From Devosia sp. A16 (GTDB lineage Bacteria; Pseudomonadota; Alphaproteobacteria; Rhizobiales; Devosiaceae): a stretch of 64,000 bases of DNA. Positions 1 through 64,000 of this stretch are shown here, one piece after another. Under the pieces are notes generated by a model that saw only the letters and a program-made list of their open reading frames with translations, searched no databases and had not been told where the DNA came from. Location: NCBI RefSeq assembly GCF_001402915.1, contig NZ_CP012945.1:2891501-2955500 (forward strand). Direction: 5' to 3'. The translations under genes were made by a program, and so were the position numbers. The stretch's first letter is position 1; every line of letters starts with the position of its first letter.

Positions 1-2
1 CG

Positions 3-284
3 AAACCGGTCAACCTCGCCGTGGCGCTCGAATACGAGCGCGGCACCCGCGACGCCCCGCGCGTCGTCGCCAAAGGCCGCGGTGAACTGGCCCGGCGCAT
101 CGTCGAGGTGGCGGGCGAAGCCGGCGTCGTCATCGAGGCCAACGGCCCGCTCGCCGACGCGCTTGCCGGCGTCGAACTGGACGAGCAGATCCCGATCGAG
201 CTCTACGAGGCGGTCGCCGAGATCATCGGCTTCATTCTCAGGGCGAGTGCTGCGAAGGGTTGGCGACCTTCGGACGGCATCTAG
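3..284 (+). CDS. FlhB/YscU cytoplasmic-tail-like protein, 5' partial
   Basis: The reading frame is open from the window edge, so the N-terminus is missing. The visible 93 residues match the C-terminal cytoplasmic domain of FlhB/YscU export-switch proteins: a KPVNLAVALEYERG start, then APRVVAKGRGELARRI and a closing LYEAVAEIIGFILRA helix. No membrane segments are visible. Many bacteria carry a free-standing FlhB-tail protein near flagellar or chemotaxis genes, and this may be one; alternatively it is the end of a full flhB. The NPTH autocleavage motif would lie just upstream and cannot be checked. Assignment to the domain is firm; the role is not. Confidence 0.75.
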   Translation, partial: KPVNLAVALEYERGTRDAPRVVAKGRGELARRIVEVAGEAGVVIEANGPLADALAGVELDEQIPIELYEAVAEIIGFILRASAAKGWRPSDGI

Positions 285-312
285 TATCTTGCACCCGTCG
301 GTGGTCTCGCGT

Positions 313-428
313 CCCCTCTCCCTTGGGGGAGAGGGTCGGGGTGAGGGGGCCTTGCCGCGAGCACAGAGTGTGAGGCAAGGCCCCCCACCCGACGCTTCGC
401 GTCGACCTCTCCCCCAAGGGAGAGGTGA
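313..428. repeat. Palindromic repeat, inverted pair (copy A)
   Basis: Two arms face each other. The left arm is CCCTCTCCC-loop-GGGAGAGGG followed by GTGAGGGGGCCTTGCC. The right arm starts GGCAAGGCCCCCC, then the small hairpin CGACGC-TTC-GCGTCG, then ACCTCTCCC-loop-GGGAGAGGT. It fills the gap between the FlhB-tail gene and the aldolase-like gene. It belongs to the same family as the copies near 5.9, 9.4, 15, 17, 38.8 and 60-62 kb. Confidence 0.85.
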
Positions 429-495
429 CCGCCCCCACCTTGCATTGCCGCCCGGCTCCGGGCGAAGTGACGCCAGACCCTTCGGAGCCAGCGTC

Positions 496-1548
496 ATGCC
501 CACCATTGCCGACCTCGATACCCCGGCCGTCCTCATCGACATCGATCGCGTCGAGGCCAACCTGCAGCGTGCCCAGGCGCATGCCAGCCGGGAAGGCTAT
601 GCGCTGCGTCCGCACATCAAGACCCACAAGCTGCCGCGTTTCGCCAGGCGGCAGGTCGAACTCGGCGCCGTCGGCATCACCGCGCAGAAGCTGGGCGAAG
701 CCGAAGTGATGGCGGATGCCGGCATCACCGATATCTTCCTGCCCTACAACATCGTCGGCGACCGCAAGCTCGCTCGGCTGAAAGCTCTGAATGAGCGCAT
801 CACCCTGTCGGTCACCGCCGACAGCCCCGACACCCTGGTTGGCTACGCGGCGACGTTCACCGCCGGCCGGCCGCTTACCGTGCTGATCGAGTGCGACAGC
901 GGCGGCGGGCGTTGCGGGGTGCAGACCCCGGCTCAGGCCCTCGCCCTGGCGCGCCAGATCGCGCTCGCGCCGGGCCTCCGTTTCGGCGGGCTGATGACCT
1001 ATCCGCCGCTGCACGGCGTGGAAAAATCCAACCTCTGGCTCGCCGAGGCGGTAGCGCTGTTCCAGCAGGCTGGCCTTGCCGTGCCCCGCGTTTCCTCCGG
1101 CAACAGCCCGGACATGTGGGTGCCTGCTTCGCCGCCGGTCACCGAACGTCGCCCGGGCACCTACATCTATTTCGATCGCTTCCAGGTGAAGGAGCAGGCG
1201 GCCGGTCTCGACGATTGCGCGCTGACCGTACTCGTCACCGTGGTCAGCCGCCCCACTGCCACCCGCGTGGTCATCGATGCCGGCTCCAAGTCACTGACGT
1301 CCGATCTCCTCGGCATGGAGGGGTTCGGCCTCGTCATGGGCACCGAGCTGACCATCAAGAGCCTTTCCGAGGAGCACGGGGTCATCGAGCTGCCGGTCGC
1401 TTCCGATTGGCCGCGGATCGGCCAGCAGTTGCGTATCATCCCCAACCACGCCTGCGTCATCTCCAACCTGTTCGACAGCGTGGCGCTGATCTCGGGTAAC
1501 GAGGTGCGCGAAGTGGTTCCCGTTGCGGCGCGCGGACGAGTCTATTAG
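496..1548 (+). CDS. D-threonine aldolase / D-serine dehydratase-like PLP enzyme
   Basis: A 350-residue protein of the alanine racemase-like fold III PLP family. It opens with DLDTPAVLIDIDRVEANL and carries the PLP-lysine region LRPHIKTHKLPRF near residue 40. The C-terminal PNHAC near residue 315 is the metal-binding His/Cys pair of D-threonine aldolases and DSD1-type D-serine dehydratases. Expected activity is metal- and PLP-dependent cleavage or deamination of a beta-hydroxy D-amino acid; which substrate cannot be read from sequence. A longer in-frame reading upstream runs through repeat copy A, so the ATG at 496 is preferred. The GH20 gene follows after 29 bases and may be co-transcribed. 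Confidence 0.85.
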   Translation: MPTIADLDTPAVLIDIDRVEANLQRAQAHASREGYALRPHIKTHKLPRFARRQVELGAVGITAQKLGEAEVMADAGITDIFLPYNIVGDRKLARLKALNERITLSVTADSPDTLVGYAATFTAGRPLTVLIECDSGGGRCGVQTPAQALALARQIALAPGLRFGGLMTYPPLHGVEKSNLWLAEAVALFQQAGLAVPRVSSGNSPDMWVPASPPVTERRPGTYIYFDRFQVKEQAAGLDDCALTVLVTVVSRPTATRVVIDAGSKSLTSDLLGMEGFGLVMGTELTIKSLSEEHGVIELPVASDWPRIGQQLRIIPNHACVISNLFDSVALISGNEVREVVPVAARGRVY

Positions 1549-1577
1549 GACTCCTCTCGCAAGGGAGTGGTATTCAA

Positions 1578-3515
1578 ATGGTCGCTGATTGGTATGATGG
1601 TCTGACGCTGGCAAGCGAGTGGCGCCCGGCCGGCGAAGGCGTGGCCGCGCGCTACCGGCTGATGCTCACCAACGATAGCGGGGAAGCGTTGCGCGACTTC
1701 CGGCTCGGCGTTTCCGGCCCGGCGCGGGTGAGCGATGATGCCGAGATCGTCGGCGCCAAAGTGGTGACGCAGCTCTCCAACTTCATCGAACTGGCGCCCG
1801 AACGCGGCTTTGTCCTGGCGCCTGGCGCTCGGTGGACCATCGATGTGCTGAAGCTCGATTACCCGATCCGGCACTGGACCGACGGCGCCACCACCAGTTT
1901 CCTCATTCTCGCCGACGGCACCACGCGGTCGCTCCGCACCGTGCCGACCCGGCGCGACGGCAGCGATACCCGGCGCCGCAAGGGCACCGCCATCTACCAG
2001 GTGCCCGAGCATCCGCCGGTGCCGGTATCGATCATACCCTGGCCGCGGGATGTGGCGGTTTCCGGCCGCCGCACCGCGCCGGCCGGCCTCGCCCCCATCC
2101 CCTCGGCGGTCGGCAAATCCGCTGCCGCCGCCTTCGGCAAGCTGACCGAAAAACTGTTTCCCGGCGAGGGGCTGGTCCGTCCCGCGCATGAAGGCGGCTT
2201 CCCGGTCGAGCTCAGCGCCGGCGCCGGCGGCAAGGAAGGCTATGCCATCGAGTTCGCTGCCGATCGGGCCCGCATCGTCGGCGAAACCGAAACGGGCCTC
2301 CTCTATGGCCTGATCACCCTGGGCCAGATCCTGCGCGGCGCGCGCATCCACCTGCGCCAGTTCAGCTTCCCCACGTCCGGCCGCATCGAGGATGCGCCGA
2401 CCATGGTGTGGCGGGGCAGCCATCTCGATGTCGCCCGGCGCTATTACGCCAAGGACGAGGTGGAGCGCTTCATCGCCATCCTCGCCTGGAACAAGCTCAA
2501 CGTGCTGCACTGGCACCTGAGCGACGACGAGGCCTGGCGCATCGAGATCGACGCCTATCCGCAACTGACTGGCAAGGGCGCCTGGCGCGGCTACGGCATG
2601 CCGGTGCCGCCGCTGCTCGGCTCCGGGCCCGAGCGCACCGGCGGCTACTACTCCAAGGCCGATATCCGTGAGATCGTCGCCTTCGCCGGCGAGCTCGGCG
2701 TGGACGTGGTGCCCGAGATCGATATGCCGGGCCATTGCTATGCCATGCTGCAGGCCATCCCCGCGCTGCGCGATCCGGGCGAGAATGCCGCGTACTATTC
2801 GATCCAGAGCTTCCCCAACAACTGCCTCAACCCGGCGGTGGAAGCCACCTATGGCGTGGTGCAGGCGATCATTGACGAGATGGTCGAGCTGTTCCCCTCG
2901 CGTTATTTCCACGTCGGCGCCGATGAAGTGCCCGAGGATGCCTGGCATTCCTCGCCGGCGGCCAACAAGCTGCGCAAGGAGCTCGGCGTCACCGGCGCGG
3001 CTCCGCTGCAGGCCCGCTTCCTGCAGCGCCTGCAGGCCTATCTCACCTCCAAGGGCAAGCTGACCGGCGCCTGGGAAGAGGCCTCGCATGGCGGCGGCAT
3101 CGACAAGGCCAACTGCTACCTTGTCGGCTGGAGGACTCAGGAGGGCAGCCAGCAACTGGCGGCCGAGGGCTACGATGTCGTCGTCGCGCCAGGGCAGGCC
3201 TATTATCTCGACATGGCGAACAGCGAGGATTGGCACGAGTGCGGCGCCGCCTGGGCCGGCTGGTCGTCGCCCGAGAAGGCTTATGCCTTCGAGCCGACTG
3301 CCGGCTGGAGCGAGGCCGAGCGCGGCAAACTGCTCGGCGTCCAGGCCTGTATCTGGTCCGAGCCGATGACCGATCGCGCCGTGTTCGACCGGCTGGTGTT
3401 TCCCCGGCTCTCGGCCATCGCCGAAACCGGCTGGAGCTCCAACCGCGATTTCAACCGCTTCAAGGCGCTGGTCGGGCTGATGCCGAACCTCTACGGTCGC
3501 TACGAAGGATTCTGA
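1578..3515 (+). CDS. Beta-N-acetylhexosaminidase, GH20 family
   Basis: A 645-residue glycoside hydrolase family 20 protein that removes terminal N-acetylhexosamine from chitooligosaccharides or glycoconjugates. The N-terminal 200 residues look like the accessory/GH20b region. The TIM barrel starts at VWRGSHLDVARRYY and contains WNKLNVLHWHLSDDEAWR. The catalytic pair is D449-E450 in HVGADEVPEDAW; the neighbouring Asp assists the N-acetyl group as nucleophile. No signal peptide is visible, so a cytoplasmic enzyme acting on imported sugars is likely. A GNAT acetyltransferase follows 17 bases downstream. Confidence 0.93.
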   Translation: MVADWYDGLTLASEWRPAGEGVAARYRLMLTNDSGEALRDFRLGVSGPARVSDDAEIVGAKVVTQLSNFIELAPERGFVLAPGARWTIDVLKLDYPIRHWTDGATTSFLILADGTTRSLRTVPTRRDGSDTRRRKGTAIYQVPEHPPVPVSIIPWPRDVAVSGRRTAPAGLAPIPSAVGKSAAAAFGKLTEKLFPGEGLVRPAHEGGFPVELSAGAGGKEGYAIEFAADRARIVGETETGLLYGLITLGQILRGARIHLRQFSFPTSGRIEDAPTMVWRGSHLDVARRYYAKDEVERFIAILAWNKLNVLHWHLSDDEAWRIEIDAYPQLTGKGAWRGYGMPVPPLLGSGPERTGGYYSKADIREIVAFAGELGVDVVPEIDMPGHCYAMLQAIPALRDPGENAAYYSIQSFPNNCLNPAVEATYGVVQAIIDEMVELFPSRYFHVGADEVPEDAWHSSPAANKLRKELGVTGAAPLQARFLQRLQAYLTSKGKLTGAWEEASHGGGIDKANCYLVGWRTQEGSQQLAAEGYDVVVAPGQAYYLDMANSEDWHECGAAWAGWSSPEKAYAFEPTAGWSEAERGKLLGVQACIWSEPMTDRAVFDRLVFPRLSAIAETGWSSNRDFNRFKALVGLMPNLYGRYEGF

Positions 3516-3532
3516 GAAGGGACCACGCGACG

Positions 3533-4015
3533 ATGGGCGATCTTCTGGTCCGGCTGTATGACCTGCCGGACATTGCTTCCGAGGCCAAGGTACAGGCGGC
3601 GGGGATCACCGTCCGCCGCGCCCTGCCGCCGGAGCGGCACGTCGTCACCGCTTGGGTCGGCAAGCACTTCAGCCCGTTCTGGGTGTCCGAGGTCGAGGCG
3701 GCGATGAGCCATCTGCCGGTGACCTGCTGGATCGCCGTCAAGGACAATCAGCTGCTCGGCTTTGCCTGCCACGATGCCACGGCCAAGGGGTTTTTCGGCC
3801 CTACCGGCGTCGACGAAGCGGCGCGCGGGCAGGGGATCGGCGAGGCGTTGCTGATTGCCACCCTGCGCGGCATGCGCGAGGCCGGTTATGCCTATGGTGT
3901 CATCGGCGGCGCCGGCCCGGTCGAGTTCTACCAGAAGCGCCTCGATGCCATGGTGATCCCGCACTCCGAGCCCGGCATCTACAAGCAGATGCTGCGCCCA
4001 TCCAAGTCGGAATGA
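3533..4015 (+). CDS. GNAT family N-acetyltransferase
   Basis: A 160-residue protein with the acetyl-CoA binding motif A visible as ARGQGIGEALL around residue 103, preceded by strand GFFGPTGVDE. The C-terminus PVEFYQKRLDAMVIPHSEPGIY is typical of a GNAT beta-6/beta-7 region. The ATG at 3533 gives a standard GNAT length; a longer frame upstream overlaps the hexosaminidase and is a shadow. It directly follows the GH20 gene, so an amino sugar substrate is conceivable, but nothing in the sequence fixes the substrate. Confidence 0.85.
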   Translation: MGDLLVRLYDLPDIASEAKVQAAGITVRRALPPERHVVTAWVGKHFSPFWVSEVEAAMSHLPVTCWIAVKDNQLLGFACHDATAKGFFGPTGVDEAARGQGIGEALLIATLRGMREAGYAYGVIGGAGPVEFYQKRLDAMVIPHSEPGIYKQMLRPSKSE

Positions 4016-4102
4016 ATGGAGCCGGTCGGCTAACCTTGCATTTACTCGGCATCGCTAGCTTGCGATCTTCGATTTCCTTGTGGCGGCCGGGGCCTCAGCG
4101 CA

Positions 4103-5908
4103 TTGCCAAAGACCGGTAAGCAACCCAGGGGCCCCATCGCGTCGTCCGCGGGGCAGGCTGGCGACCCGCTCAAGCTCTCCCGTTCGCTGAGCCTGGCGCG
4201 CAGCAAGCTCTATGCCCAGGACCTGCGGTTGCACGCCATCCTCGAGAACCTGGCGCACGGCATCTCGCTTTACGACCGCCAGGGCAGGCTGGTGCTGTGC
4301 AACCAGCAGTTCCTCGATATCTACCGGCTGCCGCCCGAGTTGGGGCGGCGCGGCACCACCTTCCGGCAGATTCTCGAGGCCCGCGTCGCCGGCAATACGC
4401 ATGTGGGCGATGATGCCGAGGACTATGTGGCTGATCGGCTGAGCGCGGTGCGCGAGCACCGCACGCTTGGCGGCATTCACCGGCTCAACTCCGGCCAGGT
4501 GATCTCGATGACCCATCAGCCGATCGCCGATGGCGGCTGGATTTCCACCCACAAGGATGTGACCGAGCTGCACAACATGCAGGCCGAGCTCACGCATCTT
4601 GCCTATCACGACGCGCTGACCGGGCTGCCCAACCGCACCTTGTTCTATCGCAGGGTGGGCAATGCCTTTCAGGATGTCGGCCGGGCCAGTGGCTTTGCCG
4701 TGCTCTGTCTCGATCTCGACGGCTTCAAGGCCATCAACGATACGCTGGGCCACGCGGCGGGCGATGCCCTGCTGCGCCAGTTCGCCACCCGCATGAGCAG
4801 CTGTCTCGGCCCGCTGGACAGCGCGGCGCGCATGGGGGGCGACGAGTTCGCCGTGCTGCATCGCGGTGGCGATCGCGAAACCGCCGAGGCCCTCGCCGCC
4901 AGCATCTGCGCCGCCACTCTCGCGCCCTATGACCTGGACGGGCAGGTGGTCGGCATTGCAGTCGGCATCGGCATCGCGGTGGCGGTCAGCGACGGGAACG
5001 AGCCCGACGAACTGCTGCACAATGCCGACGTCGCGCTTTATGCGGCCAAGCGCGAGGGGCGCGGCGGCATCAGGAGCTTCGAGCCCGAGCTCGGCCGCAT
5101 CGGCGTCGATCGCCGCCGCCTCGAGGCCGATCTGCGCCGGGCGCTCGAGTTCGGCGAGTTCGAGCTGCATTTCCAGCCCATTCTCAACCTGCGCACCCAT
5201 GCCTTCTCGGGTTTCGAGGCCCTGCTGCGCTGGCAGCACCCCGAACGCGGCCTGGTGCCTCCCGCCGACTTCATCCCGGTGGCCGAGGAGAGCGGGCTCA
5301 TCGTGCCGATCGGCGACTGGGTGATCCGCCAAGCCCTGGCCGAGGCAGCGCGCTGGCCGGGCGAATTGAAGATCGCCGTCAACGTCTCCTCGGTGCAACT
5401 GGTGCGCGGCAGCCTGCTCACCACCCTGGTCCAGGCGCTCGCCGCCTCCGGCATCAGCCATGAGCGGGTAGAGATCGAGATCACCGAGTCGGTGTTCCTC
5501 GAGAACTCCGAGCAGAGCCTCGAGACCCTGCGTCAGCTCCGGGCCCTGGGCGTGCGGGTGGCGCTCGACGATTTCGGCACCGGCTTTTCGGCGCTGGGCT
5601 ACCTGCTGGCCTTCCCGTTCGACAAGATCAAGATCGACGGCACCTTTATCAGGGCGCTCGACAGCGCCGAGGGCGCCGAGACCATCGTTGCGGCAGTGGC
5701 CGATATCGGCGCCCGCCTGGCGATGGTGACGACCGCCGAGGGTATCGAGACCCCCGAGCAACTGCGCGGTATCCACGCTGCAGGCTACACCGAGGCGCAG
5801 GGCTACCTGATCTCTCGCCCGATGCCCCGCGACGCCGTCCGCCGCCTGGTGCTCGGCGCCGAAGATGCCATGCCCGAAGCGCCATTCGAGCAGCGGGAGG
5901 CGGGGTAG
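4103..5908 (+). CDS. PAS-GGDEF-EAL cyclic di-GMP protein
   Basis: A 601-residue protein with no membrane segment. A PAS-like sensor domain (about residues 38-150, LHAILENLAHGISLYDRQGRLVLCN) is followed by a GGDEF domain with an intact GGDEF motif at about 245-249. The EAL domain has EALLRW near 372, ALDDFGTGFS and TAEGIET, all expected for an active phosphodiesterase. The inhibitory RxxD site five residues before GGDEF reads GPLD, so product feedback through the I-site is probably absent. It may make or degrade c-di-GMP, or the GGDEF domain may only bind GTP. The predicted start is TTG at 4103 and is uncertain. Confidence 0.9.
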   Translation: MPKTGKQPRGPIASSAGQAGDPLKLSRSLSLARSKLYAQDLRLHAILENLAHGISLYDRQGRLVLCNQQFLDIYRLPPELGRRGTTFRQILEARVAGNTHVGDDAEDYVADRLSAVREHRTLGGIHRLNSGQVISMTHQPIADGGWISTHKDVTELHNMQAELTHLAYHDALTGLPNRTLFYRRVGNAFQDVGRASGFAVLCLDLDGFKAINDTLGHAAGDALLRQFATRMSSCLGPLDSAARMGGDEFAVLHRGGDRETAEALAASICAATLAPYDLDGQVVGIAVGIGIAVAVSDGNEPDELLHNADVALYAAKREGRGGIRSFEPELGRIGVDRRRLEADLRRALEFGEFELHFQPILNLRTHAFSGFEALLRWQHPERGLVPPADFIPVAEESGLIVPIGDWVIRQALAEAARWPGELKIAVNVSSVQLVRGSLLTTLVQALAASGISHERVEIEITESVFLENSEQSLETLRQLRALGVRVALDDFGTGFSALGYLLAFPFDKIKIDGTFIRALDSAEGAETIVAAVADIGARLAMVTTAEGIETPEQLRGIHAAGYTEAQGYLISRPMPRDAVRRLVLGAEDAMPEAPFEQREAG

Positions 5909-5937
5909 GTGAACCTCATCACCGGGTGTGCCATGGG

Positions 5938-6062
5938 CGCCCCCTCGCCCCTCTGGGGAGAGGGCTGGGGTGAGGGGCGCCAAGCATGCTGGCATGGGGT
6001 CTTGGCCGGCATGTAAGTCAGCCGCTCGCCCAGCGCGCTTGGCTACCCCCTCACCCTGACCC
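5938..6062. repeat. Palindromic repeat copy B, left part (IS110 target)
   Basis: The left arm is CCCTCGCCCCTCTGGGGAG then AGGGCTGGGGTGAGGGGCG. About 65 bases later the inverted arm begins at 6047 with ACCCCCTCACCCTGACC and is cut by the IS110 element. Its continuation CTCTCCCCAGAGGGGCGAG resumes at 7231. Joining the two sides restores CACCCTGACC-CT-CTCCCC, the same order as in copy A. Confidence 0.85.
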
Positions 6063-6063
6063 T

Positions 6064-7215
<1,152 letters not shown>

Positions 7216-7230
7216 CCGCAAACACAGATG

Positions 7231-7254
7231 CTCTCCCCAGAGGGGCGAGGGGAC
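7231..7254. repeat. Palindromic repeat copy B, right part
   Basis: CTCTCCCCAGAGGGGCGAG here is the reverse complement of the left arm at 5940-5961, so it is the second half of the inverted pair separated by the IS110 insertion. Confidence 0.8.
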
Positions 7255-7287
7255 GCAAGGGCACTCCTGTCGAACCAGAGCCGCCCC

Positions 7288-7316
7288 CCGTCACCCGCCC
7301 GTCATCGATCCGTCAT
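7288..7316 (+). promoter_or_regulatory. Triple Pho box (PhoB binding) upstream of phoX
   Basis: Three heptamers CCGTCAC (7288), CCGTCAT (7299) and CCGTCAT (7310) repeat at exactly 11-bp intervals, reading in the direction of phoX. The known PhoB element is CTGTCAT-N4-CTGTCAT with the same 11-bp period. The last heptamer ends 51 bases before the phoX ATG. PhoB activation under phosphate starvation is therefore likely. Confidence 0.8.
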
Positions 7317-7367
7317 GGCAGCGTCGCCTCCCGGGTGCACGGCTCCCGCTATTGCAGGAGCGTCAAC

Positions 7368-9341
7368 ATGACCGATCGTTTGAAAACCCGCGCGCGCCCG
7401 ACGCGCCGTCAATCTTTTACCACCAGATATTCCGACCTGATGGTCGAGGGCTATTCGCGCCGCACCGTGCTGAAGGGCCTGCTCGCCGGCACCGCACTCG
7501 CCACCTCGGGCCTCGGCTTCAGCCGCGCGGCCGCCGCCACCAACTCGCCCTCGAGCCTCACCTTCCCCGAACTCAGCCGCATCACCGACAAGACCGACCA
7601 TTGGCCGGAAGGCTATGGGCGCCAGATCCTGCTCCGCTGGGGCGACAAGCTGTTCACCGACAGCCCGGCTTTCGATGTCGCCAGCCTCGACGGCGCCGCT
7701 GCTGAAAAGCAGTTCGGCTACAACAACGATTTCACCGCCTTCCTGCCGCTGCCGCAGGGCAGCGCCTCCAATGACCATGGCCTCTTGGTGGTGAACCACG
7801 AATATGCCTCACCCTACCTGATGTTTCCCGGCCTGACCGACGCGGACTATCGCGACAAGCTCACCGACGACCAGATCCGCGCCGTCGCTGCCTCGACCGG
7901 CATCTCCGTGGTCGAGGTCAGGAAGACCGGCAAGGAGTGGCAGGTGGTCACCGACGGCCAGTACAATCGGCGCGTCCATATGGGCACCGAGATGCGGCTC
8001 AGCGGTCCTGCCGCCGGCGACGATCGGCTGAAGACCAGCATCGACCCCACCGGCACCATCGTCTTCGGTTCGATCTCCAACTGCTCGGGCGGCATCACGC
8101 CGTGGGGCACCATGCTCTCGGGCGAGGAAGGCGGCATGGACATCTTTGCCGGCGACTACACTACGCTGCCCGACCAGGAACTGGTGGAGCGCCAGGGCTG
8201 GGACGAGGAAGAGAATGACGGTTATGCGCTCGGCCGCCTCGACGCGCGCCTGAAGTTCGAGAACGAACCCAACGAGTGCCTGAAGTTCGACTGGGTGGTC
8301 GAGATCGATCCGTTCGATCCCGCGGCCAAGCCGGTGAAGCGCACCGCGCTCGGCCGGTTCACCCACGAGGGCGCCCAGGTGGCAGTGGCACCGGATGGCC
8401 GCGTCGTCCTCTACATGGGCGACGACGACGACTTCGAGTACCTCTACAAGTTCGTCACCTCCAGGCCCTGGAACCCCAACGACCGCGCCGCCAACAAGGA
8501 TCTGCTCGACGAAGGCACCCTCTACACCGCCCGCTTCGATGCCGACGGCAAGCTCTCCTGGCTGCCGCTGGTGCAGGGGCAGGGCCCGTTGACGCCGGAG
8601 AACGGCTTCCACACTCAGGCCGATGTGGTGCTGCGCACCCGCATGGCCGCCGACCTCGTCGGCGCCACCCCGATGGATGCGCCCGAAGGCTTCGTGCCGC
8701 ATCCGAAAACCGGCCGCGTCTATATCGCCATGACCGAGAACGAGGATCGCCTGCCTGCCGGTGAGGGCGATGCGGGCGAACAGGTCAACGTCGCCAACAC
8801 CCGTGCGCCCAATCCGGACGGGCACATTCTCGAGATCACGCCGCCGGGGGCCCCCGATGCGCCCGATCATGCCGCGACCGACTACACCTGGGACGCCTTT
8901 ATCCTGTGTGGCGACCCTACCGATCCGGCCTCGCACGCCCTCTGCCACCCCGAGACCTCGGCCAATGGCTGGTTCACCGATCCCGACAATCTGTCGATCG
9001 ATCCGGCCGGCCGCCTCTGGGTCACCACCGACGGCCCGCCCGACGCCGGCTTCAACGACGCGCTCTACGCCGTCGATACCGAAGGCGACGGCAAGGCGCT
9101 GCCGAAACTGTTCTACTCGCCGCCGGTCGGCTCGGAAGTCTGCTCGCCGGCGTTCACGCCTGATGGCAGGACCATGTTCCTCTCCATCCAGCACCCGGGC
9201 GAACTGCGCCTCGAGGACGGCGAGGATTCCACCTCGATCGCCGATGCCGGCACCAACTGGCCGGATTTCATCGACGGCCAGGGCCCGCGCCCGGCGCTGG
9301 TGGTGATCAGCAAGGACGATGGCGGGGTGATCGGGAGCTGA
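7368..9341 (+). CDS. phoX: PhoX-family alkaline phosphatase, Tat-exported
   Basis: A 657-residue protein of the DUF839/PhoX family of calcium- and iron-dependent phosphatases that release phosphate from organic esters in the periplasm. The N-terminus has a Tat signal: SRRTVLKGLLAGTALATSG then AAAAT. Conserved PhoX segments include LLVVNHEYASPYLMFPG, a CSGGITPWGTMLSGEE segment, RFTHEGAQV and PNPDGHILEI. The ATG at 7368 has AGGAG nine bases upstream, so longer in-frame readings back into the IS element are rejected. Three Pho-box repeats lie upstream. Confidence 0.92.
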   Translation: MTDRLKTRARPTRRQSFTTRYSDLMVEGYSRRTVLKGLLAGTALATSGLGFSRAAAATNSPSSLTFPELSRITDKTDHWPEGYGRQILLRWGDKLFTDSPAFDVASLDGAAAEKQFGYNNDFTAFLPLPQGSASNDHGLLVVNHEYASPYLMFPGLTDADYRDKLTDDQIRAVAASTGISVVEVRKTGKEWQVVTDGQYNRRVHMGTEMRLSGPAAGDDRLKTSIDPTGTIVFGSISNCSGGITPWGTMLSGEEGGMDIFAGDYTTLPDQELVERQGWDEEENDGYALGRLDARLKFENEPNECLKFDWVVEIDPFDPAAKPVKRTALGRFTHEGAQVAVAPDGRVVLYMGDDDDFEYLYKFVTSRPWNPNDRAANKDLLDEGTLYTARFDADGKLSWLPLVQGQGPLTPENGFHTQADVVLRTRMAADLVGATPMDAPEGFVPHPKTGRVYIAMTENEDRLPAGEGDAGEQVNVANTRAPNPDGHILEITPPGAPDAPDHAATDYTWDAFILCGDPTDPASHALCHPETSANGWFTDPDNLSIDPAGRLWVTTDGPPDAGFNDALYAVDTEGDGKALPKLFYSPPVGSEVCSPAFTPDGRTMFLSIQHPGELRLEDGEDSTSIADAGTNWPDFIDGQGPRPALVVISKDDGGVIGS

Positions 9342-9361
9342 GCGGGCGTACTGAAGCAGAC

Positions 9362-9480
9362 GGCCCCCTCCCGGCCTCCCCCATAAAGGGGGAGGTGAAG
9401 AGACGAGGCACTCGCTTCGATCGTGCCAAACGCACCAGCGGGGCACCTCCCCCTTTATGGGGGAGGATGGGAGGGGGCCT
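9362..9480. repeat. Palindromic repeat, inverted pair (copy C, variant)
   Basis: CCTCCCCCATAAAGGGGGAGG and its inverted partner CACCTCCCCCTTTATGGGG face each other between the convergent phoX and transporter genes. It lacks the small hairpin and has a CCCTCCCGGCC variant outer arm. It is related to, but diverged from, the main family. Confidence 0.7.
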
Positions 9481-9495
9481 TCTCTCTCAGTTAGC

Positions 9496-9527
9496 AAAAA
9501 CAAAAGGCGGGGATCGCTCCCCGCCTT
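9496..9527 (-). terminator. Intrinsic terminator of the ABC transporter operon
   Basis: On the minus strand a nine-base-pair stem AAGGCGGGG/CCCCGCCTT is followed by TTTTGTTTTTG. It lies about 25 bases after the substrate-binding protein stop codon, where the pyrimidine operon ends. Confidence 0.85.
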
Positions 9528-9550
9528 CGTCACATACTCCTACCCGCTGC

Positions 9551-10525
9551 TTACTTCAGCGCGTCGGTGATCACCGTGGTGTAGGCGCCTTCCGGGGCCT
9601 TGCTGATGATCTTCTGGTCGACCAGCGCCTTGATGGTGCGCTCATAGGCGGCCATGTCGAGGGCCGGATCCTTGGCGTCGACGAGCTTGGAGACCTCGCC
9701 GACCATGTAGCGCTGGTGCTTCAGCTCGGCTGCGCCGGTATCATCGGAGTCCACCACGATCTGCGCAGCCTCGTCGGGATTGTCGAGCGCATACTGCCAG
9801 CCCTTCATCGAGGCCTTCACGAAACGGGTATAGGCGTCGACCTTGGCCGGGTCCTTGAGCGACGGCTCCATGACGTAAAGGCCGTCCTCGAGCAGGTCGT
9901 TGCCCATCTCGGTGTAGTTGAAGATGGTCAGGTTGTCCGGGCCATAGCCGGCGTCCAGCGCCTGGCCGTACTCGTTATAGGTCATGACCGAGATGCAGTC
10001 GGCCTGCTTCTGGATCATCGGCTGGATGTCGAAGGATTGCTGCAGCACCTTCACGTCGCCGCCCTCGGCCGTCGACAGGCCTTCCTTGTTCATCCAGGCG
10101 AAGAACGGGTATTCGTTGCCGAAGAACCAGACGCCGAGCGTCTTGCCCTTGAAGTCGGCGACGCTGTTGATGTTGTTCTCCTTGGGACAGATCAGCTCGA
10201 GGCCGGAGCGCTTGAACGGCTGCGCGATGTTGACCAGCGGCACCCCCTTGTCGCGGGCCGCGGCAGCACCGCCCATCCAGTCGACGATGATGTCGGCGCC
10301 ACCGCCGGCGATCACCTGCTCCGGCGCGACGTTCGGGCCGCCCGGCAGGATCGTCACATCCAGCTTCTCGTCGCTGTAAAAGCCCTTGGCCTTGGCGACG
10401 ATATAGCCGGCGAACTGCGCCTGGGTCACCCACTTCAGCTGCAGCGTCAGTTTGTCCTGCGCCATTGCGGCGGTCGCGGTGAGCGCCATAGCGCCCGCGG
10501 CCAGTGCCAGAAGAAGTTTCTTCAT
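9551..10525 (-). CDS. ABC transporter substrate-binding protein, NMT1/THI5-like
   Basis: A 324-residue periplasmic binding protein with a signal peptide (MKKLLLALAAGAMAL then AMAQ). The mature part starts DKLTLQLKWVTQAQFAGYIVAKAKGFY, the signature of the NMT1/THI5-like family that includes pyrimidine and riboflavin binding proteins. It is the last gene of a transporter set that follows dihydropyrimidinase, so uptake of a pyrimidine, hydantoin or ureido compound is likely. The start at 10525 is chosen for the signal peptide; upstream in-frame codons add an unlikely extension. No thiamin riboswitch is visible. Confidence 0.87.
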   Translation of the reverse strand: MKKLLLALAAGAMALTATAAMAQDKLTLQLKWVTQAQFAGYIVAKAKGFYSDEKLDVTILPGGPNVAPEQVIAGGGADIIVDWMGGAAAARDKGVPLVNIAQPFKRSGLELICPKENNINSVADFKGKTLGVWFFGNEYPFFAWMNKEGLSTAEGGDVKVLQQSFDIQPMIQKQADCISVMTYNEYGQALDAGYGPDNLTIFNYTEMGNDLLEDGLYVMEPSLKDPAKVDAYTRFVKASMKGWQYALDNPDEAAQIVVDSDDTGAAELKHQRYMVGEVSKLVDAKDPALDMAAYERTIKALVDQKIISKAPEGAYTTVITDALK

Positions 10526-10546
10526 TGTCGTTTCCCTTACCCCTGT

Positions 10547-10569
10547 TGCGCCCGGCCACCACGGCCGGG
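10547..10569. other. Intercistronic hairpin before the binding-protein gene
   Basis: CGCCCGGCC-ACCAC-GGCCGGGCG forms a nine-base-pair stem between the permease stop and the binding-protein start, without a T tract. Such hairpins often stabilise the downstream transcript of a binding protein; that role is inferred. Confidence 0.5.
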
Positions 10570-10652
10570 CGGATACGACAGAAACATCCGGGCCATAGTC
10601 GCCCGTCGTTCCCCCTACCACGTCAAGTCCGCCCGCCGCGGCCAGGCGGACG

Positions 10653-11768
10653 TTACGTCCGCCCACCTCTTACGGACGGATGCCAGAAGGTCACGGCGCG
10701 CTCGATGAGCGCGATGACCCCATAGAAGGCAGACCCTGCAACCGCCGCCACGGCGATTTCTGCCCAGACCAGGTCGATATTGAGCTTGCCGACCTCGGTC
10801 GATATCCGGAAGCCCATTCCCACGATGGGCGTCCCGAAGAATTCCGCCACGATTGCGCCGATCAGCGCCAGAGTCGAGTTGATCTTCAAGGCGTTGAAGA
10901 TGAACGGCGCGGCGGCGGGCAGGCGCAGCTTGAACAGCGTCTCCCAGTAGTTTGCAGCATAGGTGCGCATCAGGTCGCGCTCGATCATCGACGAGGCATT
11001 GAGCCCGGCGACCGTGTTCACCAGCATCGGGAAGAACGTCATCGCCACCACCACGGCGGCCTTCGACGGCCAATCGAAACCGAACCACATCACCATGATC
11101 GGCGCGATGCCGATGATCGGCAGCGCCGAGACGAAGTTGCCGATCGGTAGCAGCCCGCGCTTGAGGAAAGGCGAGCGGTCGACGAGGATGGCGACCGCAA
11201 AGCCCGAACCGCAACCGAGGATGAACCCGGCCAGCACCGCCTTGAAGGTCTGGACGAAATCGGCGGCCAGCGTCGGCACCGAGGCGGTGAGCCGGGCCCA
11301 GATCATGCTGGGCGCCGGCAGCAGCACCTGCGGCACGCTGGCGCCCCGGGTGATCGCCTCCCAGGCGACCAGCACGGCGACGCCGAACGCCACCGGCATC
11401 AGCCAGCCGACGAGGCCGTCATTGACCTTGCCGCGGCGGATATCGGCCGAGAGCTGTTCGGCGAACAGCCAGCACAACAGCCAGGTAAGCACCAGCAGGG
11501 CCCAGAAGCCGGCGAGCGCCCCCGTCATCGGCTCGACCCAGCCGATCAGCAGGCCGCAGCCCGCCGCCGCGAGAAGGCCGGTGGCAATCGTCGGCGAGCG
11601 CAAGCGGAAGGCGCCGATTGCCGCCAACGTCGCGGCGAGGAAAATCAGGGTCGGCACGCTGCTCCAGGTCGAAACCGCCTCGCCGCCGAAATTGCCCATC
11701 GGCAGCAGCAGCGTCAGCAGTGCGAACAACAGCGCGCCGAGGGCGAGGATGGCCTGCAGCCGGCTCAT
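10653..11768 (-). CDS. ABC transporter permease, NitT/TauT type, with extra N-terminal helices
   Basis: A 371-residue inner-membrane permease. The C-terminal 250 residues form the BPD_transp_1 core (LVAWEAITRGASVPQVLLPAPSMIW, then the EAA-like loop MIERDLMRTYAANYWETLFKLRLPAAAPFIF). About 110 N-terminal residues add four hydrophobic segments not found in minimal NitT-type permeases. Its start overlaps the end of the preceding permease gene by four bases, implying coupled translation. It partners the permease, ATPase and binding protein around it. Confidence 0.87.
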   Translation of the reverse strand: MSRLQAILALGALLFALLTLLLPMGNFGGEAVSTWSSVPTLIFLAATLAAIGAFRLRSPTIATGLLAAAGCGLLIGWVEPMTGALAGFWALLVLTWLLCWLFAEQLSADIRRGKVNDGLVGWLMPVAFGVAVLVAWEAITRGASVPQVLLPAPSMIWARLTASVPTLAADFVQTFKAVLAGFILGCGSGFAVAILVDRSPFLKRGLLPIGNFVSALPIIGIAPIMVMWFGFDWPSKAAVVVAMTFFPMLVNTVAGLNASSMIERDLMRTYAANYWETLFKLRLPAAAPFIFNALKINSTLALIGAIVAEFFGTPIVGMGFRISTEVGKLNIDLVWAEIAVAAVAGSAFYGVIALIERAVTFWHPSVRGGRT

Positions 11769-12646
11769 GCCCGCACCCCCATCCGCCGGTTTGCGAGCTT
11801 CTCGCCCCAGCCGACGAGGATCACCAGGATAGCGGCGAGCGCTGCGGCGATGAACAGGGCAGCCCAGATCTGGATGGTCTGCCCGTTATAGGAGCCAGTG
11901 AGCAGCCGTACGCCGAGCCCGCCACCGGCATTGTTGCTGAGCTCGCCCACCACCGCTCCGATCAGCGAAATGGCGATGCCCACCTTCATCGAGGCGAACA
12001 GGAAGGGGATCGAGGCGGGCCAGCGCAGCTTCATGAACACCTGCAGCGGCGAGGCATTGTAGGTGCGCATCAGGTCGAGCTGGATCGGCTCGGGGGTGCG
12101 CAAGCCCTTCACCATGCCGACGACGACCGGGAAGAAGCTGAGATACATCGAGATCAGCGCCTTGGGGACCATGCCGGTGACCCCCACTGCACCCAGCCCC
12201 ACCACCACCATCGGGGCAATGGCGAGGATCGGCACCGTCTGGCTGGCAATGATCCACGGCATCAGCGAACGATCCGAGGCGTTGTTGTGGACGATCATCA
12301 CGGCCAGCAGCACGCCCAGCAGCGTGCCGAGCGCAAAGCCAAGCAGCGTCGCGCCCAGCGTGATGCCGGCATGGAAGGCCAGGGAGCGCGGCGCCGTGAC
12401 GGCAGCGCCGAACAGCCCGGTCCAGATCGCCCCGACCACCTGGTGCGGTGCCGGCAGCACCGGCTTGTCCTGCGCAAAAGTCTGGCCGACGAACTCGGTG
12501 AACGGCACGTTGGTGAGGTTGGCCCGCGCATTCAGCGTCTGCTGCCAGGGGGCGTTCATCACCACGGCCATGGCGTACCAGAACAGCACGATGACGCCGA
12601 GCACGACGAGGATGGGGATGGTCTTTCCGCCCGCAAGCCCCTGCAT
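11765..12646 (-). CDS. ABC transporter permease, NitT/TauT type
   Basis: A 293-residue permease with about six hydrophobic segments. The cytoplasmic loop PIQLDLMRTYNASPLQVFMKLRWPASIPFLF is the EAA-type contact with the ATPase. An internal periplasmic stretch (NAPWQQTLNARANLTNVPF) follows the first helix. It lies two bases after the ATPase gene and overlaps the next permease, so the transporter uses two different permeases. Confidence 0.88.
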   Translation of the reverse strand: MQGLAGGKTIPILVVLGVIVLFWYAMAVVMNAPWQQTLNARANLTNVPFTEFVGQTFAQDKPVLPAPHQVVGAIWTGLFGAAVTAPRSLAFHAGITLGATLLGFALGTLLGVLLAVMIVHNNASDRSLMPWIIASQTVPILAIAPMVVVGLGAVGVTGMVPKALISMYLSFFPVVVGMVKGLRTPEPIQLDLMRTYNASPLQVFMKLRWPASIPFLFASMKVGIAISLIGAVVGELSNNAGGGLGVRLLTGSYNGQTIQIWAALFIAAALAAILVILVGWGEKLANRRMGVRA

Positions 12647-12648
12647 CG

Positions 12649-13452
12649 CTATTCCTCGTACGAGTGGCCGGCGCGCAGGCCGTCGCGCACCCGGGCGGCG
12701 AGCTGCAGGAATTCCGGCGTTTCGCGGATTTCGAGCGGCCGTTCGCCGCGCGGCAGCGGGCTGTCGATCACATCAGTCACTCGGCCGGGGCGCGGGCTCA
12801 TCACCACGATCTTGGTACTGAGGTACACCGCCTCGGGGATCGAGTGGGTGACAAAGGCGATGGTCTTCTGCGTCGCCGCCCAGAGTTTCAGGAGTTCCGA
12901 ATTGAGATGGTCGCGGACGATCTCGTCGAGCGCTCCGAACGGCTCGTCCATCAGCAACAGGTCGGCATCGAACGCCAGGGCCCGGGCAATCGAAGCGCGC
13001 TGCTGCATGCCGCCACTGAGTTGCCAGGGGAACTTCTTCTCGAACCCTTCGAGGTTCACCAGTTCCAGCGACTTCCTGATCCGGGCTTTCCGATCGGCCT
13101 CGCCATAACCCATGATCTCGAGCGGCAGCGCCACGTTGTTTTCGATCGAGCGCCACGGAAACAGCGCCGGCGCCTGGAACACGTAGCCGTAGGAGCGGTT
13201 GACCCGCGCATCGGCCGGCGACGTGCCGTTCACCGTGATGGCGCCGGACGTCGGCTGTTCAAGATCGGCGATCACTCTGAGAAAAGTGGTCTTGCCGCAG
13301 CCCGATGGACCGATGAACGAGACGAACTCGCCTCGATTGATGCTCAGATTGACGTCCGACAGCGCCACTACGTCGCCATCACCAGTCTTGAACGTCAGGC
13401 CGAGACCCTTGGCCTCGACCACGCTCTGCGATTTGCCCCCGTCAGTCGTCAA
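12649..13452 (-). CDS. ABC transporter ATP-binding protein, NitT/TauT type
   Basis: A 267-residue ATPase with Walker A GPSGCGKTT near residue 53, the signature LSGGMQQRASIARAL and Walker B LLLMDEPFGALD. It belongs to the SsuB/TauB/ThiZ group. It begins four bases after the dihydropyrimidinase stop and drives the adjoining permease pair, probably importing a pyrimidine or ring-opened derivative. Confidence 0.9.
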   Translation of the reverse strand: MTTDGGKSQSVVEAKGLGLTFKTGDGDVVALSDVNLSINRGEFVSFIGPSGCGKTTFLRVIADLEQPTSGAITVNGTSPADARVNRSYGYVFQAPALFPWRSIENNVALPLEIMGYGEADRKARIRKSLELVNLEGFEKKFPWQLSGGMQQRASIARALAFDADLLLMDEPFGALDEIVRDHLNSELLKLWAATQKTIAFVTHSIPEAVYLSTKIVVMSPRPGRVTDVIDSPLPRGERPLEIRETPEFLQLAARVRDGLRAGHSYEE

Positions 13453-13456
13453 ACTC

Positions 13457-14911
13457 TCAAACCCCCGTCGCCGGAATACCGGTGCGTTCCACCTTGCGCG
13501 GCGCGGTGATCTCTTTCCACGTCGAAAGCGCCCGGTTCACCGGGTTCTTGGCTTCCCGCGCCACGAACTGGCCGTGCCCCTGTTCGGCGTTGACCGTGTC
13601 CTCGGTCACTGCCACCTGGCCACGCGTCAGCGTGAAGCGCGGCAGCCCTTCGACTTCGATGCCCTCGAACACATTGTAGTCGATCGCCGACTGCTGCTTC
13701 GCCGCGGTGATCGTCTTCTTGCGCTTGGGGTCCCACACCACGAGGTCGGCATCGGCGCCGACGAGGATGGCGCCCTTTTTTGGATACATGTTGAGGATCT
13801 TGGCGATGTTGGTCGAGGTCACCGCGACGAACTCGTTCATCGTCAGCCGGCCGGTATTGACGCCTTTCGTCCACAACACCGGCATGCGGTCTTCGAGCCC
13901 GCCGGTGCCGTTCGGGATCTTGGCGAAGTTGCCGACGCCGTTGCGCTTCTGCGCCGTGGTGAAGGCGCAGTGATCGGTCGCCACCACCTGCAGCGACCCC
14001 GAGGCCAGCCCGGCCCACAGCGAATCCTGGTGCTGCTTGTTGCGGAACGGCGGGCTCATCACCCGGCGCGCCGCATAGTCCCAGTCGCGGTTGAAGTATT
14101 CGCTCTCGTCGAGCACCAGGTGCTGGATCAGCGGCTCGCCATAGACGCGCTTGCCGGCCTGCCGCGCCCGGCGGATCGCCTCATGCGCCTGCTCGCAAGA
14201 GGTGTGGACGATGTAGACCGGTACCCCCGCCATGTCGGCGATCATGATCGCCCGGTTGGTCGCCTCGCCTTCCACTTCGGGCGGGCGCGAATAAGCATGC
14301 GCCTCCGGGCCATTGTTGCCGGCGGCAAGCAGCTTAGCCGTCATCTGCGCCACCACGTCGCCGTTCTCGGCATGAACCAGGGGCAGGGCGCCGAGATCGG
14401 CGCAGCGCTGGAACGACGAGAACATCTCGTCGTCATCCACCATCAGCGCGCCCTTGTAGGCCATGAAGTGCTTGAACGAGGTGATGCCGCGATCGACCAC
14501 GTCGGCCATTTCGCTCCACACCTGCTCGCCCCACCAGGTGATCGCCATGTGGAACGAGTAGTCGCAGGAGGCCTTCGAGGTCTTGTTGTCCCACATCTGC
14601 AAGGCTTCGAGCAGCGACTGCTGCGGGTTGGGCAGGCAGAAATCCACCACCATGGTGGTGCCCCCGCTCAGCGCCGCGCGCGTGCCGCTCTCGAAATCGT
14701 CGCTCGAATAGGTGCCCATGAACGGCATTTCGAGATGCGTATGCGGATCGATGCCACCCGGCATGACGTAGCAGCCCGAGGCATCGAGCACCTCGCCCCC
14801 AGTGAGGTTCTGCCCGATCTCGGTGATCCTGCCGCCTTCGATGCGGATATCGGCCGCATAGGTGAGATCGGCGGTGACGATGGTGCCGTTCTTGATGATT
14901 TTGCTGGTCAT
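13457..14911 (-). CDS. hydA: Dihydropyrimidinase (D-hydantoinase)
   Basis: A 484-residue amidohydrolase that opens dihydrouracil or dihydrothymine to the N-carbamoyl beta-amino acid. Metal ligands are visible: GIDPHTHLEMPF near residue 60, the carboxylated lysine in SFKHFMAYKG near 155, LPLVHAENGD, VYIVHTSC and VVATDHCAF with the late Asp. Length is normal for the family. It follows the first DUF559 gene by 13 bases and precedes the transporter, within the locus that also encodes the carbamoylase, aminotransferase and MmsA. An 11-base sequence spanning its ATG is duplicated 17 bases upstream. Confidence 0.95.
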   Translation of the reverse strand: MTSKIIKNGTIVTADLTYAADIRIEGGRITEIGQNLTGGEVLDASGCYVMPGGIDPHTHLEMPFMGTYSSDDFESGTRAALSGGTTMVVDFCLPNPQQSLLEALQMWDNKTSKASCDYSFHMAITWWGEQVWSEMADVVDRGITSFKHFMAYKGALMVDDDEMFSSFQRCADLGALPLVHAENGDVVAQMTAKLLAAGNNGPEAHAYSRPPEVEGEATNRAIMIADMAGVPVYIVHTSCEQAHEAIRRARQAGKRVYGEPLIQHLVLDESEYFNRDWDYAARRVMSPPFRNKQHQDSLWAGLASGSLQVVATDHCAFTTAQKRNGVGNFAKIPNGTGGLEDRMPVLWTKGVNTGRLTMNEFVAVTSTNIAKILNMYPKKGAILVGADADLVVWDPKRKKTITAAKQQSAIDYNVFEGIEVEGLPRFTLTRGQVAVTEDTVNAEQGHGQFVAREAKNPVNRALSTWKEITAPRKVERTGIPATGV

Positions 14912-14924
14912 TCGAGTTTCCCTG

Positions 14925-15353
14925 TCATTCGAGTGTGCCCCGGATCACCTCTCCCTGGGGGGAGAGGTCGGACTTCGCATAGCGAAGTCCGGGTGAGGGG
15001 GCCTTCTCCAGCGTCTCGGCGATCACCTGCAGCACGCCGTCCATGTTGGTCAGTACGTCAGAGTTCCAGAAGCGGATGACCCGATAGCCATGCCGGTGCA
15101 GCACTTCCGTTCGCGCGGCGTCCGCCATGACGCCGGCAGCCGTTCCGTGCTGCCCACCATCGAGTTCCACGATCAGGTCGTGCTCACGGCAGGCGAAGTC
15201 GGCGATGTACGGGCCGACCGGCGCTTGGCGCACGAATTTGCACCCAAGCAACTGCCGGTCTCTCAATTGGAACCAGAGTTTTCGCTCGGCATCGGACGAG
15301 TTCTCTCTAAGGGAGCGGGCACGCGCCACGAACTTGCTCTTGAGCGTCCCCAT
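14925..15353 (-). CDS. DUF559 (Vsr/PD-(D/E)XK fold) nuclease-like protein, copy 1
   Basis: A 142-residue DUF559 protein. It shows the helical N-terminus RARSLRENSSDAERKLW, the core GPYIADFACREHDLIVELDGGQH with likely catalytic Asp and Glu, and YRVIRFWNSDVL. The family resembles very short patch repair endonucleases; no biochemical role is established. The ATG at 15353 abuts repeat pair E, and the last 25 or so residues (PSPGLR to GEV) are translated from repeat copy D. It interrupts the pyrimidine operon between the carbamoylase and dihydropyrimidinase genes, and a second such gene lies 1.4 kb away in the same arrangement. Confidence 0.85.
   Translation of the reverse strand: MGTLKSKFVARARSLRENSSDAERKLWFQLRDRQLLGCKFVRQAPVGPYIADFACREHDLIVELDGGQHGTAAGVMADAARTEVLHRHGYRVIRFWNSDVLTNMDGVLQVIAETLEKAPSPGLRYAKSDLSPQGEVIRGTLE
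14946..15005. repeat. Palindromic repeat copy D (single), inside the DUF559 3' end
   Basis: ACCTCTCCC-loop-GGGAGAGGT is followed by a perfect small hairpin GGACTTCGC-ATA-GCGAAGTCC and the tail GGGTGAGGGGGCCTTCT. The nine-base-pair small stem differs in sequence from all other copies but is fully paired. Confidence 0.88.
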
Positions 15354-15490
15354 AAGGCCCCCTCACCCGGCGCTACGCGCCGACCTCTCCCCCCAGGGAG
15401 AGGTGGCCGTGCGGCACGATCGCGCCCCAACTTCACCTCTCCCTCTGGGGGAAAGGTCGAAGCGCAACGCGCTTCGGGTGAGGGGGCCTT
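15354..15490. repeat. Palindromic repeat, inverted pair (copy E)
   Basis: The left unit is AAGGCCCCCTCACC, small hairpin CGGCGC-TAC-GCGCCG, then ACCTCTCCCCCCAGGGAGAG. The right unit is ACCTCTCCC-loop-GGGAAAGGT, small hairpin GAAGCGC-AAC-GCGCTTC, then GGGTGAGGGGGCCTT. The pair separates the carbamoylase stop (15503) from the start of DUF559 copy 1. Confidence 0.9.
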
Positions 15491-15502
15491 CTGGAAGCAT
15501 CC

Positions 15503-16753
15503 TCACCCCACGATCTCCGCCGTCTCCAGCACCGCACGCAGCAGCACGTCGGTGCCCGCCGCCGCCCACTCTTTCGAGATCTCTTCCGCCTCGTTGTGGC
15601 TGAGCCCGTCGACGCACGGGCACATGATCATTGCCGAGGGCGCCACCCGGTTGATCCAGCAGGCATCGTGCCCGGCGCCCGAGACGATGTCGCGGTAGGA
15701 ATAGCCGAGTTCCTTGGCCGCCTCGCGGATATTGCCCACCAGCGTCTTGTCGAAGGTCACCGGGTCGAAATGCCCGACCTGCTCGACTTCGGCACTGATA
15801 TCGAGCGCCTCGGCGGTGTTGGCGATGCCGTAGCGGATGCGCTCGTCCATCTCGTCGAGCACCTCCTTGTTCGGCGAGCGGATGTCGATGGTGAACACCG
15901 CCTTGCCCGCGATGATGTTGCGCGAGTTCGGCCAGACCTGAATGTGGCCTACCGCGCCAACGGCGTCGGGCTGGTAGTCCATCGCCACCTCGTGCACCAG
16001 CTCGATCACCCGCGCCATGCCGAGGCTGGCATTGCGCCGCTTCGGCATCGGGGTCGAGCCGGTATGGGCTTCCTTGCCGGTCAGCGTCACCTGCAGCCAT
16101 TTCAGCCCCTGGCCGTGCGTGACGACGCCGATATCGACACCCTCGTCCTCGAGGATCGGGCCCTGCTCGATATGCAGCTCGTAGTACGCATGGATCTTCC
16201 GCGCCCCGACCACTTCGTCGCCGCGCCAGCCGATCCGCTCCAGCTCCTCGCCGAAGCTTTTGCCGTCCTTGTCCTTGTGGGTGTAAACGTCCGCCTGGTC
16301 GAGCACTCCGGCGAACACGCCCGAGGCCATCATCGCCGGGGCGAACCGCGCCCCTTCCTCATTGGTCCAGTTGACCACCACGATCGGGCGCCGGGTGCGG
16401 ATGTCGAGGTCGTTGAGCGTGCGGATCACCTCGAGCCCGCCCAGCACCCCGAGCACCCCGTCATAGCGCCCGCCGGTCGGCTGGGTATCGAGATGGCTGC
16501 CGACATAGACCGGATCGAGCCCCGGCTCGGTGCCCTCGCGCCGCGCGAACATGGTGCCCATCTGGTCGAGCCCCATCTCCATCCCGGCCGCCTCGCACCA
16601 GCGCTTGAACAGCGCCCGGCCCTTGGCATCGTCATCGGTCACCGTCTGCCGATTGCTGCCCCCGGCAACGCCGGGGCCGATCTCGGCCAGCTCATGAATG
16701 GAGCTCCACAGGCGGTCGGGATCGATACGAAGATTTTCGCCGGGAGCTGCCAT
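15503..16753 (-). CDS. Beta-ureidopropionase / N-carbamoyl amino acid hydrolase (M20 family)
   Basis: A 416-residue Zn-dependent amidase of the hydantoinase/carbamoylase family. It hydrolyses N-carbamoyl-beta-alanine to beta-alanine, CO2 and ammonia, the step after dihydropyrimidinase. Metal-binding segments are GSHLDTQPTGGRYDG (near 87), VNWTNEEGARF, ELHIEQGP and the late SGAGHDAC and GLSHNEAE. An N-carbamoyl-L-amino acid specificity is possible from sequence alone, but the gene set favours the pyrimidine pathway. The start is two bases after the stop of DUF559 copy 2, whose last two dozen codons seem to be this gene's former leader. Confidence 0.92.
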   Translation of the reverse strand: MAAPGENLRIDPDRLWSSIHELAEIGPGVAGGSNRQTVTDDDAKGRALFKRWCEAAGMEMGLDQMGTMFARREGTEPGLDPVYVGSHLDTQPTGGRYDGVLGVLGGLEVIRTLNDLDIRTRRPIVVVNWTNEEGARFAPAMMASGVFAGVLDQADVYTHKDKDGKSFGEELERIGWRGDEVVGARKIHAYYELHIEQGPILEDEGVDIGVVTHGQGLKWLQVTLTGKEAHTGSTPMPKRRNASLGMARVIELVHEVAMDYQPDAVGAVGHIQVWPNSRNIIAGKAVFTIDIRSPNKEVLDEMDERIRYGIANTAEALDISAEVEQVGHFDPVTFDKTLVGNIREAAKELGYSYRDIVSGAGHDACWINRVAPSAMIMCPCVDGLSHNEAEEISKEWAAAGTDVLLRAVLETAEIVG

Positions 16754-16755
16754 GG

Positions 16756-17223
16756 TCAGTCTTTCAAGAGTCGAGGGATATCTGCGGTGAGCCGGTAGCT
16801 CCGCTGTTTCGTCGTCGCGGCCATGCTCCCTCTTTCCCCTCTCCCCTCAGGGGAGAGGGTGGCGGGCGCGAAGCGCTCGCCGGGTGAGGGGTGCCCCGCT
16901 ATCGCCGCGAGCAGGCTATCAGCAACGCCATGGGGGTTGCCCAGCACGTCACTGTTCCAAAAGCGCAGGACCGAGTAGCCCTGAGCCGTCAGGTAGTCGG
17001 TACGGGCCTGATCGGTTGAGGAGTCGACGTGCTGGCTGCCATCCAGTTCGACGATCAATGCCGCTTCGCGGCAGACGAAGTCTGCGAAATATGGGCCGAT
17101 CGCCACCTGCCGGGCGAACTTCCAACCACCGATTTGCCGGCCGCGCACCATCTGCCAGAACTTGTGCTCGGCGTCCGTTTCGTTGCGGCGCAACGAGCGT
17201 GCCCTAGAGACTGAACCCCTCAC
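16756..17223 (-). CDS. DUF559 (Vsr/PD-(D/E)XK fold) nuclease-like protein, copy 2
   Basis: A protein of about 155 residues clearly homologous to DUF559 copy 1: RARSLRRNETDAEHKFW, GPYFADFVCREAALIVELDGSQH and VLRFWNSDVL. The N-terminal eight or so residues of copy 1 (MGTLKSKF) have no counterpart; the frame instead runs back into repeat pair G. A GTG at 17223, inside the repeat, is the suggested start, but the frame stays open to 17409. The C-terminus reads through repeat F (PSPGERFAPATLSPEGRGE) and then 24 codons up to the carbamoylase gene. Expression is unproven. Confidence 0.7.
   Translation of the reverse strand: MRGSVSRARSLRRNETDAEHKFWQMVRGRQIGGWKFARQVAIGPYFADFVCREAALIVELDGSQHVDSSTDQARTDYLTAQGYSVLRFWNSDVLGNPHGVADSLLAAIAGHPSPGERFAPATLSPEGRGERGSMAATTKQRSYRLTADIPRLLKD
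16836..16892. repeat. Palindromic repeat copy F (single), inside the DUF559 3' end
   Basis: CCCTCTCCCCTCAGGGGAGA, then the small hairpin GGCGGGCGC-GAA-GCGCTCGCC, then GGGTGAGGGG. The nine-base small stem contains one G-T position, which would be a G-U pair in RNA. It occupies the same position relative to DUF559 copy 2 as copy D does to DUF559 copy 1. Confidence 0.88.
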
Positions 17224-17380
17224 CCGACGCTGCGCGTCGACCTCTCCCCTCAGGGGAGAGGTGACCTCGGCATCGGTGCGGGGGGGCGCACTTTGCACCG
17301 CCGGTGCCTCATCGCCCCCTCCCGGCGATGGCTCGGCCCTCGTCCGGCACCCCTCAGGGGAGAGGGCTGGGGTGAGGGGC
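17216..17380. repeat. Palindromic repeat, inverted pair (copy G)
   Basis: The left unit is CCCCTCACC, small hairpin CGACGC-TGC-GCGTCG, ACCTCTCCCCTCAGGGGAG. About 85 bases later the right unit is CCCCTCAGGGGAGAGGGCTG then GGGTGAGGGG, a subtype without the small hairpin. It separates mmsA from DUF559 copy 2. Confidence 0.87.
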
Positions 17381-17412
17381 AGTCCAGCAATGCCGGTGCT
17401 TGTCTGCATCCG

Positions 17413-18909
<1,497 letters not shown>

Positions 18910-18932
18910 CACAGACCTCCGCTCATCGAATG

Positions 18933-18981
18933 TAGAACGTTCATTCTATCTGGTGCGATATAGAACAATCGTTCCATTCTA
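18933..18981 (-). promoter_or_regulatory. Two inverted-repeat operator candidates upstream of mmsA
   Basis: TAGAA-CGTTCA-TTCTA at 18933-18948 and TAGAA-(11 bases)-TTCTA at 18961-18981 lie in the gap before mmsA; the second contains the palindrome GAAC-AATC-GTTC and touches the aminotransferase stop codon. The layout resembles a TetR- or GntR-type operator pair. No regulator is identified, and the sequence differs from the RutR motif. Confidence 0.5.
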
Positions 18982-20310
18982 CTCAAGCGTCTTGAGGATG
19001 CTGCCCAGCGTGCCGATCAGCTCGTCGATCTGGGCCTTGGAAATGATCAGCGGCGGGCTCATGGCGATGATGTCGCCGGTGGTGCGGATCAGGATGCCGG
19101 TCTCGAAGGCTTTGACGAAGGCCGAGAAGGCCCGCTTGGTCGGCTGCCCGGCGATCGGCTCGAGCTCGATGGCGCCGATCAGCCCCAGGTTGCGGATGTC
19201 GATTATATGCGGCAGGCCCTTCAGCGAATGCAGCGCATCGGCCCAGTAGGGCGCGAGCTCGGCGCCGCGGGTCAGCAGCCCCTCGTCCTTGTAGGTTTCG
19301 AGCGTCGCGAGGCCCGCCGCCGAGGCGATCGGGTTGCCCGAATAGGTATAGCCGTGCATGAACTCGATGACATGCTCTGGCCCCTGCATGAAAGCGTCGT
19401 GGATCTCCGAGCTCACCAGCACCGCGCCCATCGGGATCACCCCGTTGGTGAGGCCCTTGGCGGTCACCATGATATCGGGCGTCACACCGAAATAGTCCGC
19501 CGCGAACGGCGTGCCGAGGCGGCCGAAACCGGTGATCACTTCGTCGAAGATCAACAGGATGCCGTGCTTTTTTGTGATCTCGCGCAGCTTCTGCAGATAG
19601 CCCTTGGGCGGGATCAGCACGCCGGTCGAGCCGGCCACCGGCTCGACGATCACCGCCGCGATGGTCGAGGCGTCATGCAGCGTCACGATGCGCTCGAGTT
19701 CCGACGCCAGGTCCTCGCCGCCCATCTCGCGCTCGCCGCGGGTAAACTGGTTCTTGCCCGGGGTATGGGTGTGCGGCAGGTGATCGACGCCGGTCAGCAA
19801 CGTCCCGAACATCTTCCTGTTGGTGACGATGCCGCCCACCGAGATGCCGCCGAAATTCACCCCGTGATAGCCGCGCTCGCGCCCGATCAGCCGGAAGCGC
19901 CCGGCATCGCCCTTCACCTTGTGATAGGCCAGCGCCACCTTCAGTGCCGTCTCGACCGATTCAGAACCGGAATTGGTGTAGAGCACATGGTCGAGCCCCT
20001 TGGGCGCGATCGACACCAGGGCATTGGCCAGCTCGAACGCCTTGGGATGACCCATCTGGAAGGCCGGTGCGTAATCGAGCTCGGCTGCCTGCTCCTGGAT
20101 CGCCTCGACGATCTTGGGGCGGCAATGGCCGGCATTGACGCACCACAGGCCCGCCGTGCCGTCGAGCACCTTGCGTCCGTCGGAAGTCGTATAGTGCATG
20201 TCCTTGGCGCCGACGAACATGCGTGGCGCCTTCTTGAACTGCCGGTTGGCCGTGAACGGCATCCAGAACGCACTCAGATCGTTCGGCGTGACATTGCGAC
20301 GGTCGGACAC
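18979..20310 (-). CDS. Omega-amino acid:pyruvate aminotransferase (beta-alanine transaminase)
   Basis: A 443-residue class III PLP aminotransferase. The PLP lysine is in MVTAKGLTNG near residue 288 and the cofactor Asp in LIFDEVITGFGRLG. Its N-terminus LSAFWMPFTANRQFKKAPRMF is characteristic of beta-alanine:pyruvate transaminases. It should convert beta-alanine to malonate semialdehyde, the MmsA substrate. The start is GTG at 20310. It is divergent from rutR, with several TTGACC-type elements in the shared region. Confidence 0.9.
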   Translation of the reverse strand: MSDRRNVTPNDLSAFWMPFTANRQFKKAPRMFVGAKDMHYTTSDGRKVLDGTAGLWCVNAGHCRPKIVEAIQEQAAELDYAPAFQMGHPKAFELANALVSIAPKGLDHVLYTNSGSESVETALKVALAYHKVKGDAGRFRLIGRERGYHGVNFGGISVGGIVTNRKMFGTLLTGVDHLPHTHTPGKNQFTRGEREMGGEDLASELERIVTLHDASTIAAVIVEPVAGSTGVLIPPKGYLQKLREITKKHGILLIFDEVITGFGRLGTPFAADYFGVTPDIMVTAKGLTNGVIPMGAVLVSSEIHDAFMQGPEHVIEFMHGYTYSGNPIASAAGLATLETYKDEGLLTRGAELAPYWADALHSLKGLPHIIDIRNLGLIGAIELEPIAGQPTKRAFSAFVKAFETGILIRTTGDIIAMSPPLIISKAQIDELIGTLGSILKTLE

Positions 20311-20344
20311 CTTGGACTCCCCCGGAGGCTATTTGTTGAGTTTC

Positions 20345-20373
20345 AAGGTCAAGTATATTTGGTGCTTGACCTT
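20345..20373. promoter_or_regulatory. Inverted repeat AAGGTCAAG / CTTGACCTT in the rutR-aminotransferase gap
   Basis: A perfect nine-base inverted repeat with an 11-base AT-rich spacer, centred about 49 bases upstream of the aminotransferase start. The right arm leads into TTGACC-TT-TGGATGT, a poor RutR-like match. It may be a second RutR site or a hairpin. Confidence 0.45.
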
Positions 20374-20393
20374 TGGATGTGTTATCCAGAAAT

Positions 20394-20409
20394 TTGACCA
20401 GTTGGAAAA
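20394..20409. promoter_or_regulatory. RutR-like operator at the rutR / pyrimidine promoter region
   Basis: TTGACCA-GT-TGGAAAA matches the known RutR motif TTGACCA-NN-TGGTCAA at 12 of 14 positions, with a perfect left half. It lies 15 bases before the rutR start and 84 bases from the divergent aminotransferase start, so it could serve autoregulation and control of the catabolic genes. Confidence 0.65.
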
Positions 20410-20424
20410 AACGTTATCACTCCC

Positions 20425-21117
20425 ATGCCGCCGATCAAGGTGAAAATGCTGGAGACCGAAGGCGGCAAAGGGGGCGCAAAGGCAGCGCCGTCGAAGCGCC
20501 CGCGGGCGCAGACGCGCATCCAGCGCGAGAAGCAGGAAGTCATCCTCGAGGCGGCGCTCGACGTGTTCAGTCGCGAGGGTTTTCGCGGCGCCACCATCGA
20601 CCAGATCGCCGAAGCGGCGGGGATGAGCAAGCCCAACCTGCTCTACTATTTTCCGCGCAAGGAGGAGATCTACCAGCGCCTGTTGGCCGAGATGCTCGAC
20701 ATCTGGCTGGCCCCGTTGCGCGAGATCGATTCGGACGGCGATCCGGTGCCGGAGCTGCGCTCCTACCTGCGCCGCAAGCTGGAGATGAGCCGCGACTATC
20801 CGCGCCAGAGCCGGCTGTTCGCCAACGAGATGCTGCAGGGCGCGCCGCGCGTGCTCGAGATGCTCGAGACCGACCTCAAGGCGCTGGTCGATGACAAGGC
20901 CAAGGTCATCGAGAGCTGGATGGATGCCGGCAAGATCGTCCGGACCGACCCCTACCACCTGATCTTTTCGATCTGGGCCACCACCCAGCACTATGCCGAT
21001 TTCGACGTGCAGGTGCGCGCCGTGCTCGGCAAGGGGCGCGGCGGCGAAGGCCGCTTCGAGGATGCCGCGCGCTTCCTCGAAAACCTGTTCCTGCACGGAC
21101 TCCTGCCCAAGTCGTGA
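20425..21117 (+). CDS. rutR: TetR-family pyrimidine regulator, RutR-like
   Basis: A 230-residue TetR-family protein. The helix-turn-helix is AALDVFSREGFRGATIDQIAEAAGMSKPNLLYYFPRKEEIY (residues 50-90), followed by the ligand domain. The segment HLIFSIWATTQHYADFDVQVRAVLG is the hallmark of RutR, which binds uracil or thymine and releases DNA. It is divergent from the pyrimidine genes and preceded by a RutR-like operator. The first 25 residues are basic and poorly conserved; a later start is possible because no clear ribosome site precedes 20425. Confidence 0.88.
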   Translation: MPPIKVKMLETEGGKGGAKAAPSKRPRAQTRIQREKQEVILEAALDVFSREGFRGATIDQIAEAAGMSKPNLLYYFPRKEEIYQRLLAEMLDIWLAPLREIDSDGDPVPELRSYLRRKLEMSRDYPRQSRLFANEMLQGAPRVLEMLETDLKALVDDKAKVIESWMDAGKIVRTDPYHLIFSIWATTQHYADFDVQVRAVLGKGRGGEGRFEDAARFLENLFLHGLLPKS

Positions 21118-21250
21118 GACAAGCGCGAGCTCGCGGACCAGGCTCGCAACCATCAGGGTGCGGCTCGCAATTCTGCGCCGGCAAGTAACGCTTGACCGCT
21201 GGAACGGATTCCAGGATCACGCTCTCAGTTCGTGCGTTACGGGGGGCGCC

Positions 21251-22237
21251 GTGACCAGCCGTGCCGACGAATGGATACTGCGCGCGGCAAACGCGTGGGT
21301 CCGTCTAACCAAGCCGGGCCTCGTGCGCGCCTGCCGGCGGCACTTCGGGTCTCTGCCCGACTTCGCGCGGCCGCGCGGCCATGACGCGCTGATGCAGTGG
21401 CGCAAGGTCTTCGACCGCAACCCGCTCTTCGTCACCTTTTGCGACAAGCTTGCCGCCCGCGACTGGGCCAGTGCCCGTGTTCCGGCCCTTGACCTGCCGG
21501 AGCTGATCTGGACCGGCAGTTCCCTCGAGGTGCTTCCTCCGGGACTCCCCGAAGACGATCAGGTGCTCAAGGTCAACAGCGGCTCGGGCAGCAACTACTT
21601 TCCCGGCCGCGAACGCTGGGACGATGTCACGCTGCGCAAGCGTTTCCGCCACTGGCTGCGTTGGCCGCGCCGCGGCCCCGCCGAGTGGGCCTACGGTCGC
21701 GTGCCGCGGCGTCTCGTGCTGGAACGCCTGGTTGCCGATCCGTCCGAGCTCATCGAGCTGACCTTTCGCTGCCAGGACGGCCAAATTGCCTCGGCATTCA
21801 TCGCCGTCAACTGGAAGACCCCCGCGGCTCGAGGCTGCTACCTGACCGTCGATGGCGCCGCCTTCCGTCCCGAAGATGCCGATGTGGCTGCGCAACTTGT
21901 GCGCCCGGAGCCGTTCGAACGCGCTGCCGCCATGGCGAGGCAACTCGGTCGCGACCTCGACCACATCCGTGTCGATTTCTACCTCAAGGGTGAGGCCATT
22001 TTCTTTGGCGAACTCACCGCCTATTCGTCGTCGGGGCTGGGCGACGAAGAACAGGTCGGCGTCGGTCAACTGATCGAGCGTTCGTGGCTCGCGGCCCTCG
22101 AAAAGTCCTGGTTCCTGTCGACGCCGCAGCCATGGCCGATGTCGTTATATCAGAACGCTTTCCGCCGCTGGCTGGTCGTGCGTCGCGGCGAGCTCTCAGG
22201 GGCGCCAGCCGCAACCGGGGAGGCCAGGCATTGGTGA
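21251..22237 (+). CDS. TupA-like ATP-grasp protein
   Basis: A 328-residue protein of the TupA-like ATPgrasp family, seen as VFDRNPLFVTFCDKLAARDWASARV near the N-terminus, LVLERLVADPSELIELTF, and the C-terminal HIRVDFYLKGEAIFFGELTAYSSSG with Asp/Glu metal ligands. Family members sit in teichuronopeptide or capsule/polysaccharide clusters and are thought to ligate an amino acid to a sugar acid. Here no glycan genes adjoin it, so the substrate is open. The start is GTG at 21251 with a G-rich stretch upstream; other starts are possible. Confidence 0.75.
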   Translation: MTSRADEWILRAANAWVRLTKPGLVRACRRHFGSLPDFARPRGHDALMQWRKVFDRNPLFVTFCDKLAARDWASARVPALDLPELIWTGSSLEVLPPGLPEDDQVLKVNSGSGSNYFPGRERWDDVTLRKRFRHWLRWPRRGPAEWAYGRVPRRLVLERLVADPSELIELTFRCQDGQIASAFIAVNWKTPAARGCYLTVDGAAFRPEDADVAAQLVRPEPFERAAAMARQLGRDLDHIRVDFYLKGEAIFFGELTAYSSSGLGDEEQVGVGQLIERSWLAALEKSWFLSTPQPWPMSLYQNAFRRWLVVRRGELSGAPAATGEARHW

Positions 22238-22241
22238 ACTG

Positions 22242-22272
22242 AAAAAAGGCCGGCTGCACAGGGCAGCCGGCC
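22242..22272 (-). terminator. Intrinsic terminator for the outer-membrane protein gene
   Basis: On the minus strand a perfect ten-base-pair stem GGCCGGCTGC/GCAGCCGGCC with a five-base loop is followed by TTTTTT. It ends transcription of the beta-barrel gene just before the convergent ATP-grasp gene. Confidence 0.93.
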
Positions 22273-22288
22273 CGCGGCTGGGGCCGCG

Positions 22289-23110
22289 TCAGAAATGGTA
22301 GTTCACGCCAACCTTTGCCGTGTAGATGCTTACCGCTCCGATATCGGGTATCGAACTCACACCGATCGGCGTGATCGGCAGCCCAAGATTGACACCGGTT
22401 ACCGGGACTTCCTGCTCGCGGAAGCTGACGACCCCCAGCTCGGCCCCGATCGACATCTGCTCGCTGAGCTTGGTCTGTGCGCCGACCGCGAAAGTCGTTC
22501 CGAACAGCACGCCGCTCGCCTGGCTGTTGGCTTCGAGCGGAACCGGGGCCTCTTCGCCATCGGTATAGCTTCCGCCGGACGTGAGTGTCGTCGTTCCATG
22601 AGTCACCGCAAGACCACCCTTGCCGTACACCAGCCAGTCTCCGAAGGCGAAACCGACCTGCCCGGTAAACGTGCCGATTGCCCCGGCGCTGAAGGTCTTC
22701 TGCATCCCGAGATCCAGGTTGAAGCTGTCCTCGGGCTCTTCTTCATCGGTGACCTCGAGTTCGTAGTCGAAGGAGACCGACTTTTCGAGCACGCCGGCCC
22801 CGGCGCTGGCTTCAAGCCCCAGGACCAGCGAGCCGTGCTGGAAGTTGTAGCCGGCGCGCACGTCCCCGAGCAGCGTTCCGATGGCGGTGCCGGCGGTCTG
22901 CATGGAATAGTCGAAAATGTAGTCGCCGTCGGGCTGGCTTGCCGACGAGCTGGTACTGGTTTCCGCCGCCCGGTCGATCCCGTAGCCGGCGTAGATGCCA
23001 GCGTAAAAACCGCCCCAGTCAGCCGTCGTAGTTGCCACGTCTTGCGCATTGCTCCCGCCCGCCGTAGCTGCAAGCCCCGCCGCTGCCGCCAGTACAATCG
23101 TCAATCGCAT
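22289..23110 (-). CDS. Outer-membrane beta-barrel protein (Omp25/OmpA-like porin family)
   Basis: A 273-residue protein with a signal peptide (MRLTIVLAAAAGLAATAGG, then SNAQD). The mature part opens DWGGFYAGIYAGYG, typical of eight-stranded barrels of the Omp25/Omp31 type. It has alternating hydrophobic strands and ends in NYHF, with the terminal Phe required for barrel assembly. Acidic loops (EEPEDS, DGEEA) are probably extracellular. Function is likely structural. The start is set by the signal peptide. Confidence 0.85.
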   Translation of the reverse strand: MRLTIVLAAAAGLAATAGGSNAQDVATTTADWGGFYAGIYAGYGIDRAAETSTSSSASQPDGDYIFDYSMQTAGTAIGTLLGDVRAGYNFQHGSLVLGLEASAGAGVLEKSVSFDYELEVTDEEEPEDSFNLDLGMQKTFSAGAIGTFTGQVGFAFGDWLVYGKGGLAVTHGTTTLTSGGSYTDGEEAPVPLEANSQASGVLFGTTFAVGAQTKLSEQMSIGAELGVVSFREQEVPVTGVNLGLPITPIGVSSIPDIGAVSIYTAKVGVNYHF

Positions 23111-23300
23111 CGTCTGCCCCGTCTGGTGAGTATGGGGAGCAACCTGCCGTCGCAGCGACCCGCCGACATCGCCCAAATGCATGAGATGGGCGGGGTCTCC
23201 AACGGGTGTTGCCGTTTGGTCACTGAGCCCGTGGCAGCCAGCGTGCCGGCTCGTCGCCGCCTCGACGCGCCGGCGCCACCCGCGTTCGGCGATACCGAAG

Positions 23301-24419
23301 TCAGTTGCCGCCGTCGGGGGAGATCAGTCTGGCCAGCAGGGCCACCAGCTGACTCTGTTGTCCGGTGCTGGTCTTGACGAACAGCTGCGCCAGGTGGGTC
23401 CGCGCCGTGTGAATCGAGATGTTCAGCAGCTGGGCGGTGTGCTTCAGGCTGTGTCCCTCTACCAATGCGCCAGCCACCTGCGCCTCTTTGCCTGTGACCC
23501 CGAACAATCCCGCAAGGCGCTGCTCGAGGTTGCGAGGGTTGGCTGCATCGAGCGGCTGGACAAATATCGTCGCAGACTGTCCCACCGGCAGGCCATATAA
23601 GCCGGCGTCCGCCATCGGCGCGACTGTCACGGCCAGCCCTCGCCCCAGCCCGTCGGCCGGCGGCACGATCATGTAGCCTCCGAGGCCGGATCTGCCGTCG
23701 GGCTCGGCAAACGCATCTGCAAGCAGCCGGCGCAGCTGCGTCGTGCTTCGTCCGGCTTCTATGACGCCCCGTAGCGCACCCAGTCCGCTCGATGTGCCGG
23801 CGAGCAGGTTCTCGGCCGTGTCGTTGATGCCGAGCAGCCGCCCATGCGCGTCGACGACCATCATGCCGATGTTGAGCCGGTCGTAGGTTCGGTTGCGTTC
23901 GGCGAGTCGCAGCGCCCCAAGTTGCGAACGCATGTTGACGATCCGGGTCATCAGCGGTGTCAGACGGCCAAGCAGCGCCAGGTCTTCCTGCTCCAGCGGT
24001 CGCTGGTCGAAGCCGGAGCTGCCGCCAAAGAAACCGGTGATCCGTCCTTGGCTCGCCGTGTTGATCGCTACAAAGCTGCGGTCGCCCTGCGGACGTAGCC
24101 AACCGTTGAAGAAGACGCTCCGCTCGAACTCACGACGCGACATCAGTGTCACGTCGCTGACCACCCGGCCGACCGGAGCCCCGACAACCGGATTTTCCAA
24201 CTCGGGGGCGAAGCAGATTTCGCCGTAGGACTCCTCGCATTCGCCGTACAACAGCTGCTGCCCCCCCGTTCTGGCTTCGAACACGCCGATCGCCAGCACG
24301 CGAGTGGGGATCATGCGCTTGATCGCCGCGGCTGCGTCCGGCCAGCCGCGTTCGTCGTAGACTGCCGCATACAGGCTTTGTGTCAGCGCCGCGATGTCGT
24401 CGCCCGTCACGGTGGTCAA
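23301..24419 (-). CDS. LuxR-family (FixJ/NarL-type HTH) transcriptional regulator
   Basis: A 372-residue protein. The C-terminal helix-turn-helix is LFGVTGKEAQVAGALVEGHSLKHTAQLLNISIHTARTHLAQLFVKTSTGQQSQL (about 305-360). The long N-terminal part includes a PAS-like segment RLNIGMMVVDAHGRLLGIND. The ligand is unknown. The start is probably TTG at 24419, since GGAGG lies seven bases upstream; its first bases overlap the stop of a small upstream frame (TTGA). That upstream frame carries a degraded copy of the same helix-turn-helix. Confidence 0.82.
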   Translation of the reverse strand: MTTVTGDDIAALTQSLYAAVYDERGWPDAAAAIKRMIPTRVLAIGVFEARTGGQQLLYGECEESYGEICFAPELENPVVGAPVGRVVSDVTLMSRREFERSVFFNGWLRPQGDRSFVAINTASQGRITGFFGGSSGFDQRPLEQEDLALLGRLTPLMTRIVNMRSQLGALRLAERNRTYDRLNIGMMVVDAHGRLLGINDTAENLLAGTSSGLGALRGVIEAGRSTTQLRRLLADAFAEPDGRSGLGGYMIVPPADGLGRGLAVTVAPMADAGLYGLPVGQSATIFVQPLDAANPRNLEQRLAGLFGVTGKEAQVAGALVEGHSLKHTAQLLNISIHTARTHLAQLFVKTSTGQQSQLVALLARLISPDGGN

Positions 24420-24637
24420 GGCCGGTCCTCCGGTTCGACCAACCGCGCCGGCAACGCCACCAGATGGCTTTTCTGCCCAGTACCGGTCTTGGCGAGCAGA
24501 TGCGACCGTGTGGCCCGGGTGTCCCGCAGCCCGATGGTAGCGCTGGAGCAATTGATCAGCTGCTTGAGCTTGTTCGCAGCGGCGGCAAACATCAGGTCAG
24601 ATAGCTGGGCGATATGTTGGGCACTGGCAGGTCGCAT
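24416..24637 (-). pseudogene. LuxR-type HTH fragment upstream of the regulator
   Basis: A 73-codon frame whose C-terminal half (LLAKTGTGQKSHLVALPARL) clearly matches the end of the downstream regulator (LFVKTSTGQQSQLVALLARL). The region before it (INCSSATIGLRDTRATRS) looks like a disturbed recognition helix. No sensor domain precedes it. It is most likely the 3' remnant of a tandem paralogue. Its stop codon overlaps the downstream TTG start, so it could still influence translation. Confidence 0.6.
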
Positions 24638-24786
24638 GCAATCGACTCTTCAGATTGCCGCCCCCCTGGCGGCGCCGACGGACAATGGGGTCAAGTATCA
24701 ATATCGTTGTTATAACGACTTTGCGTCGTCGCGTCGCGTCAGACATCATTCAAATGAATGAGACCACCTTCACGTTCTTGTCGAGG

Positions 24787-25710
24787 TCACCGCTCCCGGA
24801 GCAGCGCCAGCACCAGCAGGCCCAGCACGGTGACCGCCGCTCCCGCAGCGACGCTCAGGCTGGTCCAGCCATGGCCGGCGAGCCCCTCGAACACGATGAC
24901 GAACGCCGGCACCAGGTAGCCATAGGCGATGACCTTGGCGGCCGGCAGGCGCGCCGAGGCATACTGGATCAGGAAGAAGCAGACCGCGGTCGGCCCGATG
25001 GCGAGATAGAGCACCACCCACCAGACCAGGGCCGGCAGGTGCAGCCAGTCGGTGGCGAGGATTTCCGGCACCCCGTACAGCACCAGCCAGATCGCCGTAG
25101 CCAGCATCGTCCAGAAGCTCAGCACCAGGGCCGACTCGCCCCGGTTGTAGCGCCGCAGCAGCGGCGTGTAGATCGCGTAGGCGACGCAGCCGATGAAGTA
25201 GATCAGCTCGCCCTGGCCGACATCGAAGCGCAGCAGCGCATCGATATCGCCGCGGAAGATCACCCAGATGGCGCCCCATCCCGCCAGCATCAGGCTGATC
25301 AGCACCGCCGGGCCCGAGCGCTGCCCGACGATGAAATAGGCCGTCACCGCGGTCATCAGCGGCACCAGCGTGTAGACCGCGCTGGTCGCCACCGGCTGTG
25401 TCATGGTCAGCGCGATGAACATGGTGACGAAGTAGATCGCGGTGAGAAACCCGTTGATGGCGAAGCGCCAGGGCGCCGGCGGAAAGGCAAATCGCTGCCG
25501 CGCCACGCCGAACGCAAACGCTCCCATCAGCGCTGCCGCAAGGACGAAGCGCAGCGCGTTGAGCGGCACCGCGTGGATATAGGGCACGGTCAGCGCCCCG
25601 AAGGTGAACGAGCCGGCGATCAGCGCCGCAAACAGCAGCATCGCCAGATGCGACAGCACCCGCTGTCGCCTGGCGTCACTGTTCTCGATGCTGGTGCCGG
25701 CGACGCTCAC
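24787..25710 (-). CDS. EamA/DMT-family transporter
   Basis: A 307-residue membrane protein with about ten hydrophobic helices in two EamA repeats (LIAGSFTFGALTVPYIHAVPLNALRFVLA in the first; WWVVLYLAIGPTAVCFFLIQYASARLPAAKVIAYGYLVPAFVIVFEGL in the second). Family members export amino acids or other metabolites; the substrate is not readable. It starts six bases after the DoxX-family gene, indicating an operon. Confidence 0.87.
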   Translation of the reverse strand: MSVAGTSIENSDARRQRVLSHLAMLLFAALIAGSFTFGALTVPYIHAVPLNALRFVLAAALMGAFAFGVARQRFAFPPAPWRFAINGFLTAIYFVTMFIALTMTQPVATSAVYTLVPLMTAVTAYFIVGQRSGPAVLISLMLAGWGAIWVIFRGDIDALLRFDVGQGELIYFIGCVAYAIYTPLLRRYNRGESALVLSFWTMLATAIWLVLYGVPEILATDWLHLPALVWWVVLYLAIGPTAVCFFLIQYASARLPAAKVIAYGYLVPAFVIVFEGLAGHGWTSLSVAAGAAVTVLGLLVLALLRER

Positions 25711-25716
25711 GGCCGA

Positions 25717-26094
25717 TCACAGCCCATAGGCGATGACCAGGAGGAAGGCGCCGGTGAGGCCGCTGTTCATGATGAACGACTGCACATGCGGCTTCTGCTC
25801 GTCGCCTGAGAACGCCCAGAACGGATGGAACAGCACTGTGGCGAGGACGAGGAAGACGATCAGCGCCAGCCCGCCCAGCACGCCGGCTATCGGCAGGAAC
25901 GGCGCCAGCACGACCAGCGCGCCGCCCACGATCTGCAGCGCCACGCCGACCTTGGCGGCGGTTTCCGGCTGCGTCACCTTCTTGCCGGCGAGAAAGCTCG
26001 CGAGCCCTGGAATGCTCTTGATGTTGCGGATGCCGAAAACCACGAAGGCGCCGCCCAGCAGGAGGTGGGCGAGAAAGAACAAAGTCGAGAACAT
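25717..26094 (-). CDS. DoxX-family membrane protein
   Basis: A 125-residue protein with four hydrophobic helices and the DoxX features LLGGAFVVFGIRNIKSIPG, VALQIVGGALVVLA and FHPFWAFSGDEQKPHVQSFIMN. DoxX-like proteins have been tied to quinone or thiol redox at the membrane; no specific role is apparent. It is the first gene of a two-gene unit with the EamA transporter. Confidence 0.82.
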   Translation of the reverse strand: MFSTLFFLAHLLLGGAFVVFGIRNIKSIPGLASFLAGKKVTQPETAAKVGVALQIVGGALVVLAPFLPIAGVLGGLALIVFLVLATVLFHPFWAFSGDEQKPHVQSFIMNSGLTGAFLLVIAYGL

Positions 26095-26283
26095 GCGTGA
26101 AGCTCCTCGGTGTGCCAGAGCGCTCTCGGGCGAGACGGCCCCGAATCCGAAAGCACGGTCAACAAATCGGCACGCGCCGTTTCGCGAATGGCGAGATGCC
26201 TGTTACAGGACAACGACGTGCGAGGCAGGCCGGAATCGACACCGACCCACCGATTTATGGCGCATGGGGCGATGTTCCGGTTC

Positions 26284-27306
26284 TCACGCGGCGCTGGCGA
26301 TCCTCGAAGAGTCGGCGAAGACGAAGGCGTGGCCGGGCAGGGCCTTGGCGCGATAGAGCGCAGCATCGGCGGCGGCCACCAGCCGCGTGCGGTCTTCGTG
26401 CTCATCGCCCATCGCGATGCCGATGCTGGCGCCGATCTGGACCTGCGTCGCTCCCAGCCGCACCGGCTCGTTCAGCGCCAGCGCGATGTCGGCCGCCAAC
26501 TCGGCCAGTTCGGCCCGCGATGTCGGCGGTGAGCGCAGGAAGGCGAACTCGTCGCCGCCGATCCGCGCCACGCAGTCGCCGTCGCGCGCCAGGGTGGCGA
26601 GTCGCGCCGCGACGATGCGCAGCAGGTCGTCGCCCGCGCCGTGCCCAAAGCTGTCATTGACGTGCTTGAAGCCGTCGAGATCGAGATAGAGCAATGCCGG
26701 CCCGCGCGCCGAGCCCGTCAGCTGCCGGTCGAAGCCGAGCCGGTTGGCGAGGCCGGTCAGGGCGTCACGCGCCGCCAGTTCCTGGGCGGCGCGGCGGCGC
26801 ACCTCCAGCAGGCGCGTCAGGCGGTAGAGCCGGTTCAGCACGATGCCGATTCCGGAGAGGAACAGCGCGCTCGCCAGCAGCCGGATCGGCGCCAGGCGCT
26901 GCGCCAGTTCGGTGCCGATCCGCCTCGGTGTCCACAGCAACTGCGTCTGGGACCTGGGCACCGGCAGCGAGACTTCGCCTGGCCGGGCACTCGCCGCGTC
27001 GCCGAACCGCGCCCCGACCAGCACGAAATCGTCAGCCAGGCGCGCCGCGGCGGCGCCATCGGGTTGGCCATCGCGCAGCACCACCTCGAGCGCGACCTTG
27101 GCCCGCTCGGTTTCGGCGCTGATCGCCGTCTCATCGATCGACAGGATCGAGTAGGCGGCGGCGATCACCACGCTGAGCCCGAGCAGCACGATGGCCGCGA
27201 TGCTGATGAGCAACAGGCGACGCGGGTTGGGAAGCTCAAGTTCCGCCATGGCGGAGTCGTCGACACCGCGTGCCGCTTCCGCTTTGCCTGCAACGCGCTG
27301 CGCCAT
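26284..27306 (-). CDS. Membrane-bound diguanylate cyclase (GGDEF)
   Basis: A 340-residue protein. An N-terminal helix (LLLISIAAIVLLGLSVVIAAAYSI) and a second one (IRLLASALFLSGIGIVLN) flank a short periplasmic region. The GGDEF domain follows (DALTGLANRLGFDRQL to the end) with intact IGGDEF and the inhibitory RDGD site five residues upstream, so an active, feedback-inhibited cyclase is expected. ATG codons at 27306 and 27249 are both possible starts. It stands alone between DoxX and the DUF1232 remnant. Confidence 0.9.
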   Translation of the reverse strand: MAQRVAGKAEAARGVDDSAMAELELPNPRRLLLISIAAIVLLGLSVVIAAAYSILSIDETAISAETERAKVALEVVLRDGQPDGAAAARLADDFVLVGARFGDAASARPGEVSLPVPRSQTQLLWTPRRIGTELAQRLAPIRLLASALFLSGIGIVLNRLYRLTRLLEVRRRAAQELAARDALTGLANRLGFDRQLTGSARGPALLYLDLDGFKHVNDSFGHGAGDDLLRIVAARLATLARDGDCVARIGGDEFAFLRSPPTSRAELAELAADIALALNEPVRLGATQVQIGASIGIAMGDEHEDRTRLVAAADAALYRAKALPGHAFVFADSSRIASAA

Positions 27307-27464
27307 TCGTCCCCCTCCTCGCCCGGGAGGCTAGGATGCCGGAGTTTGCCAATCCCTTAGCGGGCTCGCCTTGTGTCGACGCATGGTTGAGCAATTCTTA
27401 TGGGGCGATCGGCCAGGTTCGCTCCGGCGGATCAGGCCCGCGAGGGCAACGTGGCGGTGGAGGC

Positions 27465-27810
27465 ATGGCAATGACTTTGCTCGAGCGGACAAAGCGCTGG
27501 GCGAAGACGCTGAAACGCGACGTGATCGCGCTATGGATCGCTGCCCGGGACGAACGAACCCCGCTAGCGGCGAAGTTGGTCGCGGCCATGGTCGCTGCCT
27601 ATGCCCTGTCGCCGATCGACCTGATCCCCGATTTCGTCCCGATCCTTGGCTATCAGGCTGATCCCGCCGGCCTTGATGGCGGAGTTCCGGCAGGAGGCCG
27701 CTGGCCGGGACAGGCCGGTGAGCAGAAGCGGGCCGGTCTTCATCGCGCTGGTGTGGCTGGGATGCCTCGCCCTGCTGGGCTGGTGGGTCTACGGGCGCAT
27801 CGTCAGCTAG
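27465..27810 (+). pseudogene. DUF1232 (YkvA-like) gene with internal deletion and frameshift
   Basis: The first 62 codons give a clear DUF1232 protein: RTPLAAKLVAAMVAAYALSPIDLIPDFVPILGY. After about position 27650 the frame changes to unrelated sequence. The expected continuation reappears in another frame as LIPPALMAEFRQEAAGRDRP and then a terminal helix ALVWLGCLALLGWWVYGRI, ending at TAG 27808. The usual segment between GY and LIPP (LDDVILLPLGI-type) is absent, so some 16 codons plus an offset were lost. The reading frame through the original start continues to 27848 as nonsense. Confidence 0.8.
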
Positions 27811-27939
27811 AAGTCTGCGGGACGACCAACGGCGCCATCCCTGCGTAAGCGCATGGGCGCCAGGGAAGGAGCGAGCCGTCACCACGCGGGGATGACGCCG
27901 AGTTTTGGGCGACCCATCCCGAAGGACGCTGCAACCGAC

Positions 27940-29259
27940 TTATTCCGCCGGCTCCACCGCCTTGCGCATCGGGTTGTTGGGGTGTGTCGTCCAGTTGGCG
28001 TAGGTCGGCTCCACCACCTTGTTGGTGCGCTGGTCGAGCATGCCGGGCTCGAGCTGGATCATGGTGATGCAGTCTTCCACCGGGCAGACATTGACGCAGA
28101 GGTTGCAGCCCACGCACTCGTCGTCCATCACCTCGAAGTGCCGCTTGCCGTCCTTTTCCTTCATGATCGCCTGGTGCGAGGTATCCTCGCAGGCGATATG
28201 GCAACGGCCGCAGCTGATGCACTTGTCCTGGTCGATATGCGCCTTGGTGATGTAGTTGAGATTGAGGAACTGCCAGTCGGTGACGTTGCGGGTGGCGCGG
28301 CCGGTGAAATCCTCGAGCGTCGCGTGGCCCTTCTCATCCATCCAGTTCTTCAGCCCCGAGATCATCTCCTCGACGATCTTGAACCCATAAACCATGGCCG
28401 CGGTACAGACCTGCACGTTCCCGGCGCCCAGCGCCATGAACTCCGCTGCGTCGCGCCAGGTGGTGACCCCGCCGATACCGGAGATCGGCAGGCCGTGCGT
28501 CTCGGCATCGCGGGCGATCTCGGCCACCATGTGCAGCGCGATTGGCTTTGCCGCCGGGCCGCAATAGCCGCCATGCGTGCCCTTGCCGTCGATGGTCGGC
28601 ATCGGGGCGAAATTGTCGAGGTCGACCCCGGTGATCGAATTGATGGTGTTGATCAGCGACACCGCGTCGGTGCCGCCGTTCTTGGCCGCCCGCGCCGGGC
28701 GCCGCACGTCGGTGACGTTCGGCGTCAGCTTGGTGATCACGGGCATGCGGCTGTACTGCTTGCACCAGCGCACGACCATTTCGACATATTCGGGCACCTG
28801 ACCGACGGCGGCGCCCATGCCGCGCTCGCTCATGCCGTGCGGGCAGCCGAAATTGAGCTCGATCCCGTCGGCTTCGGTCTCTTCCACCAGCGGCAGGATC
28901 GCCTTCCAGGCGTCTTCCTCGCACGGCACCATGATGGAGACGACCACGGCCCGGTCCGGCCAGTTCTTCTTGACCTGCTTGATCTCCTGCAGGTTCTTCT
29001 GCAGGTCGCGATCGGTGATCAGTTCGATATTGTTGAAGCCGAGCAGCCGCCGGTCGGCGCCCCAGATCGCGCCGTAGCGCGGCCCGTTGACGTTGACCAC
29101 CGGTGGGCCCTCTTCGCCCAGCGTCTTCCACACCACGCCGCCCCAGCCCGCCTTGAAGGCGCGCTCGACATTGTACGCCTTGTCGGTCGGCGGCGCCGAA
29201 GCCAGCCAGAACGGGTTGGGCGATTTGATCCCGACGAAATTGTTGCGGATGTCAGCCAT
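27940..29259 (-). CDS. preA: NAD-dependent dihydropyrimidine dehydrogenase, PreA subunit
   Basis: A 439-residue flavin (FMN) TIM-barrel subunit related to dihydroorotate dehydrogenase (IELNFGCPHGMSERGMGAAVGQ, ISGIGGVTTWRDAAEFMALGAGNVQVCTA). Two C-terminal 4Fe-4S clusters are seen in CISCGRCHIACED and CVGCNLCVNVCP (residues 345-400). With PreT it reduces uracil and thymine using NADH, the first step of the pathway finished by the genes at 13-20 kb. It follows preT by 11 bases. Confidence 0.95.
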   Translation of the reverse strand: MADIRNNFVGIKSPNPFWLASAPPTDKAYNVERAFKAGWGGVVWKTLGEEGPPVVNVNGPRYGAIWGADRRLLGFNNIELITDRDLQKNLQEIKQVKKNWPDRAVVVSIMVPCEEDAWKAILPLVEETEADGIELNFGCPHGMSERGMGAAVGQVPEYVEMVVRWCKQYSRMPVITKLTPNVTDVRRPARAAKNGGTDAVSLINTINSITGVDLDNFAPMPTIDGKGTHGGYCGPAAKPIALHMVAEIARDAETHGLPISGIGGVTTWRDAAEFMALGAGNVQVCTAAMVYGFKIVEEMISGLKNWMDEKGHATLEDFTGRATRNVTDWQFLNLNYITKAHIDQDKCISCGRCHIACEDTSHQAIMKEKDGKRHFEVMDDECVGCNLCVNVCPVEDCITMIQLEPGMLDQRTNKVVEPTYANWTTHPNNPMRKAVEPAE

Positions 29260-29270
29260 GGCGTCCTTCC

Positions 29271-30620
29271 TCAGTTTCCAGCGAGATAGCGGTTGATGCT
29301 TTCGGCCGCGTCGCGGCCCTGTGCCACCGCGGTCACCGTCAGGTCGTCGCCAGCAGCGATGCAGTCGCCGCCGGCCCAGACACCCGGCCGCGAGGTGCGA
29401 CCCTCGGCGTCGGTCTCGATGCGGCCGGCGTTCAGCGCCAACCCGGCTGCCGTTTCGTCCTCGAGGGTCTGGCCGATGGCCTTGAACACCTGGTCCGCCG
29501 GCAGGGTCAGGGTGTGGCCCATGCCGCTCAGCCGGCCATCCTTGAGTTCGGTATATTCGAGCTCGATGCCGGTCACCTTGCCGTCTTCGCTCAGCACGCG
29601 CCTGGGTTGCAGCCAGTGCCGGATGGTGACGCCTTTGGAGGCGGCGAGGTCCTGCTCGAAGCTCGAGGCGTTCATGTGCTCCTGCCCGCGGCGATAGCAG
29701 ATGGTCACCTCTTCGGCGCCCAGGAGCTTGGACTGCACGGCGGCGTCGATCGCCGTCATGCCGCCGCCGATCACCACCACGCGGCGGCCGACCGGGAGCT
29801 TGGACAGATCATCGCTCTGGCGCAGCTCGGCGATGAAATCGACGGCGTCGGCGAGGCCGTGGGTGCCGTCCTTCTCCCCCTCGGCCCGCAGCGCATTGAC
29901 GCCGCCGAGCCCGATGCCGAGAAATACCGCATCATGCGTCTCGAGCAGCCGGTCGAGCGTCAGGTCCTGGCCCAGCCGCTGGCCGAGCACGATCTCGATG
30001 CCGCCGATCGAGGTGACATAGTCGACCTCGGCCTGCGCAAAGCCGTCCGGCGTCTTGTACGACGCGATCCCATATTCGTTGAGCCCGCCCGCCTTGGGGC
30101 GCGCATCGTAGATCACCACGTCGTGCCCATGTACCGCCAGCCGATGCGCCGCCGCGAGGCCGGCAGGGCCGGCGCCGACCACCGCGACCGTCTTGCCGGT
30201 AGCGGCCGCACGGGTGAAGAACTGGGCGTTCTCCTGCATGGCAATGTCGGTGGCGTAGCGCTGCAACTGGCCGATCTTGACCGGCTTGCCTTCGGCCTCC
30301 ATGCGCACGCAGGCATCTTCGCAGAGCTGTTCGGTAGGGCAGACACGGGCGCACATGCCGCCCAGGATATTCTGCTCGAAGATCGTCTCGGCCGCCCCCA
30401 ACGCGTTGTCGGTCGAGATCTCCCGGATGAACATCGGGATGTCGATCTGGGTGGGGCAGGCATTCATGCACGGCGCATCGAAGCAGAAATAGCAGCGATC
30501 GGCTTCGACGAAAGCCTCGTGCCGGTCGAGCGCCGGATGCAGGTCGGAAAAGTTGCGTGCGTACTGGCCGGGCTCCAGTCGCCCGGATGCGATGCCTTGC
30601 TTGAGCATTCCCCCGCTCAT
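29271..30620 (-). CDS. preT: Dihydropyrimidine dehydrogenase, PreT (FAD/Fe-S) subunit
   Basis: A 449-residue subunit resembling glutamate synthase small chain. The N-terminal Fe-S domain has CYFCFDAPCMNACP and CARVCPTEQLC; FAD binding is at VAVVGAGPAGLAAAHRL and NAD(P) binding at VVVIGGGMTAIDAA. It passes electrons from NADH to PreA. It is the first gene of the preTA operon, with a RutR-like site 61 bases upstream. Confidence 0.95.
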   Translation of the reverse strand: MSGGMLKQGIASGRLEPGQYARNFSDLHPALDRHEAFVEADRCYFCFDAPCMNACPTQIDIPMFIREISTDNALGAAETIFEQNILGGMCARVCPTEQLCEDACVRMEAEGKPVKIGQLQRYATDIAMQENAQFFTRAAATGKTVAVVGAGPAGLAAAHRLAVHGHDVVIYDARPKAGGLNEYGIASYKTPDGFAQAEVDYVTSIGGIEIVLGQRLGQDLTLDRLLETHDAVFLGIGLGGVNALRAEGEKDGTHGLADAVDFIAELRQSDDLSKLPVGRRVVVIGGGMTAIDAAVQSKLLGAEEVTICYRRGQEHMNASSFEQDLAASKGVTIRHWLQPRRVLSEDGKVTGIELEYTELKDGRLSGMGHTLTLPADQVFKAIGQTLEDETAAGLALNAGRIETDAEGRTSRPGVWAGGDCIAAGDDLTVTAVAQGRDAAESINRYLAGN

Positions 30621-30680
30621 CGGCAGCTCCCTCTCTCCTTAGAGCCATTCCAGACAAGGACGCTAACGCAGCTCAAAAGT

Positions 30681-30696
30681 TTTATCAATTGGTCAA
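30681..30696 (-). promoter_or_regulatory. RutR-like operator upstream of preTA
   Basis: TTTATCA-AT-TGGTCAA matches TTGACCA-NN-TGGTCAA at 12 of 14 positions with a perfect right half, 60 bases before the preT start. It would put preTA under the same regulator as the degradation genes 10 kb away. Confidence 0.65.
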
Positions 30697-31046
30697 AAAT
30701 GAAATCTGCGCGGCATCTCGAAGAGGGTCCCGGTGGAGGGGCGGAGAAGGGCAACCGGCCGCCCGGCCCGGTTCAACCGAGCTAAATCACGCCTTATTTT
30801 CCACGCCGAAGGGAACCGACGGAGATGTTTTTTCTACCCGCCGTGAAAAACATCACCGTGCTCCAGAAGCTCCGAGTCATGCTGCGACCAAAGGCAAGTC
30901 TATGAGATTCCGCGCAGAATCCCCACGGCAGCGGGCACTGCCACTGATGCATTTGGGCAACGGTTCCACTTGGAAGGGCTCTGTTCATTTTCGGTTCATA
31001 TTGTCGCCACACCGCCAAAGCCTTCTCCCGCTCATCGTAAACAAGC
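30697..31046. other. 350-base gene-free stretch before the RlpA-domain gene
   Basis: No reading frame with recognisable content was found here. The only patterned element is GTTC-ATTTTCG-GTTC at 30983-30997, annotated separately. The part at 30800-30860 is comparatively AT-rich. Confidence 0.5.
30983..30997 (+). promoter_or_regulatory. LexA-type direct repeat GTTC-N7-GTTC
   Basis: GTTCATTTTCGGTTC fits the alphaproteobacterial SOS box (GTTC-N7-GTTC) with an AT-rich spacer, 50 bases before the RlpA-domain gene. Eight fixed bases occur by chance about twice in a window this size, so this is a weak call. Confidence 0.3.
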
Positions 31047-31421
31047 GTGAGTAGTCCAAGGTTGAATAGGAAAATCGTTCTGGTCGCCGCAGCCCTCGTG
31101 ACGGGCCTTATGACCTCAGTCACAGGTGCGATGGCAGATCAGTGCGGTGGGGCGTCCTGGTATGGACCAGGTTTCCACGGCAAGAAGACGGCCTCGGGCG
31201 AGCGGTTCAATGAGAATGCCATGACTGCAGCCCACAAGACTCTTCCCCTCGGCTCGGTTGTGAAGGTTACCAACCAGCGCACGGGCAAGTCGATCAAGGT
31301 CACGATCAACGACCGCGGTCCCTTCGCAAAGGGCCGCATTATCGACCTCAGCAAGGCCGCTGCCGCCAAGCTCGGCACCAAGAGTTCGGGTGTCGGCAAG
31401 GTGTGCGTCGCCAAGCTGTGA
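31047..31421 (+). CDS. Small secreted RlpA-like double-psi beta-barrel protein
   Basis: A 124-residue protein: signal peptide ([18 protein letters not shown] to AMA) and one double-psi beta-barrel domain with the RlpA pattern [61 protein letters not shown]. RlpA proteins cleave or bind denuded peptidoglycan at the septum, but this one has no SPOR domain and may be a lytic enzyme or a wall-associated protein. The start is GTG at 31047, chosen because it supplies the whole signal peptide. Confidence 0.85.
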
Positions 31422-31526
31422 GACGTCGAACCGGATGCGCTCAGGGCAGGGTTGAGACCTGCTCACTTCGAGTGCGTCGTGGCCTTGGGCCCGCCGGTTA
31501 GCCAAGATCAGGGGTCGCCCGGGTGA

Positions 31527-31548
31527 GAGGGGCGGCCCCTTTGCTTTT
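31527..31548 (+). terminator. Possible terminator after the RlpA-domain gene
   Basis: AGGGG-CGG-CCCCT is followed by TTGCTTTT. The stem is short and the site is 105 bases after the stop codon, so it is a modest candidate. Confidence 0.45.
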
Positions 31549-31630
31549 CGAGCCGATCCCACCTGATGCGCCGCTCCGGCCCCAAGGGGGCGCGCCGGCA
31601 CGCAAACCCACTCCCTTGGCTCCGCCAAAC

Positions 31631-31724
31631 CCGGTGTCATCCCCGCGAAAGTGGGGACCTCCGTTTGCGGTCGCGCCTACGACGCGAAAAACAGAGGTTC
31701 CCGCTTTCGCGGGAATGACGCCGG
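31631..31724. repeat. Second palindromic repeat family (GTCAT-CCCGCGAAAG type)
   Basis: GTGTCATCCCCGCGAAAGTG and the inverted AGGTTCCCGCTTTCGCGGGA face each other over about 40 bases. The core TCATTCCCGCGAAAGCGGGA is a dispersed repeat seen in many proteobacteria and is unrelated to the CCTCTCCC family. A short fragment (CACGCGGGGATGACG) also lies near 27880. Confidence 0.75.
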
Positions 31725-31764
31725 TGGGTCGCTGTCGCCGACATAGATGCCACACAAACACTCC

Positions 31765-31977
31765 CTAGAGATCGTTGGTGGCGTTGAGTTCGCTGGTTTT
31801 CAGCCCATCCCCTTCCGGGTCGAGCGGGTGCGGTGCCTCAGCGCCGAGCACCGCCTCGATATCGACAGCGAGCTTGGTGAGATCGAGCTCTGCCACCTTC
31901 TCGACCGGTTGCCGCAGCAGCGCGTGCCGCAGCGCATCTTCGATCCGCAGGGAGCGTTCGGATTCGTCAACCGCCAT
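31765..31977 (-). CDS. Small uncharacterised protein, 70 aa
   Basis: A short, soluble, mostly helical and acidic frame (SERSLRIEDALRHALLRQPVEKVAELDLTKLAVDIEAVLG, then a charged tail). The ATG at 31977 overlaps the end of the preceding 50-codon membrane gene; an in-frame ATG at 31983 is also possible. No family recognised. Its overlap with the membrane gene downstream of phnN suggests the two are made together. Confidence 0.5.
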   Translation of the reverse strand: MAVDESERSLRIEDALRHALLRQPVEKVAELDLTKLAVDIEAVLGAEAPHPLDPEGDGLKTSELNATNDL

Positions 31978-32119
31978 TGCCATCGATCTTGATTCCTCCC
32001 TGGTCGACGCGGATCTCCAGCGCCGGCTTCTGCGACTGCTGATAGGCGAAATAGATGCCGAAGCCGACGACGAGCGCCGCCAGCACTGCAATGATGGTGT
32101 AGAGCGAGCTTCTGGTCAT
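31967..32119 (-). CDS. Small single-pass membrane protein, 50 aa
   Basis: MTRSSLYTIIAVLAALVVGF opens a frame with one transmembrane helix (residues 6-25), then AYQQSQKPALEIRVDQGGIKI and a glycine-rich end. It begins 56 bases after phnN and overlaps the next small gene. No family was recognised; similar small membrane proteins are often missed by gene finders. Coding status is supported by the clean helix and the overlap. Confidence 0.55.
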   Translation of the reverse strand: MTRSSLYTIIAVLAALVVGFGIYFAYQQSQKPALEIRVDQGGIKIDGNGG

Positions 32120-32175
32120 GCCGGGTTCCCTGTTGACGCCGTTGCAGGGTGCAACGCATCAGCCCGGCGGCGGGT

Positions 32176-32730
32176 TCAATCGGTGATGGCGCGCAGCGCC
32201 GAGACGAAGGCGTTGATGCCCTCGTCAAGCCCAGCCGAATTGTCGATGATCACCGGAACGATGCCGTCCGGCACCGGCGCGCCCTCGCGCTGCAGCCGCG
32301 CCTCGATATCCTCGGCGGTTTCCCGTCCCCGCCCGGCCAGGCGCCGGGCCCGCACCTCGGGCCGTGCCGTCACCAGCAGCACATGGCAGTTCGGATATTT
32401 CTCGATCGCCCGCTCGATCACCTTGCGCGAGGTATTCACCACCACGATCCGCCCGGCGACCATCGCGGCATCGATTGCCGCCGGCACGCCGTAGCAAAGC
32501 CCGTGCGCCTCCCAGTCGAGCGCATAGGCGCCAAGCAGTTTCTGCCGGGCGAACTCGTTGACATCGACGCTGTCGTGGTCCTCGAGCTCCACCATCGCCG
32601 TCCGCGTCACCACGCGGCGCGGGAAGCTGAAGCGCGCATCGTCTGCCAGCACCGTCCGGGCCGCGCCGATCAGCGTATCCTTGCCGGCGCCCGACGGTCC
32701 GACCACCAGAACGAGGGCGCCCTCATGCAT
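32176..32730 (-). CDS. phnN: Ribose 1,5-bisphosphate phosphokinase PhnN
   Basis: A 184-residue kinase with P-loop VVGPSGAGKDTLI at the N-terminus, resembling guanylate kinase (FPRRVVTRTA, VNTSRKVIERA). It phosphorylates ribose 1,5-bisphosphate to PRPP, recycling the product of the C-P lyase pathway. ATG 32730 shares its A with the phnM stop codon (TGATG), so this start is preferred over one nine codons upstream. Confidence 0.9.
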   Translation of the reverse strand: MHEGALVLVVGPSGAGKDTLIGAARTVLADDARFSFPRRVVTRTAMVELEDHDSVDVNEFARQKLLGAYALDWEAHGLCYGVPAAIDAAMVAGRIVVVNTSRKVIERAIEKYPNCHVLLVTARPEVRARRLAGRGRETAEDIEARLQREGAPVPDGIVPVIIDNSAGLDEGINAFVSALRAITD

Positions 32731-33866
32731 CAGCTGACCCGCTTGCCCTGCCGCCACACCGAACGCACCACCGGCACCGGATCCGTCCGCTGCACCCGCA
32801 CCAGGTCGGCGCGCTTGCCCAGCGCGATCTCCCCGCGATCACCCAGATGCGCCGCCGCCGCCGGCCGCGACGTCACCATGCCGATGGCCTGCGGCAGGCT
32901 GATATTGTCGGCCCGCTCGGGCAGCAGGAACGCCGCATACATCAGCGCGAACGGCACATAGTCCGAGCTCAGCACGTCGAGTACGCCGGCCTTGGCCAGT
33001 TCCGCGGCCGAGATGTTGCCGTTGTGCGATTGCCCGCGCACCACGTTGGGCGCTCCCATCAGCACCGCCAGGCCCGCCGCGTGACAGGCGCGCGCCGCCT
33101 CCATGGTGGTGGGGAACTCGGCGATCGCCATACCGTCGCGCACCGCCTCGTCGACATGCGCGACCGTCGCGTCGTCGTGGCTGGCGAAGGCGAGGCCGAT
33201 CTCCCGGCCGCGTTTCAGGATCGCGGCGCGGTTCTTGTCAGCATATTTGTCGCGCTCGGCCTGCCGGTCGGCGATGAACCTGGTCATCTCGGCGTCCGAG
33301 AGGCGCAGCTTCTTCTGGTAGTAGGCGATGTAGTGCTCGAGCGTGGTGTACTGCCGCGCGCCTGGCGTATGGTCCATCAGCGAGGCCAGCCCGACGATCG
33401 GGTTGCTGCAATTGTCCTCGAACTGCTGCGCCACGTCGGGCGTCGCCAGTTCGCAGCGCAAATGGATGTGATGGTCGGCGCGTAGCCGGTCGCTGGCATC
33501 CGCCTCGGCGACTGCGTCGACCATGGCGCGCACATCGGCGGTGATGTCGCCGGTCTCCGGGTCGGAGCCGATGCGCACGGCATCGAACACGGTGGTGATG
33601 CCGGCCCCGGCGACCTGTGCATCGTGGCTCTGCAGCGCTGCGATGGCATTCCAGGTCACGCCCGGGCGCGGCCGGTAGTGGTTCTCGAAGTGGTCGGTGT
33701 GCAGCTCGACGAGGCCGGGGATGACATAGTCGCCGTCCATGTCCTCGCCGGCGCGCACCGTCCCCGTGTCGATCGCGGCAATGACCCCGTCGCGCACCAG
33801 CACCGAGCCGGTCACCACTTCATCGCTGAGCACGATGCGAGCGTTAGCGAGCGCGAATTCGCTCAT
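32730..33866 (-). CDS. phnM: Alpha-D-ribose 1-methylphosphonate 5-triphosphate diphosphatase PhnM
   Basis: A 378-residue amidohydrolase. PhnM landmarks include PGLVELHTDHFENHYRPRPGV (metal His pair), ADHHIHLRCELA, FASHDDATVAHVDEAV and MGAPNVVRGQSHNGN. It removes pyrophosphate from the triphosphorylated phosphonate intermediate before C-P bond cleavage. The start at 33866 lies inside the end of the DUF1045 gene (23-base overlap). The C-P lyase core genes phnGHIJKL are not in this window. Confidence 0.93.
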   Translation of the reverse strand: MSEFALANARIVLSDEVVTGSVLVRDGVIAAIDTGTVRAGEDMDGDYVIPGLVELHTDHFENHYRPRPGVTWNAIAALQSHDAQVAGAGITTVFDAVRIGSDPETGDITADVRAMVDAVAEADASDRLRADHHIHLRCELATPDVAQQFEDNCSNPIVGLASLMDHTPGARQYTTLEHYIAYYQKKLRLSDAEMTRFIADRQAERDKYADKNRAAILKRGREIGLAFASHDDATVAHVDEAVRDGMAIAEFPTTMEAARACHAAGLAVLMGAPNVVRGQSHNGNISAAELAKAGVLDVLSSDYVPFALMYAAFLLPERADNISLPQAIGMVTSRPAAAAHLGDRGEIALGKRADLVRVQRTDPVPVVRSVWRQGKRVS

Positions 33867-34566
33867 TGGCGGCCTCCCCGGTAAGCATGAAATCGCCAAG
33901 GCGCATGAACGGCGCTCCCGGCTCAGGTTCGTGGAACAGCACCAATCTGTCCAGCATGGTTTCGGCTTCCGCCAGCGCACCGAAATGCGCGGCGGCGGCG
34001 CGCATATAGGCCTCGCGCTCGGCTTCGGGCAGCCGGTCGGTCAGCGTCATATGCAGGCGGAATTGCTCGAGCACATAGGGGTAGCCGAAGCGGTCCATCA
34101 GCTCGATCTGCCGGGCGCTCAGGTGACCGCCCTTGAGGCGACGCTCGCGCTCGGCGGCCGACGGCTGGGCGCGAAACGGTTCGAACGCTGCGACGACCTC
34201 GGCGGCGAAATCGGTCAACTCGGCGCTCTGCCTGGCCGGTACCAGCGCCAGAAAGCCGTCGATCAGGCTGAGCTGCAGCCGACCGATGGCCACCGGCTCC
34301 GCCATGGCGGCGAAGTCGGCCAGCGCCACCTCGAGGTCGGCGCGCGATTTGTCCGCGGCGAGCGTCATCGGCGCCTTGATCGTGGCGTGAAAGCCGTAGC
34401 GCCGCGCCGAAACGCTGCGGTCGAACAACGCGTCGCGTGCCGTATCGGCGAGCGGGCCATCTATGCTCCGTCCGCTCAGCGGATCGCGGCCCAGCCATTC
34501 GGCGGCCTTGACCCAGAGCGGCGCCGCCGGGCTGGGGGCGTAGTAGATGGCGAAACGTTCGGGCAT
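33844..34566 (-). CDS. DUF1045 phosphonate-associated protein (2H phosphoesterase-like)
   Basis: A 240-residue DUF1045 protein, a family regularly linked to phn operons. Two His-x-Thr motifs (YGFHATIKAP near 60 and FRLHMTLTD near 175) identify the 2H phosphoesterase fold. A cyclic phosphodiesterase step, opening the cyclic ribose phosphate released by C-P lyase, is plausible (the role of PhnP elsewhere). First gene of the phnM-phnN unit here. Confidence 0.85.
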   Translation of the reverse strand: MPERFAIYYAPSPAAPLWVKAAEWLGRDPLSGRSIDGPLADTARDALFDRSVSARRYGFHATIKAPMTLAADKSRADLEVALADFAAMAEPVAIGRLQLSLIDGFLALVPARQSAELTDFAAEVVAAFEPFRAQPSAAERERRLKGGHLSARQIELMDRFGYPYVLEQFRLHMTLTDRLPEAEREAYMRAAAAHFGALAEAETMLDRLVLFHEPEPGAPFMRLGDFMLTGEAANERIRAR

Positions 34567-34612
34567 GGAGACTGCGGCTCGGCAAGGGACGGGGCTGACT
34601 AGCCGCGTTCGA

Positions 34613-34628
34613 TGTCAGTTTTTTGTCA
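34613..34628 (+). promoter_or_regulatory. Pho-box-like repeat near the phn operon, opposite orientation
   Basis: TGTCA at 34613 and 34624 repeat at 11 bp (TGTCAGTTTTTTGTCAG), the Pho-box spacing, 47 bases upstream of the DUF1045-phnM-phnN unit. The heptamers read away from that unit, so function is doubtful; the nearest genes in the reading direction start beyond 35 kb. Confidence 0.3.
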
Positions 34629-34664
34629 GTCCGACAAGCTGTGCACCGACGGCTCGAGACCGTC

Positions 34665-35174
34665 TCAGATCACCCGCGCCACGCAGGCGGCGGTCGTGTC
34701 GGCCGCGCCATCCAGCACGTTGTCCGCCACCAGCGTCTCGCCGCTCGGCAGGGGCCGCAACAGGGCGAAGAAGCCGCGTTTGCCTTCGCTCTTGAGCTGC
34801 CACTTGATCCGCGTGCCTGGCGGCAGGTCTTCGGCGCTCTGGTTGACCACCACGATGGCATTGGCCTTTCCGGCCACCGCGCAGCTCAACGTCACATTGA
34901 GCCCGAAATGCCGGGTTTGCAGCGTTGGCTCGGGGATATAGTCGGACGACGAGTCGCCGCCGTCGCTGTTGCCCGATGGGCCCGGATTGGCCGGGCCTGG
35001 CGGGGTGAGCGCGTCCGTCGGGCCGGTCCCGGTTGCCGGGCCGGTGCCATCGATCGGCGGCAGTCCCCCGCCGGGATCGAGCGGCAGGACGTCACCGGCA
35101 AGCGGTGCGCCGCCAGCGGACAACAGCATCAGTGTCGTGAGCAACGCGCCCACGAGAGGACGAATACGGTTCAT
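34665..35174 (-). CDS. Secreted protein with Pro/Gly-rich linker, unknown function
   Basis: A 169-residue protein: signal peptide (MNRIRPLVGALLTTLMLLSA), a low-complexity stretch rich in Gly, Pro, Thr and Asp (about 27-80), then a compact C-terminal domain (HFGLNVTLSCAVAGKANAIVVVNQSAEDLPPGTRIKWQL to CVARV) that looks like an immunoglobulin-like beta sandwich with two cysteines. It probably acts in the periplasm or at the surface. The start is set by the signal peptide. Confidence 0.65.
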   Translation of the reverse strand: MNRIRPLVGALLTTLMLLSAGGAPLAGDVLPLDPGGGLPPIDGTGPATGTGPTDALTPPGPANPGPSGNSDGGDSSSDYIPEPTLQTRHFGLNVTLSCAVAGKANAIVVVNQSAEDLPPGTRIKWQLKSEGKRGFFALLRPLPSGETLVADNVLDGAADTTAACVARVI

Positions 35175-35474
35175 CGGTGTTTCCTGCGCAGGCCCGGCCG
35201 CGTCCACGGTCGGCGCCTGACTATGTCGTTGCTGGCCTGCCGGTGCAACTGCAGCCCGACGCCATGACGATGCGAGCGGCGCCTGTTGGCTGCGGTTCGG
35301 CAGACCGGTTGATGTCATTGGTGATCGGGCACAGGCGTGCCCAATCCGATTTTCCGCTTTTGTAGCACGGCGGAGCTGTACCGGGGATGAACGCATCGCC
35401 GCAGCGCCTCGTCGCCGCTTGCCTCCACGCACCTGCGCCGCCAATATCGCGACAAATCAGCAAGCTGGGCTCTT

Positions 35475-36731
35475 ATGGATCGCGATCTTCTCGAACGGCT
35501 GTTTCATTGCGCCGTAGATGCCGCCCAACCGCAGCACGCCATCGCCGCCAATCTTCCGCCGCCGCCGAAGGGGCGCACCATCGTCATCGGCGCCGGCAAG
35601 GCCTCGGCGCAGATGGCGCGGGCCTTCGAGGTAGCCTGGCCCGGTCCGATCGATCGCGGCCTCGTGGTGACCCGCTACGGCTATGGCGTGCAGTGCGAGC
35701 GCATCGAGATCGTCGAGGCCGCCCATCCGGTGCCCGACATGGCCGGCTATCTCGCGGCGCGCCGGCTGATGGAGACCGTCTCCGGTCTCGGCCATGACGA
35801 CCTGGTCGTCGCGCTGATCTCCGGCGGCGGGTCGGCGCTGTTGCCGCAGCCGGCGGTGGGCATGGCGTTCGAGGACGAGCAGGCGGTCAACCAAGTCCTC
35901 CTCGCTTCCGGCGCCCCGATCTCGGCAATGAACGTCATCCGCAACGAGCTCAGCGCCATCAAGGGCGGCCGCCTCGCCGCGCTGGCGTCGCCGGCACGGG
36001 TCGCCACCCTGATCGTCTCCGACATCCCCGGCGATGATCCCTCGCTGGTGGCCTCGGGGCCTACGGTGCCGCTTGCCTCCGGCCGCGCCGAAGCGCGCCA
36101 TCTGGCGGCGCTTTACCGCTTGAAGCTGCCGCCGGCCGCCGAGGATCTGCTGGCCTCCGAGCTCAATCTGGCGCCGTCGCCCGACGACCCGCGCTTCCGG
36201 CACAACAGCGTCCGCATCATCGCCTCGGCCGCTTTGTCGCTCGAAGCCGCCGCCGCCGAAGCCCGATCGGCCGGGCTCGCGGCGCATATCCTCTCCGATG
36301 CCGTCGAGGGCGAGGCGGGTGACGTCGCTTTGGTCCACGCCGCCCTGGCGCGCGAAATCCGCACCCGCAACCGTCCGTTCAGCCGGCCCGCGCTGTTGCT
36401 GTCCGGCGGCGAGACCACCGTCACCATCCGCGGCGGTGGGCGCGGTGGCCGCAATGCCGAGTTCCTGCTGGCCTTCGCCCTCGCCATCGACGGCATCGAC
36501 GGCATCACCGCGCTGGCGGCCGATACCGACGGCATCGACGGGGCGGGCGACAATGCCGGCGCCGTCTGCGACGGACACACGGCGGCACGGATGCGCGCCG
36601 CCGGCATCGATCCGCGCCGGGCGCTCGCCGACAATGACGCCTATAACGCCTTCCGCGCCGTCGGCGGGTTGCTGCTCACCGGCCCGACCGGCACCAACGT
36701 CAACGACTTCCGCGCCATCGTCGTGCGGTGA
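35475..36731 (+). CDS. Glycerate 2-kinase (GckA/TtuD, MOFRL family)
   Basis: A 418-residue DUF4147/MOFRL kinase: RTIVIGAGKASAQMARAFE, LISGGGSALLPQPA, NVIRNELSAIKGGRLA, SDIPGDDPSLVASGPTV, LLSGGETTVTIRGGGRGGRNAEFLL and the MOFRL C-terminus NDAYNAFRAVGGLLLTGPTGTNVNDF. It phosphorylates D-glycerate to 2-phosphoglycerate, for example in serine-cycle, tartrate or glyoxylate metabolism. It stands alone, with a repeat-rich gap after it. Confidence 0.9.
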   Translation: MDRDLLERLFHCAVDAAQPQHAIAANLPPPPKGRTIVIGAGKASAQMARAFEVAWPGPIDRGLVVTRYGYGVQCERIEIVEAAHPVPDMAGYLAARRLMETVSGLGHDDLVVALISGGGSALLPQPAVGMAFEDEQAVNQVLLASGAPISAMNVIRNELSAIKGGRLAALASPARVATLIVSDIPGDDPSLVASGPTVPLASGRAEARHLAALYRLKLPPAAEDLLASELNLAPSPDDPRFRHNSVRIIASAALSLEAAAAEARSAGLAAHILSDAVEGEAGDVALVHAALAREIRTRNRPFSRPALLLSGGETTVTIRGGGRGGRNAEFLLAFALAIDGIDGITALAADTDGIDGAGDNAGAVCDGHTAARMRAAGIDPRRALADNDAYNAFRAVGGLLLTGPTGTNVNDFRAIVVR

Positions 36732-36734
36732 AAA

Positions 36735-36806
36735 CGGCAGTCGTGAGTAGGCAGTCGGCAGTCGTAGCGCGACGTCTTCTGCCGACTGCCGACTGCCGAC
36801 TGCCGC
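36735..36806. repeat. Imperfect palindrome of CAGTCGG / CCGACTG repeats
   Basis: GGCAGTCG, then GCAGTCGGCAGTCG, face three tandem copies of GCCGACT on the other side of an 18-base loop. It starts five bases after the glycerate kinase stop, and can form a long stem or act as a terminator-like structure without a T tract. Confidence 0.7.
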
Positions 36807-36833
36807 GTTACTCCTCGACCCCGGGGAGAGGAC

Positions 36834-37034
36834 CTATTCCTCGACCCACGAGTCGAACTCGCCGTCCTTGCTGAGCCGGGCCACCATGTAGCCGCCGCGC
36901 TGACGCGGCCGCACTTCGTAGTCGTAGTCCTTGCCGTCCATGGCGCGTTGCAGGTTGGCGGCGCTTTCGGCGCTTTCCGCCGAGGCAAACACCTGCGGCA
37001 CGCTGCCGCCTTCGCTGACGAATGCTCGTGACAT
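36834..37034 (-). CDS. Small conserved-looking protein, 66 aa, unknown
   Basis: A short frame SRAFVSEGGSVPQVFASAESAESAANLQRAMD ending DYEVRPRQRGGYMVARLSKDGEFDSWVEE. A strong AGGAGG lies five bases before the ATG at 37034, which supports translation and this start. Soluble; no recognised domain. Confidence 0.6.
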   Translation of the reverse strand: MSRAFVSEGGSVPQVFASAESAESAANLQRAMDGKDYDYEVRPRQRGGYMVARLSKDGEFDSWVEE

Positions 37035-37158
37035 CGCATCCTCCTTTGCCCGCAACATAGCGCACCTTAGGCCGCCGGACGATTTTCCTCGCCCGGGAAC
37101 TTCCCTTTCCTGCGCCCATGCCTTTAAGTGCGGCCGCTTTCAGGGAGTGTTTTCGGCC

Positions 37159-38097
37159 ATGGCCAAAAAGAAGATCGCCGTCATCGGGATCGGCAAGATC
37201 GCGCAGGATCAGCACCTGCCAGTGATCGACAAGAGCCCGGATTTCGAGCTCGCGGCCTGCGTCTCGACCCGCGGCATCGGCCATCGCGACGTGCCGGTGT
37301 TCAAGACGCCCTCCGAACTCTACAAGGCCATGCCCGAGGTGAAACTCGTCGCCATCTGCACTCCGCCCGGTGTGCGCCACGCCTATGTGCGGCAGGCCAT
37401 CGATGCGGGCAAGGACGTGCTGCTGGAGAAGCCGCCGACCCCGACCATCACCGAGTTCGAGGATCTGGTTGCCTATGGCGACAGGAAGGGCCGGGTGCTG
37501 TTCCAGACCTGGCACTCGCGCTACAACGCCGCCGTCGATGCCGCGCGGCTGATCCTCAAGGATGAAGGCGTCGCCTCGGTGCGCATCGACTGGCGCGAGA
37601 GCGTGCGCAAGTGGCACCCCGGCCAGGAGTGGGTGTGGGAGCCGGGCGGCTTCGGCGTCTGCGATCCCGGCATCAACGCCATGTCGATCTTCACCAGGAT
37701 CATGCCGTTCCCGGTCTTCGTCGACAGCGCCAGGCTGAAATTCCCGGCCAATCGCCAGACCCCGGTCGATGTCGAGATCGTCTTCAAGTCGACCGAAAAG
37801 CACCAGCCCAGGCTCAGCGCCGGTTTCAACTGGCTCGAGGAGTCGGGGGAGATCTGGACCATTGCCATCGAAACCAGAAAAGGCACGCAGCTGAAGCTCG
37901 AGCGCGGCGGCACCGTGCTGACGGTCGACGGCAAGGAAACCGTGGCCAACCCCTCGGAGGAGTACGAGGCGATCTACGAGCGCTTCGCCAAGCTGCTCAA
38001 GAAGGGCAAGTCCGAAATGGACGGCTCGCCCCTGCGGCTGATCGGCGACGCCTTCCTGCTCGGCGCCCGCGAGAACGTCGAAGAGTTCCACTGGTAG
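37159..38097 (+). CDS. Sugar 1-dehydrogenase of the Gfo/Idh/MocA family (L-arabinose/D-galactose type)
   Basis: A 312-residue NAD(P)-dependent oxidoreductase. The Rossmann start is IAVIGIGKIAQDQHLPVID; the catalytic Lys lies in VLLEKPPTPTI; then FQTWHSRYNAAV, SVRKWHPGQEWVWEPGGFGVCDPGINAMSI. This pattern closely follows L-arabinose 1-dehydrogenase of Azospirillum and D-galactose dehydrogenase, so it likely oxidises an aldose to the lactone. No further pathway genes adjoin, so the substrate is inferred from similarity alone. Confidence 0.82.
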   Translation: MAKKKIAVIGIGKIAQDQHLPVIDKSPDFELAACVSTRGIGHRDVPVFKTPSELYKAMPEVKLVAICTPPGVRHAYVRQAIDAGKDVLLEKPPTPTITEFEDLVAYGDRKGRVLFQTWHSRYNAAVDAARLILKDEGVASVRIDWRESVRKWHPGQEWVWEPGGFGVCDPGINAMSIFTRIMPFPVFVDSARLKFPANRQTPVDVEIVFKSTEKHQPRLSAGFNWLEESGEIWTIAIETRKGTQLKLERGGTVLTVDGKETVANPSEEYEAIYERFAKLLKKGKSEMDGSPLRLIGDAFLLGARENVEEFHW

Positions 38098-38268
38098 GGG
38101 GAAGAGTCTTCTGGGAGCGGAGCGGACAGGCTGGTGGCTGTGGGGCAGCCCCCGCCGGACTATCGGTTGACGCGCCGGCGAACCCGCGACGCCCACTAGA
38201 CGTAGGTCGACTGGCAGGGTTAGGTCGTACCGACTACAGCCACCATACCAGTTCGGAGGAGACCTGCC

Positions 38269-38766
38269 ATGTACGAGACCTTCAACGGCTCGGCCCACCC
38301 GATGGCGCCGAAGGAAATCGCCATCACGGCCGTGCCGGAAGACGAGCGGGTCTGGGTGCCTCAGGCCGAGGGCGTCTGGTTCCGACCGCTGTTCCTCAAC
38401 ACTCTGCAGGGCCAGTGGTGCAACCTGCTGCGCGTTCGTCGCGCCGGCATCCTCAGCCGGCACCTCCATCCGCAGCCGGTGCACGGCTACGTCATCAAGG
38501 GGCGCTGGCACTACCTCGAGCACGATTGGGTGGCCGAAACCGGCTCTTACGTGTTCGAGCCGCCCGGCGAAATCCACACCCTCACCGTCCCCGAGGACAC
38601 CCCGGAGATGATCACCTTTTTCAATATCTCGGGCTGCATGGTCTATCTCGACAAGGACAACAGGCAGGTCGGTTTCGAGGACGTCTTCACCAAGATCGAC
38701 ATGTGCAGGAAGCACTATGACAAGGTGGGGCTCGGCGCCGATTACGTGGACCAGTTCGTCAGATGA
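38269..38766 (+). CDS. Cupin of the 2,4'-dihydroxyacetophenone dioxygenase family
   Basis: A 165-residue single cupin with metal ligands in SRHLHPQPVHGYVIKGRWHYLEHDW and FEPPGEIHTLTV. The family includes 2,4'-dihydroxyacetophenone dioxygenase, but members are also found where no such substrate is used. An SDR gene follows after a repeat pair. A non-heme iron enzyme is likely; the substrate is unknown. Confidence 0.75.
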   Translation: MYETFNGSAHPMAPKEIAITAVPEDERVWVPQAEGVWFRPLFLNTLQGQWCNLLRVRRAGILSRHLHPQPVHGYVIKGRWHYLEHDWVAETGSYVFEPPGEIHTLTVPEDTPEMITFFNISGCMVYLDKDNRQVGFEDVFTKIDMCRKHYDKVGLGADYVDQFVR

Positions 38767-38775
38767 GGGCGGTGG

Positions 38776-38911
38776 AAGGCCCTCTCACCCGGCGCTGCGC
38801 GCCGACCTCTCCCCCAAAGGGAGAGGTGACCCGAGGCAAGATCGTGCCACAACAACACCTCTCCCTGGGGGGAGAGGTCGGATTGCGCAGCAATCCGGGT
38901 GAGGGGGCCTT
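38776..38911. repeat. Palindromic repeat, inverted pair (copy H)
   Basis: The left unit has small hairpin CGGCGC-TGC-GCGCCG and ACCTCTCCCCCAAAGGGAGA. The right unit has ACCTCTCCCTGGGGGGAGAG, small hairpin GGATTGC-GCA-GCAATCC and GGGTGAGGGGGCCTTTGC, directly followed by the SDR ATG at 38915. The repeat therefore forms the leader of that gene. Confidence 0.9.
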
Positions 38912-38914
38912 TGC

Positions 38915-39643
38915 ATGAGCCACTGGGCATCCGAATTCTACGCCACGAAGACCGTCGTCATCACCGGCGGCACGTCCGGCATCGGGCAAGGCATCGGTCG
39001 CGCCTTCGCTGATGCCGGGGCGACAGTGCATGTCACCGGCGCCACCCAGGCCGAGGTCGAGGCGGGTGCTGCGGCCGAACCGCGCTTCCGCTACACCCAG
39101 ATGGACGTGCGCAACGCCGAGCACGTTGCCGAGTATGCCGCGACCTTCGACAGCGTCGCCGCGCTCGTCAACTGCGCCGGGGTGAACCTGCGCGCCGCCG
39201 AACACACGGTCGACGGGTTCCAGACCGTCATCGACATCAACCTCAACGGCTCGATGCGTACCGCCTATGCCTTCAAGGACAGGCTGGGCGGCGGCGCTAT
39301 CCTCAATATCGGCTCGATGTTCTCGTTCTTCGGTGCGCCGCACGCTCCGGCCTATGCCGCCTCCAAGCACGCCGTCGCCGGCCTCACCAAGTCGCTGGCA
39401 GCGGCCTTCGCCAAAGAGGCGATCCGCGTCAATGCCCTGGCACCCGGCTGGATCGAGACGGCGATGACCGCGGTGCCGCGCGCCAACGAGGTCCGCAACG
39501 CCGAGTTGATGGGCCGCACGCCGCTCGGCCGGTGGGGCACGCCGGCAGACCTCGCGCCCGCCGCACTGTTTCTCTGCTCGCCGCTGGCCGGCTTCATCAC
39601 CGGTGCGATCCTGCCGGTCGACGGCGGTTACCTTATCGCCTGA
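38915..39643 (+). CDS. Short-chain dehydrogenase/reductase (SDR)
   Basis: A 242-residue classical SDR: nucleotide motif TGGTSGIGQGIG near residue 15, LVNCAGVN, catalytic Ser in LNIGSMFSF and the Tyr-x-x-x-Lys motif YAASK. C-terminus GFITGAILPVDGGY is typical. It uses NAD(P) on an unknown hydroxyl or keto substrate. The ribosome-binding region lies within repeat H. Confidence 0.9.
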   Translation: MSHWASEFYATKTVVITGGTSGIGQGIGRAFADAGATVHVTGATQAEVEAGAAAEPRFRYTQMDVRNAEHVAEYAATFDSVAALVNCAGVNLRAAEHTVDGFQTVIDINLNGSMRTAYAFKDRLGGGAILNIGSMFSFFGAPHAPAYAASKHAVAGLTKSLAAAFAKEAIRVNALAPGWIETAMTAVPRANEVRNAELMGRTPLGRWGTPADLAPAALFLCSPLAGFITGAILPVDGGYLIA

Positions 39644-39667
39644 GGCGACGCATCGGCTGGCGCGCGT

Positions 39668-40162
39668 CTATTGGGCCGGCGTGGTGGGGACCGGCGGCAC
39701 CCGCGGCGCGCAGAAATACAGCGCCTGGTTGATCGCCTGCAGCGATCCTTCAAGCGTGATTCCGTTCAGCGGCAGGTCGGGGCCGGCCTTGGGATCGAGA
39801 TAGGCGAGGCCGCCGCCCTTCAGCGCATCGAGCAGCGGCCCGACATCGCCTTCGATGCGGGCATGGTAGGGTGAGCCATCCAGCTTCGCTTCCACCTCGT
39901 GCCCGTCTTCCTTGTCGATGTCGATGCGCCAGCGCCCGGCATCGCCGCCCGGTCGACTGGTGTAGAAGTGGACGCCCACGCTGAAATCGTCCTCGCAGCG
40001 CACCGCGAGGCAGACGAACGTCTGCGGCGACGAGCCGGCGGCGCAGCCCAGGGTCGCTCGGTCCCCTTCGCCGGCAAGCGGCGAATAATGCCAGCCGGCT
40101 TCCTGGGCCAGGGCAGGGGCGGTGAAGGCCGCGAGGGCCGCCGCCAGTGCCGCCGATTTCAC
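39668..40162 (-). CDS. Secreted protein of unknown function
   Basis: A 164-residue protein with signal peptide (MKSAALAAALAAFTAPALAQ). The mature part has paired cysteines (LGCAAGSS, FVCLAVRCEDDF) and segments such as GVHFYTSRPGGDAGRWRIDID. No family recognised. Its first bases overlap the aldo/keto reductase stop by four bases, so the two may be co-translated. Confidence 0.65.
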   Translation of the reverse strand: MKSAALAAALAAFTAPALAQEAGWHYSPLAGEGDRATLGCAAGSSPQTFVCLAVRCEDDFSVGVHFYTSRPGGDAGRWRIDIDKEDGHEVEAKLDGSPYHARIEGDVGPLLDALKGGGLAYLDPKAGPDLPLNGITLEGSLQAINQALYFCAPRVPPVPTTPAQ

Positions 40163-41085
40163 TTGCCGGCATCCGTCAGCAATTGCAGGTCCTCGCCGCT
40201 CAGTTTCAGGTGCGCCCCGCGCATCAGGCTCCGCACCTGCTCGACCGACGTCGCCGAGGCGATCGGCGCCCCCACGCCCGGCTGCGCCGCAATCCAGGCC
40301 AGCGTCACCTCGGCGGGCAGGGCGCCGGTACGCTTGCCGACCGTGTCGAGCGCCTCAAGGATGCGGAATCCCTTTGGGTTGAGGTATTTCTCGACCACGG
40401 CCTGGCCGCGCGGGCTCTTCTGCGCATCGGCGGCGCTGCGGTACTTGCCGGCGAGGAAGCCGCGCGCCAGGCTGAAATAGCCGATCCCGGAAATGCCTTC
40501 GGCAACGCAGGTCGCCTGCACCTCCTCGAACTTGGCCCGGTCATAGAGGTTGAACTCGTTCTGGATGGTCTCGTAGCGGGCGTAGCCCTTGGCCTTGGAG
40601 ATATCGAGCGCTTCGCTGAGCAGCGCCGTGTCCTGGTTGGAGGAGCCGATATAACGCACCTTGCCGGCCTGCACGAGCTTGTCGAGCGCCTCGAGCGTTG
40701 CTTCCTGCGGCGTCGCCGGGTCGGGCCAATGCGTCTGGTAGAGGTCGATATAGTCGGTCTGGAGCCGCCTCAGCGAGGCCTCCACTTCCTCGGCGATCCA
40801 CTTGGCGCTGAGGTCGCGATGGCCCTGGCCCATGTCCGAGCCGACCTTGGTGAACACCAGCACCTTGTCGCGGTTGCCGCGCGCCTTCATCCAGTTGCCG
40901 ATAATGGTCTCGGATTTGCCCTTGCCGTAGCTGTCGGCGGTATCGAGCGCCGTGAACCCCCCATCGACAAAGGCGTCGAGCACCGGATGGGCCGCCTGCT
41001 CCTCGAGCGTCCAGCCCAGGACGTTGCAGCCGAACACCAGCGGGTCGATGAGAAGTTCGGTGCGGCCAAGGCGGCGCTTGCTCAT
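40159..41085 (-). CDS. Aldo/keto reductase
   Basis: A 308-residue NADPH-dependent reductase. The catalytic tetrad is visible: Asp in ALDTADSYGKG, the Tyr of the same motif, Lys in LVFTKVG and His in LYQTHWPD. Later RYIGSSNQ and the C-terminal LSGEDLQLL fit the AKR family. Substrate unknown; expected to reduce an aldehyde. Confidence 0.9.
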   Translation of the reverse strand: MSKRRLGRTELLIDPLVFGCNVLGWTLEEQAAHPVLDAFVDGGFTALDTADSYGKGKSETIIGNWMKARGNRDKVLVFTKVGSDMGQGHRDLSAKWIAEEVEASLRRLQTDYIDLYQTHWPDPATPQEATLEALDKLVQAGKVRYIGSSNQDTALLSEALDISKAKGYARYETIQNEFNLYDRAKFEEVQATCVAEGISGIGYFSLARGFLAGKYRSAADAQKSPRGQAVVEKYLNPKGFRILEALDTVGKRTGALPAEVTLAWIAAQPGVGAPIASATSVEQVRSLMRGAHLKLSGEDLQLLTDAGK

Positions 41086-41168
41086 GAGGGTCTCCAGTAT
41101 GGCTTGGGCGATGAGGAAGGTCCCTGGAGCCTAGCCGCGCCGTCCATCGGCGACAAGCGATGGATGGC

Positions 41169-41558
41169 TCAACCCTTGGGCTGCAGCAGGTCCCACTTGT
41201 TGCCGTAGAGATCCTCGAACACTGCGACCGAGCCATAGGCCTCGTGCCGCGGCGTCTCGAGGAACTTCACCCCACGCGCCGTGAAGGCAGCATGGTCGCG
41301 AACGAAGTCGTCGGTCTCGAGGAAGAACCCCACCCGGCCGCCGGTCTGGTTTCCGACATGGGCCGCCTGAACCGCCCCATCCGCCTTGGCCAGCAGCAGC
41401 CTGGCGCCGCCGCCGGCAGGCGACACTGTGACCCAGCGCTTGCCGCCGCCCATGTCGAGATCGCTGGTGAGCGCGAATCCCAGTTTGTCGACGTAGAAGG
41501 CGATGGCGTCATCATAGTCGGCGACGACGAGGGCGATTGTGGCGATGGACTGGCGCAT
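41169..41558 (-). CDS. VOC-superfamily (glyoxalase/bleomycin resistance-like) protein
   Basis: A 129-residue protein with one betaalphabetabetabeta unit pair: IALVVADYDDAIAFYVDKLGF, then RVGFFLETDDFVRDHAAFTARGVKFLE and AVFEDLYGNKWDLLQP. His/Glu metal positions are not clear. Likely a small-molecule lyase or binding protein; no neighbour suggests the substrate. Confidence 0.82.
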   Translation of the reverse strand: MRQSIATIALVVADYDDAIAFYVDKLGFALTSDLDMGGGKRWVTVSPAGGGARLLLAKADGAVQAAHVGNQTGGRVGFFLETDDFVRDHAAFTARGVKFLETPRHEAYGSVAVFEDLYGNKWDLLQPKG

Positions 41559-41705
41559 GCACCGATCATTTGCGGCAGCGCCTGTTCAGCGTCAATCGCC
41601 GGGGGTGTGAAATCGATCCCACCTGCGCAACCGCTTTACCTCCTGAAAAACTCAGCTTTGCGGTGATGGGGTGCTTGTTGAAACGGCATTTCGCCTGAGG
41701 CGGCT

Positions 41706-41721
41706 TTGACCAATCGGTCAA
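41706..41721. promoter_or_regulatory. RutR-like operator upstream of the peptide transporter operon
   Basis: TTGACCA-AT-CGGTCAA differs from the RutR motif at one of 14 positions and is nearly perfectly symmetric, the best match of the three sites seen in this window. It lies 115 bases before dppA. Other TetR-family regulators recognise similar symmetric GGTC sites, so the regulator is not certain. Confidence 0.6.
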
Positions 41722-41836
41722 ACTGGGCCATTGCGTGGCGGAAGAAAAAGCGCTTTGTTGCGCGCCAAGCTCCGGCCGGCAGAAGGGACTCTGCCATTGA
41801 ACGCCGGGGCGCAATGCTATTCGGGAGACAACCATC

Positions 41837-43432
41837 ATGCATTTGATGAAAACCCTGCTCGCCGCCACTGCGCTTGTCGCGGTGATGGGCGGCAGCGTCT
41901 ATGCCAAGCAGCTCGTGTTCTGCTCGGAGGCCTCGCCGGCGCACTTCGACCCCGGTCCGACCACCGGCGGTAACGACTTCGACGCCAGCTCGCGCACCAT
42001 CTACGATCGCCTCGTCGAGTTCGAGCATGGCGGCACTGCCGTGCAGCCGGGTCTCGCCGAGAAGTGGGAAATTTCCGCTGACGGTCTGGAATATACCTTC
42101 CACCTCCGCCCGGGCGTGAAGTTCCACACCACGCCGTATTTCACCCCGACCCGCGACCTGAACGCCGACGACGTGATCTTCTCGTTCGAGCGTCAGTGGA
42201 AGCAGGACAACCCGTGGTACGCCTATCTCGAGGGTCTGAGCTGGGACTACTTCCAGGGCATGGACATGCCCAAGTTCCTCAAGTCGATCGAGAAGGTCGA
42301 TGACCTGACCGTCAAGATCACGCTGAACGAGCCCAATGCGCCGATGCTGGCGAACCTGGGCATGGACTTCGCCTCGATCGTTTCCAAGGAATATGCCGAC
42401 CAGCTCGCAGCTTCGGGCAACCTGGCCGACTTCTCCAACAAGCCGATCGGCACCGGCGCCTTCGTGTTCGTCGACTACCAGACCGATGCCGTGATCCGTT
42501 ACCAGGCCTTCGCCGATTACTGGCGCGGCAAGGTGAAGATCGACGACCTGATCTTCGCCATCACGACCGATCCGGCCGTGCGCGCGCAGAAGCTCAAGGC
42601 CGGCGAATGCGACATCATGAGCTATCCGGCCCCGGCCGATATCGAGGGCCTGAAGGCTGACGCCAACCTGCAGGTCATGGAGCAGGAAGGCCTGAACATC
42701 GGCTACATGTCCTACAACACCACCGTCGCTCCGATGGATAATGTGAACGTCCGCAAGGCGCTCTCGATGGCCATCAACAAGCAGGCGCTGGTCGATGCGG
42801 TCTACCAGGGCGCCGGCCAGGCGGCCAAGAACCTGATCCCGCCGACCATGTGGTCCTATGACGACAAGATCGTCGACACCCCGTACGATCCGGAAGGCGC
42901 CAAGAAGCTCCTCGCCGACGCCGGCGTTTCGGGCCTGACCCTCGACCTGTGGGCCATGCCGGTCAGCCGTCCGTACAACCCCAATGCGCAGCGCGCCGCC
43001 GAAATGATCCAGGCCGACTGGGCCGCGGTCGGCGTTACCGCCAACATCGTCACCTACGAGTGGACCGAGTACCGCGAGCGCGGCAAGCAGAAGGACCGCC
43101 CGGGTGCGTTCCAGATCGGCTGGACCGGCGACAACGGTGATCCGGACAACTTCTTTGCGACGCTGTTCTCCTGCTCGGCCATTGGCGTGTCCAACTACTC
43201 GAGCTGGTGCAACGACGACTTCGAGAAGGCCATCCAGGACGCCAAGAAGGTCTCCGACCAGACCGAGCGCACCGCGCTCTACACCAAGGCCCAGGAAATC
43301 TTCAAAGCCGAAGAGCCGGCCCTGACCATGGCCCATTCGAAGGTCTTCATGCCGATGAACAAGCGCGTCCTGGGCTACACCATGGACCCGCTGGGCATTC
43401 ATCGCTTCGACAACGTCGACGTCGCCGAATAA
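41837..43432 (+). CDS. dppA: Peptide ABC transporter substrate-binding protein, DppA-like
   Basis: A 531-residue extracellular solute-binding protein family 5 member with signal peptide (MKTLLAATALVAVMGGSVYA) and the DppA-like opening KQLVFCSEASPAHFDPGPTTGGNDFDASSRTIYDRLVEFEHG, followed by LAEKWEISADGLEYTFHLRPGVKFH. It binds di-/oligopeptides or related amides in the periplasm. It heads the five-gene dpp operon; a hairpin follows it. Confidence 0.9.
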   Translation: MHLMKTLLAATALVAVMGGSVYAKQLVFCSEASPAHFDPGPTTGGNDFDASSRTIYDRLVEFEHGGTAVQPGLAEKWEISADGLEYTFHLRPGVKFHTTPYFTPTRDLNADDVIFSFERQWKQDNPWYAYLEGLSWDYFQGMDMPKFLKSIEKVDDLTVKITLNEPNAPMLANLGMDFASIVSKEYADQLAASGNLADFSNKPIGTGAFVFVDYQTDAVIRYQAFADYWRGKVKIDDLIFAITTDPAVRAQKLKAGECDIMSYPAPADIEGLKADANLQVMEQEGLNIGYMSYNTTVAPMDNVNVRKALSMAINKQALVDAVYQGAGQAAKNLIPPTMWSYDDKIVDTPYDPEGAKKLLADAGVSGLTLDLWAMPVSRPYNPNAQRAAEMIQADWAAVGVTANIVTYEWTEYRERGKQKDRPGAFQIGWTGDNGDPDNFFATLFSCSAIGVSNYSSWCNDDFEKAIQDAKKVSDQTERTALYTKAQEIFKAEEPALTMAHSKVFMPMNKRVLGYTMDPLGIHRFDNVDVAE

Positions 43433-43446
43433 GACAAGCAAAACTG

Positions 43447-43476
43447 AAGGGCGGTGTTTTGACCAACGCCGCCCTT
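43447..43476 (+). other. Intercistronic hairpin between dppA and dppB
   Basis: AAGGGCGG and CCGCCCTT pair over a 14-base loop with only a weak T run after it. Such structures between binding protein and permease genes commonly allow higher levels of binding protein; that is inferred. Confidence 0.6.
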
Positions 43477-43492
43477 TGGCACATCATAAGTA

Positions 43493-44500
43493 ATGCTGCG
43501 CTTCATCCTTCAGAAACTGGCCCTGATCGTGCCGACCGTCGTCGGTATCACGATCGCGTCCTTTGCCTTCATCCGCCTGCTTCCCGGCGACCCCATCCTT
43601 GCGATGGCCGGCCAGCATGGCGTCACCCCCGAACGCTACGAGATCCTGAAGGAACAGTTCGGCTACAACCTGCCGATCTGGCAGCAGTACTTCAATTACG
43701 TCGCCGGCATCCTGCAGGGCAATTTCGGTATCTCGCTGGCCACCAAGCGGCCGGTGATCGATGAATTCCTGACGCTGTTCCCCGCCACCGTCGAGCTGGC
43801 GCTGTTCGCCATGCTGATCGCCGTGGCGCTGGGTATTCCCGCCGGCATCTTCGCCGCCATCAAGCGCGGTTCGTGGTTCGACCAGATCACCATGGGCGTG
43901 GCGCTCACCGGCTATTCGATGCCGATCTTCTGGTGGGGCCTCTTACTCATCATCTTCTTTTCCGGTTATCTCGGCTGGACCCCGGTTTCGGGCCGCATCG
44001 CGCTCAACTTCTTCTTCCAGCGCGTCACCGGCTTCATGCTGATCGACAGCCTCATCGCCGGCAAGCCCGACGCGTTCGTCTCGGCGCTGCGACACCTGAT
44101 CCTGCCGGCCATCGTGCTGGGCACCATCCCCCTCGCCGTCATCGCGCGGCAGACCCGTTCCGCCATGCTCGAGGTGCTGGGCGAGGATTATGTGCGCACT
44201 GCCCGCGCCAAGGGATTGGAGCCGCGGCGCGTCGTCGGCGTCCATGCCTTCCGCAATGCGCTGATCCCCGTGGTCACCACCATCGGGCTGCAGGTGGGGC
44301 TGCTGATGGCAGGCGCCATCCTCACCGAGACGATCTTTTCCTGGCCGGGCATCGGCAAGTGGATGATCGATTCCATTTCCAAGCGCGACTACGTCTCGGT
44401 GCAGTCGGGCCTGTTGCTCATCGCGTTGATCGTCATGGCGGTGAACCTCATCGTCGACATCCTCTACGCCGTCATCAATCCGCGCATCAGGGTGCAGTGA
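43493..44500 (+). CDS. dppB: Peptide ABC transporter permease DppB
   Basis: A 335-residue inner-membrane permease with about six helices and an N-terminal MLRFILQKLALIVPTVVGITIASFAFIRLLPGDP typical of DppB/OppB. The cytoplasmic EAA loop is LEVLGEDYVRTARAKGLEPRRVVGVHAFRNALIPV. Its stop shares a base with the dppC start (TGATG). Confidence 0.92.
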   Translation: MLRFILQKLALIVPTVVGITIASFAFIRLLPGDPILAMAGQHGVTPERYEILKEQFGYNLPIWQQYFNYVAGILQGNFGISLATKRPVIDEFLTLFPATVELALFAMLIAVALGIPAGIFAAIKRGSWFDQITMGVALTGYSMPIFWWGLLLIIFFSGYLGWTPVSGRIALNFFFQRVTGFMLIDSLIAGKPDAFVSALRHLILPAIVLGTIPLAVIARQTRSAMLEVLGEDYVRTARAKGLEPRRVVGVHAFRNALIPVVTTIGLQVGLLMAGAILTETIFSWPGIGKWMIDSISKRDYVSVQSGLLLIALIVMAVNLIVDILYAVINPRIRVQ

Positions 44501-45405
44501 TGGCCGCAGAAATCACCACCACGGGTTCGACCGCGCCGGGCCGCTTCAGCGGCCTGCGCGAGTTCTGGTACTATTTCTCGATGAACCGCGGCGCCGTGCT
44601 CGGACTCACCGTGTTCACCCTGCTGACCCTCGTCGCGATCTTCGCGCCGGTGCTGGCGCCGTTCTCGCCTGACCAGCAGTTCCGCGAGTTCATCCGCATG
44701 GCGCCGCCCTGGGCGGGCGGCACGCAGCCGCAGTTTTTCCTCGGCACCGACGAGGTCGGCCGCGACATCCTCTCGCGCCTGATCCACGGCTCGCGCTATT
44801 CGCTGATGATCGGCTTCATCGTCGTCACCGGCGCACTGATCGTCGGCGTCACGCTCGGGCTCGTCGCCGGCTATTTCCGCGGCTGGGTCGATGCGCTGAT
44901 CATGCGCGTCATGGACATCATCCTCGCTTTCCCCTCGCTCCTGCTGGCCCTGGTGCTGGTGGCGATCCTCGGGCCGGGCCTGTTCAATGCCATGCTCGCC
45001 ATCGCCCTGGTGCTGCAGCCGCATTTCGCGAGACTCACCCGCGCCGCGGTGTTGAGCGAGAAGAGCCGTGAATACGTCACCTCGGCCAAGGTGGCCGGCG
45101 CCGGCCATATCCGGCTGATGTTCGTCACCATCCTCCCCAACTGCCTGGGGCCGCTGATCGTCCAGGCGACGCTGAGCTTTTCCAACGCCATCCTCGAGGC
45201 GGCGGCGCTCGGCTTCCTCGGCATGGGAGCGCAGCCGCCGACGCCGGAATGGGGCACCATGCTGGCGCGGGCTCGCGAATTCATCACCAGCGCCTGGTGG
45301 ATCGTCACCATGCCCGGCCTCGCCATCCTGATCACCGTGCTGGCCATCAACCTCGTCGGCGACGGGCTGCGCGATGCGCTCGATCCCAAGCTCAAGCGGA
45401 GCTGA
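44500..45405 (+). CDS. dppC: Peptide ABC transporter permease DppC
   Basis: A 301-residue permease of the OppC/DppC class, with the N-terminal oligopeptide segment, GTDEVGRDILSRLIHGSRYSLMIG and an EAA loop SREYVTSAKVAGAGHIRLMFVTILPNCLGPL. The start at 44500 overlaps the dppB stop codon; a frame extending upstream is a shadow. Confidence 0.92.
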   Translation: MAAEITTTGSTAPGRFSGLREFWYYFSMNRGAVLGLTVFTLLTLVAIFAPVLAPFSPDQQFREFIRMAPPWAGGTQPQFFLGTDEVGRDILSRLIHGSRYSLMIGFIVVTGALIVGVTLGLVAGYFRGWVDALIMRVMDIILAFPSLLLALVLVAILGPGLFNAMLAIALVLQPHFARLTRAAVLSEKSREYVTSAKVAGAGHIRLMFVTILPNCLGPLIVQATLSFSNAILEAAALGFLGMGAQPPTPEWGTMLARAREFITSAWWIVTMPGLAILITVLAINLVGDGLRDALDPKLKRS

Positions 45406-45409
45406 GGCG

Positions 45410-46246
45410 ATGCACCTGCTCGACGTCAAAAACCTCACCGTGAGCTTCGATACCTCGGTCGGCGTCTTCAACGCCGTCAAGGGTATCGACATTCACGTCG
45501 ATGCCCGCGAAGTGCTCGCCATCGTCGGCGAGTCCGGTTCGGGCAAGTCGGTCGCGATGCTCGCCGTGATGGGCCTGTTGCCGCCGACCGCCACGGTCAG
45601 CGCCGACAAGATGGAGTTCGACGGCAAGAACCTCCTCGCCATGTCGCCGGCCGACCGGCGCAAGATCATCGGCAAGGACGTCGCCATGATCTTCCAGGAG
45701 CCGATGACCAGCCTGAACCCCTGCTTCACGGTGGGCTTCCAGATCGAAGAGGTGCTGCGTTTCCACCTCGGCATGGACAAGGCAAAGCGTCGGGCCCGCG
45801 CCGTCGAGCTGCTCGATCAGGTCGGCATCCCCAACCCGGCCGAACGGCTGAAATCCTATCCGCACCAGATGTCGGGCGGCCAGAACCAGCGCGTCATGAT
45901 CGCCATGGCGATCGCCTGCAATCCCAAGCTGCTGATTGCGGACGAGCCGACCACCGCGCTCGACGTCACCATCCAGAAGCAGATCCTCGATCTGCTGGTG
46001 CGGCTGCAGGCCCAGCACGGCATGGGCCTGATCATGATCACCCACAATATCGGCGTCGTCGCCGAGACCGCCGATCGCGTCGTGGTGCAGTACAAGGGCC
46101 GCAAGATGGAGGAGGCGGGCGTGCTCGAGCTCTTCACCGCGCCGAAGAGCAACTACACCCGCGCGCTGCTGGCGGCGCTGCCCGACAACGCCACCGGCGA
46201 TCGGTTGCCCACCATTACCGGCACCAATTTCGAGGAGGCAGTGTGA
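45410..46246 (+). CDS. dppD: Peptide ABC transporter ATPase DppD
   Basis: A 278-residue ATPase: Walker [14 protein letters not shown], signature [17 protein letters not shown], Walker [15 protein letters not shown]. It is about 45 residues shorter at the C-terminus than typical DppD, so part of the oligopeptide transporter C-terminal region is reduced. It follows dppC by four bases and overlaps dppF by one base. Confidence 0.92.
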
Positions 46247-47082
46247 TGTCGACCGTCCTCGAAGCCAGGAACCTGGTGCGCGACTACCATATCGGCGGTA
46301 CCCTGTTCGGCGGCGGCCGCACCGTGCATGCCGTCAAGGGCGTCAGCTTCAGGCTCGAGCAGGGCAAGACGCTGGCGATCGTCGGCGAGTCCGGGTCGGG
46401 CAAGTCGACGCTGGCCCGCATCCTCACGCTGATCGACCGGCAGACCGACGGCGAACTGCTGATCGACGGCGAGACCATCGACATCAAGAAGACCGGCGTC
46501 ACCGCCGCGATGCGCCGCAAGGTGCAGATCGTCTTCCAGAACCCCTATGGCTCGCTGAACCCGCGCCAGAAGATCGGCAACGTGCTGATGGAGCCGTTGC
46601 TGCTCAACACCGATATGTCGGCGGCCGAGCGTCGCGACCGGGCGCTCGACATGCTGGTGAAGGTCGGGCTGCAGCCCGAACACTTCAACCGCTACCCGCA
46701 CATGTTCTCGGGCGGCCAGCGCCAACGCATCGCCATCGCCCGCGCCATCATCCTGAAGCCTTCGCTGCTGGTGCTCGACGAGCCGGTGTCGGCGCTCGAT
46801 CTGTCGGTGCAGGCGCAGATCCTCAACCTCTTGGCCGACCTGCAGGACGAGTTCGGGCTGACCTATGTGTTCATCAGCCACGACCTCAGCGTGGTCAAAT
46901 ACATCGCCGACGAGGTGATGGTGATGTACCTGGGCGAGGCGGTGGAGCAGGGGACGCGCGACAAGGTGTTCGCCAACCCCGAGCACCCCTATACCCGCTC
47001 GCTGTTCGCAGCGACGCCGCGGGCCGATGTCGACAGCATCAAGGCGCGACTGGCCCGGAAGGCAGCTCTGGCTTCGGCCTGA
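46246..47082 (+). CDS. dppF: Peptide ABC transporter ATPase DppF
   Basis: A 278-residue partner ATPase: Walker [16 protein letters not shown], signature MFSGGQRQRIAIARAI, Walker B LLVLDEPVSALDLS. As with DppD, its C-terminal extension is short. The ATG at 46246 shares its A with the dppD stop and is preceded by GAGGAGG; a GTG three bases earlier is less likely. Confidence 0.92.
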   Translation: MSTVLEARNLVRDYHIGGTLFGGGRTVHAVKGVSFRLEQGKTLAIVGESGSGKSTLARILTLIDRQTDGELLIDGETIDIKKTGVTAAMRRKVQIVFQNPYGSLNPRQKIGNVLMEPLLLNTDMSAAERRDRALDMLVKVGLQPEHFNRYPHMFSGGQRQRIAIARAIILKPSLLVLDEPVSALDLSVQAQILNLLADLQDEFGLTYVFISHDLSVVKYIADEVMVMYLGEAVEQGTRDKVFANPEHPYTRSLFAATPRADVDSIKARLARKAALASA

Positions 47083-47158
47083 TCTGCCCAACACTTTAAG
47101 CCGGCGTTAAGCCGCGGCCCTTAGCGTTCGGCGATGCTTTCCACGCCGGTGTCTCTAC

Positions 47159-49435
47159 TTGCCCAAAGCTGCCAAAAGGACGCCGGCTCTGGTCGCCGGA
47201 GCACTTTCCGGAAAAGCTGCAGGCTTTCCCGCCTCGAAGGCGCGACAGGCTGATGTCCGCCTAGGCAAGCCGGCGCGTCGATCGGCATTGCTGAACTTCA
47301 CCCTGTGGATCGCCCTGCCGGCGGTGGCCGTCTATCTCGGGGTCTGCGCGCTGGTGTTCGTCGCCATGCACCTGATGAGCGCCGAGATGAACGCCATCGA
47401 TTCCGATCGCGGCAGGAGCGCCATCGCCGCGGCAGTGGAGTCGCTGGTGGTCGGGCTGGGCGAGACCACGGCCGACCAGGCGACCTGGACCGAGGCCTAC
47501 ATCAACACCTATATCGAGCCCAATCCTGCCTGGTTCGACTCGGCCTGGGGCGCCACCGCTCGTATTTCCGACGCCTACGATACCGCCATCCTCACCGACA
47601 TGAGCGGCGATATCCTGTTCGGCGAGACCAGCCGCGGCCCGGTGACTGGCGGGCTCGGTGATCTGTTCAGCGGGGTGCCGCAACTGCTCGCACGACTGGA
47701 GAGCAGCGTTGCGAGGCTCGGCGACGATGCCACCGTCTCGCAGTTGTCGCGCAATGCGCGCGGCGTTGCGGCGCTGGCCGCCGCGGTGGTGCATGGCAAC
47801 ACCGGGCAGGCCAGCATTCCGCGCGACCAGCGCCGCGTGCTCTGGCTCGCCCGCCAGCTCGACGACACCATGCTGCGCAATGTCGCCGCCCGCTTCCAGC
47901 TGCCGCTGCCGCGGCTGGTCGAGATGCCCAAGCCGGATCACGACTCGATGGCCCTCACCGATGCGGCGGGGGCGGCCATCGCCACCATCGACTGGCCGCC
48001 GCGACGACCGGGTGACCCGGCCTTCGCCCATACCGCCATCGTCGCCGTGCCGGTGATGCTGATCATCGGCGTGCTCGTCTTCGTGGTGCTGGCGGCGTTC
48101 CGCCACTCGATCAAACTGCGCACCGTCTCCGAGGAGCGCGACTGGTACAACGCCCGCTACGACGGCACGACCGGCTTGTTGAGCCGCTTCGGTCTCGAGG
48201 AACACCTGGCCCAGTCGATCCCCAGGAAGCGCACCGAGCTGCCGCTCGCCATCAGCCAGATCAATGTCGACGGCCTGCAGGATATCGTCGGTCTTTACGG
48301 CCGCGAGGCGGCCAACGAGTTGCTGATCGCCCTGGCGCAGCGCTTCGAGGCGATCATCGACGGCGGCGCCGTACTGGCGCGCACCGGCCCGACCGAGCTG
48401 TCGCTGGCCTGCCTGGGCGAGGATGCCGGCGACAAGGTCCGCGGCCTCGCCAACCGCATCCTCGCCGGCGCAAGCGATCCCCTGCCGGTCGGCAACCTGA
48501 AACTGAAGGTCGGGCTGAGCATCGGCGTCGCCGACGCTCCGGTGCGTCGTGATAACGTTGGCAACGTCATCCGCATGGCCGAAACCGCCGTGGCGCGCGC
48601 CCGCGAGACCGGCGGCAACCACACCGTCGCCTATGATCCCGCCATCGAGGACGAACGCCGGCGCCGCATCGAGCTGCAGGCCGATATTCGTCGCGGTCTC
48701 GAGGCCGGCGAGTTCGACCTCGAGTATCAGCCGATCATCGACTTCCGCACCCAGGCCATTCTCGGTGTCGAGGCGCTGATGCGCTGGAACCGCCGTGCCG
48801 CCGGCCCCATGGGCCCCGGAGAGTTCATTCCGGCGGCCGAAGCTTCCGGGCTGATCGACGACCTCGGCATGTTCGCGCTGCGCCGCGCCATCGAAGAGAT
48901 CGGCCCGCTCGGCGCGCTCAAGATCTCGGTCAACGTCTCGCCGGCCCAGCTTCGCAACCCGACGCTGCCGCAGACCGTGTTCTCTACCCTCGAGGAGTGG
49001 GGCGTCGAGGCGTCGCGCCTGCAGCTCGAGGTAACGGAGTCCTTCCTCGTCTCGCATCCCGATCGCGCCATCCGGCTGATCGAGCAATTGCGTCAGTCCG
49101 GCATCATCATTGCGCTCGATGATTTCGGCACCGGCTATTCCTCGATCGGCTACCTCAAGCAGTTCCAGTTCGATCGAGTGAAGCTCGATCGCTCGCTGGT
49201 CGCCGAGATCGACAGCGACCCGGTGCAGGCCGCGCTGGTCGAATCCACCATGATCTACGCCTTCGCCATGGGCCTCGCCGTCACCGCCGAAGGCGTCGAG
49301 CGACGCGAGGAGGCCGCGCTGCTGTCGCGCCTAGGCTGTCGCGAGTTCCAGGGCTACCTGTTCGCGCGCCCCCTGCGGCTGGCCCAGCTGCAGCGCCTGC
49401 TGCAGGGCGAACAGGCGCTGCGCGAGGCGAGTTAG
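47159..49435 (+). CDS. CHASE4-GGDEF-EAL membrane protein, probable c-di-GMP phosphodiesterase
   Basis: A 758-residue protein. Two transmembrane helices (about 42-70 and 295-317) bracket a periplasmic CHASE4-like sensor domain. The GGDEF domain is degenerate: the signature reads GPTEL, so cyclase activity is unlikely. The EAL domain keeps VEALMRWN, SVNVSPAQL, ALDDFGTGYSS and TAEGVE, consistent with c-di-GMP hydrolysis. The start is a TTG at 47159 and is uncertain; the first 40 residues are basic and poorly conserved. Confidence 0.88.
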   Translation: MPKAAKRTPALVAGALSGKAAGFPASKARQADVRLGKPARRSALLNFTLWIALPAVAVYLGVCALVFVAMHLMSAEMNAIDSDRGRSAIAAAVESLVVGLGETTADQATWTEAYINTYIEPNPAWFDSAWGATARISDAYDTAILTDMSGDILFGETSRGPVTGGLGDLFSGVPQLLARLESSVARLGDDATVSQLSRNARGVAALAAAVVHGNTGQASIPRDQRRVLWLARQLDDTMLRNVAARFQLPLPRLVEMPKPDHDSMALTDAAGAAIATIDWPPRRPGDPAFAHTAIVAVPVMLIIGVLVFVVLAAFRHSIKLRTVSEERDWYNARYDGTTGLLSRFGLEEHLAQSIPRKRTELPLAISQINVDGLQDIVGLYGREAANELLIALAQRFEAIIDGGAVLARTGPTELSLACLGEDAGDKVRGLANRILAGASDPLPVGNLKLKVGLSIGVADAPVRRDNVGNVIRMAETAVARARETGGNHTVAYDPAIEDERRRRIELQADIRRGLEAGEFDLEYQPIIDFRTQAILGVEALMRWNRRAAGPMGPGEFIPAAEASGLIDDLGMFALRRAIEEIGPLGALKISVNVSPAQLRNPTLPQTVFSTLEEWGVEASRLQLEVTESFLVSHPDRAIRLIEQLRQSGIIIALDDFGTGYSSIGYLKQFQFDRVKLDRSLVAEIDSDPVQAALVESTMIYAFAMGLAVTAEGVERREEAALLSRLGCREFQGYLFARPLRLAQLQRLLQGEQALREAS

Positions 49436-49450
49436 CACTTCAACTTGCCA

Positions 49451-49510
49451 CGGAGGCCGGCAGTCGGGCGCCCTCCCCCGCAAGCGGGAGAGGGCCCGCC
49501 GACTGCTGGC
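49451..49510. repeat. Long hairpin between the EAL gene and zur
   Basis: GCCGGCAGTCGGGCGCCCTC pairs with GAGGGC, CCGCCGACTGCTGGC around a CCCCGCAAGCGGG core. It sits between convergent genes and may serve as a bidirectional terminator, though no T tract is present. Its CCCTCCCCCGCAAGCGGGAG centre resembles the window's main repeat family. Confidence 0.65.
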
Positions 49511-49527
49511 GTCAGATCAACCGGCCG

Positions 49528-49962
49528 CTACTCCGCCCCCCGGCACTCCGCGCACCGGCCGCGCAGCTCAATCGTCGTCCGTTCGAGCGCGAACCCTGTT
49601 TCCCCGGCCCAGGCAGCAAGCCGCGCCGTCACTTCCGGGTCGGCGAACTCGTCCACCCGCCCGCAATTGGAGCAGATGGCGAAGGCCGCCGTGCCGCTGG
49701 CGCGGCCGTGGCAATTGGCGTCGGCGCAGCAGACGAAGGCGTTGAGTGATTCCAGCCGGTGCGCCAGCCCGTGCTCGATCAGCTTTTCCAGCGCCCGATA
49801 GACCTGCAGCGGCGCCCGCAGCCCTTCGTCGCGCAGCTTGTCGAGAATGTCATAGGCCGAGAGCGGCGCCTCGGCATTGTTGAGCGTCGTCAGCACCAGC
49901 TCCTGGTTGCGCGTCAGGTCGCGCGGCCGCTCGTGGTGGTGGGCTTCGTGACTATGGGCCAT
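49528..49962 (-). CDS. zur: Zinc uptake regulator Zur (Fur family)
   Basis: A 144-residue Fur-family repressor. The winged helix is LTRNQELVLTTLNNAEAPLSAYDILDKLRDEGLRAPLQVYRALEKLIEHGLAHRLESLNAFVCC. Structural zinc Cys pairs are CSNCGRVDEF and the terminal CAECRG. It also has a His-rich N-terminus (HSHEAHHHE). It represses zinc import when zinc is ample. It ends the znuC-znuB-zur operon. Confidence 0.92.
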   Translation of the reverse strand: MAHSHEAHHHERPRDLTRNQELVLTTLNNAEAPLSAYDILDKLRDEGLRAPLQVYRALEKLIEHGLAHRLESLNAFVCCADANCHGRASGTAAFAICSNCGRVDEFADPEVTARLAAWAGETGFALERTTIELRGRCAECRGAE

Positions 49963-49965
49963 GGC

Positions 49966-50772
49966 TCAGGCCTCCCGTCTGGCGCGCCACAGCTGGACCG
50001 GTAGCGCGATGGAAATGAGGAACAGCGCCAGCGCCGCCACGACGATCGACGGGCCGCTCGGCGTGTCGAAGCGGAGCGAGCCGAACAGCCCGCCGGCCAC
50101 CGCCAGCGCGCCCACACCGGCCGAGATCAGCGCCATCTGCTCGGGCGTGGTGCTCAGTCGCCGCGCCGTCGCCGCCGGAATGATCAGCAGCGCCGTGATC
50201 AGCAGCACCCCGACGATCTTCATGGCGATGGCGATCACCGAAGCGAGCAGCAACATGAAGACGATCCGCGTTAGCTCCGGGCGCATGCCTTCGGCTTCGG
50301 CCAACTCGGCATTGACCGTCGCCGCCAGCAACGGCCGCCACATTGCCGCCAGCACCGCGAGGATCACCAGGCCCCCCAGGTAGATCACCACGATATCGGT
50401 CACCGACACCGCGAGAATGTCGCCGAACAAGAACCCCATCAGGTCGACCCGAATGCCACTGAGGAACGCCACCACGAGGCCGATGGCCAGCGCCGAATGG
50501 CTGAGGATGCCGAGCAGCGCATCGGTCGAGAGCGTCTGCCGCCGCTGCAGCAGTAGCAGGGCGCCAGCGACGGCGGCGGCGATGATGAACACGCCAAGCG
50601 TCATGTTCACCTGTAACACCAGGCTCAGCGCCACCCCGAGCAGCGCCGAATGCGCCATGGTGTCGCCGAAATAGGCCATCCGCCGCCACACGATGAAGCA
50701 GCCGAGCGGGCCGGTGACCAGCGCCAGCCCGATCCCGGCAATGATCGCGCGGGTGAAGAAATCGTCAAGCAT
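49966..50772 (-). CDS. znuB: Zinc ABC transporter permease ZnuB
   Basis: A 268-residue ABC-3 family permease with about eight helices: LGCFIVWRRMAYFGDTMAHSALLGVALS at the N-terminus and VGVLLITALLIIPAATARRLS near 190. It ends three bases before zur and starts 38 bases after znuC. Confidence 0.92.
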   Translation of the reverse strand: MLDDFFTRAIIAGIGLALVTGPLGCFIVWRRMAYFGDTMAHSALLGVALSLVLQVNMTLGVFIIAAAVAGALLLLQRRQTLSTDALLGILSHSALAIGLVVAFLSGIRVDLMGFLFGDILAVSVTDIVVIYLGGLVILAVLAAMWRPLLAATVNAELAEAEGMRPELTRIVFMLLLASVIAIAMKIVGVLLITALLIIPAATARRLSTTPEQMALISAGVGALAVAGGLFGSLRFDTPSGPSIVVAALALFLISIALPVQLWRARREA

Positions 50773-50810
50773 GGAGATTTCCCTCGCCTTCGGTGTGGGC
50801 CCACACGCGC

Positions 50811-51635
50811 TTACCCATGAGAATGCCCCTCATGCTCGTGCACGTGTTCGTGCGCCTCGACGATCCGTCCGTCCGCCTCCTGCACCCGCCCATCGGGCAG
50901 GTGGGTGTGGTCGTGGTGATGCTGGTACACCGCCAGCGCATTAGCGGCGCGGGCACCGAACAGACTGAGATATTCCGGGCTCCGCGCCACCGATTCCGGG
51001 GTGCCGCGGCAGCACACGTGCCCGTTGAGGCAGATCACCGTGTCCGTCGCCGCCATCACCACGTGCAGGTCATGGCTGATCAGCAGGATGCCGCAGCCGG
51101 TCTCGTCGCGGATCTTGCCGATCAGGTCGTAGAGCGCCACTTCGCCGGAAAAATCCACCCCCTGCACCGGCTCGTCCAGCACCAGCAGGTCGGGCTTCCT
51201 GATCATCGCCCGCGCCAGCAAGGCCCGCTGGAACTCGCCACCCGACAGGTGCTGCACCTCGGCATTGGCGAGGTGCGCCACGCCGGTTGCAGCGAGCGCC
51301 GTATCGATCTCGCTTGCGGGGTAGCTGCCGGTCAGCGCCATCAGTCGCCGCACCGTCAATGGCATGGTCCAGTCGATCGAGAGTTTTTGCGGCACATAGC
51401 CGATCCGCAACCCCGACTTGCGCGACACCGTGCCGGCGTCGGGCTTCAAGACGCCGGTCACCAGCTTCGCCGTGGTGGATTTGCCCGAGCCGTTCGGCCC
51501 GATCAGCGTGACGATCTCACCTCTGCGCAGGCTCACGTCGACGCCTTCGACCAGCCAGCGGCCGTCCCGCTTCACGCCGGCACCGGCTACGTCCACCAGC
51601 ACTTCGTGCCCGCTATGCGCACCCATGAAATTCAC
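50811..51635 (-). CDS. znuC: Zinc ABC transporter ATPase ZnuC
   Basis: A 274-residue ATPase with Walker A GPNGSGKSTTAKL, signature LSGGEFQRALLARAM and Walker B LLVLDEPVQGVD. The C-terminal 45 residues are rich in His and Glu (YQHHHDHTHLP and HEHVHEHEGHSHG), a probable zinc-binding tail. It is the first gene of the minus-strand operon, divergent from znuA across two Zur-type palindromes. Confidence 0.93.
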   Translation of the reverse strand: MNFMGAHSGHEVLVDVAGAGVKRDGRWLVEGVDVSLRRGEIVTLIGPNGSGKSTTAKLVTGVLKPDAGTVSRKSGLRIGYVPQKLSIDWTMPLTVRRLMALTGSYPASEIDTALAATGVAHLANAEVQHLSGGEFQRALLARAMIRKPDLLVLDEPVQGVDFSGEVALYDLIGKIRDETGCGILLISHDLHVVMAATDTVICLNGHVCCRGTPESVARSPEYLSLFGARAANALAVYQHHHDHTHLPDGRVQEADGRIVEAHEHVHEHEGHSHG

Positions 51636-51663
51636 GATTCCGTCTCTTGCTGACGTTCTACCA

Positions 51664-51704
51664 TTACGTTATAGCGTAACACATCGATAGCGTTATGTCA
51701 TAAC
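51664..51704. promoter_or_regulatory. Two Zur-box palindromes in the znuC-znuA gap
   Basis: TTACGTTATAGCGTAA (51664-51679) is nearly symmetric and GTTATG-T-CATAAC (51692-51704) is perfectly symmetric. Both are AT-rich islands of the GTTATNNNATAAC type bound by alphaproteobacterial Zur, and they sit between the divergent zinc genes. One site could serve each direction. Confidence 0.8.
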
Positions 51705-51745
51705 ATATCGCGCATTCGAGCTGTGTTTCAAACAGGGGTCTTCCG

Positions 51746-52681
51746 ATGCAGAAACCGTTCTTCCTGGCGCTGGCTGCGGCGCTCACCTGGCCCACCCTGG
51801 CACTTGCCGAGGTGCCCAGCGTCGTCGCCACCATCAAGCCGCTGCATTCGCTCGTCGCTGCGGTGATGGGAGAGCTCGGCACCCCCGCGCTGATCGTCAA
51901 GGGCGCGTCCTCGCCGCACAGCTACAGCCTGAAACCGTCCGACGCGCAGGCGCTGCAATCGGCCAACCTGGTGTTCTGGACCGGCCACGGGCTGGAACTC
52001 TTCCTTGAGGATTCGATCGAGACGCTGGCGCCCAAAGCCACCATCGTCGAGCTGAGCAAGGCCCCGGGTATCGAGCTCCTGCCGCCGCGCGAGACGGGCA
52101 CCTTCGAGCATCACGATCACGGCGAGGAAGAGCATGGCGAGGCCGACGGACACGAGCATGGCGAGGAGCAGGACCTGCACTTCTTCCTCGATCCTGCCAA
52201 CGCCAAGATGATGGTCGCCACCATCGCCGACAGCCTGGTGGCTGCCGATCCCGACCATGCCGACACCTATCGCGCCAATGCCGCCAGGGAAACCGCCGAC
52301 CTCGACGCCCTGATCGCCGAAACCGAGGCCAGCCTCGCCCCGATCAAGGATCGCCCCTTCGTCGTCTTCCACGACGCCTACCAGTATTTCGAGAAGCGCT
52401 TCGGCTTGAACGTCGCCGGCTCGGTGACGCTCAGCCCCGAAATCGCCCCCGGCGCCGACCGCATCAACGAGATCCGGGCCAAGCTGAAGACGCTCGACGC
52501 TGCCTGTGTCTTCGCCGAGCCGGTGTTCGAGCCGCGCATCGTCAACGTGCTGACCGAAGGCACCACGGCGAAGCAAGGGGTGCTCGATCCTGAGGGCGCC
52601 AACCTTGATGAAGGTCCCGGCCTCTACCGTCAGCTGATCGAGAACCTCGCCACCAGCCTTAAGGCCTGCCTCGCGCAGTAG
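51746..52681 (+). CDS. znuA: Zinc ABC transporter substrate-binding protein ZnuA
   Basis: A 311-residue periplasmic zinc-binding protein with signal peptide (PFFLALAAALTWPTLALA). Cluster A-1 ligands are in TIKPLHSLVAAVMG (His), GASSPHSYSLKPSDA (His), DLHFFLDPANA (His) and the late Glu/Asp region. The His/Asp-rich loop FEHHDHGEEEHGEADGHEHGEEQD near residues 115-138 is typical of ZnuA. Confidence 0.93.
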   Translation: MQKPFFLALAAALTWPTLALAEVPSVVATIKPLHSLVAAVMGELGTPALIVKGASSPHSYSLKPSDAQALQSANLVFWTGHGLELFLEDSIETLAPKATIVELSKAPGIELLPPRETGTFEHHDHGEEEHGEADGHEHGEEQDLHFFLDPANAKMMVATIADSLVAADPDHADTYRANAARETADLDALIAETEASLAPIKDRPFVVFHDAYQYFEKRFGLNVAGSVTLSPEIAPGADRINEIRAKLKTLDAACVFAEPVFEPRIVNVLTEGTTAKQGVLDPEGANLDEGPGLYRQLIENLATSLKACLAQ

Positions 52682-52790
52682 CCTGAGAGGCGCGCGGGCG
52701 CCCCTTCACTCCTCACGTTTCGCCGACGAACGCGCGCCCACCCGGCGCGCGAGGCCTTCCGCTCGACCTCAATTTACTTCGGAGACTGCC

Positions 52791-53995
52791 ATGCCGCGCC
52801 TGCTGCACCACCTGATCCTGCCTGTCATGGGAGTATCGTTCTGCGCCACATCCGCCTGGGCCGCGGAGGAAGCCACGTTCTGGCGCCTGTTCGTCGCCGA
52901 CCACGCCAAACCCCTGGTTACCGCCATCGACCTCGGTACCGACCAGGTTCCGGCAGCTTTGAACTCGGCAGTCCGGCGAGCCTCTACACCACGCCGAGCC
53001 AGGCCGGCGTCTATGCCGTGCAGGGTGACGCCGACCGTGTTTCCGCCATCGCCTCCGGCATTGCGCTCGACGACCACGGCGATCACGCCGACCTCGACGT
53101 CGTCGCGCCCCAACTGCTCGATGCTGCCGTCGTCGGCGACAAGCCGGTGCACTTCGTCGAGCACCGCGGCGACATCGCTCTGTTCTTCGATGGCGAAGGC
53201 GTAGCCCGTCTGCTCTCGGAGAGGGACTGGCTCGCCGGCGATGCCACCACCCGCGACCTGAAGGTCGCGGCTCCGCACCATGGCGTCGCCGCCCCGGTGG
53301 GCGAGTACACGCTGATCTCACGCCCGAACATCGCGGATCCCACGGCGCTGCCGGTCGGCATCGACGTCTATGGCGCCGATGGCGCCGCCATCGGCGATCT
53401 CCAAGCCTGCCCGGAGCTGCACGGTGAAGCCAGTTCCGGCGACACCCTCGCCATCGCCTGCGCTGCCGGACTGCTGCTGGTGCGCGAGGCCAAGGACGGT
53501 CCGAAGCTCGAGGTGCTGGCCTACCCGGCCAGCCTGCCCGAGGGCAAATCCACGACGTTGCTCGGCGGCGTCGCCATGCAGTATTGGCTCGGCAACTATG
53601 GCGCCGACCGCGTCGTCATCATCGACCCTTCGGCGGCCGAGCCGTTCCGGCTCGTCGACCTGCCGAGCCGCCGCGTCCACTTCGCCATCGACCCGCAGCG
53701 GGTGAAATACGCCTACCTCTTCACCGAAGATGGGGCGCTGCACCGGCTCGATGTCGTCTCCGGTGCCATAGACAGGACGCTGCCGCTCACCCGGCCCTAT
53801 TCGATGGATGGCGAGTGGAGCCTGCCGCGGCCCCGTCTTGCTGTCGCGGGTGACCATATCGCCGTCACCGACCCGCTTGCCGGCACTATCCACCTTGTCG
53901 ATGCCGAAACCTTCGCGCCGGCCCGCGACATCCCTGTCACCGGCACCCCTTACAACATCGTCGCGGTCGGCGGCTCCGGCGCGACGCACGAGTAA
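52791..53995 (+). pseudogene. aztD: AztD-type zinc metallochaperone gene with a one-base frameshift
   Basis: The frame starts MPRLLHHLILPVMGVSFCATSAWA (signal peptide) and ATFWRLFVADHAKPLVTAIDLGTDQV, then goes out of frame at about 52950, where one base seems to be missing (GTTCCGGC instead of GTT-N-CC-GGC). The remainder continues in the next frame as GSFELGSPASLYTTPSQAGVYAVQGD and a full beta-propeller to GTPYNIVAVGGSG. AztD delivers zinc to a ZnuA-type protein in the periplasm. Either the gene is recently inactivated or the base loss is a sequencing error; no other defect is visible in the later frame. Confidence 0.85.
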
Positions 53996-54060
53996 TGCAC
54001 TGCGCCGGCGAGGAACATCTCGCCGCCGGCGCCATTCCCTCTGCCAACAGGACCGATCAG

Positions 54061-54969
54061 ATGTACGACGTCATCATCATCGGCGGCGGCTTTGCCGGCC
54101 TCGCTGCCGCCACGCAACTGGGCCGGGCCCGCCGCAACGTTCTGGTGCTCGATACCGGCAAGCCACGCAACCGCTTCGCCGCCCACGCGCACGGATTTCT
54201 CTCCCGGGATGGCGCCGCACCGAGCGAGCTTTTGGCCGAAGCCCGGCGCCAGCTCGAGACTTACGGCACCGTCGAAATCCGCAACGCCGAAGCCATCGCG
54301 GCGTCGGGCGAGCGCGACGTCTTCAGCATCGAGCTTGCCTCGCACCAGCAACTCGCTGCGCGCCGGCTGATCATCGCGCACGGCGTCACCGACGATACCG
54401 GCGGCATACCCGGGATGGCCGAATGCTGGGGCAGGACTGTGCTGCACTGCCCCTATTGCCATGGCTACGAGGTCGCCGACCGCCGCCTTGGCCTGATGCT
54501 GCGCGAGGGCGACATTCCGCACTTGGCTCGCTTCTTTTCGGAATGGACCCATGACCTGACGCTGTTCGCCAACGGCGCTCCGGTCGATCCGGTTGTCCGC
54601 GCCGCGCTCACGGACATGAAGGTGAAGCTGGTGGAAGAGGCCCTGGTGCGCTTCGATCACCGTGACGGCGTGCTGCAATCGGTGGTCACCACCGCCGGGT
54701 CAACGCCGCTCGACGCCATCTTCGTCCACGCCCCGATCCAGCTGGCGAGCAACATCGGCATCCAGCTCGGCTGCGAGACAAAGGCCGGCATGGCCGGCGA
54801 CTTCCTGCTGGTCGATCACCTGCAGCAGACCAGCATCGCGGGCGTCTATGCCGCCGGCGACGCGGCGCGGCCGATGCACAACATCAGCTTCGCGGTGGCC
54901 GATGGGGCAGGGGCGGGCGTCTTCGCCCACCAGTCGCTGGTGCCTACTTCAGCGGCCCCCGGAAGATGA
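54061..54969 (+). CDS. FAD-dependent thioredoxin-reductase-like oxidoreductase
   Basis: A 302-residue protein. The FAD motif IIIGGGFAGLAAATQLGRA begins at residue 6, a redox CPYC pair lies in HCPYCHGYE, and GVYAAGDAAR near the end contacts FAD. The NAD(P) binding region is shorter than in TrxB and lacks a clear GxGxxG, so electron donor and acceptor are uncertain. ATG 54061 directly precedes the flavin motif; an earlier ATG overlapping the aztD stop (TAATG) would add 22 unlikely residues. Confidence 0.8.
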   Translation: MYDVIIIGGGFAGLAAATQLGRARRNVLVLDTGKPRNRFAAHAHGFLSRDGAAPSELLAEARRQLETYGTVEIRNAEAIAASGERDVFSIELASHQQLAARRLIIAHGVTDDTGGIPGMAECWGRTVLHCPYCHGYEVADRRLGLMLREGDIPHLARFFSEWTHDLTLFANGAPVDPVVRAALTDMKVKLVEEALVRFDHRDGVLQSVVTTAGSTPLDAIFVHAPIQLASNIGIQLGCETKAGMAGDFLLVDHLQQTSIAGVYAAGDAARPMHNISFAVADGAGAGVFAHQSLVPTSAAPGR

Positions 54970-55300
54970 AGAACGCTCCGGCAAAGATCAGCCCGAAGCC
55001 GACGGCATGGTTCCAGGTGAGCTTTTCACCGAGGACGAACACCGCGAAGCCGGCGAACACCGTGAGGCTGATCACCTCCTGGATGGTCTTGAGCTCCGCC
55101 GCCGTGTAGGCGCCATAGCCGATGCGGTTGGCGGGCACCGCCAGCCAATACTCGACCAGGGCGATGCCCCAGCTGACCATCACCGCCACCCACATCGCCA
55201 TGTGCGGGAACTTGAGGTGCCCGTACCAGGCGACGGTCATGAACACGTTGGAGCCGATCAGTAAGAGGATCGGCATCACCGTCTGAAAGGTGAAGGGCAT
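54944..55300 (-). CDS. DUF486 family membrane protein
   Basis: A 118-residue protein with four hydrophobic segments and the DUF486 pattern LLIGSNVFMTVAWYGHLKF, ALVEYWLAVPANRIGY, QEVISLTVFAGFAVFVLGEKLTWNH and GFGLIFAGAFFIFRG. Small drug/metabolite exporter superfamily; substrate unknown. It converges with the oxidoreductase and overlaps its 3' end by 26 bases. Confidence 0.87.
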   Translation of the reverse strand: MPFTFQTVMPILLLIGSNVFMTVAWYGHLKFPHMAMWVAVMVSWGIALVEYWLAVPANRIGYGAYTAAELKTIQEVISLTVFAGFAVFVLGEKLTWNHAVGFGLIFAGAFFIFRGPLK

Positions 55301-55367
55301 CGGGGGACCGGGCGCGAATCAGTTGATCTTGTCCATTGATCGCGCCGCCTCGTGTTCATCGCAAGGC

Positions 55368-56561
55368 TCAGTTGGGCTTGATCAGCGGCGTGTCGTCGGC
55401 GCGGAAGGCGAACAGGTGCTCCTGCGCCTTCTGCCCGAGCGGCACGAACAGCGGCAGCACCAGGTCGCGCATCCGCCGCGCCAGCCAGCTCTGTGCCTTC
55501 TTGGGTGTGCCGCCCTGCCGGCCGAGGCGTACGGCCGCCTCCACCTGATCGCGTCGCAGGCCCTCGAAGCGGCTGAAAGCCCCCTCGGGCGTTGCCTCTG
55601 CTTCGAGACAGGCGGCCAGCACCAGGGCGTCCTCGAGCGCCATCGATGCGCCCTGGCCCGAGTGCGGGGTGACCGCATGGGCCGCGTCGCCGATCAGCAC
55701 CACGCGTCCCTTCGACCAGTATGGGAGGCTCGGCACGTCGTAATCGGGATAGATGCGGCTCACCTGCGGCGCGGCACCCGCAATGATCCGCCGGTTGACG
55801 GCCGGATCGCTGCGATGCAGCGCCTCGAAATAGCCGGGTGCCGCCTTGCGGTCGATCAGCTGTGCCTGCTTCTCGTCGGCGGGGAAGGTGTTGAACCAAT
55901 AGACCGGGCCACCCGGATCCTTGATGTAGCCGAAAAAGGCCCGCTGTCCGAACGTCATCAGCATCCGCCCGTCGGTGGGCGGCACATCCGCCACGTCCAC
56001 GATGCCGCCGCTGCCCAACAGGCCGTTGTAGACCGGCGACGGCAGCCCGGGCAGGGCCAGGCTGCGCACGCTGGAGCGCAGGCCATCGGCGCCCACCAGC
56101 ACATCGAAGCCATGCGTGACCCCGTCGCCGGTCGTCACCGCCACTTCGGTATCGAGGTTGGCCACCGCTCTCACCGGCATGTCGAAATGGATACGCATCC
56201 CTGCGGCGCGGGCCGCTTCGAGCAGGATGGCCCCCAGCGCACCGCGTCGGAGCGTCACCGAGGGCGCGCCGAACTGCGCCGTGTGGCGGGCGTAGTCGAT
56301 CGTGCCGAGGGCTTTGCCGTGTTCGTTGTGGAGCACGATGGCGCGGGTCTCGACGCCGCGTCGCAGCGCCTCTGCCGCGAGGCCCAGCCCGCGCAGCGCA
56401 TTGATGCCGTTGGGCGCGAGGGTCAGGAAGATCCCTTCATCGATCACCTGCTGCTCGCTGCGCCTCTCGAACACCACGGGGGAGAAACCCCGCTTGACCA
56501 ACGACAGGGCCAGGCCAAGTCCCGCCGAGCCTGCACCAACGATTCCGATACGAAGTTTCAT
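55368..56561 (-). CDS. FAD-dependent aromatic-type monooxygenase
   Basis: A 397-residue flavoprotein monooxygenase: GxGxxG FAD site IGIVGAGSAGLGLALSLVKRG, DG motif VLVGADGLRSSVRSL near 165 and GD motif VLIGDAAHAVTPHSGQGASMALEDALVLA near 285. It uses NAD(P)H and O2 to hydroxylate an aromatic or related compound. It is divergent from a MarR regulator that probably controls it. Confidence 0.88.
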   Translation of the reverse strand: MKLRIGIVGAGSAGLGLALSLVKRGFSPVVFERRSEQQVIDEGIFLTLAPNGINALRGLGLAAEALRRGVETRAIVLHNEHGKALGTIDYARHTAQFGAPSVTLRRGALGAILLEAARAAGMRIHFDMPVRAVANLDTEVAVTTGDGVTHGFDVLVGADGLRSSVRSLALPGLPSPVYNGLLGSGGIVDVADVPPTDGRMLMTFGQRAFFGYIKDPGGPVYWFNTFPADEKQAQLIDRKAAPGYFEALHRSDPAVNRRIIAGAAPQVSRIYPDYDVPSLPYWSKGRVVLIGDAAHAVTPHSGQGASMALEDALVLAACLEAEATPEGAFSRFEGLRRDQVEAAVRLGRQGGTPKKAQSWLARRMRDLVLPLFVPLGQKAQEHLFAFRADDTPLIKPN

Positions 56562-56628
56562 TCTTGCCTCACGCTGGACACGCCGCATATCATGCGTTCG
56601 TCTTATTATTCGATGGACATATAATTAG

Positions 56629-57108
56629 ATGGTCGAAGTATATTCGTCAAGCGACGACAAGGCGGAACTCGTTCAGCGCCTGGGCACGCTCATCGTGCGC
56701 TGGCAGGAGGCGACGCAGCGCTATGACGAGGAGGTGGGCGCCATCTTCCAGCTCGGCCCGGCCGAGCGGCTCTGCCTGAGCTTTCTGACCAGCGGCCCGC
56801 AGACCGCCAGTGCCATCGCGCGCGCTACCCGCCTGACCCCGGCGGCGGTCACCTCACTGGTCGACCGGCTCGAGGCTAGGGGTTACGTGCGGCGCAAGCC
56901 GGATCCGCTCGACCGACGGAAGGTTCTGGTGGAAGCGGCGGAGGCAAGCTTCGCCCTCATCGAAAAGGCCTATGCGCCTCTGGCGGCCGCCGGCGCCGAG
57001 GTTCTGTCGAAGCGCAGCTTGGAGCAGTTGCACCTGCTTACAGAGGTGATCGAAGAGGTTCTCGCCATCCAGAACCGGATGACTAAACAGCTCCAATCGG
57101 GGCCCTGA
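56629..57108 (+). CDS. MarR-family transcriptional regulator
   Basis: A 159-residue protein with a winged helix-turn-helix: FLTSGPQTASAIARATRLTPAAVTSLVDRLEARGYVRRKPDPLDRRKVLVE. Divergently placed to the FAD monooxygenase with a 67-base gap that is unusually AT-rich (TTATTATTCG, CATATAATTAG) and contains CGCAT-ATC-ATGCG, a candidate operator. The ligand is likely an aromatic compound related to the monooxygenase substrate. Confidence 0.87.
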   Translation: MVEVYSSSDDKAELVQRLGTLIVRWQEATQRYDEEVGAIFQLGPAERLCLSFLTSGPQTASAIARATRLTPAAVTSLVDRLEARGYVRRKPDPLDRRKVLVEAAEASFALIEKAYAPLAAAGAEVLSKRSLEQLHLLTEVIEEVLAIQNRMTKQLQSGP

Positions 57109-57196
57109 CGGTGTCCACCGGCGCCCAGCTTCTGCCGCAAGGCCTGCCCAGACTCAGCGCGTTCCGCTAGATTCGATGGAGCAACGGAGGTCGACG

Positions 57197-57796
57197 ATGC
57201 GCGTACTGGTCCTGTTTCCCCTGCTGCTGCTGGCGGCCCCGGCGCTGGCCGCCGATATCGTCTGCGAGGGACCTTTCGCAGCCGACAGTTCGGAGGCCCG
57301 GCTGATCGAAGCCTTCGGCAAGGACAACGTGGTGACCGGCGACGTGCCCGGCCCGGAGGGTTCGACCGTGCTGGCCACCACCATCTTCCCCAACGACCCC
57401 GCCAAGACCATCGAGGTCGGCTGGTGGGATGAGGAAAAGCACGAGCGCATCGCCTATTTCACCGTGCCGCCTGGTGACACCGCGCCGGGGGGCCTCAGGA
57501 AGGGGTTGACGGTCAAGCAAGTCGAGGCATTGAACGGCGGTCCGTTCCAGCTCTACGGCTTCTTCTGGGATTATGGCGGCGCCGCCAACTTCGAAGGCGG
57601 CAAGCTTGCCCCGCCAGAGGATGGCTGCTCGGTCAGCGTCCGCTTTGCCGTCGGCGATTATCCGGCCGATCTCAACGTCGACGCCATTTCCGGTGACATG
57701 CAGATCTCCTCGAGCGAGCCGCTGCTCGAACAGGTCGATGCGCGCGTCGACACCGTCACCGTCGGCTATCCCGACGCCGACGCGGTGGAAGATTGA
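57197..57796 (+). CDS. Secreted protein of unknown function, 199 aa
   Basis: A signal peptide (MRVLVLFPLLLLAAPALAA) precedes a domain with DIVCEGPFAADSSEARLIEAFG, TTIFPNDPAKTIEVGWWDEEKHERIAYFTV, GGLRKGLTVKQVEALNGGPFQLYGFFWDYGGAANFEGG. The layout resembles small periplasmic proteins that may bind or protect envelope components, but no family is recognised. GGAGG lies seven bases before the ATG. It precedes the cobalamin riboswitch. Confidence 0.7.
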   Translation: MRVLVLFPLLLLAAPALAADIVCEGPFAADSSEARLIEAFGKDNVVTGDVPGPEGSTVLATTIFPNDPAKTIEVGWWDEEKHERIAYFTVPPGDTAPGGLRKGLTVKQVEALNGGPFQLYGFFWDYGGAANFEGGKLAPPEDGCSVSVRFAVGDYPADLNVDAISGDMQISSSEPLLEQVDARVDTVTVGYPDADAVED

Positions 57797-57831
57797 CCGC
57801 GCCCCCTCGTCCGGCGTAACCATAGCCCCAC

Positions 57832-58025
57832 GTTGGTTCCTCGGACCCGTGTGGGCGAGGGGATCAAAAGGGAACACGGTGCGGCGTACCCATCAGGGAC
57901 CAAATCCGTGGCTGCCCCCGCAACTGTAAGCGGCGAGTGCCTCCGACTAAGCCACTGACTTCCCCGGGAAGTTGGGAAGGCCGGAGACCATGACGACCCG
58001 TGAGCCAGGAGACCTGCCAGCGTGC
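57832..58025 (+). promoter_or_regulatory. Cobalamin (B12) riboswitch
   Basis: The conserved core is present: GGGAACACGGTGC, AAATCCGTGGCTG, CCCCCGCAACTGTAAGCGG, GCCACTG, GGGAAGG and the B12 box GAGCCAGGAGACCTGCC near 58002-58018. It lies 46 bases upstream of cbtB, so adenosylcobalamin binding likely represses the cbtB-cbtA-cobW-cobN operon. Confidence 0.95.
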
Positions 58026-58070
58026 AACCGGGCGAGAGCCCACTTTCATCCGCACGGAGGGTGCAGGCTT

Positions 58071-58253
58071 ATGAATACTCAGGTCCGGACGGCGTCGGTC
58101 GTCCGTCTTTCTGTCTCGCAGCGGCTCATCGCAGGCGTTTTGGCATTGTTTCTCGGCCTCGTCCTCGTCGGCGGCGTCGGCTTTGCCAGCGACATGGCCA
58201 TCCACAATGGCGCGCATGACACGCGCCATGCGCTTGGCTTCCCCTGCCACTAA
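58071..58253 (+). CDS. cbtB: Cobalt transporter subunit CbtB
   Basis: A 60-residue protein with one transmembrane helix (LIAGVLALFLGLVLVGGVGF) and the metal-binding C-terminus IHNGAHDTRHALGFPCH typical of CbtB. With CbtA it forms a candidate cobalt uptake system feeding cobalamin synthesis. It is the first gene after the B12 riboswitch. Confidence 0.9.
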   Translation: MNTQVRTASVVRLSVSQRLIAGVLALFLGLVLVGGVGFASDMAIHNGAHDTRHALGFPCH

Positions 58254-58273
58254 GCACCCCCCGCGAGACATCG

Positions 58274-59041
58274 ATGAAACTCTTCCAGCGAATCTTCTTC
58301 GCTGCGGTCCTTGCTGGACTCGCAGCCGGCCTGGCCATGAGCGCCGTACAGCAATGGCGCGTCGCGCCGCTGATCCTCGCCGCCGAGGTGTTTGAAAGCG
58401 CCGCTCCTGAGGCACCGGCTGTCGCCGAGCACAGCCACGAAGTTGGCACGCCAGAACATGTCCATGAGGCCGCGGCGCCCGCGCATGAGCACGACGAGGA
58501 CGCCTGGGCACCGCAGGATGGCGCCGAGCGCATCTTCTACACGGTGCTCGCCAACCTCCTCGGCTCTATCGGTTTTGCCTTCGTACTGGCCGCCGTGTCG
58601 GTGCTTTCCGGCATCGAGATCACCGCCCGTAACGGCGTGATCTGGGGTATTGGCGGCTTTGTGGCCCTGCAGCTCGCGCCGGCCCTGGGCTTGCCACCTG
58701 AGCTCCCCGGCATGCCCGCCGCCGACCTGGTCGCCCGCCAGGTCTGGTGGATCGGCACGGCGCTCGCCACCGGCGCCGGCATGCTCGTCATTGCCAAGCT
58801 GCGCAACTGGACCGGCATCGTCCTTGCTGCGGTGCTGATCCTCGCGCCGCACGTCATTGGCGCGCCGCAACTCGCCGGTGACCACGCCAGCGCCGTTCCT
58901 GCCAACCTCGCCACCAGCTTTGCTGCGGCGTCTCTCGCCACCGGTGCGCTGTTCTGGCTGATCGTCGGGCCGCTGTTCGGCTGGCTCAACCAGCGCTTCG
59001 CCAGCTCCTCCGCCTTCGCCCTGAAAGGTGCCCACGCATGA
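58274..59041 (+). CDS. cbtA: Cobalt transporter CbtA
   Basis: A 255-residue membrane protein with about five helices. The periplasmic or cytoplasmic loop after helix 1 is His/Glu/Ala-rich (EHSHEVGTPEHVHEAAAPAHEHDED), a cobalt-binding feature. It overlaps cobW by four bases (ATGA). Confidence 0.9.
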   Translation: MKLFQRIFFAAVLAGLAAGLAMSAVQQWRVAPLILAAEVFESAAPEAPAVAEHSHEVGTPEHVHEAAAPAHEHDEDAWAPQDGAERIFYTVLANLLGSIGFAFVLAAVSVLSGIEITARNGVIWGIGGFVALQLAPALGLPPELPGMPAADLVARQVWWIGTALATGAGMLVIAKLRNWTGIVLAAVLILAPHVIGAPQLAGDHASAVPANLATSFAAASLATGALFWLIVGPLFGWLNQRFASSSAFALKGAHA

Positions 59042-60102
59042 CCGAACTCGCCAGTTCCAAAATCCCTGTCACCGTCATTACCGGCTTCCTCGGCGCCGGT
59101 AAGACCACGCTGGTTCGGCACCTGCTCGCCCATGCCAAGGGCAAGCGCATCGCGCTGATCATCAACGAGTTCGGCGAACTCGGCGTCGACAAGGAAATCC
59201 TCGCCGGCTGCGGCGACGAGACCTGCCGCGAAGAGGACATGATCGAGCTGAGCAACGGCTGTATCTGCTGCACCGTTGCCGACGAGTTCATTCCCACCAT
59301 GCAGGCGCTGCTTGAGCGCGAGGATCGGCCCGACCACATCGTCATCGAGACCTCCGGCCTGGCTTTGCCGCAGCCCCTGATCCGCGCCTTCAACTGGCCC
59401 GAGATCAAGTCCGAGGTGACCATCGACGGCGTCGTCACCGTTGCCGACGCCGCCGCGCTCAGCGAGGGCCGCTTCGCCAGTGACGAACAGGCAGTCGATG
59501 CACTGCGCTCGGCCGACGCCATGCTCGACCACGAAACCCCGCTCGGCGAGCTGTTCGAGGATCAGCTGATCGCCGCCGATATGGTGATCCTCAACAAGGC
59601 CGATCTCGTCACCGAAACCCAGCTCGACACCATCGAAACCCATCTCAAGGCCGAGATGCGCCCCGGCACCGGTGTCGTCCGGGCCCGCAACGGCCATGTC
59701 GACGTCGCGGCGCTGCTCGGCATGGGGCTCTCGACCGAAGACAATCTCGCCGGCCGCGAGAGCCATCACGAGCTCGAGCATGGCGGCGAGGGCCACGAGC
59801 ACGACGATTTCGACTCGTTCTCGGTCACGCTCGATGGCGTCAGCGGCAAGGATCACCTGCTCTCGACCATCGAACAGACGATCCGCGCCCATGATGTCCT
59901 CCGGCTCAAGGGCTTTGCCGCGCTGCCGGGTGCCCCGGCCCGCCTCGCCATCCAGGCGGTCGGCCCGCGCGTCACCGCCTATTTCGATCGGCCCTGGAAG
60001 CCGGGCGAAGCCCGCCAGACCGCGCTGGTGGTGATCGGCGAAAGCCCGCTCGACCGCGCCGCCATCGCCGCAAGCCTCGAGCAGGCGGCGGCTGCGGCTT
60101 AG
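59038..60102 (+). CDS. cobW: Cobalamin biosynthesis GTPase CobW
   Basis: A 354-residue G3E GTPase: P-loop GFLGAGKTTLVRHLL, zinc/cobalt motif GCICCTVADEF near 75, switch EINFG-type LIINEFGELGVD and NKADLV. A His/Glu-rich stretch near 245-260 follows. COG0523 proteins deliver metal; the place between cbtA and cobN supports cobalt delivery to the chelatase. Confidence 0.92.
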   Translation: MTELASSKIPVTVITGFLGAGKTTLVRHLLAHAKGKRIALIINEFGELGVDKEILAGCGDETCREEDMIELSNGCICCTVADEFIPTMQALLEREDRPDHIVIETSGLALPQPLIRAFNWPEIKSEVTIDGVVTVADAAALSEGRFASDEQAVDALRSADAMLDHETPLGELFEDQLIAADMVILNKADLVTETQLDTIETHLKAEMRPGTGVVRARNGHVDVAALLGMGLSTEDNLAGRESHHELEHGGEGHEHDDFDSFSVTLDGVSGKDHLLSTIEQTIRAHDVLRLKGFAALPGAPARLAIQAVGPRVTAYFDRPWKPGEARQTALVVIGESPLDRAAIAASLEQAAAAA

Positions 60103-60118
60103 CCGAAGCCATTCCCTT

Positions 60119-60159
60119 CCCCCTCTCCCCATGGGGAGAGGGCTGAGGCAAGGGGCGGG
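60119..60159. repeat. Palindromic repeat copy I
   Basis: CCCCCTCTCCCCATGGGGAG, AGGGCTGAGGCAAGGGGCGG lies between cobW and cobN and ends ten bases before the cobN ATG. Subtype without the small hairpin, somewhat decayed. Confidence 0.7.
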
Positions 60160-60168
60160 AGAGACCAG

Positions 60169-63100
60169 ATGCACCTTCTCGCCGCGCAGGCCGGAGCGCT
60201 GCAGCAGGAGGGCGAGGCCATCGACCTCGCCCAGACGCCCGGCGACATCGTCTTCGCGTCGGCCGCCGACAGCGAGCTGATGATGCTGGCCGCCGCGGCC
60301 GATCGGGCCGGAACGATCCAGGCGCGCGACAGCGGCCGAAACGCAACAGACCTGCGCCTCGCCAACCTCCTGCGGCTCAGCCACAACCTCTCGGTCGACC
60401 TCTGGCTCGACCAGACGGTGCAGCATGCGCAACTGGTAGTGGTCCGGCTGCTCGGCGGCCCGGCCTACTGGCAGTACGGCGTTGACGAACTGACGGCGCT
60501 GGCGTTGAGCGGCAGGATCCGGCTGGCGCTGCTTCCCGGCGATGCCAACCCGGACCCGATCCTCCAGCAACGCTCGACGATTCACCCCGAGGATTGGACC
60601 AGGCTGCACAGGCTGTTCACCGCCGGCGGCCCGGAAAACGCCGATGCGCTGCTGGCGGCCTTCACACAGATGGCGCAGTCGTCACCCTCCCCCTCGCGGG
60701 GAGGGTTCAAGGGTGGGGGGAGCCCCGCGCTCGAGCCCCGCATGTCAACGCCTAAACCCTTCCATCGTTTCGGCCTCTGGCACCCCGCGCAGGGCATGCT
60801 GGACGCACTCCCTGCCTCGCCCCATCCGCACGTGCCGATCCTGTTCTACCGGGCCGCGCTCGAGGGCGCCGGCACTGCCACACTCGAAGCCCTGATCGCC
60901 GAGCTCGAGGCCCAGTCCCTCAACCCCGTCCCGATCGTCGTATCGACGCTGAAGGAAGGCGCCTGCATCCGTTTCGTGCAGTCGGCCTTCGCCCAATACC
61001 CGCCCAGCGTCATCCTCAACCTCACCGGTTTCGCTCTCGGGCTCGACGGGCTCGACGACAAGCAGAACCCGTTTGTCGGCACCGATGCGCCGGTGATCCA
61101 GCTGCTGCAGGGCGGACGTCCCGAGGCGCAATGGGCCGCCGATGTCCAGGGGCTGACGGCAAAAGACCTCGCCATGCAGGTGGTGCTCCCCGAGCTCGAT
61201 GGACGCATCGGCATGCTGCTGGTCGGCCACAAGCACGACGCCGTCTGGCACGAACGCACCCAGTGCCCCCTCTCCGCCTACGCTCCCGACCACGACGGTA
61301 TCCGCCGCGCGGTCACCCTGGCGAAGAACTGGACCGTCCTGCGCTTGACCGTGCGCGCCGAGCGCCGCGTCGCACTGGTTCTCGCCAACTATCCGATCCG
61401 TGACGGACGGCTGGCGAACGGGGTCGGCTATGATGCGCCGCAGTCGACGGTGGAGATTCTCAGGGCCATGGAGGGGGCGGGGTATCGCTTCGGCCCCTCA
61501 CCCGGCGCTGCGCGCCACCCTCTCCCTCAAGGGGAGAGGGACGATGTGGCCCGATCTAGCCCCGGCCTTCCCTCTCCCCTTGAGGGAGAGGGTGCCTCGC
61601 GTAGCGAGGCGGGTGAGGGGCAGTTTCCCCGCACCGGCAACGACCTGATTGCCCTGCTCCAATCCGGCCCCACCAACGCCCATCCCGAGCGCGGCGAGGG
61701 CATCCCGTTTCCCGTCAAGCGCTACCGCGAGCTCTTCGCCGCGCTCCCGGGCAGCATCCAGGCCGAGGTCACTGCCCGCTGGGGCGACCCCGCTGCCGAC
61801 CCATTCGTGCGCGGAGATCACTTCCATCTTCCGGCCGTCCGCTTCGGCAATGCCGCCATCCTCGTCCAGCCGGCGCGCGGCTATCATCTCGACGAAACCG
61901 CCAGCTATCACGATCCGGATCTGGTGCCGCCGCACGGCTATCTCGCCGCCTATCTGTGGCTGCGGCACGACTTCGCTGCCCATGCGCTGATCCACAACGG
62001 CAAGCACGGCAATCTCGAATGGCTGCCGGGCAAGGCCACGGCGCTGGATGCCGCGTCCTATCCGGCGGCGCTCTGGGCCGAGCTGCCGCAGCTCTATCCG
62101 TTCATCGTCAACGACCCGGGCGAGGGCACGCAGGCCAAGCGCCGCACCGGCGCGGTGATCATCGACCACCTGGTGCCGCCGCTGACCCGGGCCGAAACCT
62201 ACGGCGCGCTGAAGGACCTCGAGGCGCTGCTCGACGAATATTATGCCGCTTCCGGCATGGATCGCCGCCGCCTGGCGGGCCTGCGCAGACGCATTCTCGA
62301 TTTCACCCGCGATATCAGGCTCGACCGCGACATCGGCCTCGTCGCCGACGAGTTTGAAACGCTCCGGCGCATCGACACCTTCCTCTGCGATCTCAAGGAA
62401 GCCCAGATTCGCGACGGCTTGCATGTGTTCGGCCAATCCCCCTCCGGCCGGCTGGAACGCGACCTGATCGTCGCGCTTGCCCGCGTGCCGCGCGGCGAGG
62501 GAGCCGGGGACGCGTCGCTGATCCGCGCCTTGGCCGACGATCTGAAACTGGGGTTCGATCCGCTGACGGCGGACCTCGGCGCGCCGTGGACCGGGCCTCT
62601 GCTTCCCTCCCTTCAAGGGGGAGGGGGGCTCGTCCGCACCGTCGGCGACGTGGTCGAGCATCTCGAGGGCCTCGCGGCAGAGCTTGTCGACGGCCGTCCA
62701 CCCGATCCCGATTGGCACGCCACTGCCGCCGTTCTCTCGACGATCGAGACCACTATCCGCCCCCGCCTCGCTGCATCCGGCCCCAACGAGATTGCATCGC
62801 TGCTCGTCGGCCTCGACGGCAAGTTCGTGCTACCCGGTCCGTCCGGCGCGCCGTCGCGCGGCCGGCTCGATGTGCTCCCGACCGGGCGCAACTTCTATTC
62901 GGTCGACATCCGCGCCGTGCCCACCCCGACGGCCTGGGAGCTTGGCCGGAAATCCGCCGAGAACCTGCTGGTCCGGCATTTTCAGGATCACGGCGCGCCG
63001 CTGCGCTCCCTGGCGCTCTCGGTCTGGGGTACCGCCAATATGCGCACCGGTGGCGACGACATCGCCCAGGCCCTCGCCTTCATCGGCGCCAGGCCGACCT

Positions 63101-64000
63101 GGGATCCATCCTCGCTTCGCATTTCCGGCTACGAGATCATCCCGTTGGCGAGGCTCGGTCGTCCGCGCGTCGACGTGACCCTGCGCATCTCGGGGTTCTT
63201 CCGCGACGCCTTCCCGGCGCAGATCTCCCTGTTCGACAAGGCGGTCCGCGCCATCGGGGCGCTCGATGAACCCGAGGAGCAGAACCCGATCGCCGCGCGC
63301 ATGCGCACCGATGCGCTGGAGCTGATGAAGGCCGGCGCCGATGAGCGCACCGCGGCGCTGGGCGCCGGCCATCGTGTCTTCGGCTCCAAGCCTGGTGCCT
63401 ACGGCGCGGGCCTCCAGGGCCTGATCGATTCAGGCAACTGGGAGAGCAAGGCGAACCTCGCCGAAGCCTTCCTCAACTGGGGCCAATACGCCTATGGCGC
63501 CAATGCTGACGGCACGCCGGAGCGCGATCGCTTCGCCGCCCGCCTCTCCGACATCGAGGCGGTGGTCCACAACCAGGACAATCGCGAGCACGACCTGCTC
63601 GACAGCGACGACTACTACCAGTTCGAGGGTGGCCTCGCCGTCACCGCCGAAGCCTTGGCAGGTCGCGTCCCCGCCACCTATCACAACGACCACTCCCGTC
63701 CCGAGCGCCCGCTGGCTCGCACGCTGACCGAAGAGATTTCGAAGGTCGTCCGCTCCCGGGTCGTCAACCCGAAGTGGATCGATGGGGTGAAGCGCCATGG
63801 CTACAAGGGCGCCTTCGAGATCATTGCCACGGTCGACTACATGTTCGCCTTCGCCGCCACCACTGGCGCAGTGGCGACGCACCATTTCGATCTCGCCTTC
63901 GAGGCCTTTGTCGAGGACGATGCGACGCGGCAGTTCATTCAATCGAACAACCGCTTCGGCTATGACGAGCTGATCGCCAAATTCAACGAAGCCCGTCGCC
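60169..64000 (+). CDS. cobN: Cobaltochelatase large subunit CobN, 3' partial, with in-frame repeat insertions
   Basis: At least 1277 residues of the magnesium/cobalt chelatase H subunit, which inserts cobalt into hydrogenobyrinic acid a,c-diamide together with CobST. Conserved CobN segments include [81 protein letters not shown] and [12 protein letters not shown]. Three stretches (about residues 173-190, 442-484 and 811-822) are low-complexity PSP-GEG or GGG sequence translated from palindromic repeats, yet the frame stays open throughout. ATG 60169 follows repeat I. The window ends before the stop codon. Confidence 0.92.
   Translation, partial: [1277 protein letters not shown]
60688..60721. 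repeat. Palindromic repeat copy J, in frame in cobN
   Basis: CCCTCCCCCTCGCGGGGAGG then TTCAAGGGTGGGGGGAG. It is translated as [13 protein letters not shown] within cobN. Confidence 0.75.
61493..61622. repeat. Palindromic repeat, inverted pair (copy K), in frame in cobN
   Basis: The left unit is CCCCTCACC, small hairpin CGGCGC-TGC-GCGCC and ACCCTCTCCCTCAAGGGGAG. The right unit is CCCTCTCCCCTTGAGGGAGA, small hairpin GCCTCGC-GTA-GCGAGGC and GGGTGAGGGG. It adds about 43 codons to cobN without a stop. Confidence 0.92.
62603..62632. repeat. Palindromic repeat copy L, in frame in cobN
   Basis: TTCCCTCCCTTCAAGGGGGA then GGGGGGCT, translated as [10 protein letters not shown]. A short, decayed copy. 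Confidence 0.6.

Follow-up and report, generated by a model that had tools for sequence, protein, structure and literature searches.

Why do two small nuclease genes, each flanked by palindromic repeats, lie within one operon of Devosia sp. A16? The window analysed here is a stretch of 64,000 nucleotides. The original prediction placed two DUF559 genes among its catabolic genes, 13 and 2 bases ahead of the next host gene, and suggested that gene and repeats may form a mobile unit. Both genes are present on the minus strand at those distances, and both match PF04480 (E 2.1e-37 and 8e-36; 127.8 and 122.7 bits, against a curated cut-off of 20.6). Their neighbours are a dihydropyrimidinase, an allantoate-amidohydrolase/carbamoylase-family gene and a CoA-acylating MMSDH. 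The two units and the gene-less repeat pairs of the window are as follows.

14925..15353, minus strand: DUF559 gene of unit 1, 142 amino acids; its 3' end reads through the downstream repeat.
14946..15005, minus strand: end repeat of unit 1, 3' side of the gene; hairpin, small variable hairpin and G-rich tail facing the gene.
15354..15405, minus strand: end repeat of unit 1, 5' side; inverted copy of 14946-15005, inverted-repeat score 77.
15433..15490, plus strand: additional copy upstream; together with 15354-15405 it makes a tails-out pair.
16756..17409, minus strand: DUF559 open reading frame of unit 2, 217 amino acids; the domain is residues 68-170 and the N-terminal part is translated repeat.
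16835..16892, minus strand: end repeat of unit 2, 3' side.
17216..17264, minus strand: end repeat of unit 2, 5' side; inverted-repeat score 49.
17348..17380, plus strand: degenerate extra upstream copy at unit 2.
315..425, unstranded: tails-in pair without a gene, its repeats of the class found at the unit ends.
9375..9466, unstranded: gene-less pair, close to the end repeats of a unit elsewhere in the genome (L008).
38781..38906, unstranded: gene-less tails-out pair.
61494..61620, unstranded: gene-less tails-out pair.

In both units the 3' repeat is in the same reading frame as the gene, as had been predicted. Since about the first 60 residues of the unit 2 reading frame are repeat sequence in translation, its true start is probably further inside. 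The predicted repeat positions stand, but their grouping into a 5' pair and a single 3' repeat has to be revised. The essential pair of each unit consists of the 3' repeat and the nearer 5' repeat, which are mutually inverted with their tails facing the gene; the outer 5' repeat is additional to this pair. The pyrimidine operon is an incidental setting, because nine of the 11 units of this genome lie elsewhere and both operon junctions carry other, unrelated inserts in relatives. A role tied to pyrimidine catabolism is therefore rejected.

Could such a layout arise by chance in a repeat-rich genome? Repeats were sampled over 464 kb, comprising the window and 20 evenly spaced 20-kb stretches. 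Exact copies of the core palindrome CCTCTCCC-N0-8-GGGAGAGG number 158 genome-wide, with none when read backwards. The sample contains 51 triplex-type repeats, and its reversed control contains none. Because these reversed controls are empty, the layout of the units is not due to chance.

The common core, together with ten tails-out pairs in the sample with gaps below 60 bases, establishes dispersed, high-copy palindromes in dimers. This is a REP-like property, and the original prediction had drawn the comparison with REP-RAYT systems. As in the REPtrons and TIRtrons of the available text of PMC3733652, a gene lies between palindromes or terminal inverted repeats that are also found alone; small palindromes in dimers are likewise common to both. 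Unlike REP-RAYT systems as described there, the units have no Y1 tyrosine transposase. The predicted lack of a RAYT in the window extends to the genome, where PF01797 has 0 matches; the same profile is positive in 5 of 14 control genomes. A Vsr-fold nuclease occupies the RAYT's place, as foreseen, and no GTAG tag is found at the ends of the repeats read by eye. With no Y1_Tnp gene in the genome, membership in the REP-RAYT systems is not supported and was rejected. A REP-RAYT system or a chance arrangement is hardly tenable, contradicted as it is by this absence, by the reversed and sham controls and by finding the same bracket in distant lineages.

The repeats belong instead to another known class. 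Each end repeat consists of a pyrimidine arm, a loop, a purine arm, a linker and a purine tail, and arm and tail covary in mirror-image fashion. A perfect mirror-image tail is found for 87 of 198 asymmetric arms, against a perfect direct copy for 17 of 198 and a mean of 17.2 with swapped tails. Compared with this mirror model, the fit is poorer if the tail is taken to repeat the purine arm directly and to pair with the pyrimidine arm. Judged by sequence, the end repeats are of the BoxC/PIT/TM intrastrand-triplex class, in class II order (pyrimidine arm, purine arm, third strand), and could fold into triplexes. An Rfam RNA family was dismissed as their identity, with zero matches at gathering score in window positions 14000-18500.

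According to the available text of PMC4666352, knowledge of BoxC/PIT/TM repeats dates from the 1990s. They are GC-rich, intergenic and dispersed, some form inverted pairs, and their loops are less conserved than their stems; the repeats described here share these features. Many families here differ in having a small hairpin instead of a short second loop. A second difference is that the repeats here bracket a matched nuclease gene; in the text available (PMC4666352), no mobility gene was found by Holder et al. (2015) beside theirs. The same source reports that the E. coli triplex motif was observed in vitro by CD/NMR, and that DMS probing in vivo was negative for triplex.

How general is this bracket? 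In the genome of the window, an inverted palindrome pair brackets 10 of 11 DUF559 genes, the exception being L003. A strong bracket is also found at 124 of 181 loci in a non-random draw, mostly the best match per genome, with orthologous units of related genomes counted separately. One batch of these loci consisted of the 80 matches listed out of 578 confirmed, and 40 further places were chosen from genomes with several DUF559 copies. Loci cut by contig ends were left out (L013, L036, L040, L094, L127, L147, L331, L335, L346 and L350), as were L219 and L239, repeats of L066 and L014. Sham intervals score as bracketed in only 4/880 and 6/2341 cases, and Vsr genes in the same test in 0/29; one Vsr locus was left out at flank 250, and L273, L277 and L285 from the Vsr motif count. 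The enrichment of repeats at DUF559 genes of relatives, on which the prediction could be checked, is thus strong, and the sham and reversed controls rule out a chance arrangement.

The terminal inverted repeats are specific to each unit. The best match of a unit's left end is its own right end in 35 of 40 units from eight genomes. Triplex-type repeats are present on 251 sides, and on 219 of these the repeat closest to the gene points its tail toward it. Repeat family also tracks nuclease sequence within a genome, with a Mantel r of 0.82 (p 0.0005) in the genome of the window and 0.66 (p 0.0065) in another; the test is without significance in G060 (5 units) and G051 (4 units). Across genomes, the TM pattern occurs in 25 of 47 with a strong DUF559 match, versus 11 of 153 others. 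The two co-occur imperfectly: a strong DUF559 match is missing from 11 of 36 TM-positive genomes, and the TM pattern from 22 of the 47 DUF559 genomes.

The palindromes might be spread by another, unseen activity, with DUF559 merely carried between them. TM repeats in genomes without a strong DUF559 match fit this idea, as do the other inserts at the same operon junctions. It is nevertheless very improbable. The 464-kb sample contains five cases in which neighbouring repeats form a tails-in pair 250-900 bases apart, and DUF559 lies inside four of them; the fifth joins two different repeat families. Vsr genes without the bracket, the joint variation of repeat and protein, and the lack of Y1_Tnp in the genome also speak against a passenger.

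What kind of enzyme does the gene encode? The predicted structure (pLDDT 91.2) has fold matches to 3HRL, 3R3P and 1VSR. In Foldseek, the homing endonuclease I-Bth0305I, the second best match, scores E 7.7e-5 and Vsr E 9.3e-3. Residues E15, D44, E55, H61 and D70 are invariant, and the gene is under purifying selection (dN/dS 0.05-0.17), which counts in favour of the selfish unit set out below. On this model, DUF559 is a small nuclease of Vsr fold and PD-(D/E)XK type with conserved candidate active-site residues. It shares its fold with Vsr and I-Bth0305I, and differs from Vsr in that its genes are bracketed. No intron or host-gene target is seen at DUF559 units.

A Vsr-like enzyme could also serve the host. 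DUF559 might be a domesticated enzyme that cuts or resolves hairpins or triplexes of dispersed repeats, or acts in Vsr-like repair, with the repeats beside the gene being a regulatory or self-sensing feature rather than element ends. The purifying selection on the gene fits this view too, and the characterised DUF559 protein VsrA of Caulobacter has been proposed, in the account available, as a mismatch-repair nuclease. TM loci are linked with genome instability in the available text of PMC4666352. Moreover, ycjD of E. coli K-12, which matches PF04480 at E 1.4e-49, is a fixed single gene in many E. coli strains. At its locus three strains inspected have an efflux cluster instead, and a control genome named Escherichia coli has no PF04480 match, although K-12 ycjD does. 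Domestication is still an unlikely explanation, if the most serious of the rivals: the ends of a unit are a specific match for one another, units within a genome have different ends, there are up to 11 copies per genome, and whole units occur as paralogues and are missing from orthologous sites.

Units L004, L005 and L007 are whole-unit paralogues that share both ends and gene and have sharp borders. Orthologous sites without the unit are found for L004 and L007 in G043 and for L009 in G266. In eight site comparisons the relatives are too diverged for a target duplication to be legible. The 45 plasmid records matching the window protein all have less than 60% identity.

Some empty orthologous sites retain one palindrome. 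A lone palindrome is present at the L009 site in G026 and at the L005 site in G060, where the genome of the window has two around a gene. These suggest homing, in which a lone palindrome is the nuclease's cutting site and break repair copies the unit into it, each end being a full copy of the target. The fold match to I-Bth0305I points the same way. Loss through recombination between the ends could just as well have left lone palindromes behind, and homing alone does not explain the mirror tail. As a separate account homing is rather improbable, and it is best regarded as a variant of the preferred explanation, which leaves the copying route open.

That explanation is that a DUF559 gene and two inverted palindromes make up one unit of a selfish, REP-like family moved by the nuclease, and it is probably correct. 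The ends would be class II intrastrand-triplex motifs, and the only enzyme a small Vsr-fold nuclease. An end that is extruded or becomes single-stranded, as may happen at a replication fork, would form a hairpin in the cell, possibly a triplex that the mirror tail closes. Its cognate protein would recognise the folded end and nick beside the fold. Next, the unit, or in trans a palindrome pair without a gene, would be copied or joined into another intergenic site, with a possible preference for related palindromes, through single-strand transposition or homing-like break repair.

Several observations count against the selfish unit: the 57 of 181 loci without a strong bracket, L003 among them; the DUF559 gene without a 5' repeat at the hyuC/hydA junction of relatives G026 and G263; the TM-like repeats of ycjD, which lie on its 3' side only; the imperfect co-occurrence with TM; and the two Mantel tests without significance, the negative DMS result and the repair proposal for VsrA.

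A comparable pairing may exist in a second repeat class. PF01541 GIY-YIG genes were picked as a negative control for the bracket test, and they turned out to be bracketed too, with CGTC-type repeats on both sides in 17 of 56 cases and TM repeats on both sides in 0/56. CGTC-tagged REPs are said to be without a dedicated transposase in the available text of PMC3733652, much as BoxC/PIT/TM palindromes are without a known mobility gene. They differ from the ends of DUF559 units in being another repeat class, which brackets GIY-YIG genes instead. The wider proposal is that DUF559 mobilises BoxC/PIT/TM repeats via folded ends, that single-domain GIY-YIG proteins do likewise for CGTC-tagged REPs, and that RAYT is one of several such enzymes. 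It is tentative, and its chances fall somewhat short of even.

Because its genes are bracketed by matching inverted palindromes, DUF559 is a candidate for the missing enzyme that spreads BoxC/PIT/TM repeats, and a concrete one that can be simply assayed. E. coli K-12, with 23 TM copies (available text of PMC4666352) and ycjD with its TM-like 3' repeats, has both partners in one strain. Action on hairpin or triplex ends would make such a nuclease chemically unusual among mobile elements, and it could then serve to probe non-B DNA in cells. Should the GIY-YIG/CGTC pairing also prove true, the idea reaches a second repeat class, and two large classes without a known mobility gene in the available texts of PMC4666352 and PMC3733652 would be accounted for.

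The two DUF559 (PF04480) genes of the window lie between genes for a dihydropyrimidinase, an allantoate-amidohydrolase/carbamoylase-family protein and a CoA-acylating MMSDH. Each belongs to a unit made up of the gene and two inverted palindromes, whose hairpins are accompanied by a purine stretch, the tail.

Features of the two DUF559 units in the window
14925-15353, minus strand: DUF559 gene of unit 1 (open reading frame and domain match)
14946-15005 with 15354-15405: core inverted pair of unit 1, tails facing the gene
15433-15490: additional upstream repeat copy of unit 1
16756-17409, minus strand: DUF559 gene of unit 2 (open reading frame and domain match)
16835-16892 with 17216-17264: core inverted pair of unit 2, tails facing the gene
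17348-17380: additional upstream repeat copy of unit 2, degenerate

The repeats that the original prediction had placed around both genes were found at the sequence level, and both reading frames do enter their own 3' repeat, as it had claimed, and run through it.

The window genome (one contig, 5.03 Mb) contains 11 DUF559 domains, all 11 free of stops. When the 220 bases upstream of each gene are aligned to the reverse complement of the 220 bases downstream, a strong inverted repeat is found at ten of the 11 (scores 49-108). The exception, locus L003, has a pair upstream only (score 22). The end repeats fall into several families. Units L004, L005 and L007 have one family in common, with identities of 76-83% between the domains and about 80-84% at the DNA level; the DNA alignments stop at the repeats, with unrelated flanks beyond. 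Genome-wide, the window family's core palindrome has 158 copies, versus none when it is read backwards.

The same arrangement can be found in other genomes. Using 250-base flanks, a score threshold of 40 and uncut loci only, 29 of 55 DUF559 loci in family and phylum genomes are bracketed, that is, flanked by an inverted repeat pair, versus 4/880 sham intervals in the same loci. Among the matches listed for named genomes the figures are 54/77 versus 6/2341, and 33 of 40 additional, chosen loci are bracketed, two of these being repeats of earlier loci. In total, 124 of 181 DUF559 units are bracketed (184 distinct units less three with short flanks, orthologues being counted separately and the sample partly chosen), versus 0/29 Vsr-family (PF03852) genes. 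By record title, bracketed loci come from Gastranaerophilales, Dehalococcoidia, Planctomycetota, Rokuibacteriota, FCPU426, Rickettsiales, Desulfuromonadales and many Proteobacteria; those without a bracket include loci of Spirochaetes, Dadabacteria, Doudnabacteria, Omnitrophota, N. gonorrhoeae, Legionella and Enterobacter. Locus L047 (G257:C31) has an unusually long inverted repeat at its DUF559 gene, with 124 of 137 aligned columns identical and nested palindromes inside.

From the outside toward the gene, each end consists of a pyrimidine arm, a loop, a purine arm, a linker and the purine tail. The relation between arm and tail was examined in 253 gene-facing hairpins from the flanks of 146 DUF559 units. 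Purine arms of at least 8 bases that are not mirror-symmetric can separate a mirror from a direct copy, and 198 were usable. With a linker of 1-5 bases, and allowing G to match G and A or T to match A, a perfect mirror tail is present at 87 of the 198, versus a perfect direct copy at 17. When tails are exchanged between hairpins, mirror matches average 17.2, with a maximum of 27 (200 trials); when the exchange is confined to the 87 mirror cases, they average 14.5 and reach at most 24 (500 trials). The linker is 3 bases long in 71 of the 87; in genomes of the window genus its place is often taken by a small variable hairpin.

Examples of mirror tails
arm GGGAGAGGGG, tail GGGGAGAGGG
arm GGGGAGGGA, tail AGGGTGGGG
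arm GGGAGAAGG, tail GGATGAGGG
arm AGGAGGGGG, tail GGGGGAGGT

The two ends of a unit may change jointly, as at DUF559 locus L119, where one end has GGGGGAAGG/GGATGGGGG and the opposite end AGGGGGAGGG/GGGTGGGGGT. At locus L041 (G071:C32), the DUF559 gene adjoins several hairpins of the AAAGAGGGG type with mirror tails, which are repeated in the flank; sham scores are high there too.

Judged by its sequence, the DUF559 end repeat is the predicted class II purine-motif intrastrand triplex motif of the BoxC repeats, also called PIT or TM (PMC4666352). The available text of that paper describes 23 TM copies in E. coli K-12, including five inverted pairs, a triplex that forms in vitro with the DMS signal absent in cells, a link to genome instability, and no mobility genes near TM.

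A triplex-type repeat lies within 250 bases of the gene on 251 of 362 sides of DUF559 loci, and the tail of the closest such repeat points to the gene in 219 of the 251 and away from it in 32. The TM pattern, which misses many repeat families, occurs in 25 of the 47 genomes (among 200) with a strong DUF559 match (E <=1e-10), versus 11 of the 153 others (Fisher p 4.6e-11, uncorrected for phylogeny; counted by hand); reversing the pattern yielded a single match. The 51 triplex-type repeats found by scanning 464 kb of the window genome, versus 0 in a reversed control, include ten tails-out pairs with gaps below 60 bases. Four of the five adjacent tails-in pairs with gaps of 250-900 bases contain DUF559. 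In the remaining pair (window 60685-61540) the two repeats are of different families, and the genome-wide domain search gave no DUF559 match in the 776-base gap between them. Open reading frames overlap this gap.

The two ends of a unit are each other's best match in 35 of 40 units, compared with the ends of other tested units in the same genome (eight genomes). Protein identity correlates with end similarity in the window genome (Mantel r 0.82, p 0.0005, 10 units) and in genome G084 (r 0.66, p 0.0065, 7 units); it does not reach significance in either G060 (r 0.34, p 0.17, 5 units) or G051 (r 0.27, p 0.42, 4 units). Across 34 aligned DUF559 domains, E15, W19, F32, R34, Q35, D44, F45, E55, G58, H61, D70, R73, G81 and R86 are invariant. 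The structure model (pLDDT 91.2) best matches 3HRL, followed by the homing endonuclease I-Bth0305I, with Vsr at rank 7; the available text of PMC1189080 assigns the E. coli relative YcjD to the PD-(D/E)XK superfamily. The dN/dS ratio is 0.05-0.17 in eight pairs, with dS saturated in several.

Of the 19 genus genomes searched, 17 entered the comparison of the mmsA-hyuC-hydA region (G-handles below). DUF559 was read by eye in G261, G266 and G263; the other calls agree with domain searches.

Contents of the two junctions in the genus
mmsA/hyuC, 28-37 bases: G262, G020, G057, G263, G054
mmsA/hyuC, 83 bases with one repeat-like hairpin: G260, G038
mmsA/hyuC, 194 bases: G032
mmsA/hyuC, window-type unit: G000, G043
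mmsA/hyuC, other DUF559 type with the left repeat in common: G051, G261, G026, G266
mmsA/hyuC, further DUF559 units: G011, G047
mmsA/hyuC, another insert: G060
hyuC/hydA, 42 and 51 bases: G057, G032
hyuC/hydA, 80-94 bases: G060, G266, G020
hyuC/hydA, bracketed DUF559 unit: G000, G051, G011
hyuC/hydA, DUF559 gene without 5' repeat: G026, G263
hyuC/hydA, other inserts of 338-701 bases: G043, G261, G262, G038, G054, G047

Across the genus, both operon junctions (window 14911-15503 and 16753-17413; loci L070-L086 in the relatives) are hot spots of insertion, their gaps being taken by differing DUF559 unit types and by other inserts.

For the other units of the window genome, the joined flanks were searched in six congeners, and eight site pairs were inspected. 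L004 and L007 are absent from G043, with 12 and 37 bases between the flanks, and L009 is absent from G266, with 18. A single palindrome occupies the L009 site in G026 and the L005 site in G060; in the window genome each of these sites carries two, flanking a DUF559 gene. In G051 the L009 site contains one palindrome of this kind, together with other sequence (L172, L171 and L174 are the lone-palindrome sites in G026, G060 and G051). The L006 site of G051 shows a single repeat and a tail-like stretch next to it, and G261 has an unrelated tails-out pair at its L005 site. No target duplication was readable in the eight pairs, the relatives being too diverged. The lone palindromes at the L009 and L005 sites may be targets or scars.

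The most economical reading is that the unit is moved by its DUF559 nuclease, a movement that we infer. Both homing into palindromes and single-strand transposition, as in RAYT systems, would fit. No Y1_Tnp (RAYT-type) gene was found in the window genome by a search that was positive in 5 of 14 control genomes.

A DUF559 gene is also present in E. coli K-12, as ycjD. It looks like a relic or a domesticated copy rather than a clean two-ended unit, because its repeats, one TM-like and one degenerate, lie on the 3' side only and because an efflux cluster is found in three inspected strains without ycjD. Of 5426 E. coli genomes, 3333 contain at least 80% of the fabI-ycjD-sapF query, and the three strains, which are without it, carry a TetR-RND efflux cluster after fabI in place of ycjD. 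This cluster is named eefRABCD in the available text of PMC12817139 and read there as lost where ycjD is present. Across loci L168 and L259-L261, the fabI-sapF interval holds either ycjD with TM-like repeats or the efflux cluster.

GIY-YIG (PF01541) was picked as a negative control for the bracket test. Among family loci, 18/30 are bracketed versus 11/456 shams, and among phylum loci 5/26 versus 0/416. The repeats are other than those of DUF559, mostly GTC-stem-loop-stem-CCA, a form that agrees with how the available text of PMC3733652 describes CGTC REPs, which according to that paper apparently lack a dedicated transposase. Within 250-base flanks, DUF559 has TM on both sides at 98/181 loci and CGTC-type repeats on any side at 0/181; GIY-YIG has CGTC-type repeats on both sides at 17/56 and TM on both sides at 0/56 (on one side at 2); Vsr has neither (0/27 each). 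The GIY-YIG genes bracketed by CGTC-type palindromes encode single-domain nucleases (for example L310, L316, L319, L333, L334 and L338, within loci L292-L351). At L307 and L314 the GIY-YIG inverted repeat is of another type, CCTTCGAGGCTCGCTGCGCTCGCACCTCAGGxTGAGGG, and that of L298 is related to it.

In the open-access PMC literature, as far as its available text extends, no paper was found that connects palindromic or triplex repeats with DUF559, or CGTC REPs with GIY-YIG. Given the bracket and how specific it is, and given that arm and tail covary, DUF559 and its end repeat very likely form a functional nuclease-palindrome pair. On these motif counts, GIY-YIG and CGTC-type palindromes form a putative second such pairing, for a class of repeats said to be transposase-less in the available text of PMC3733652.
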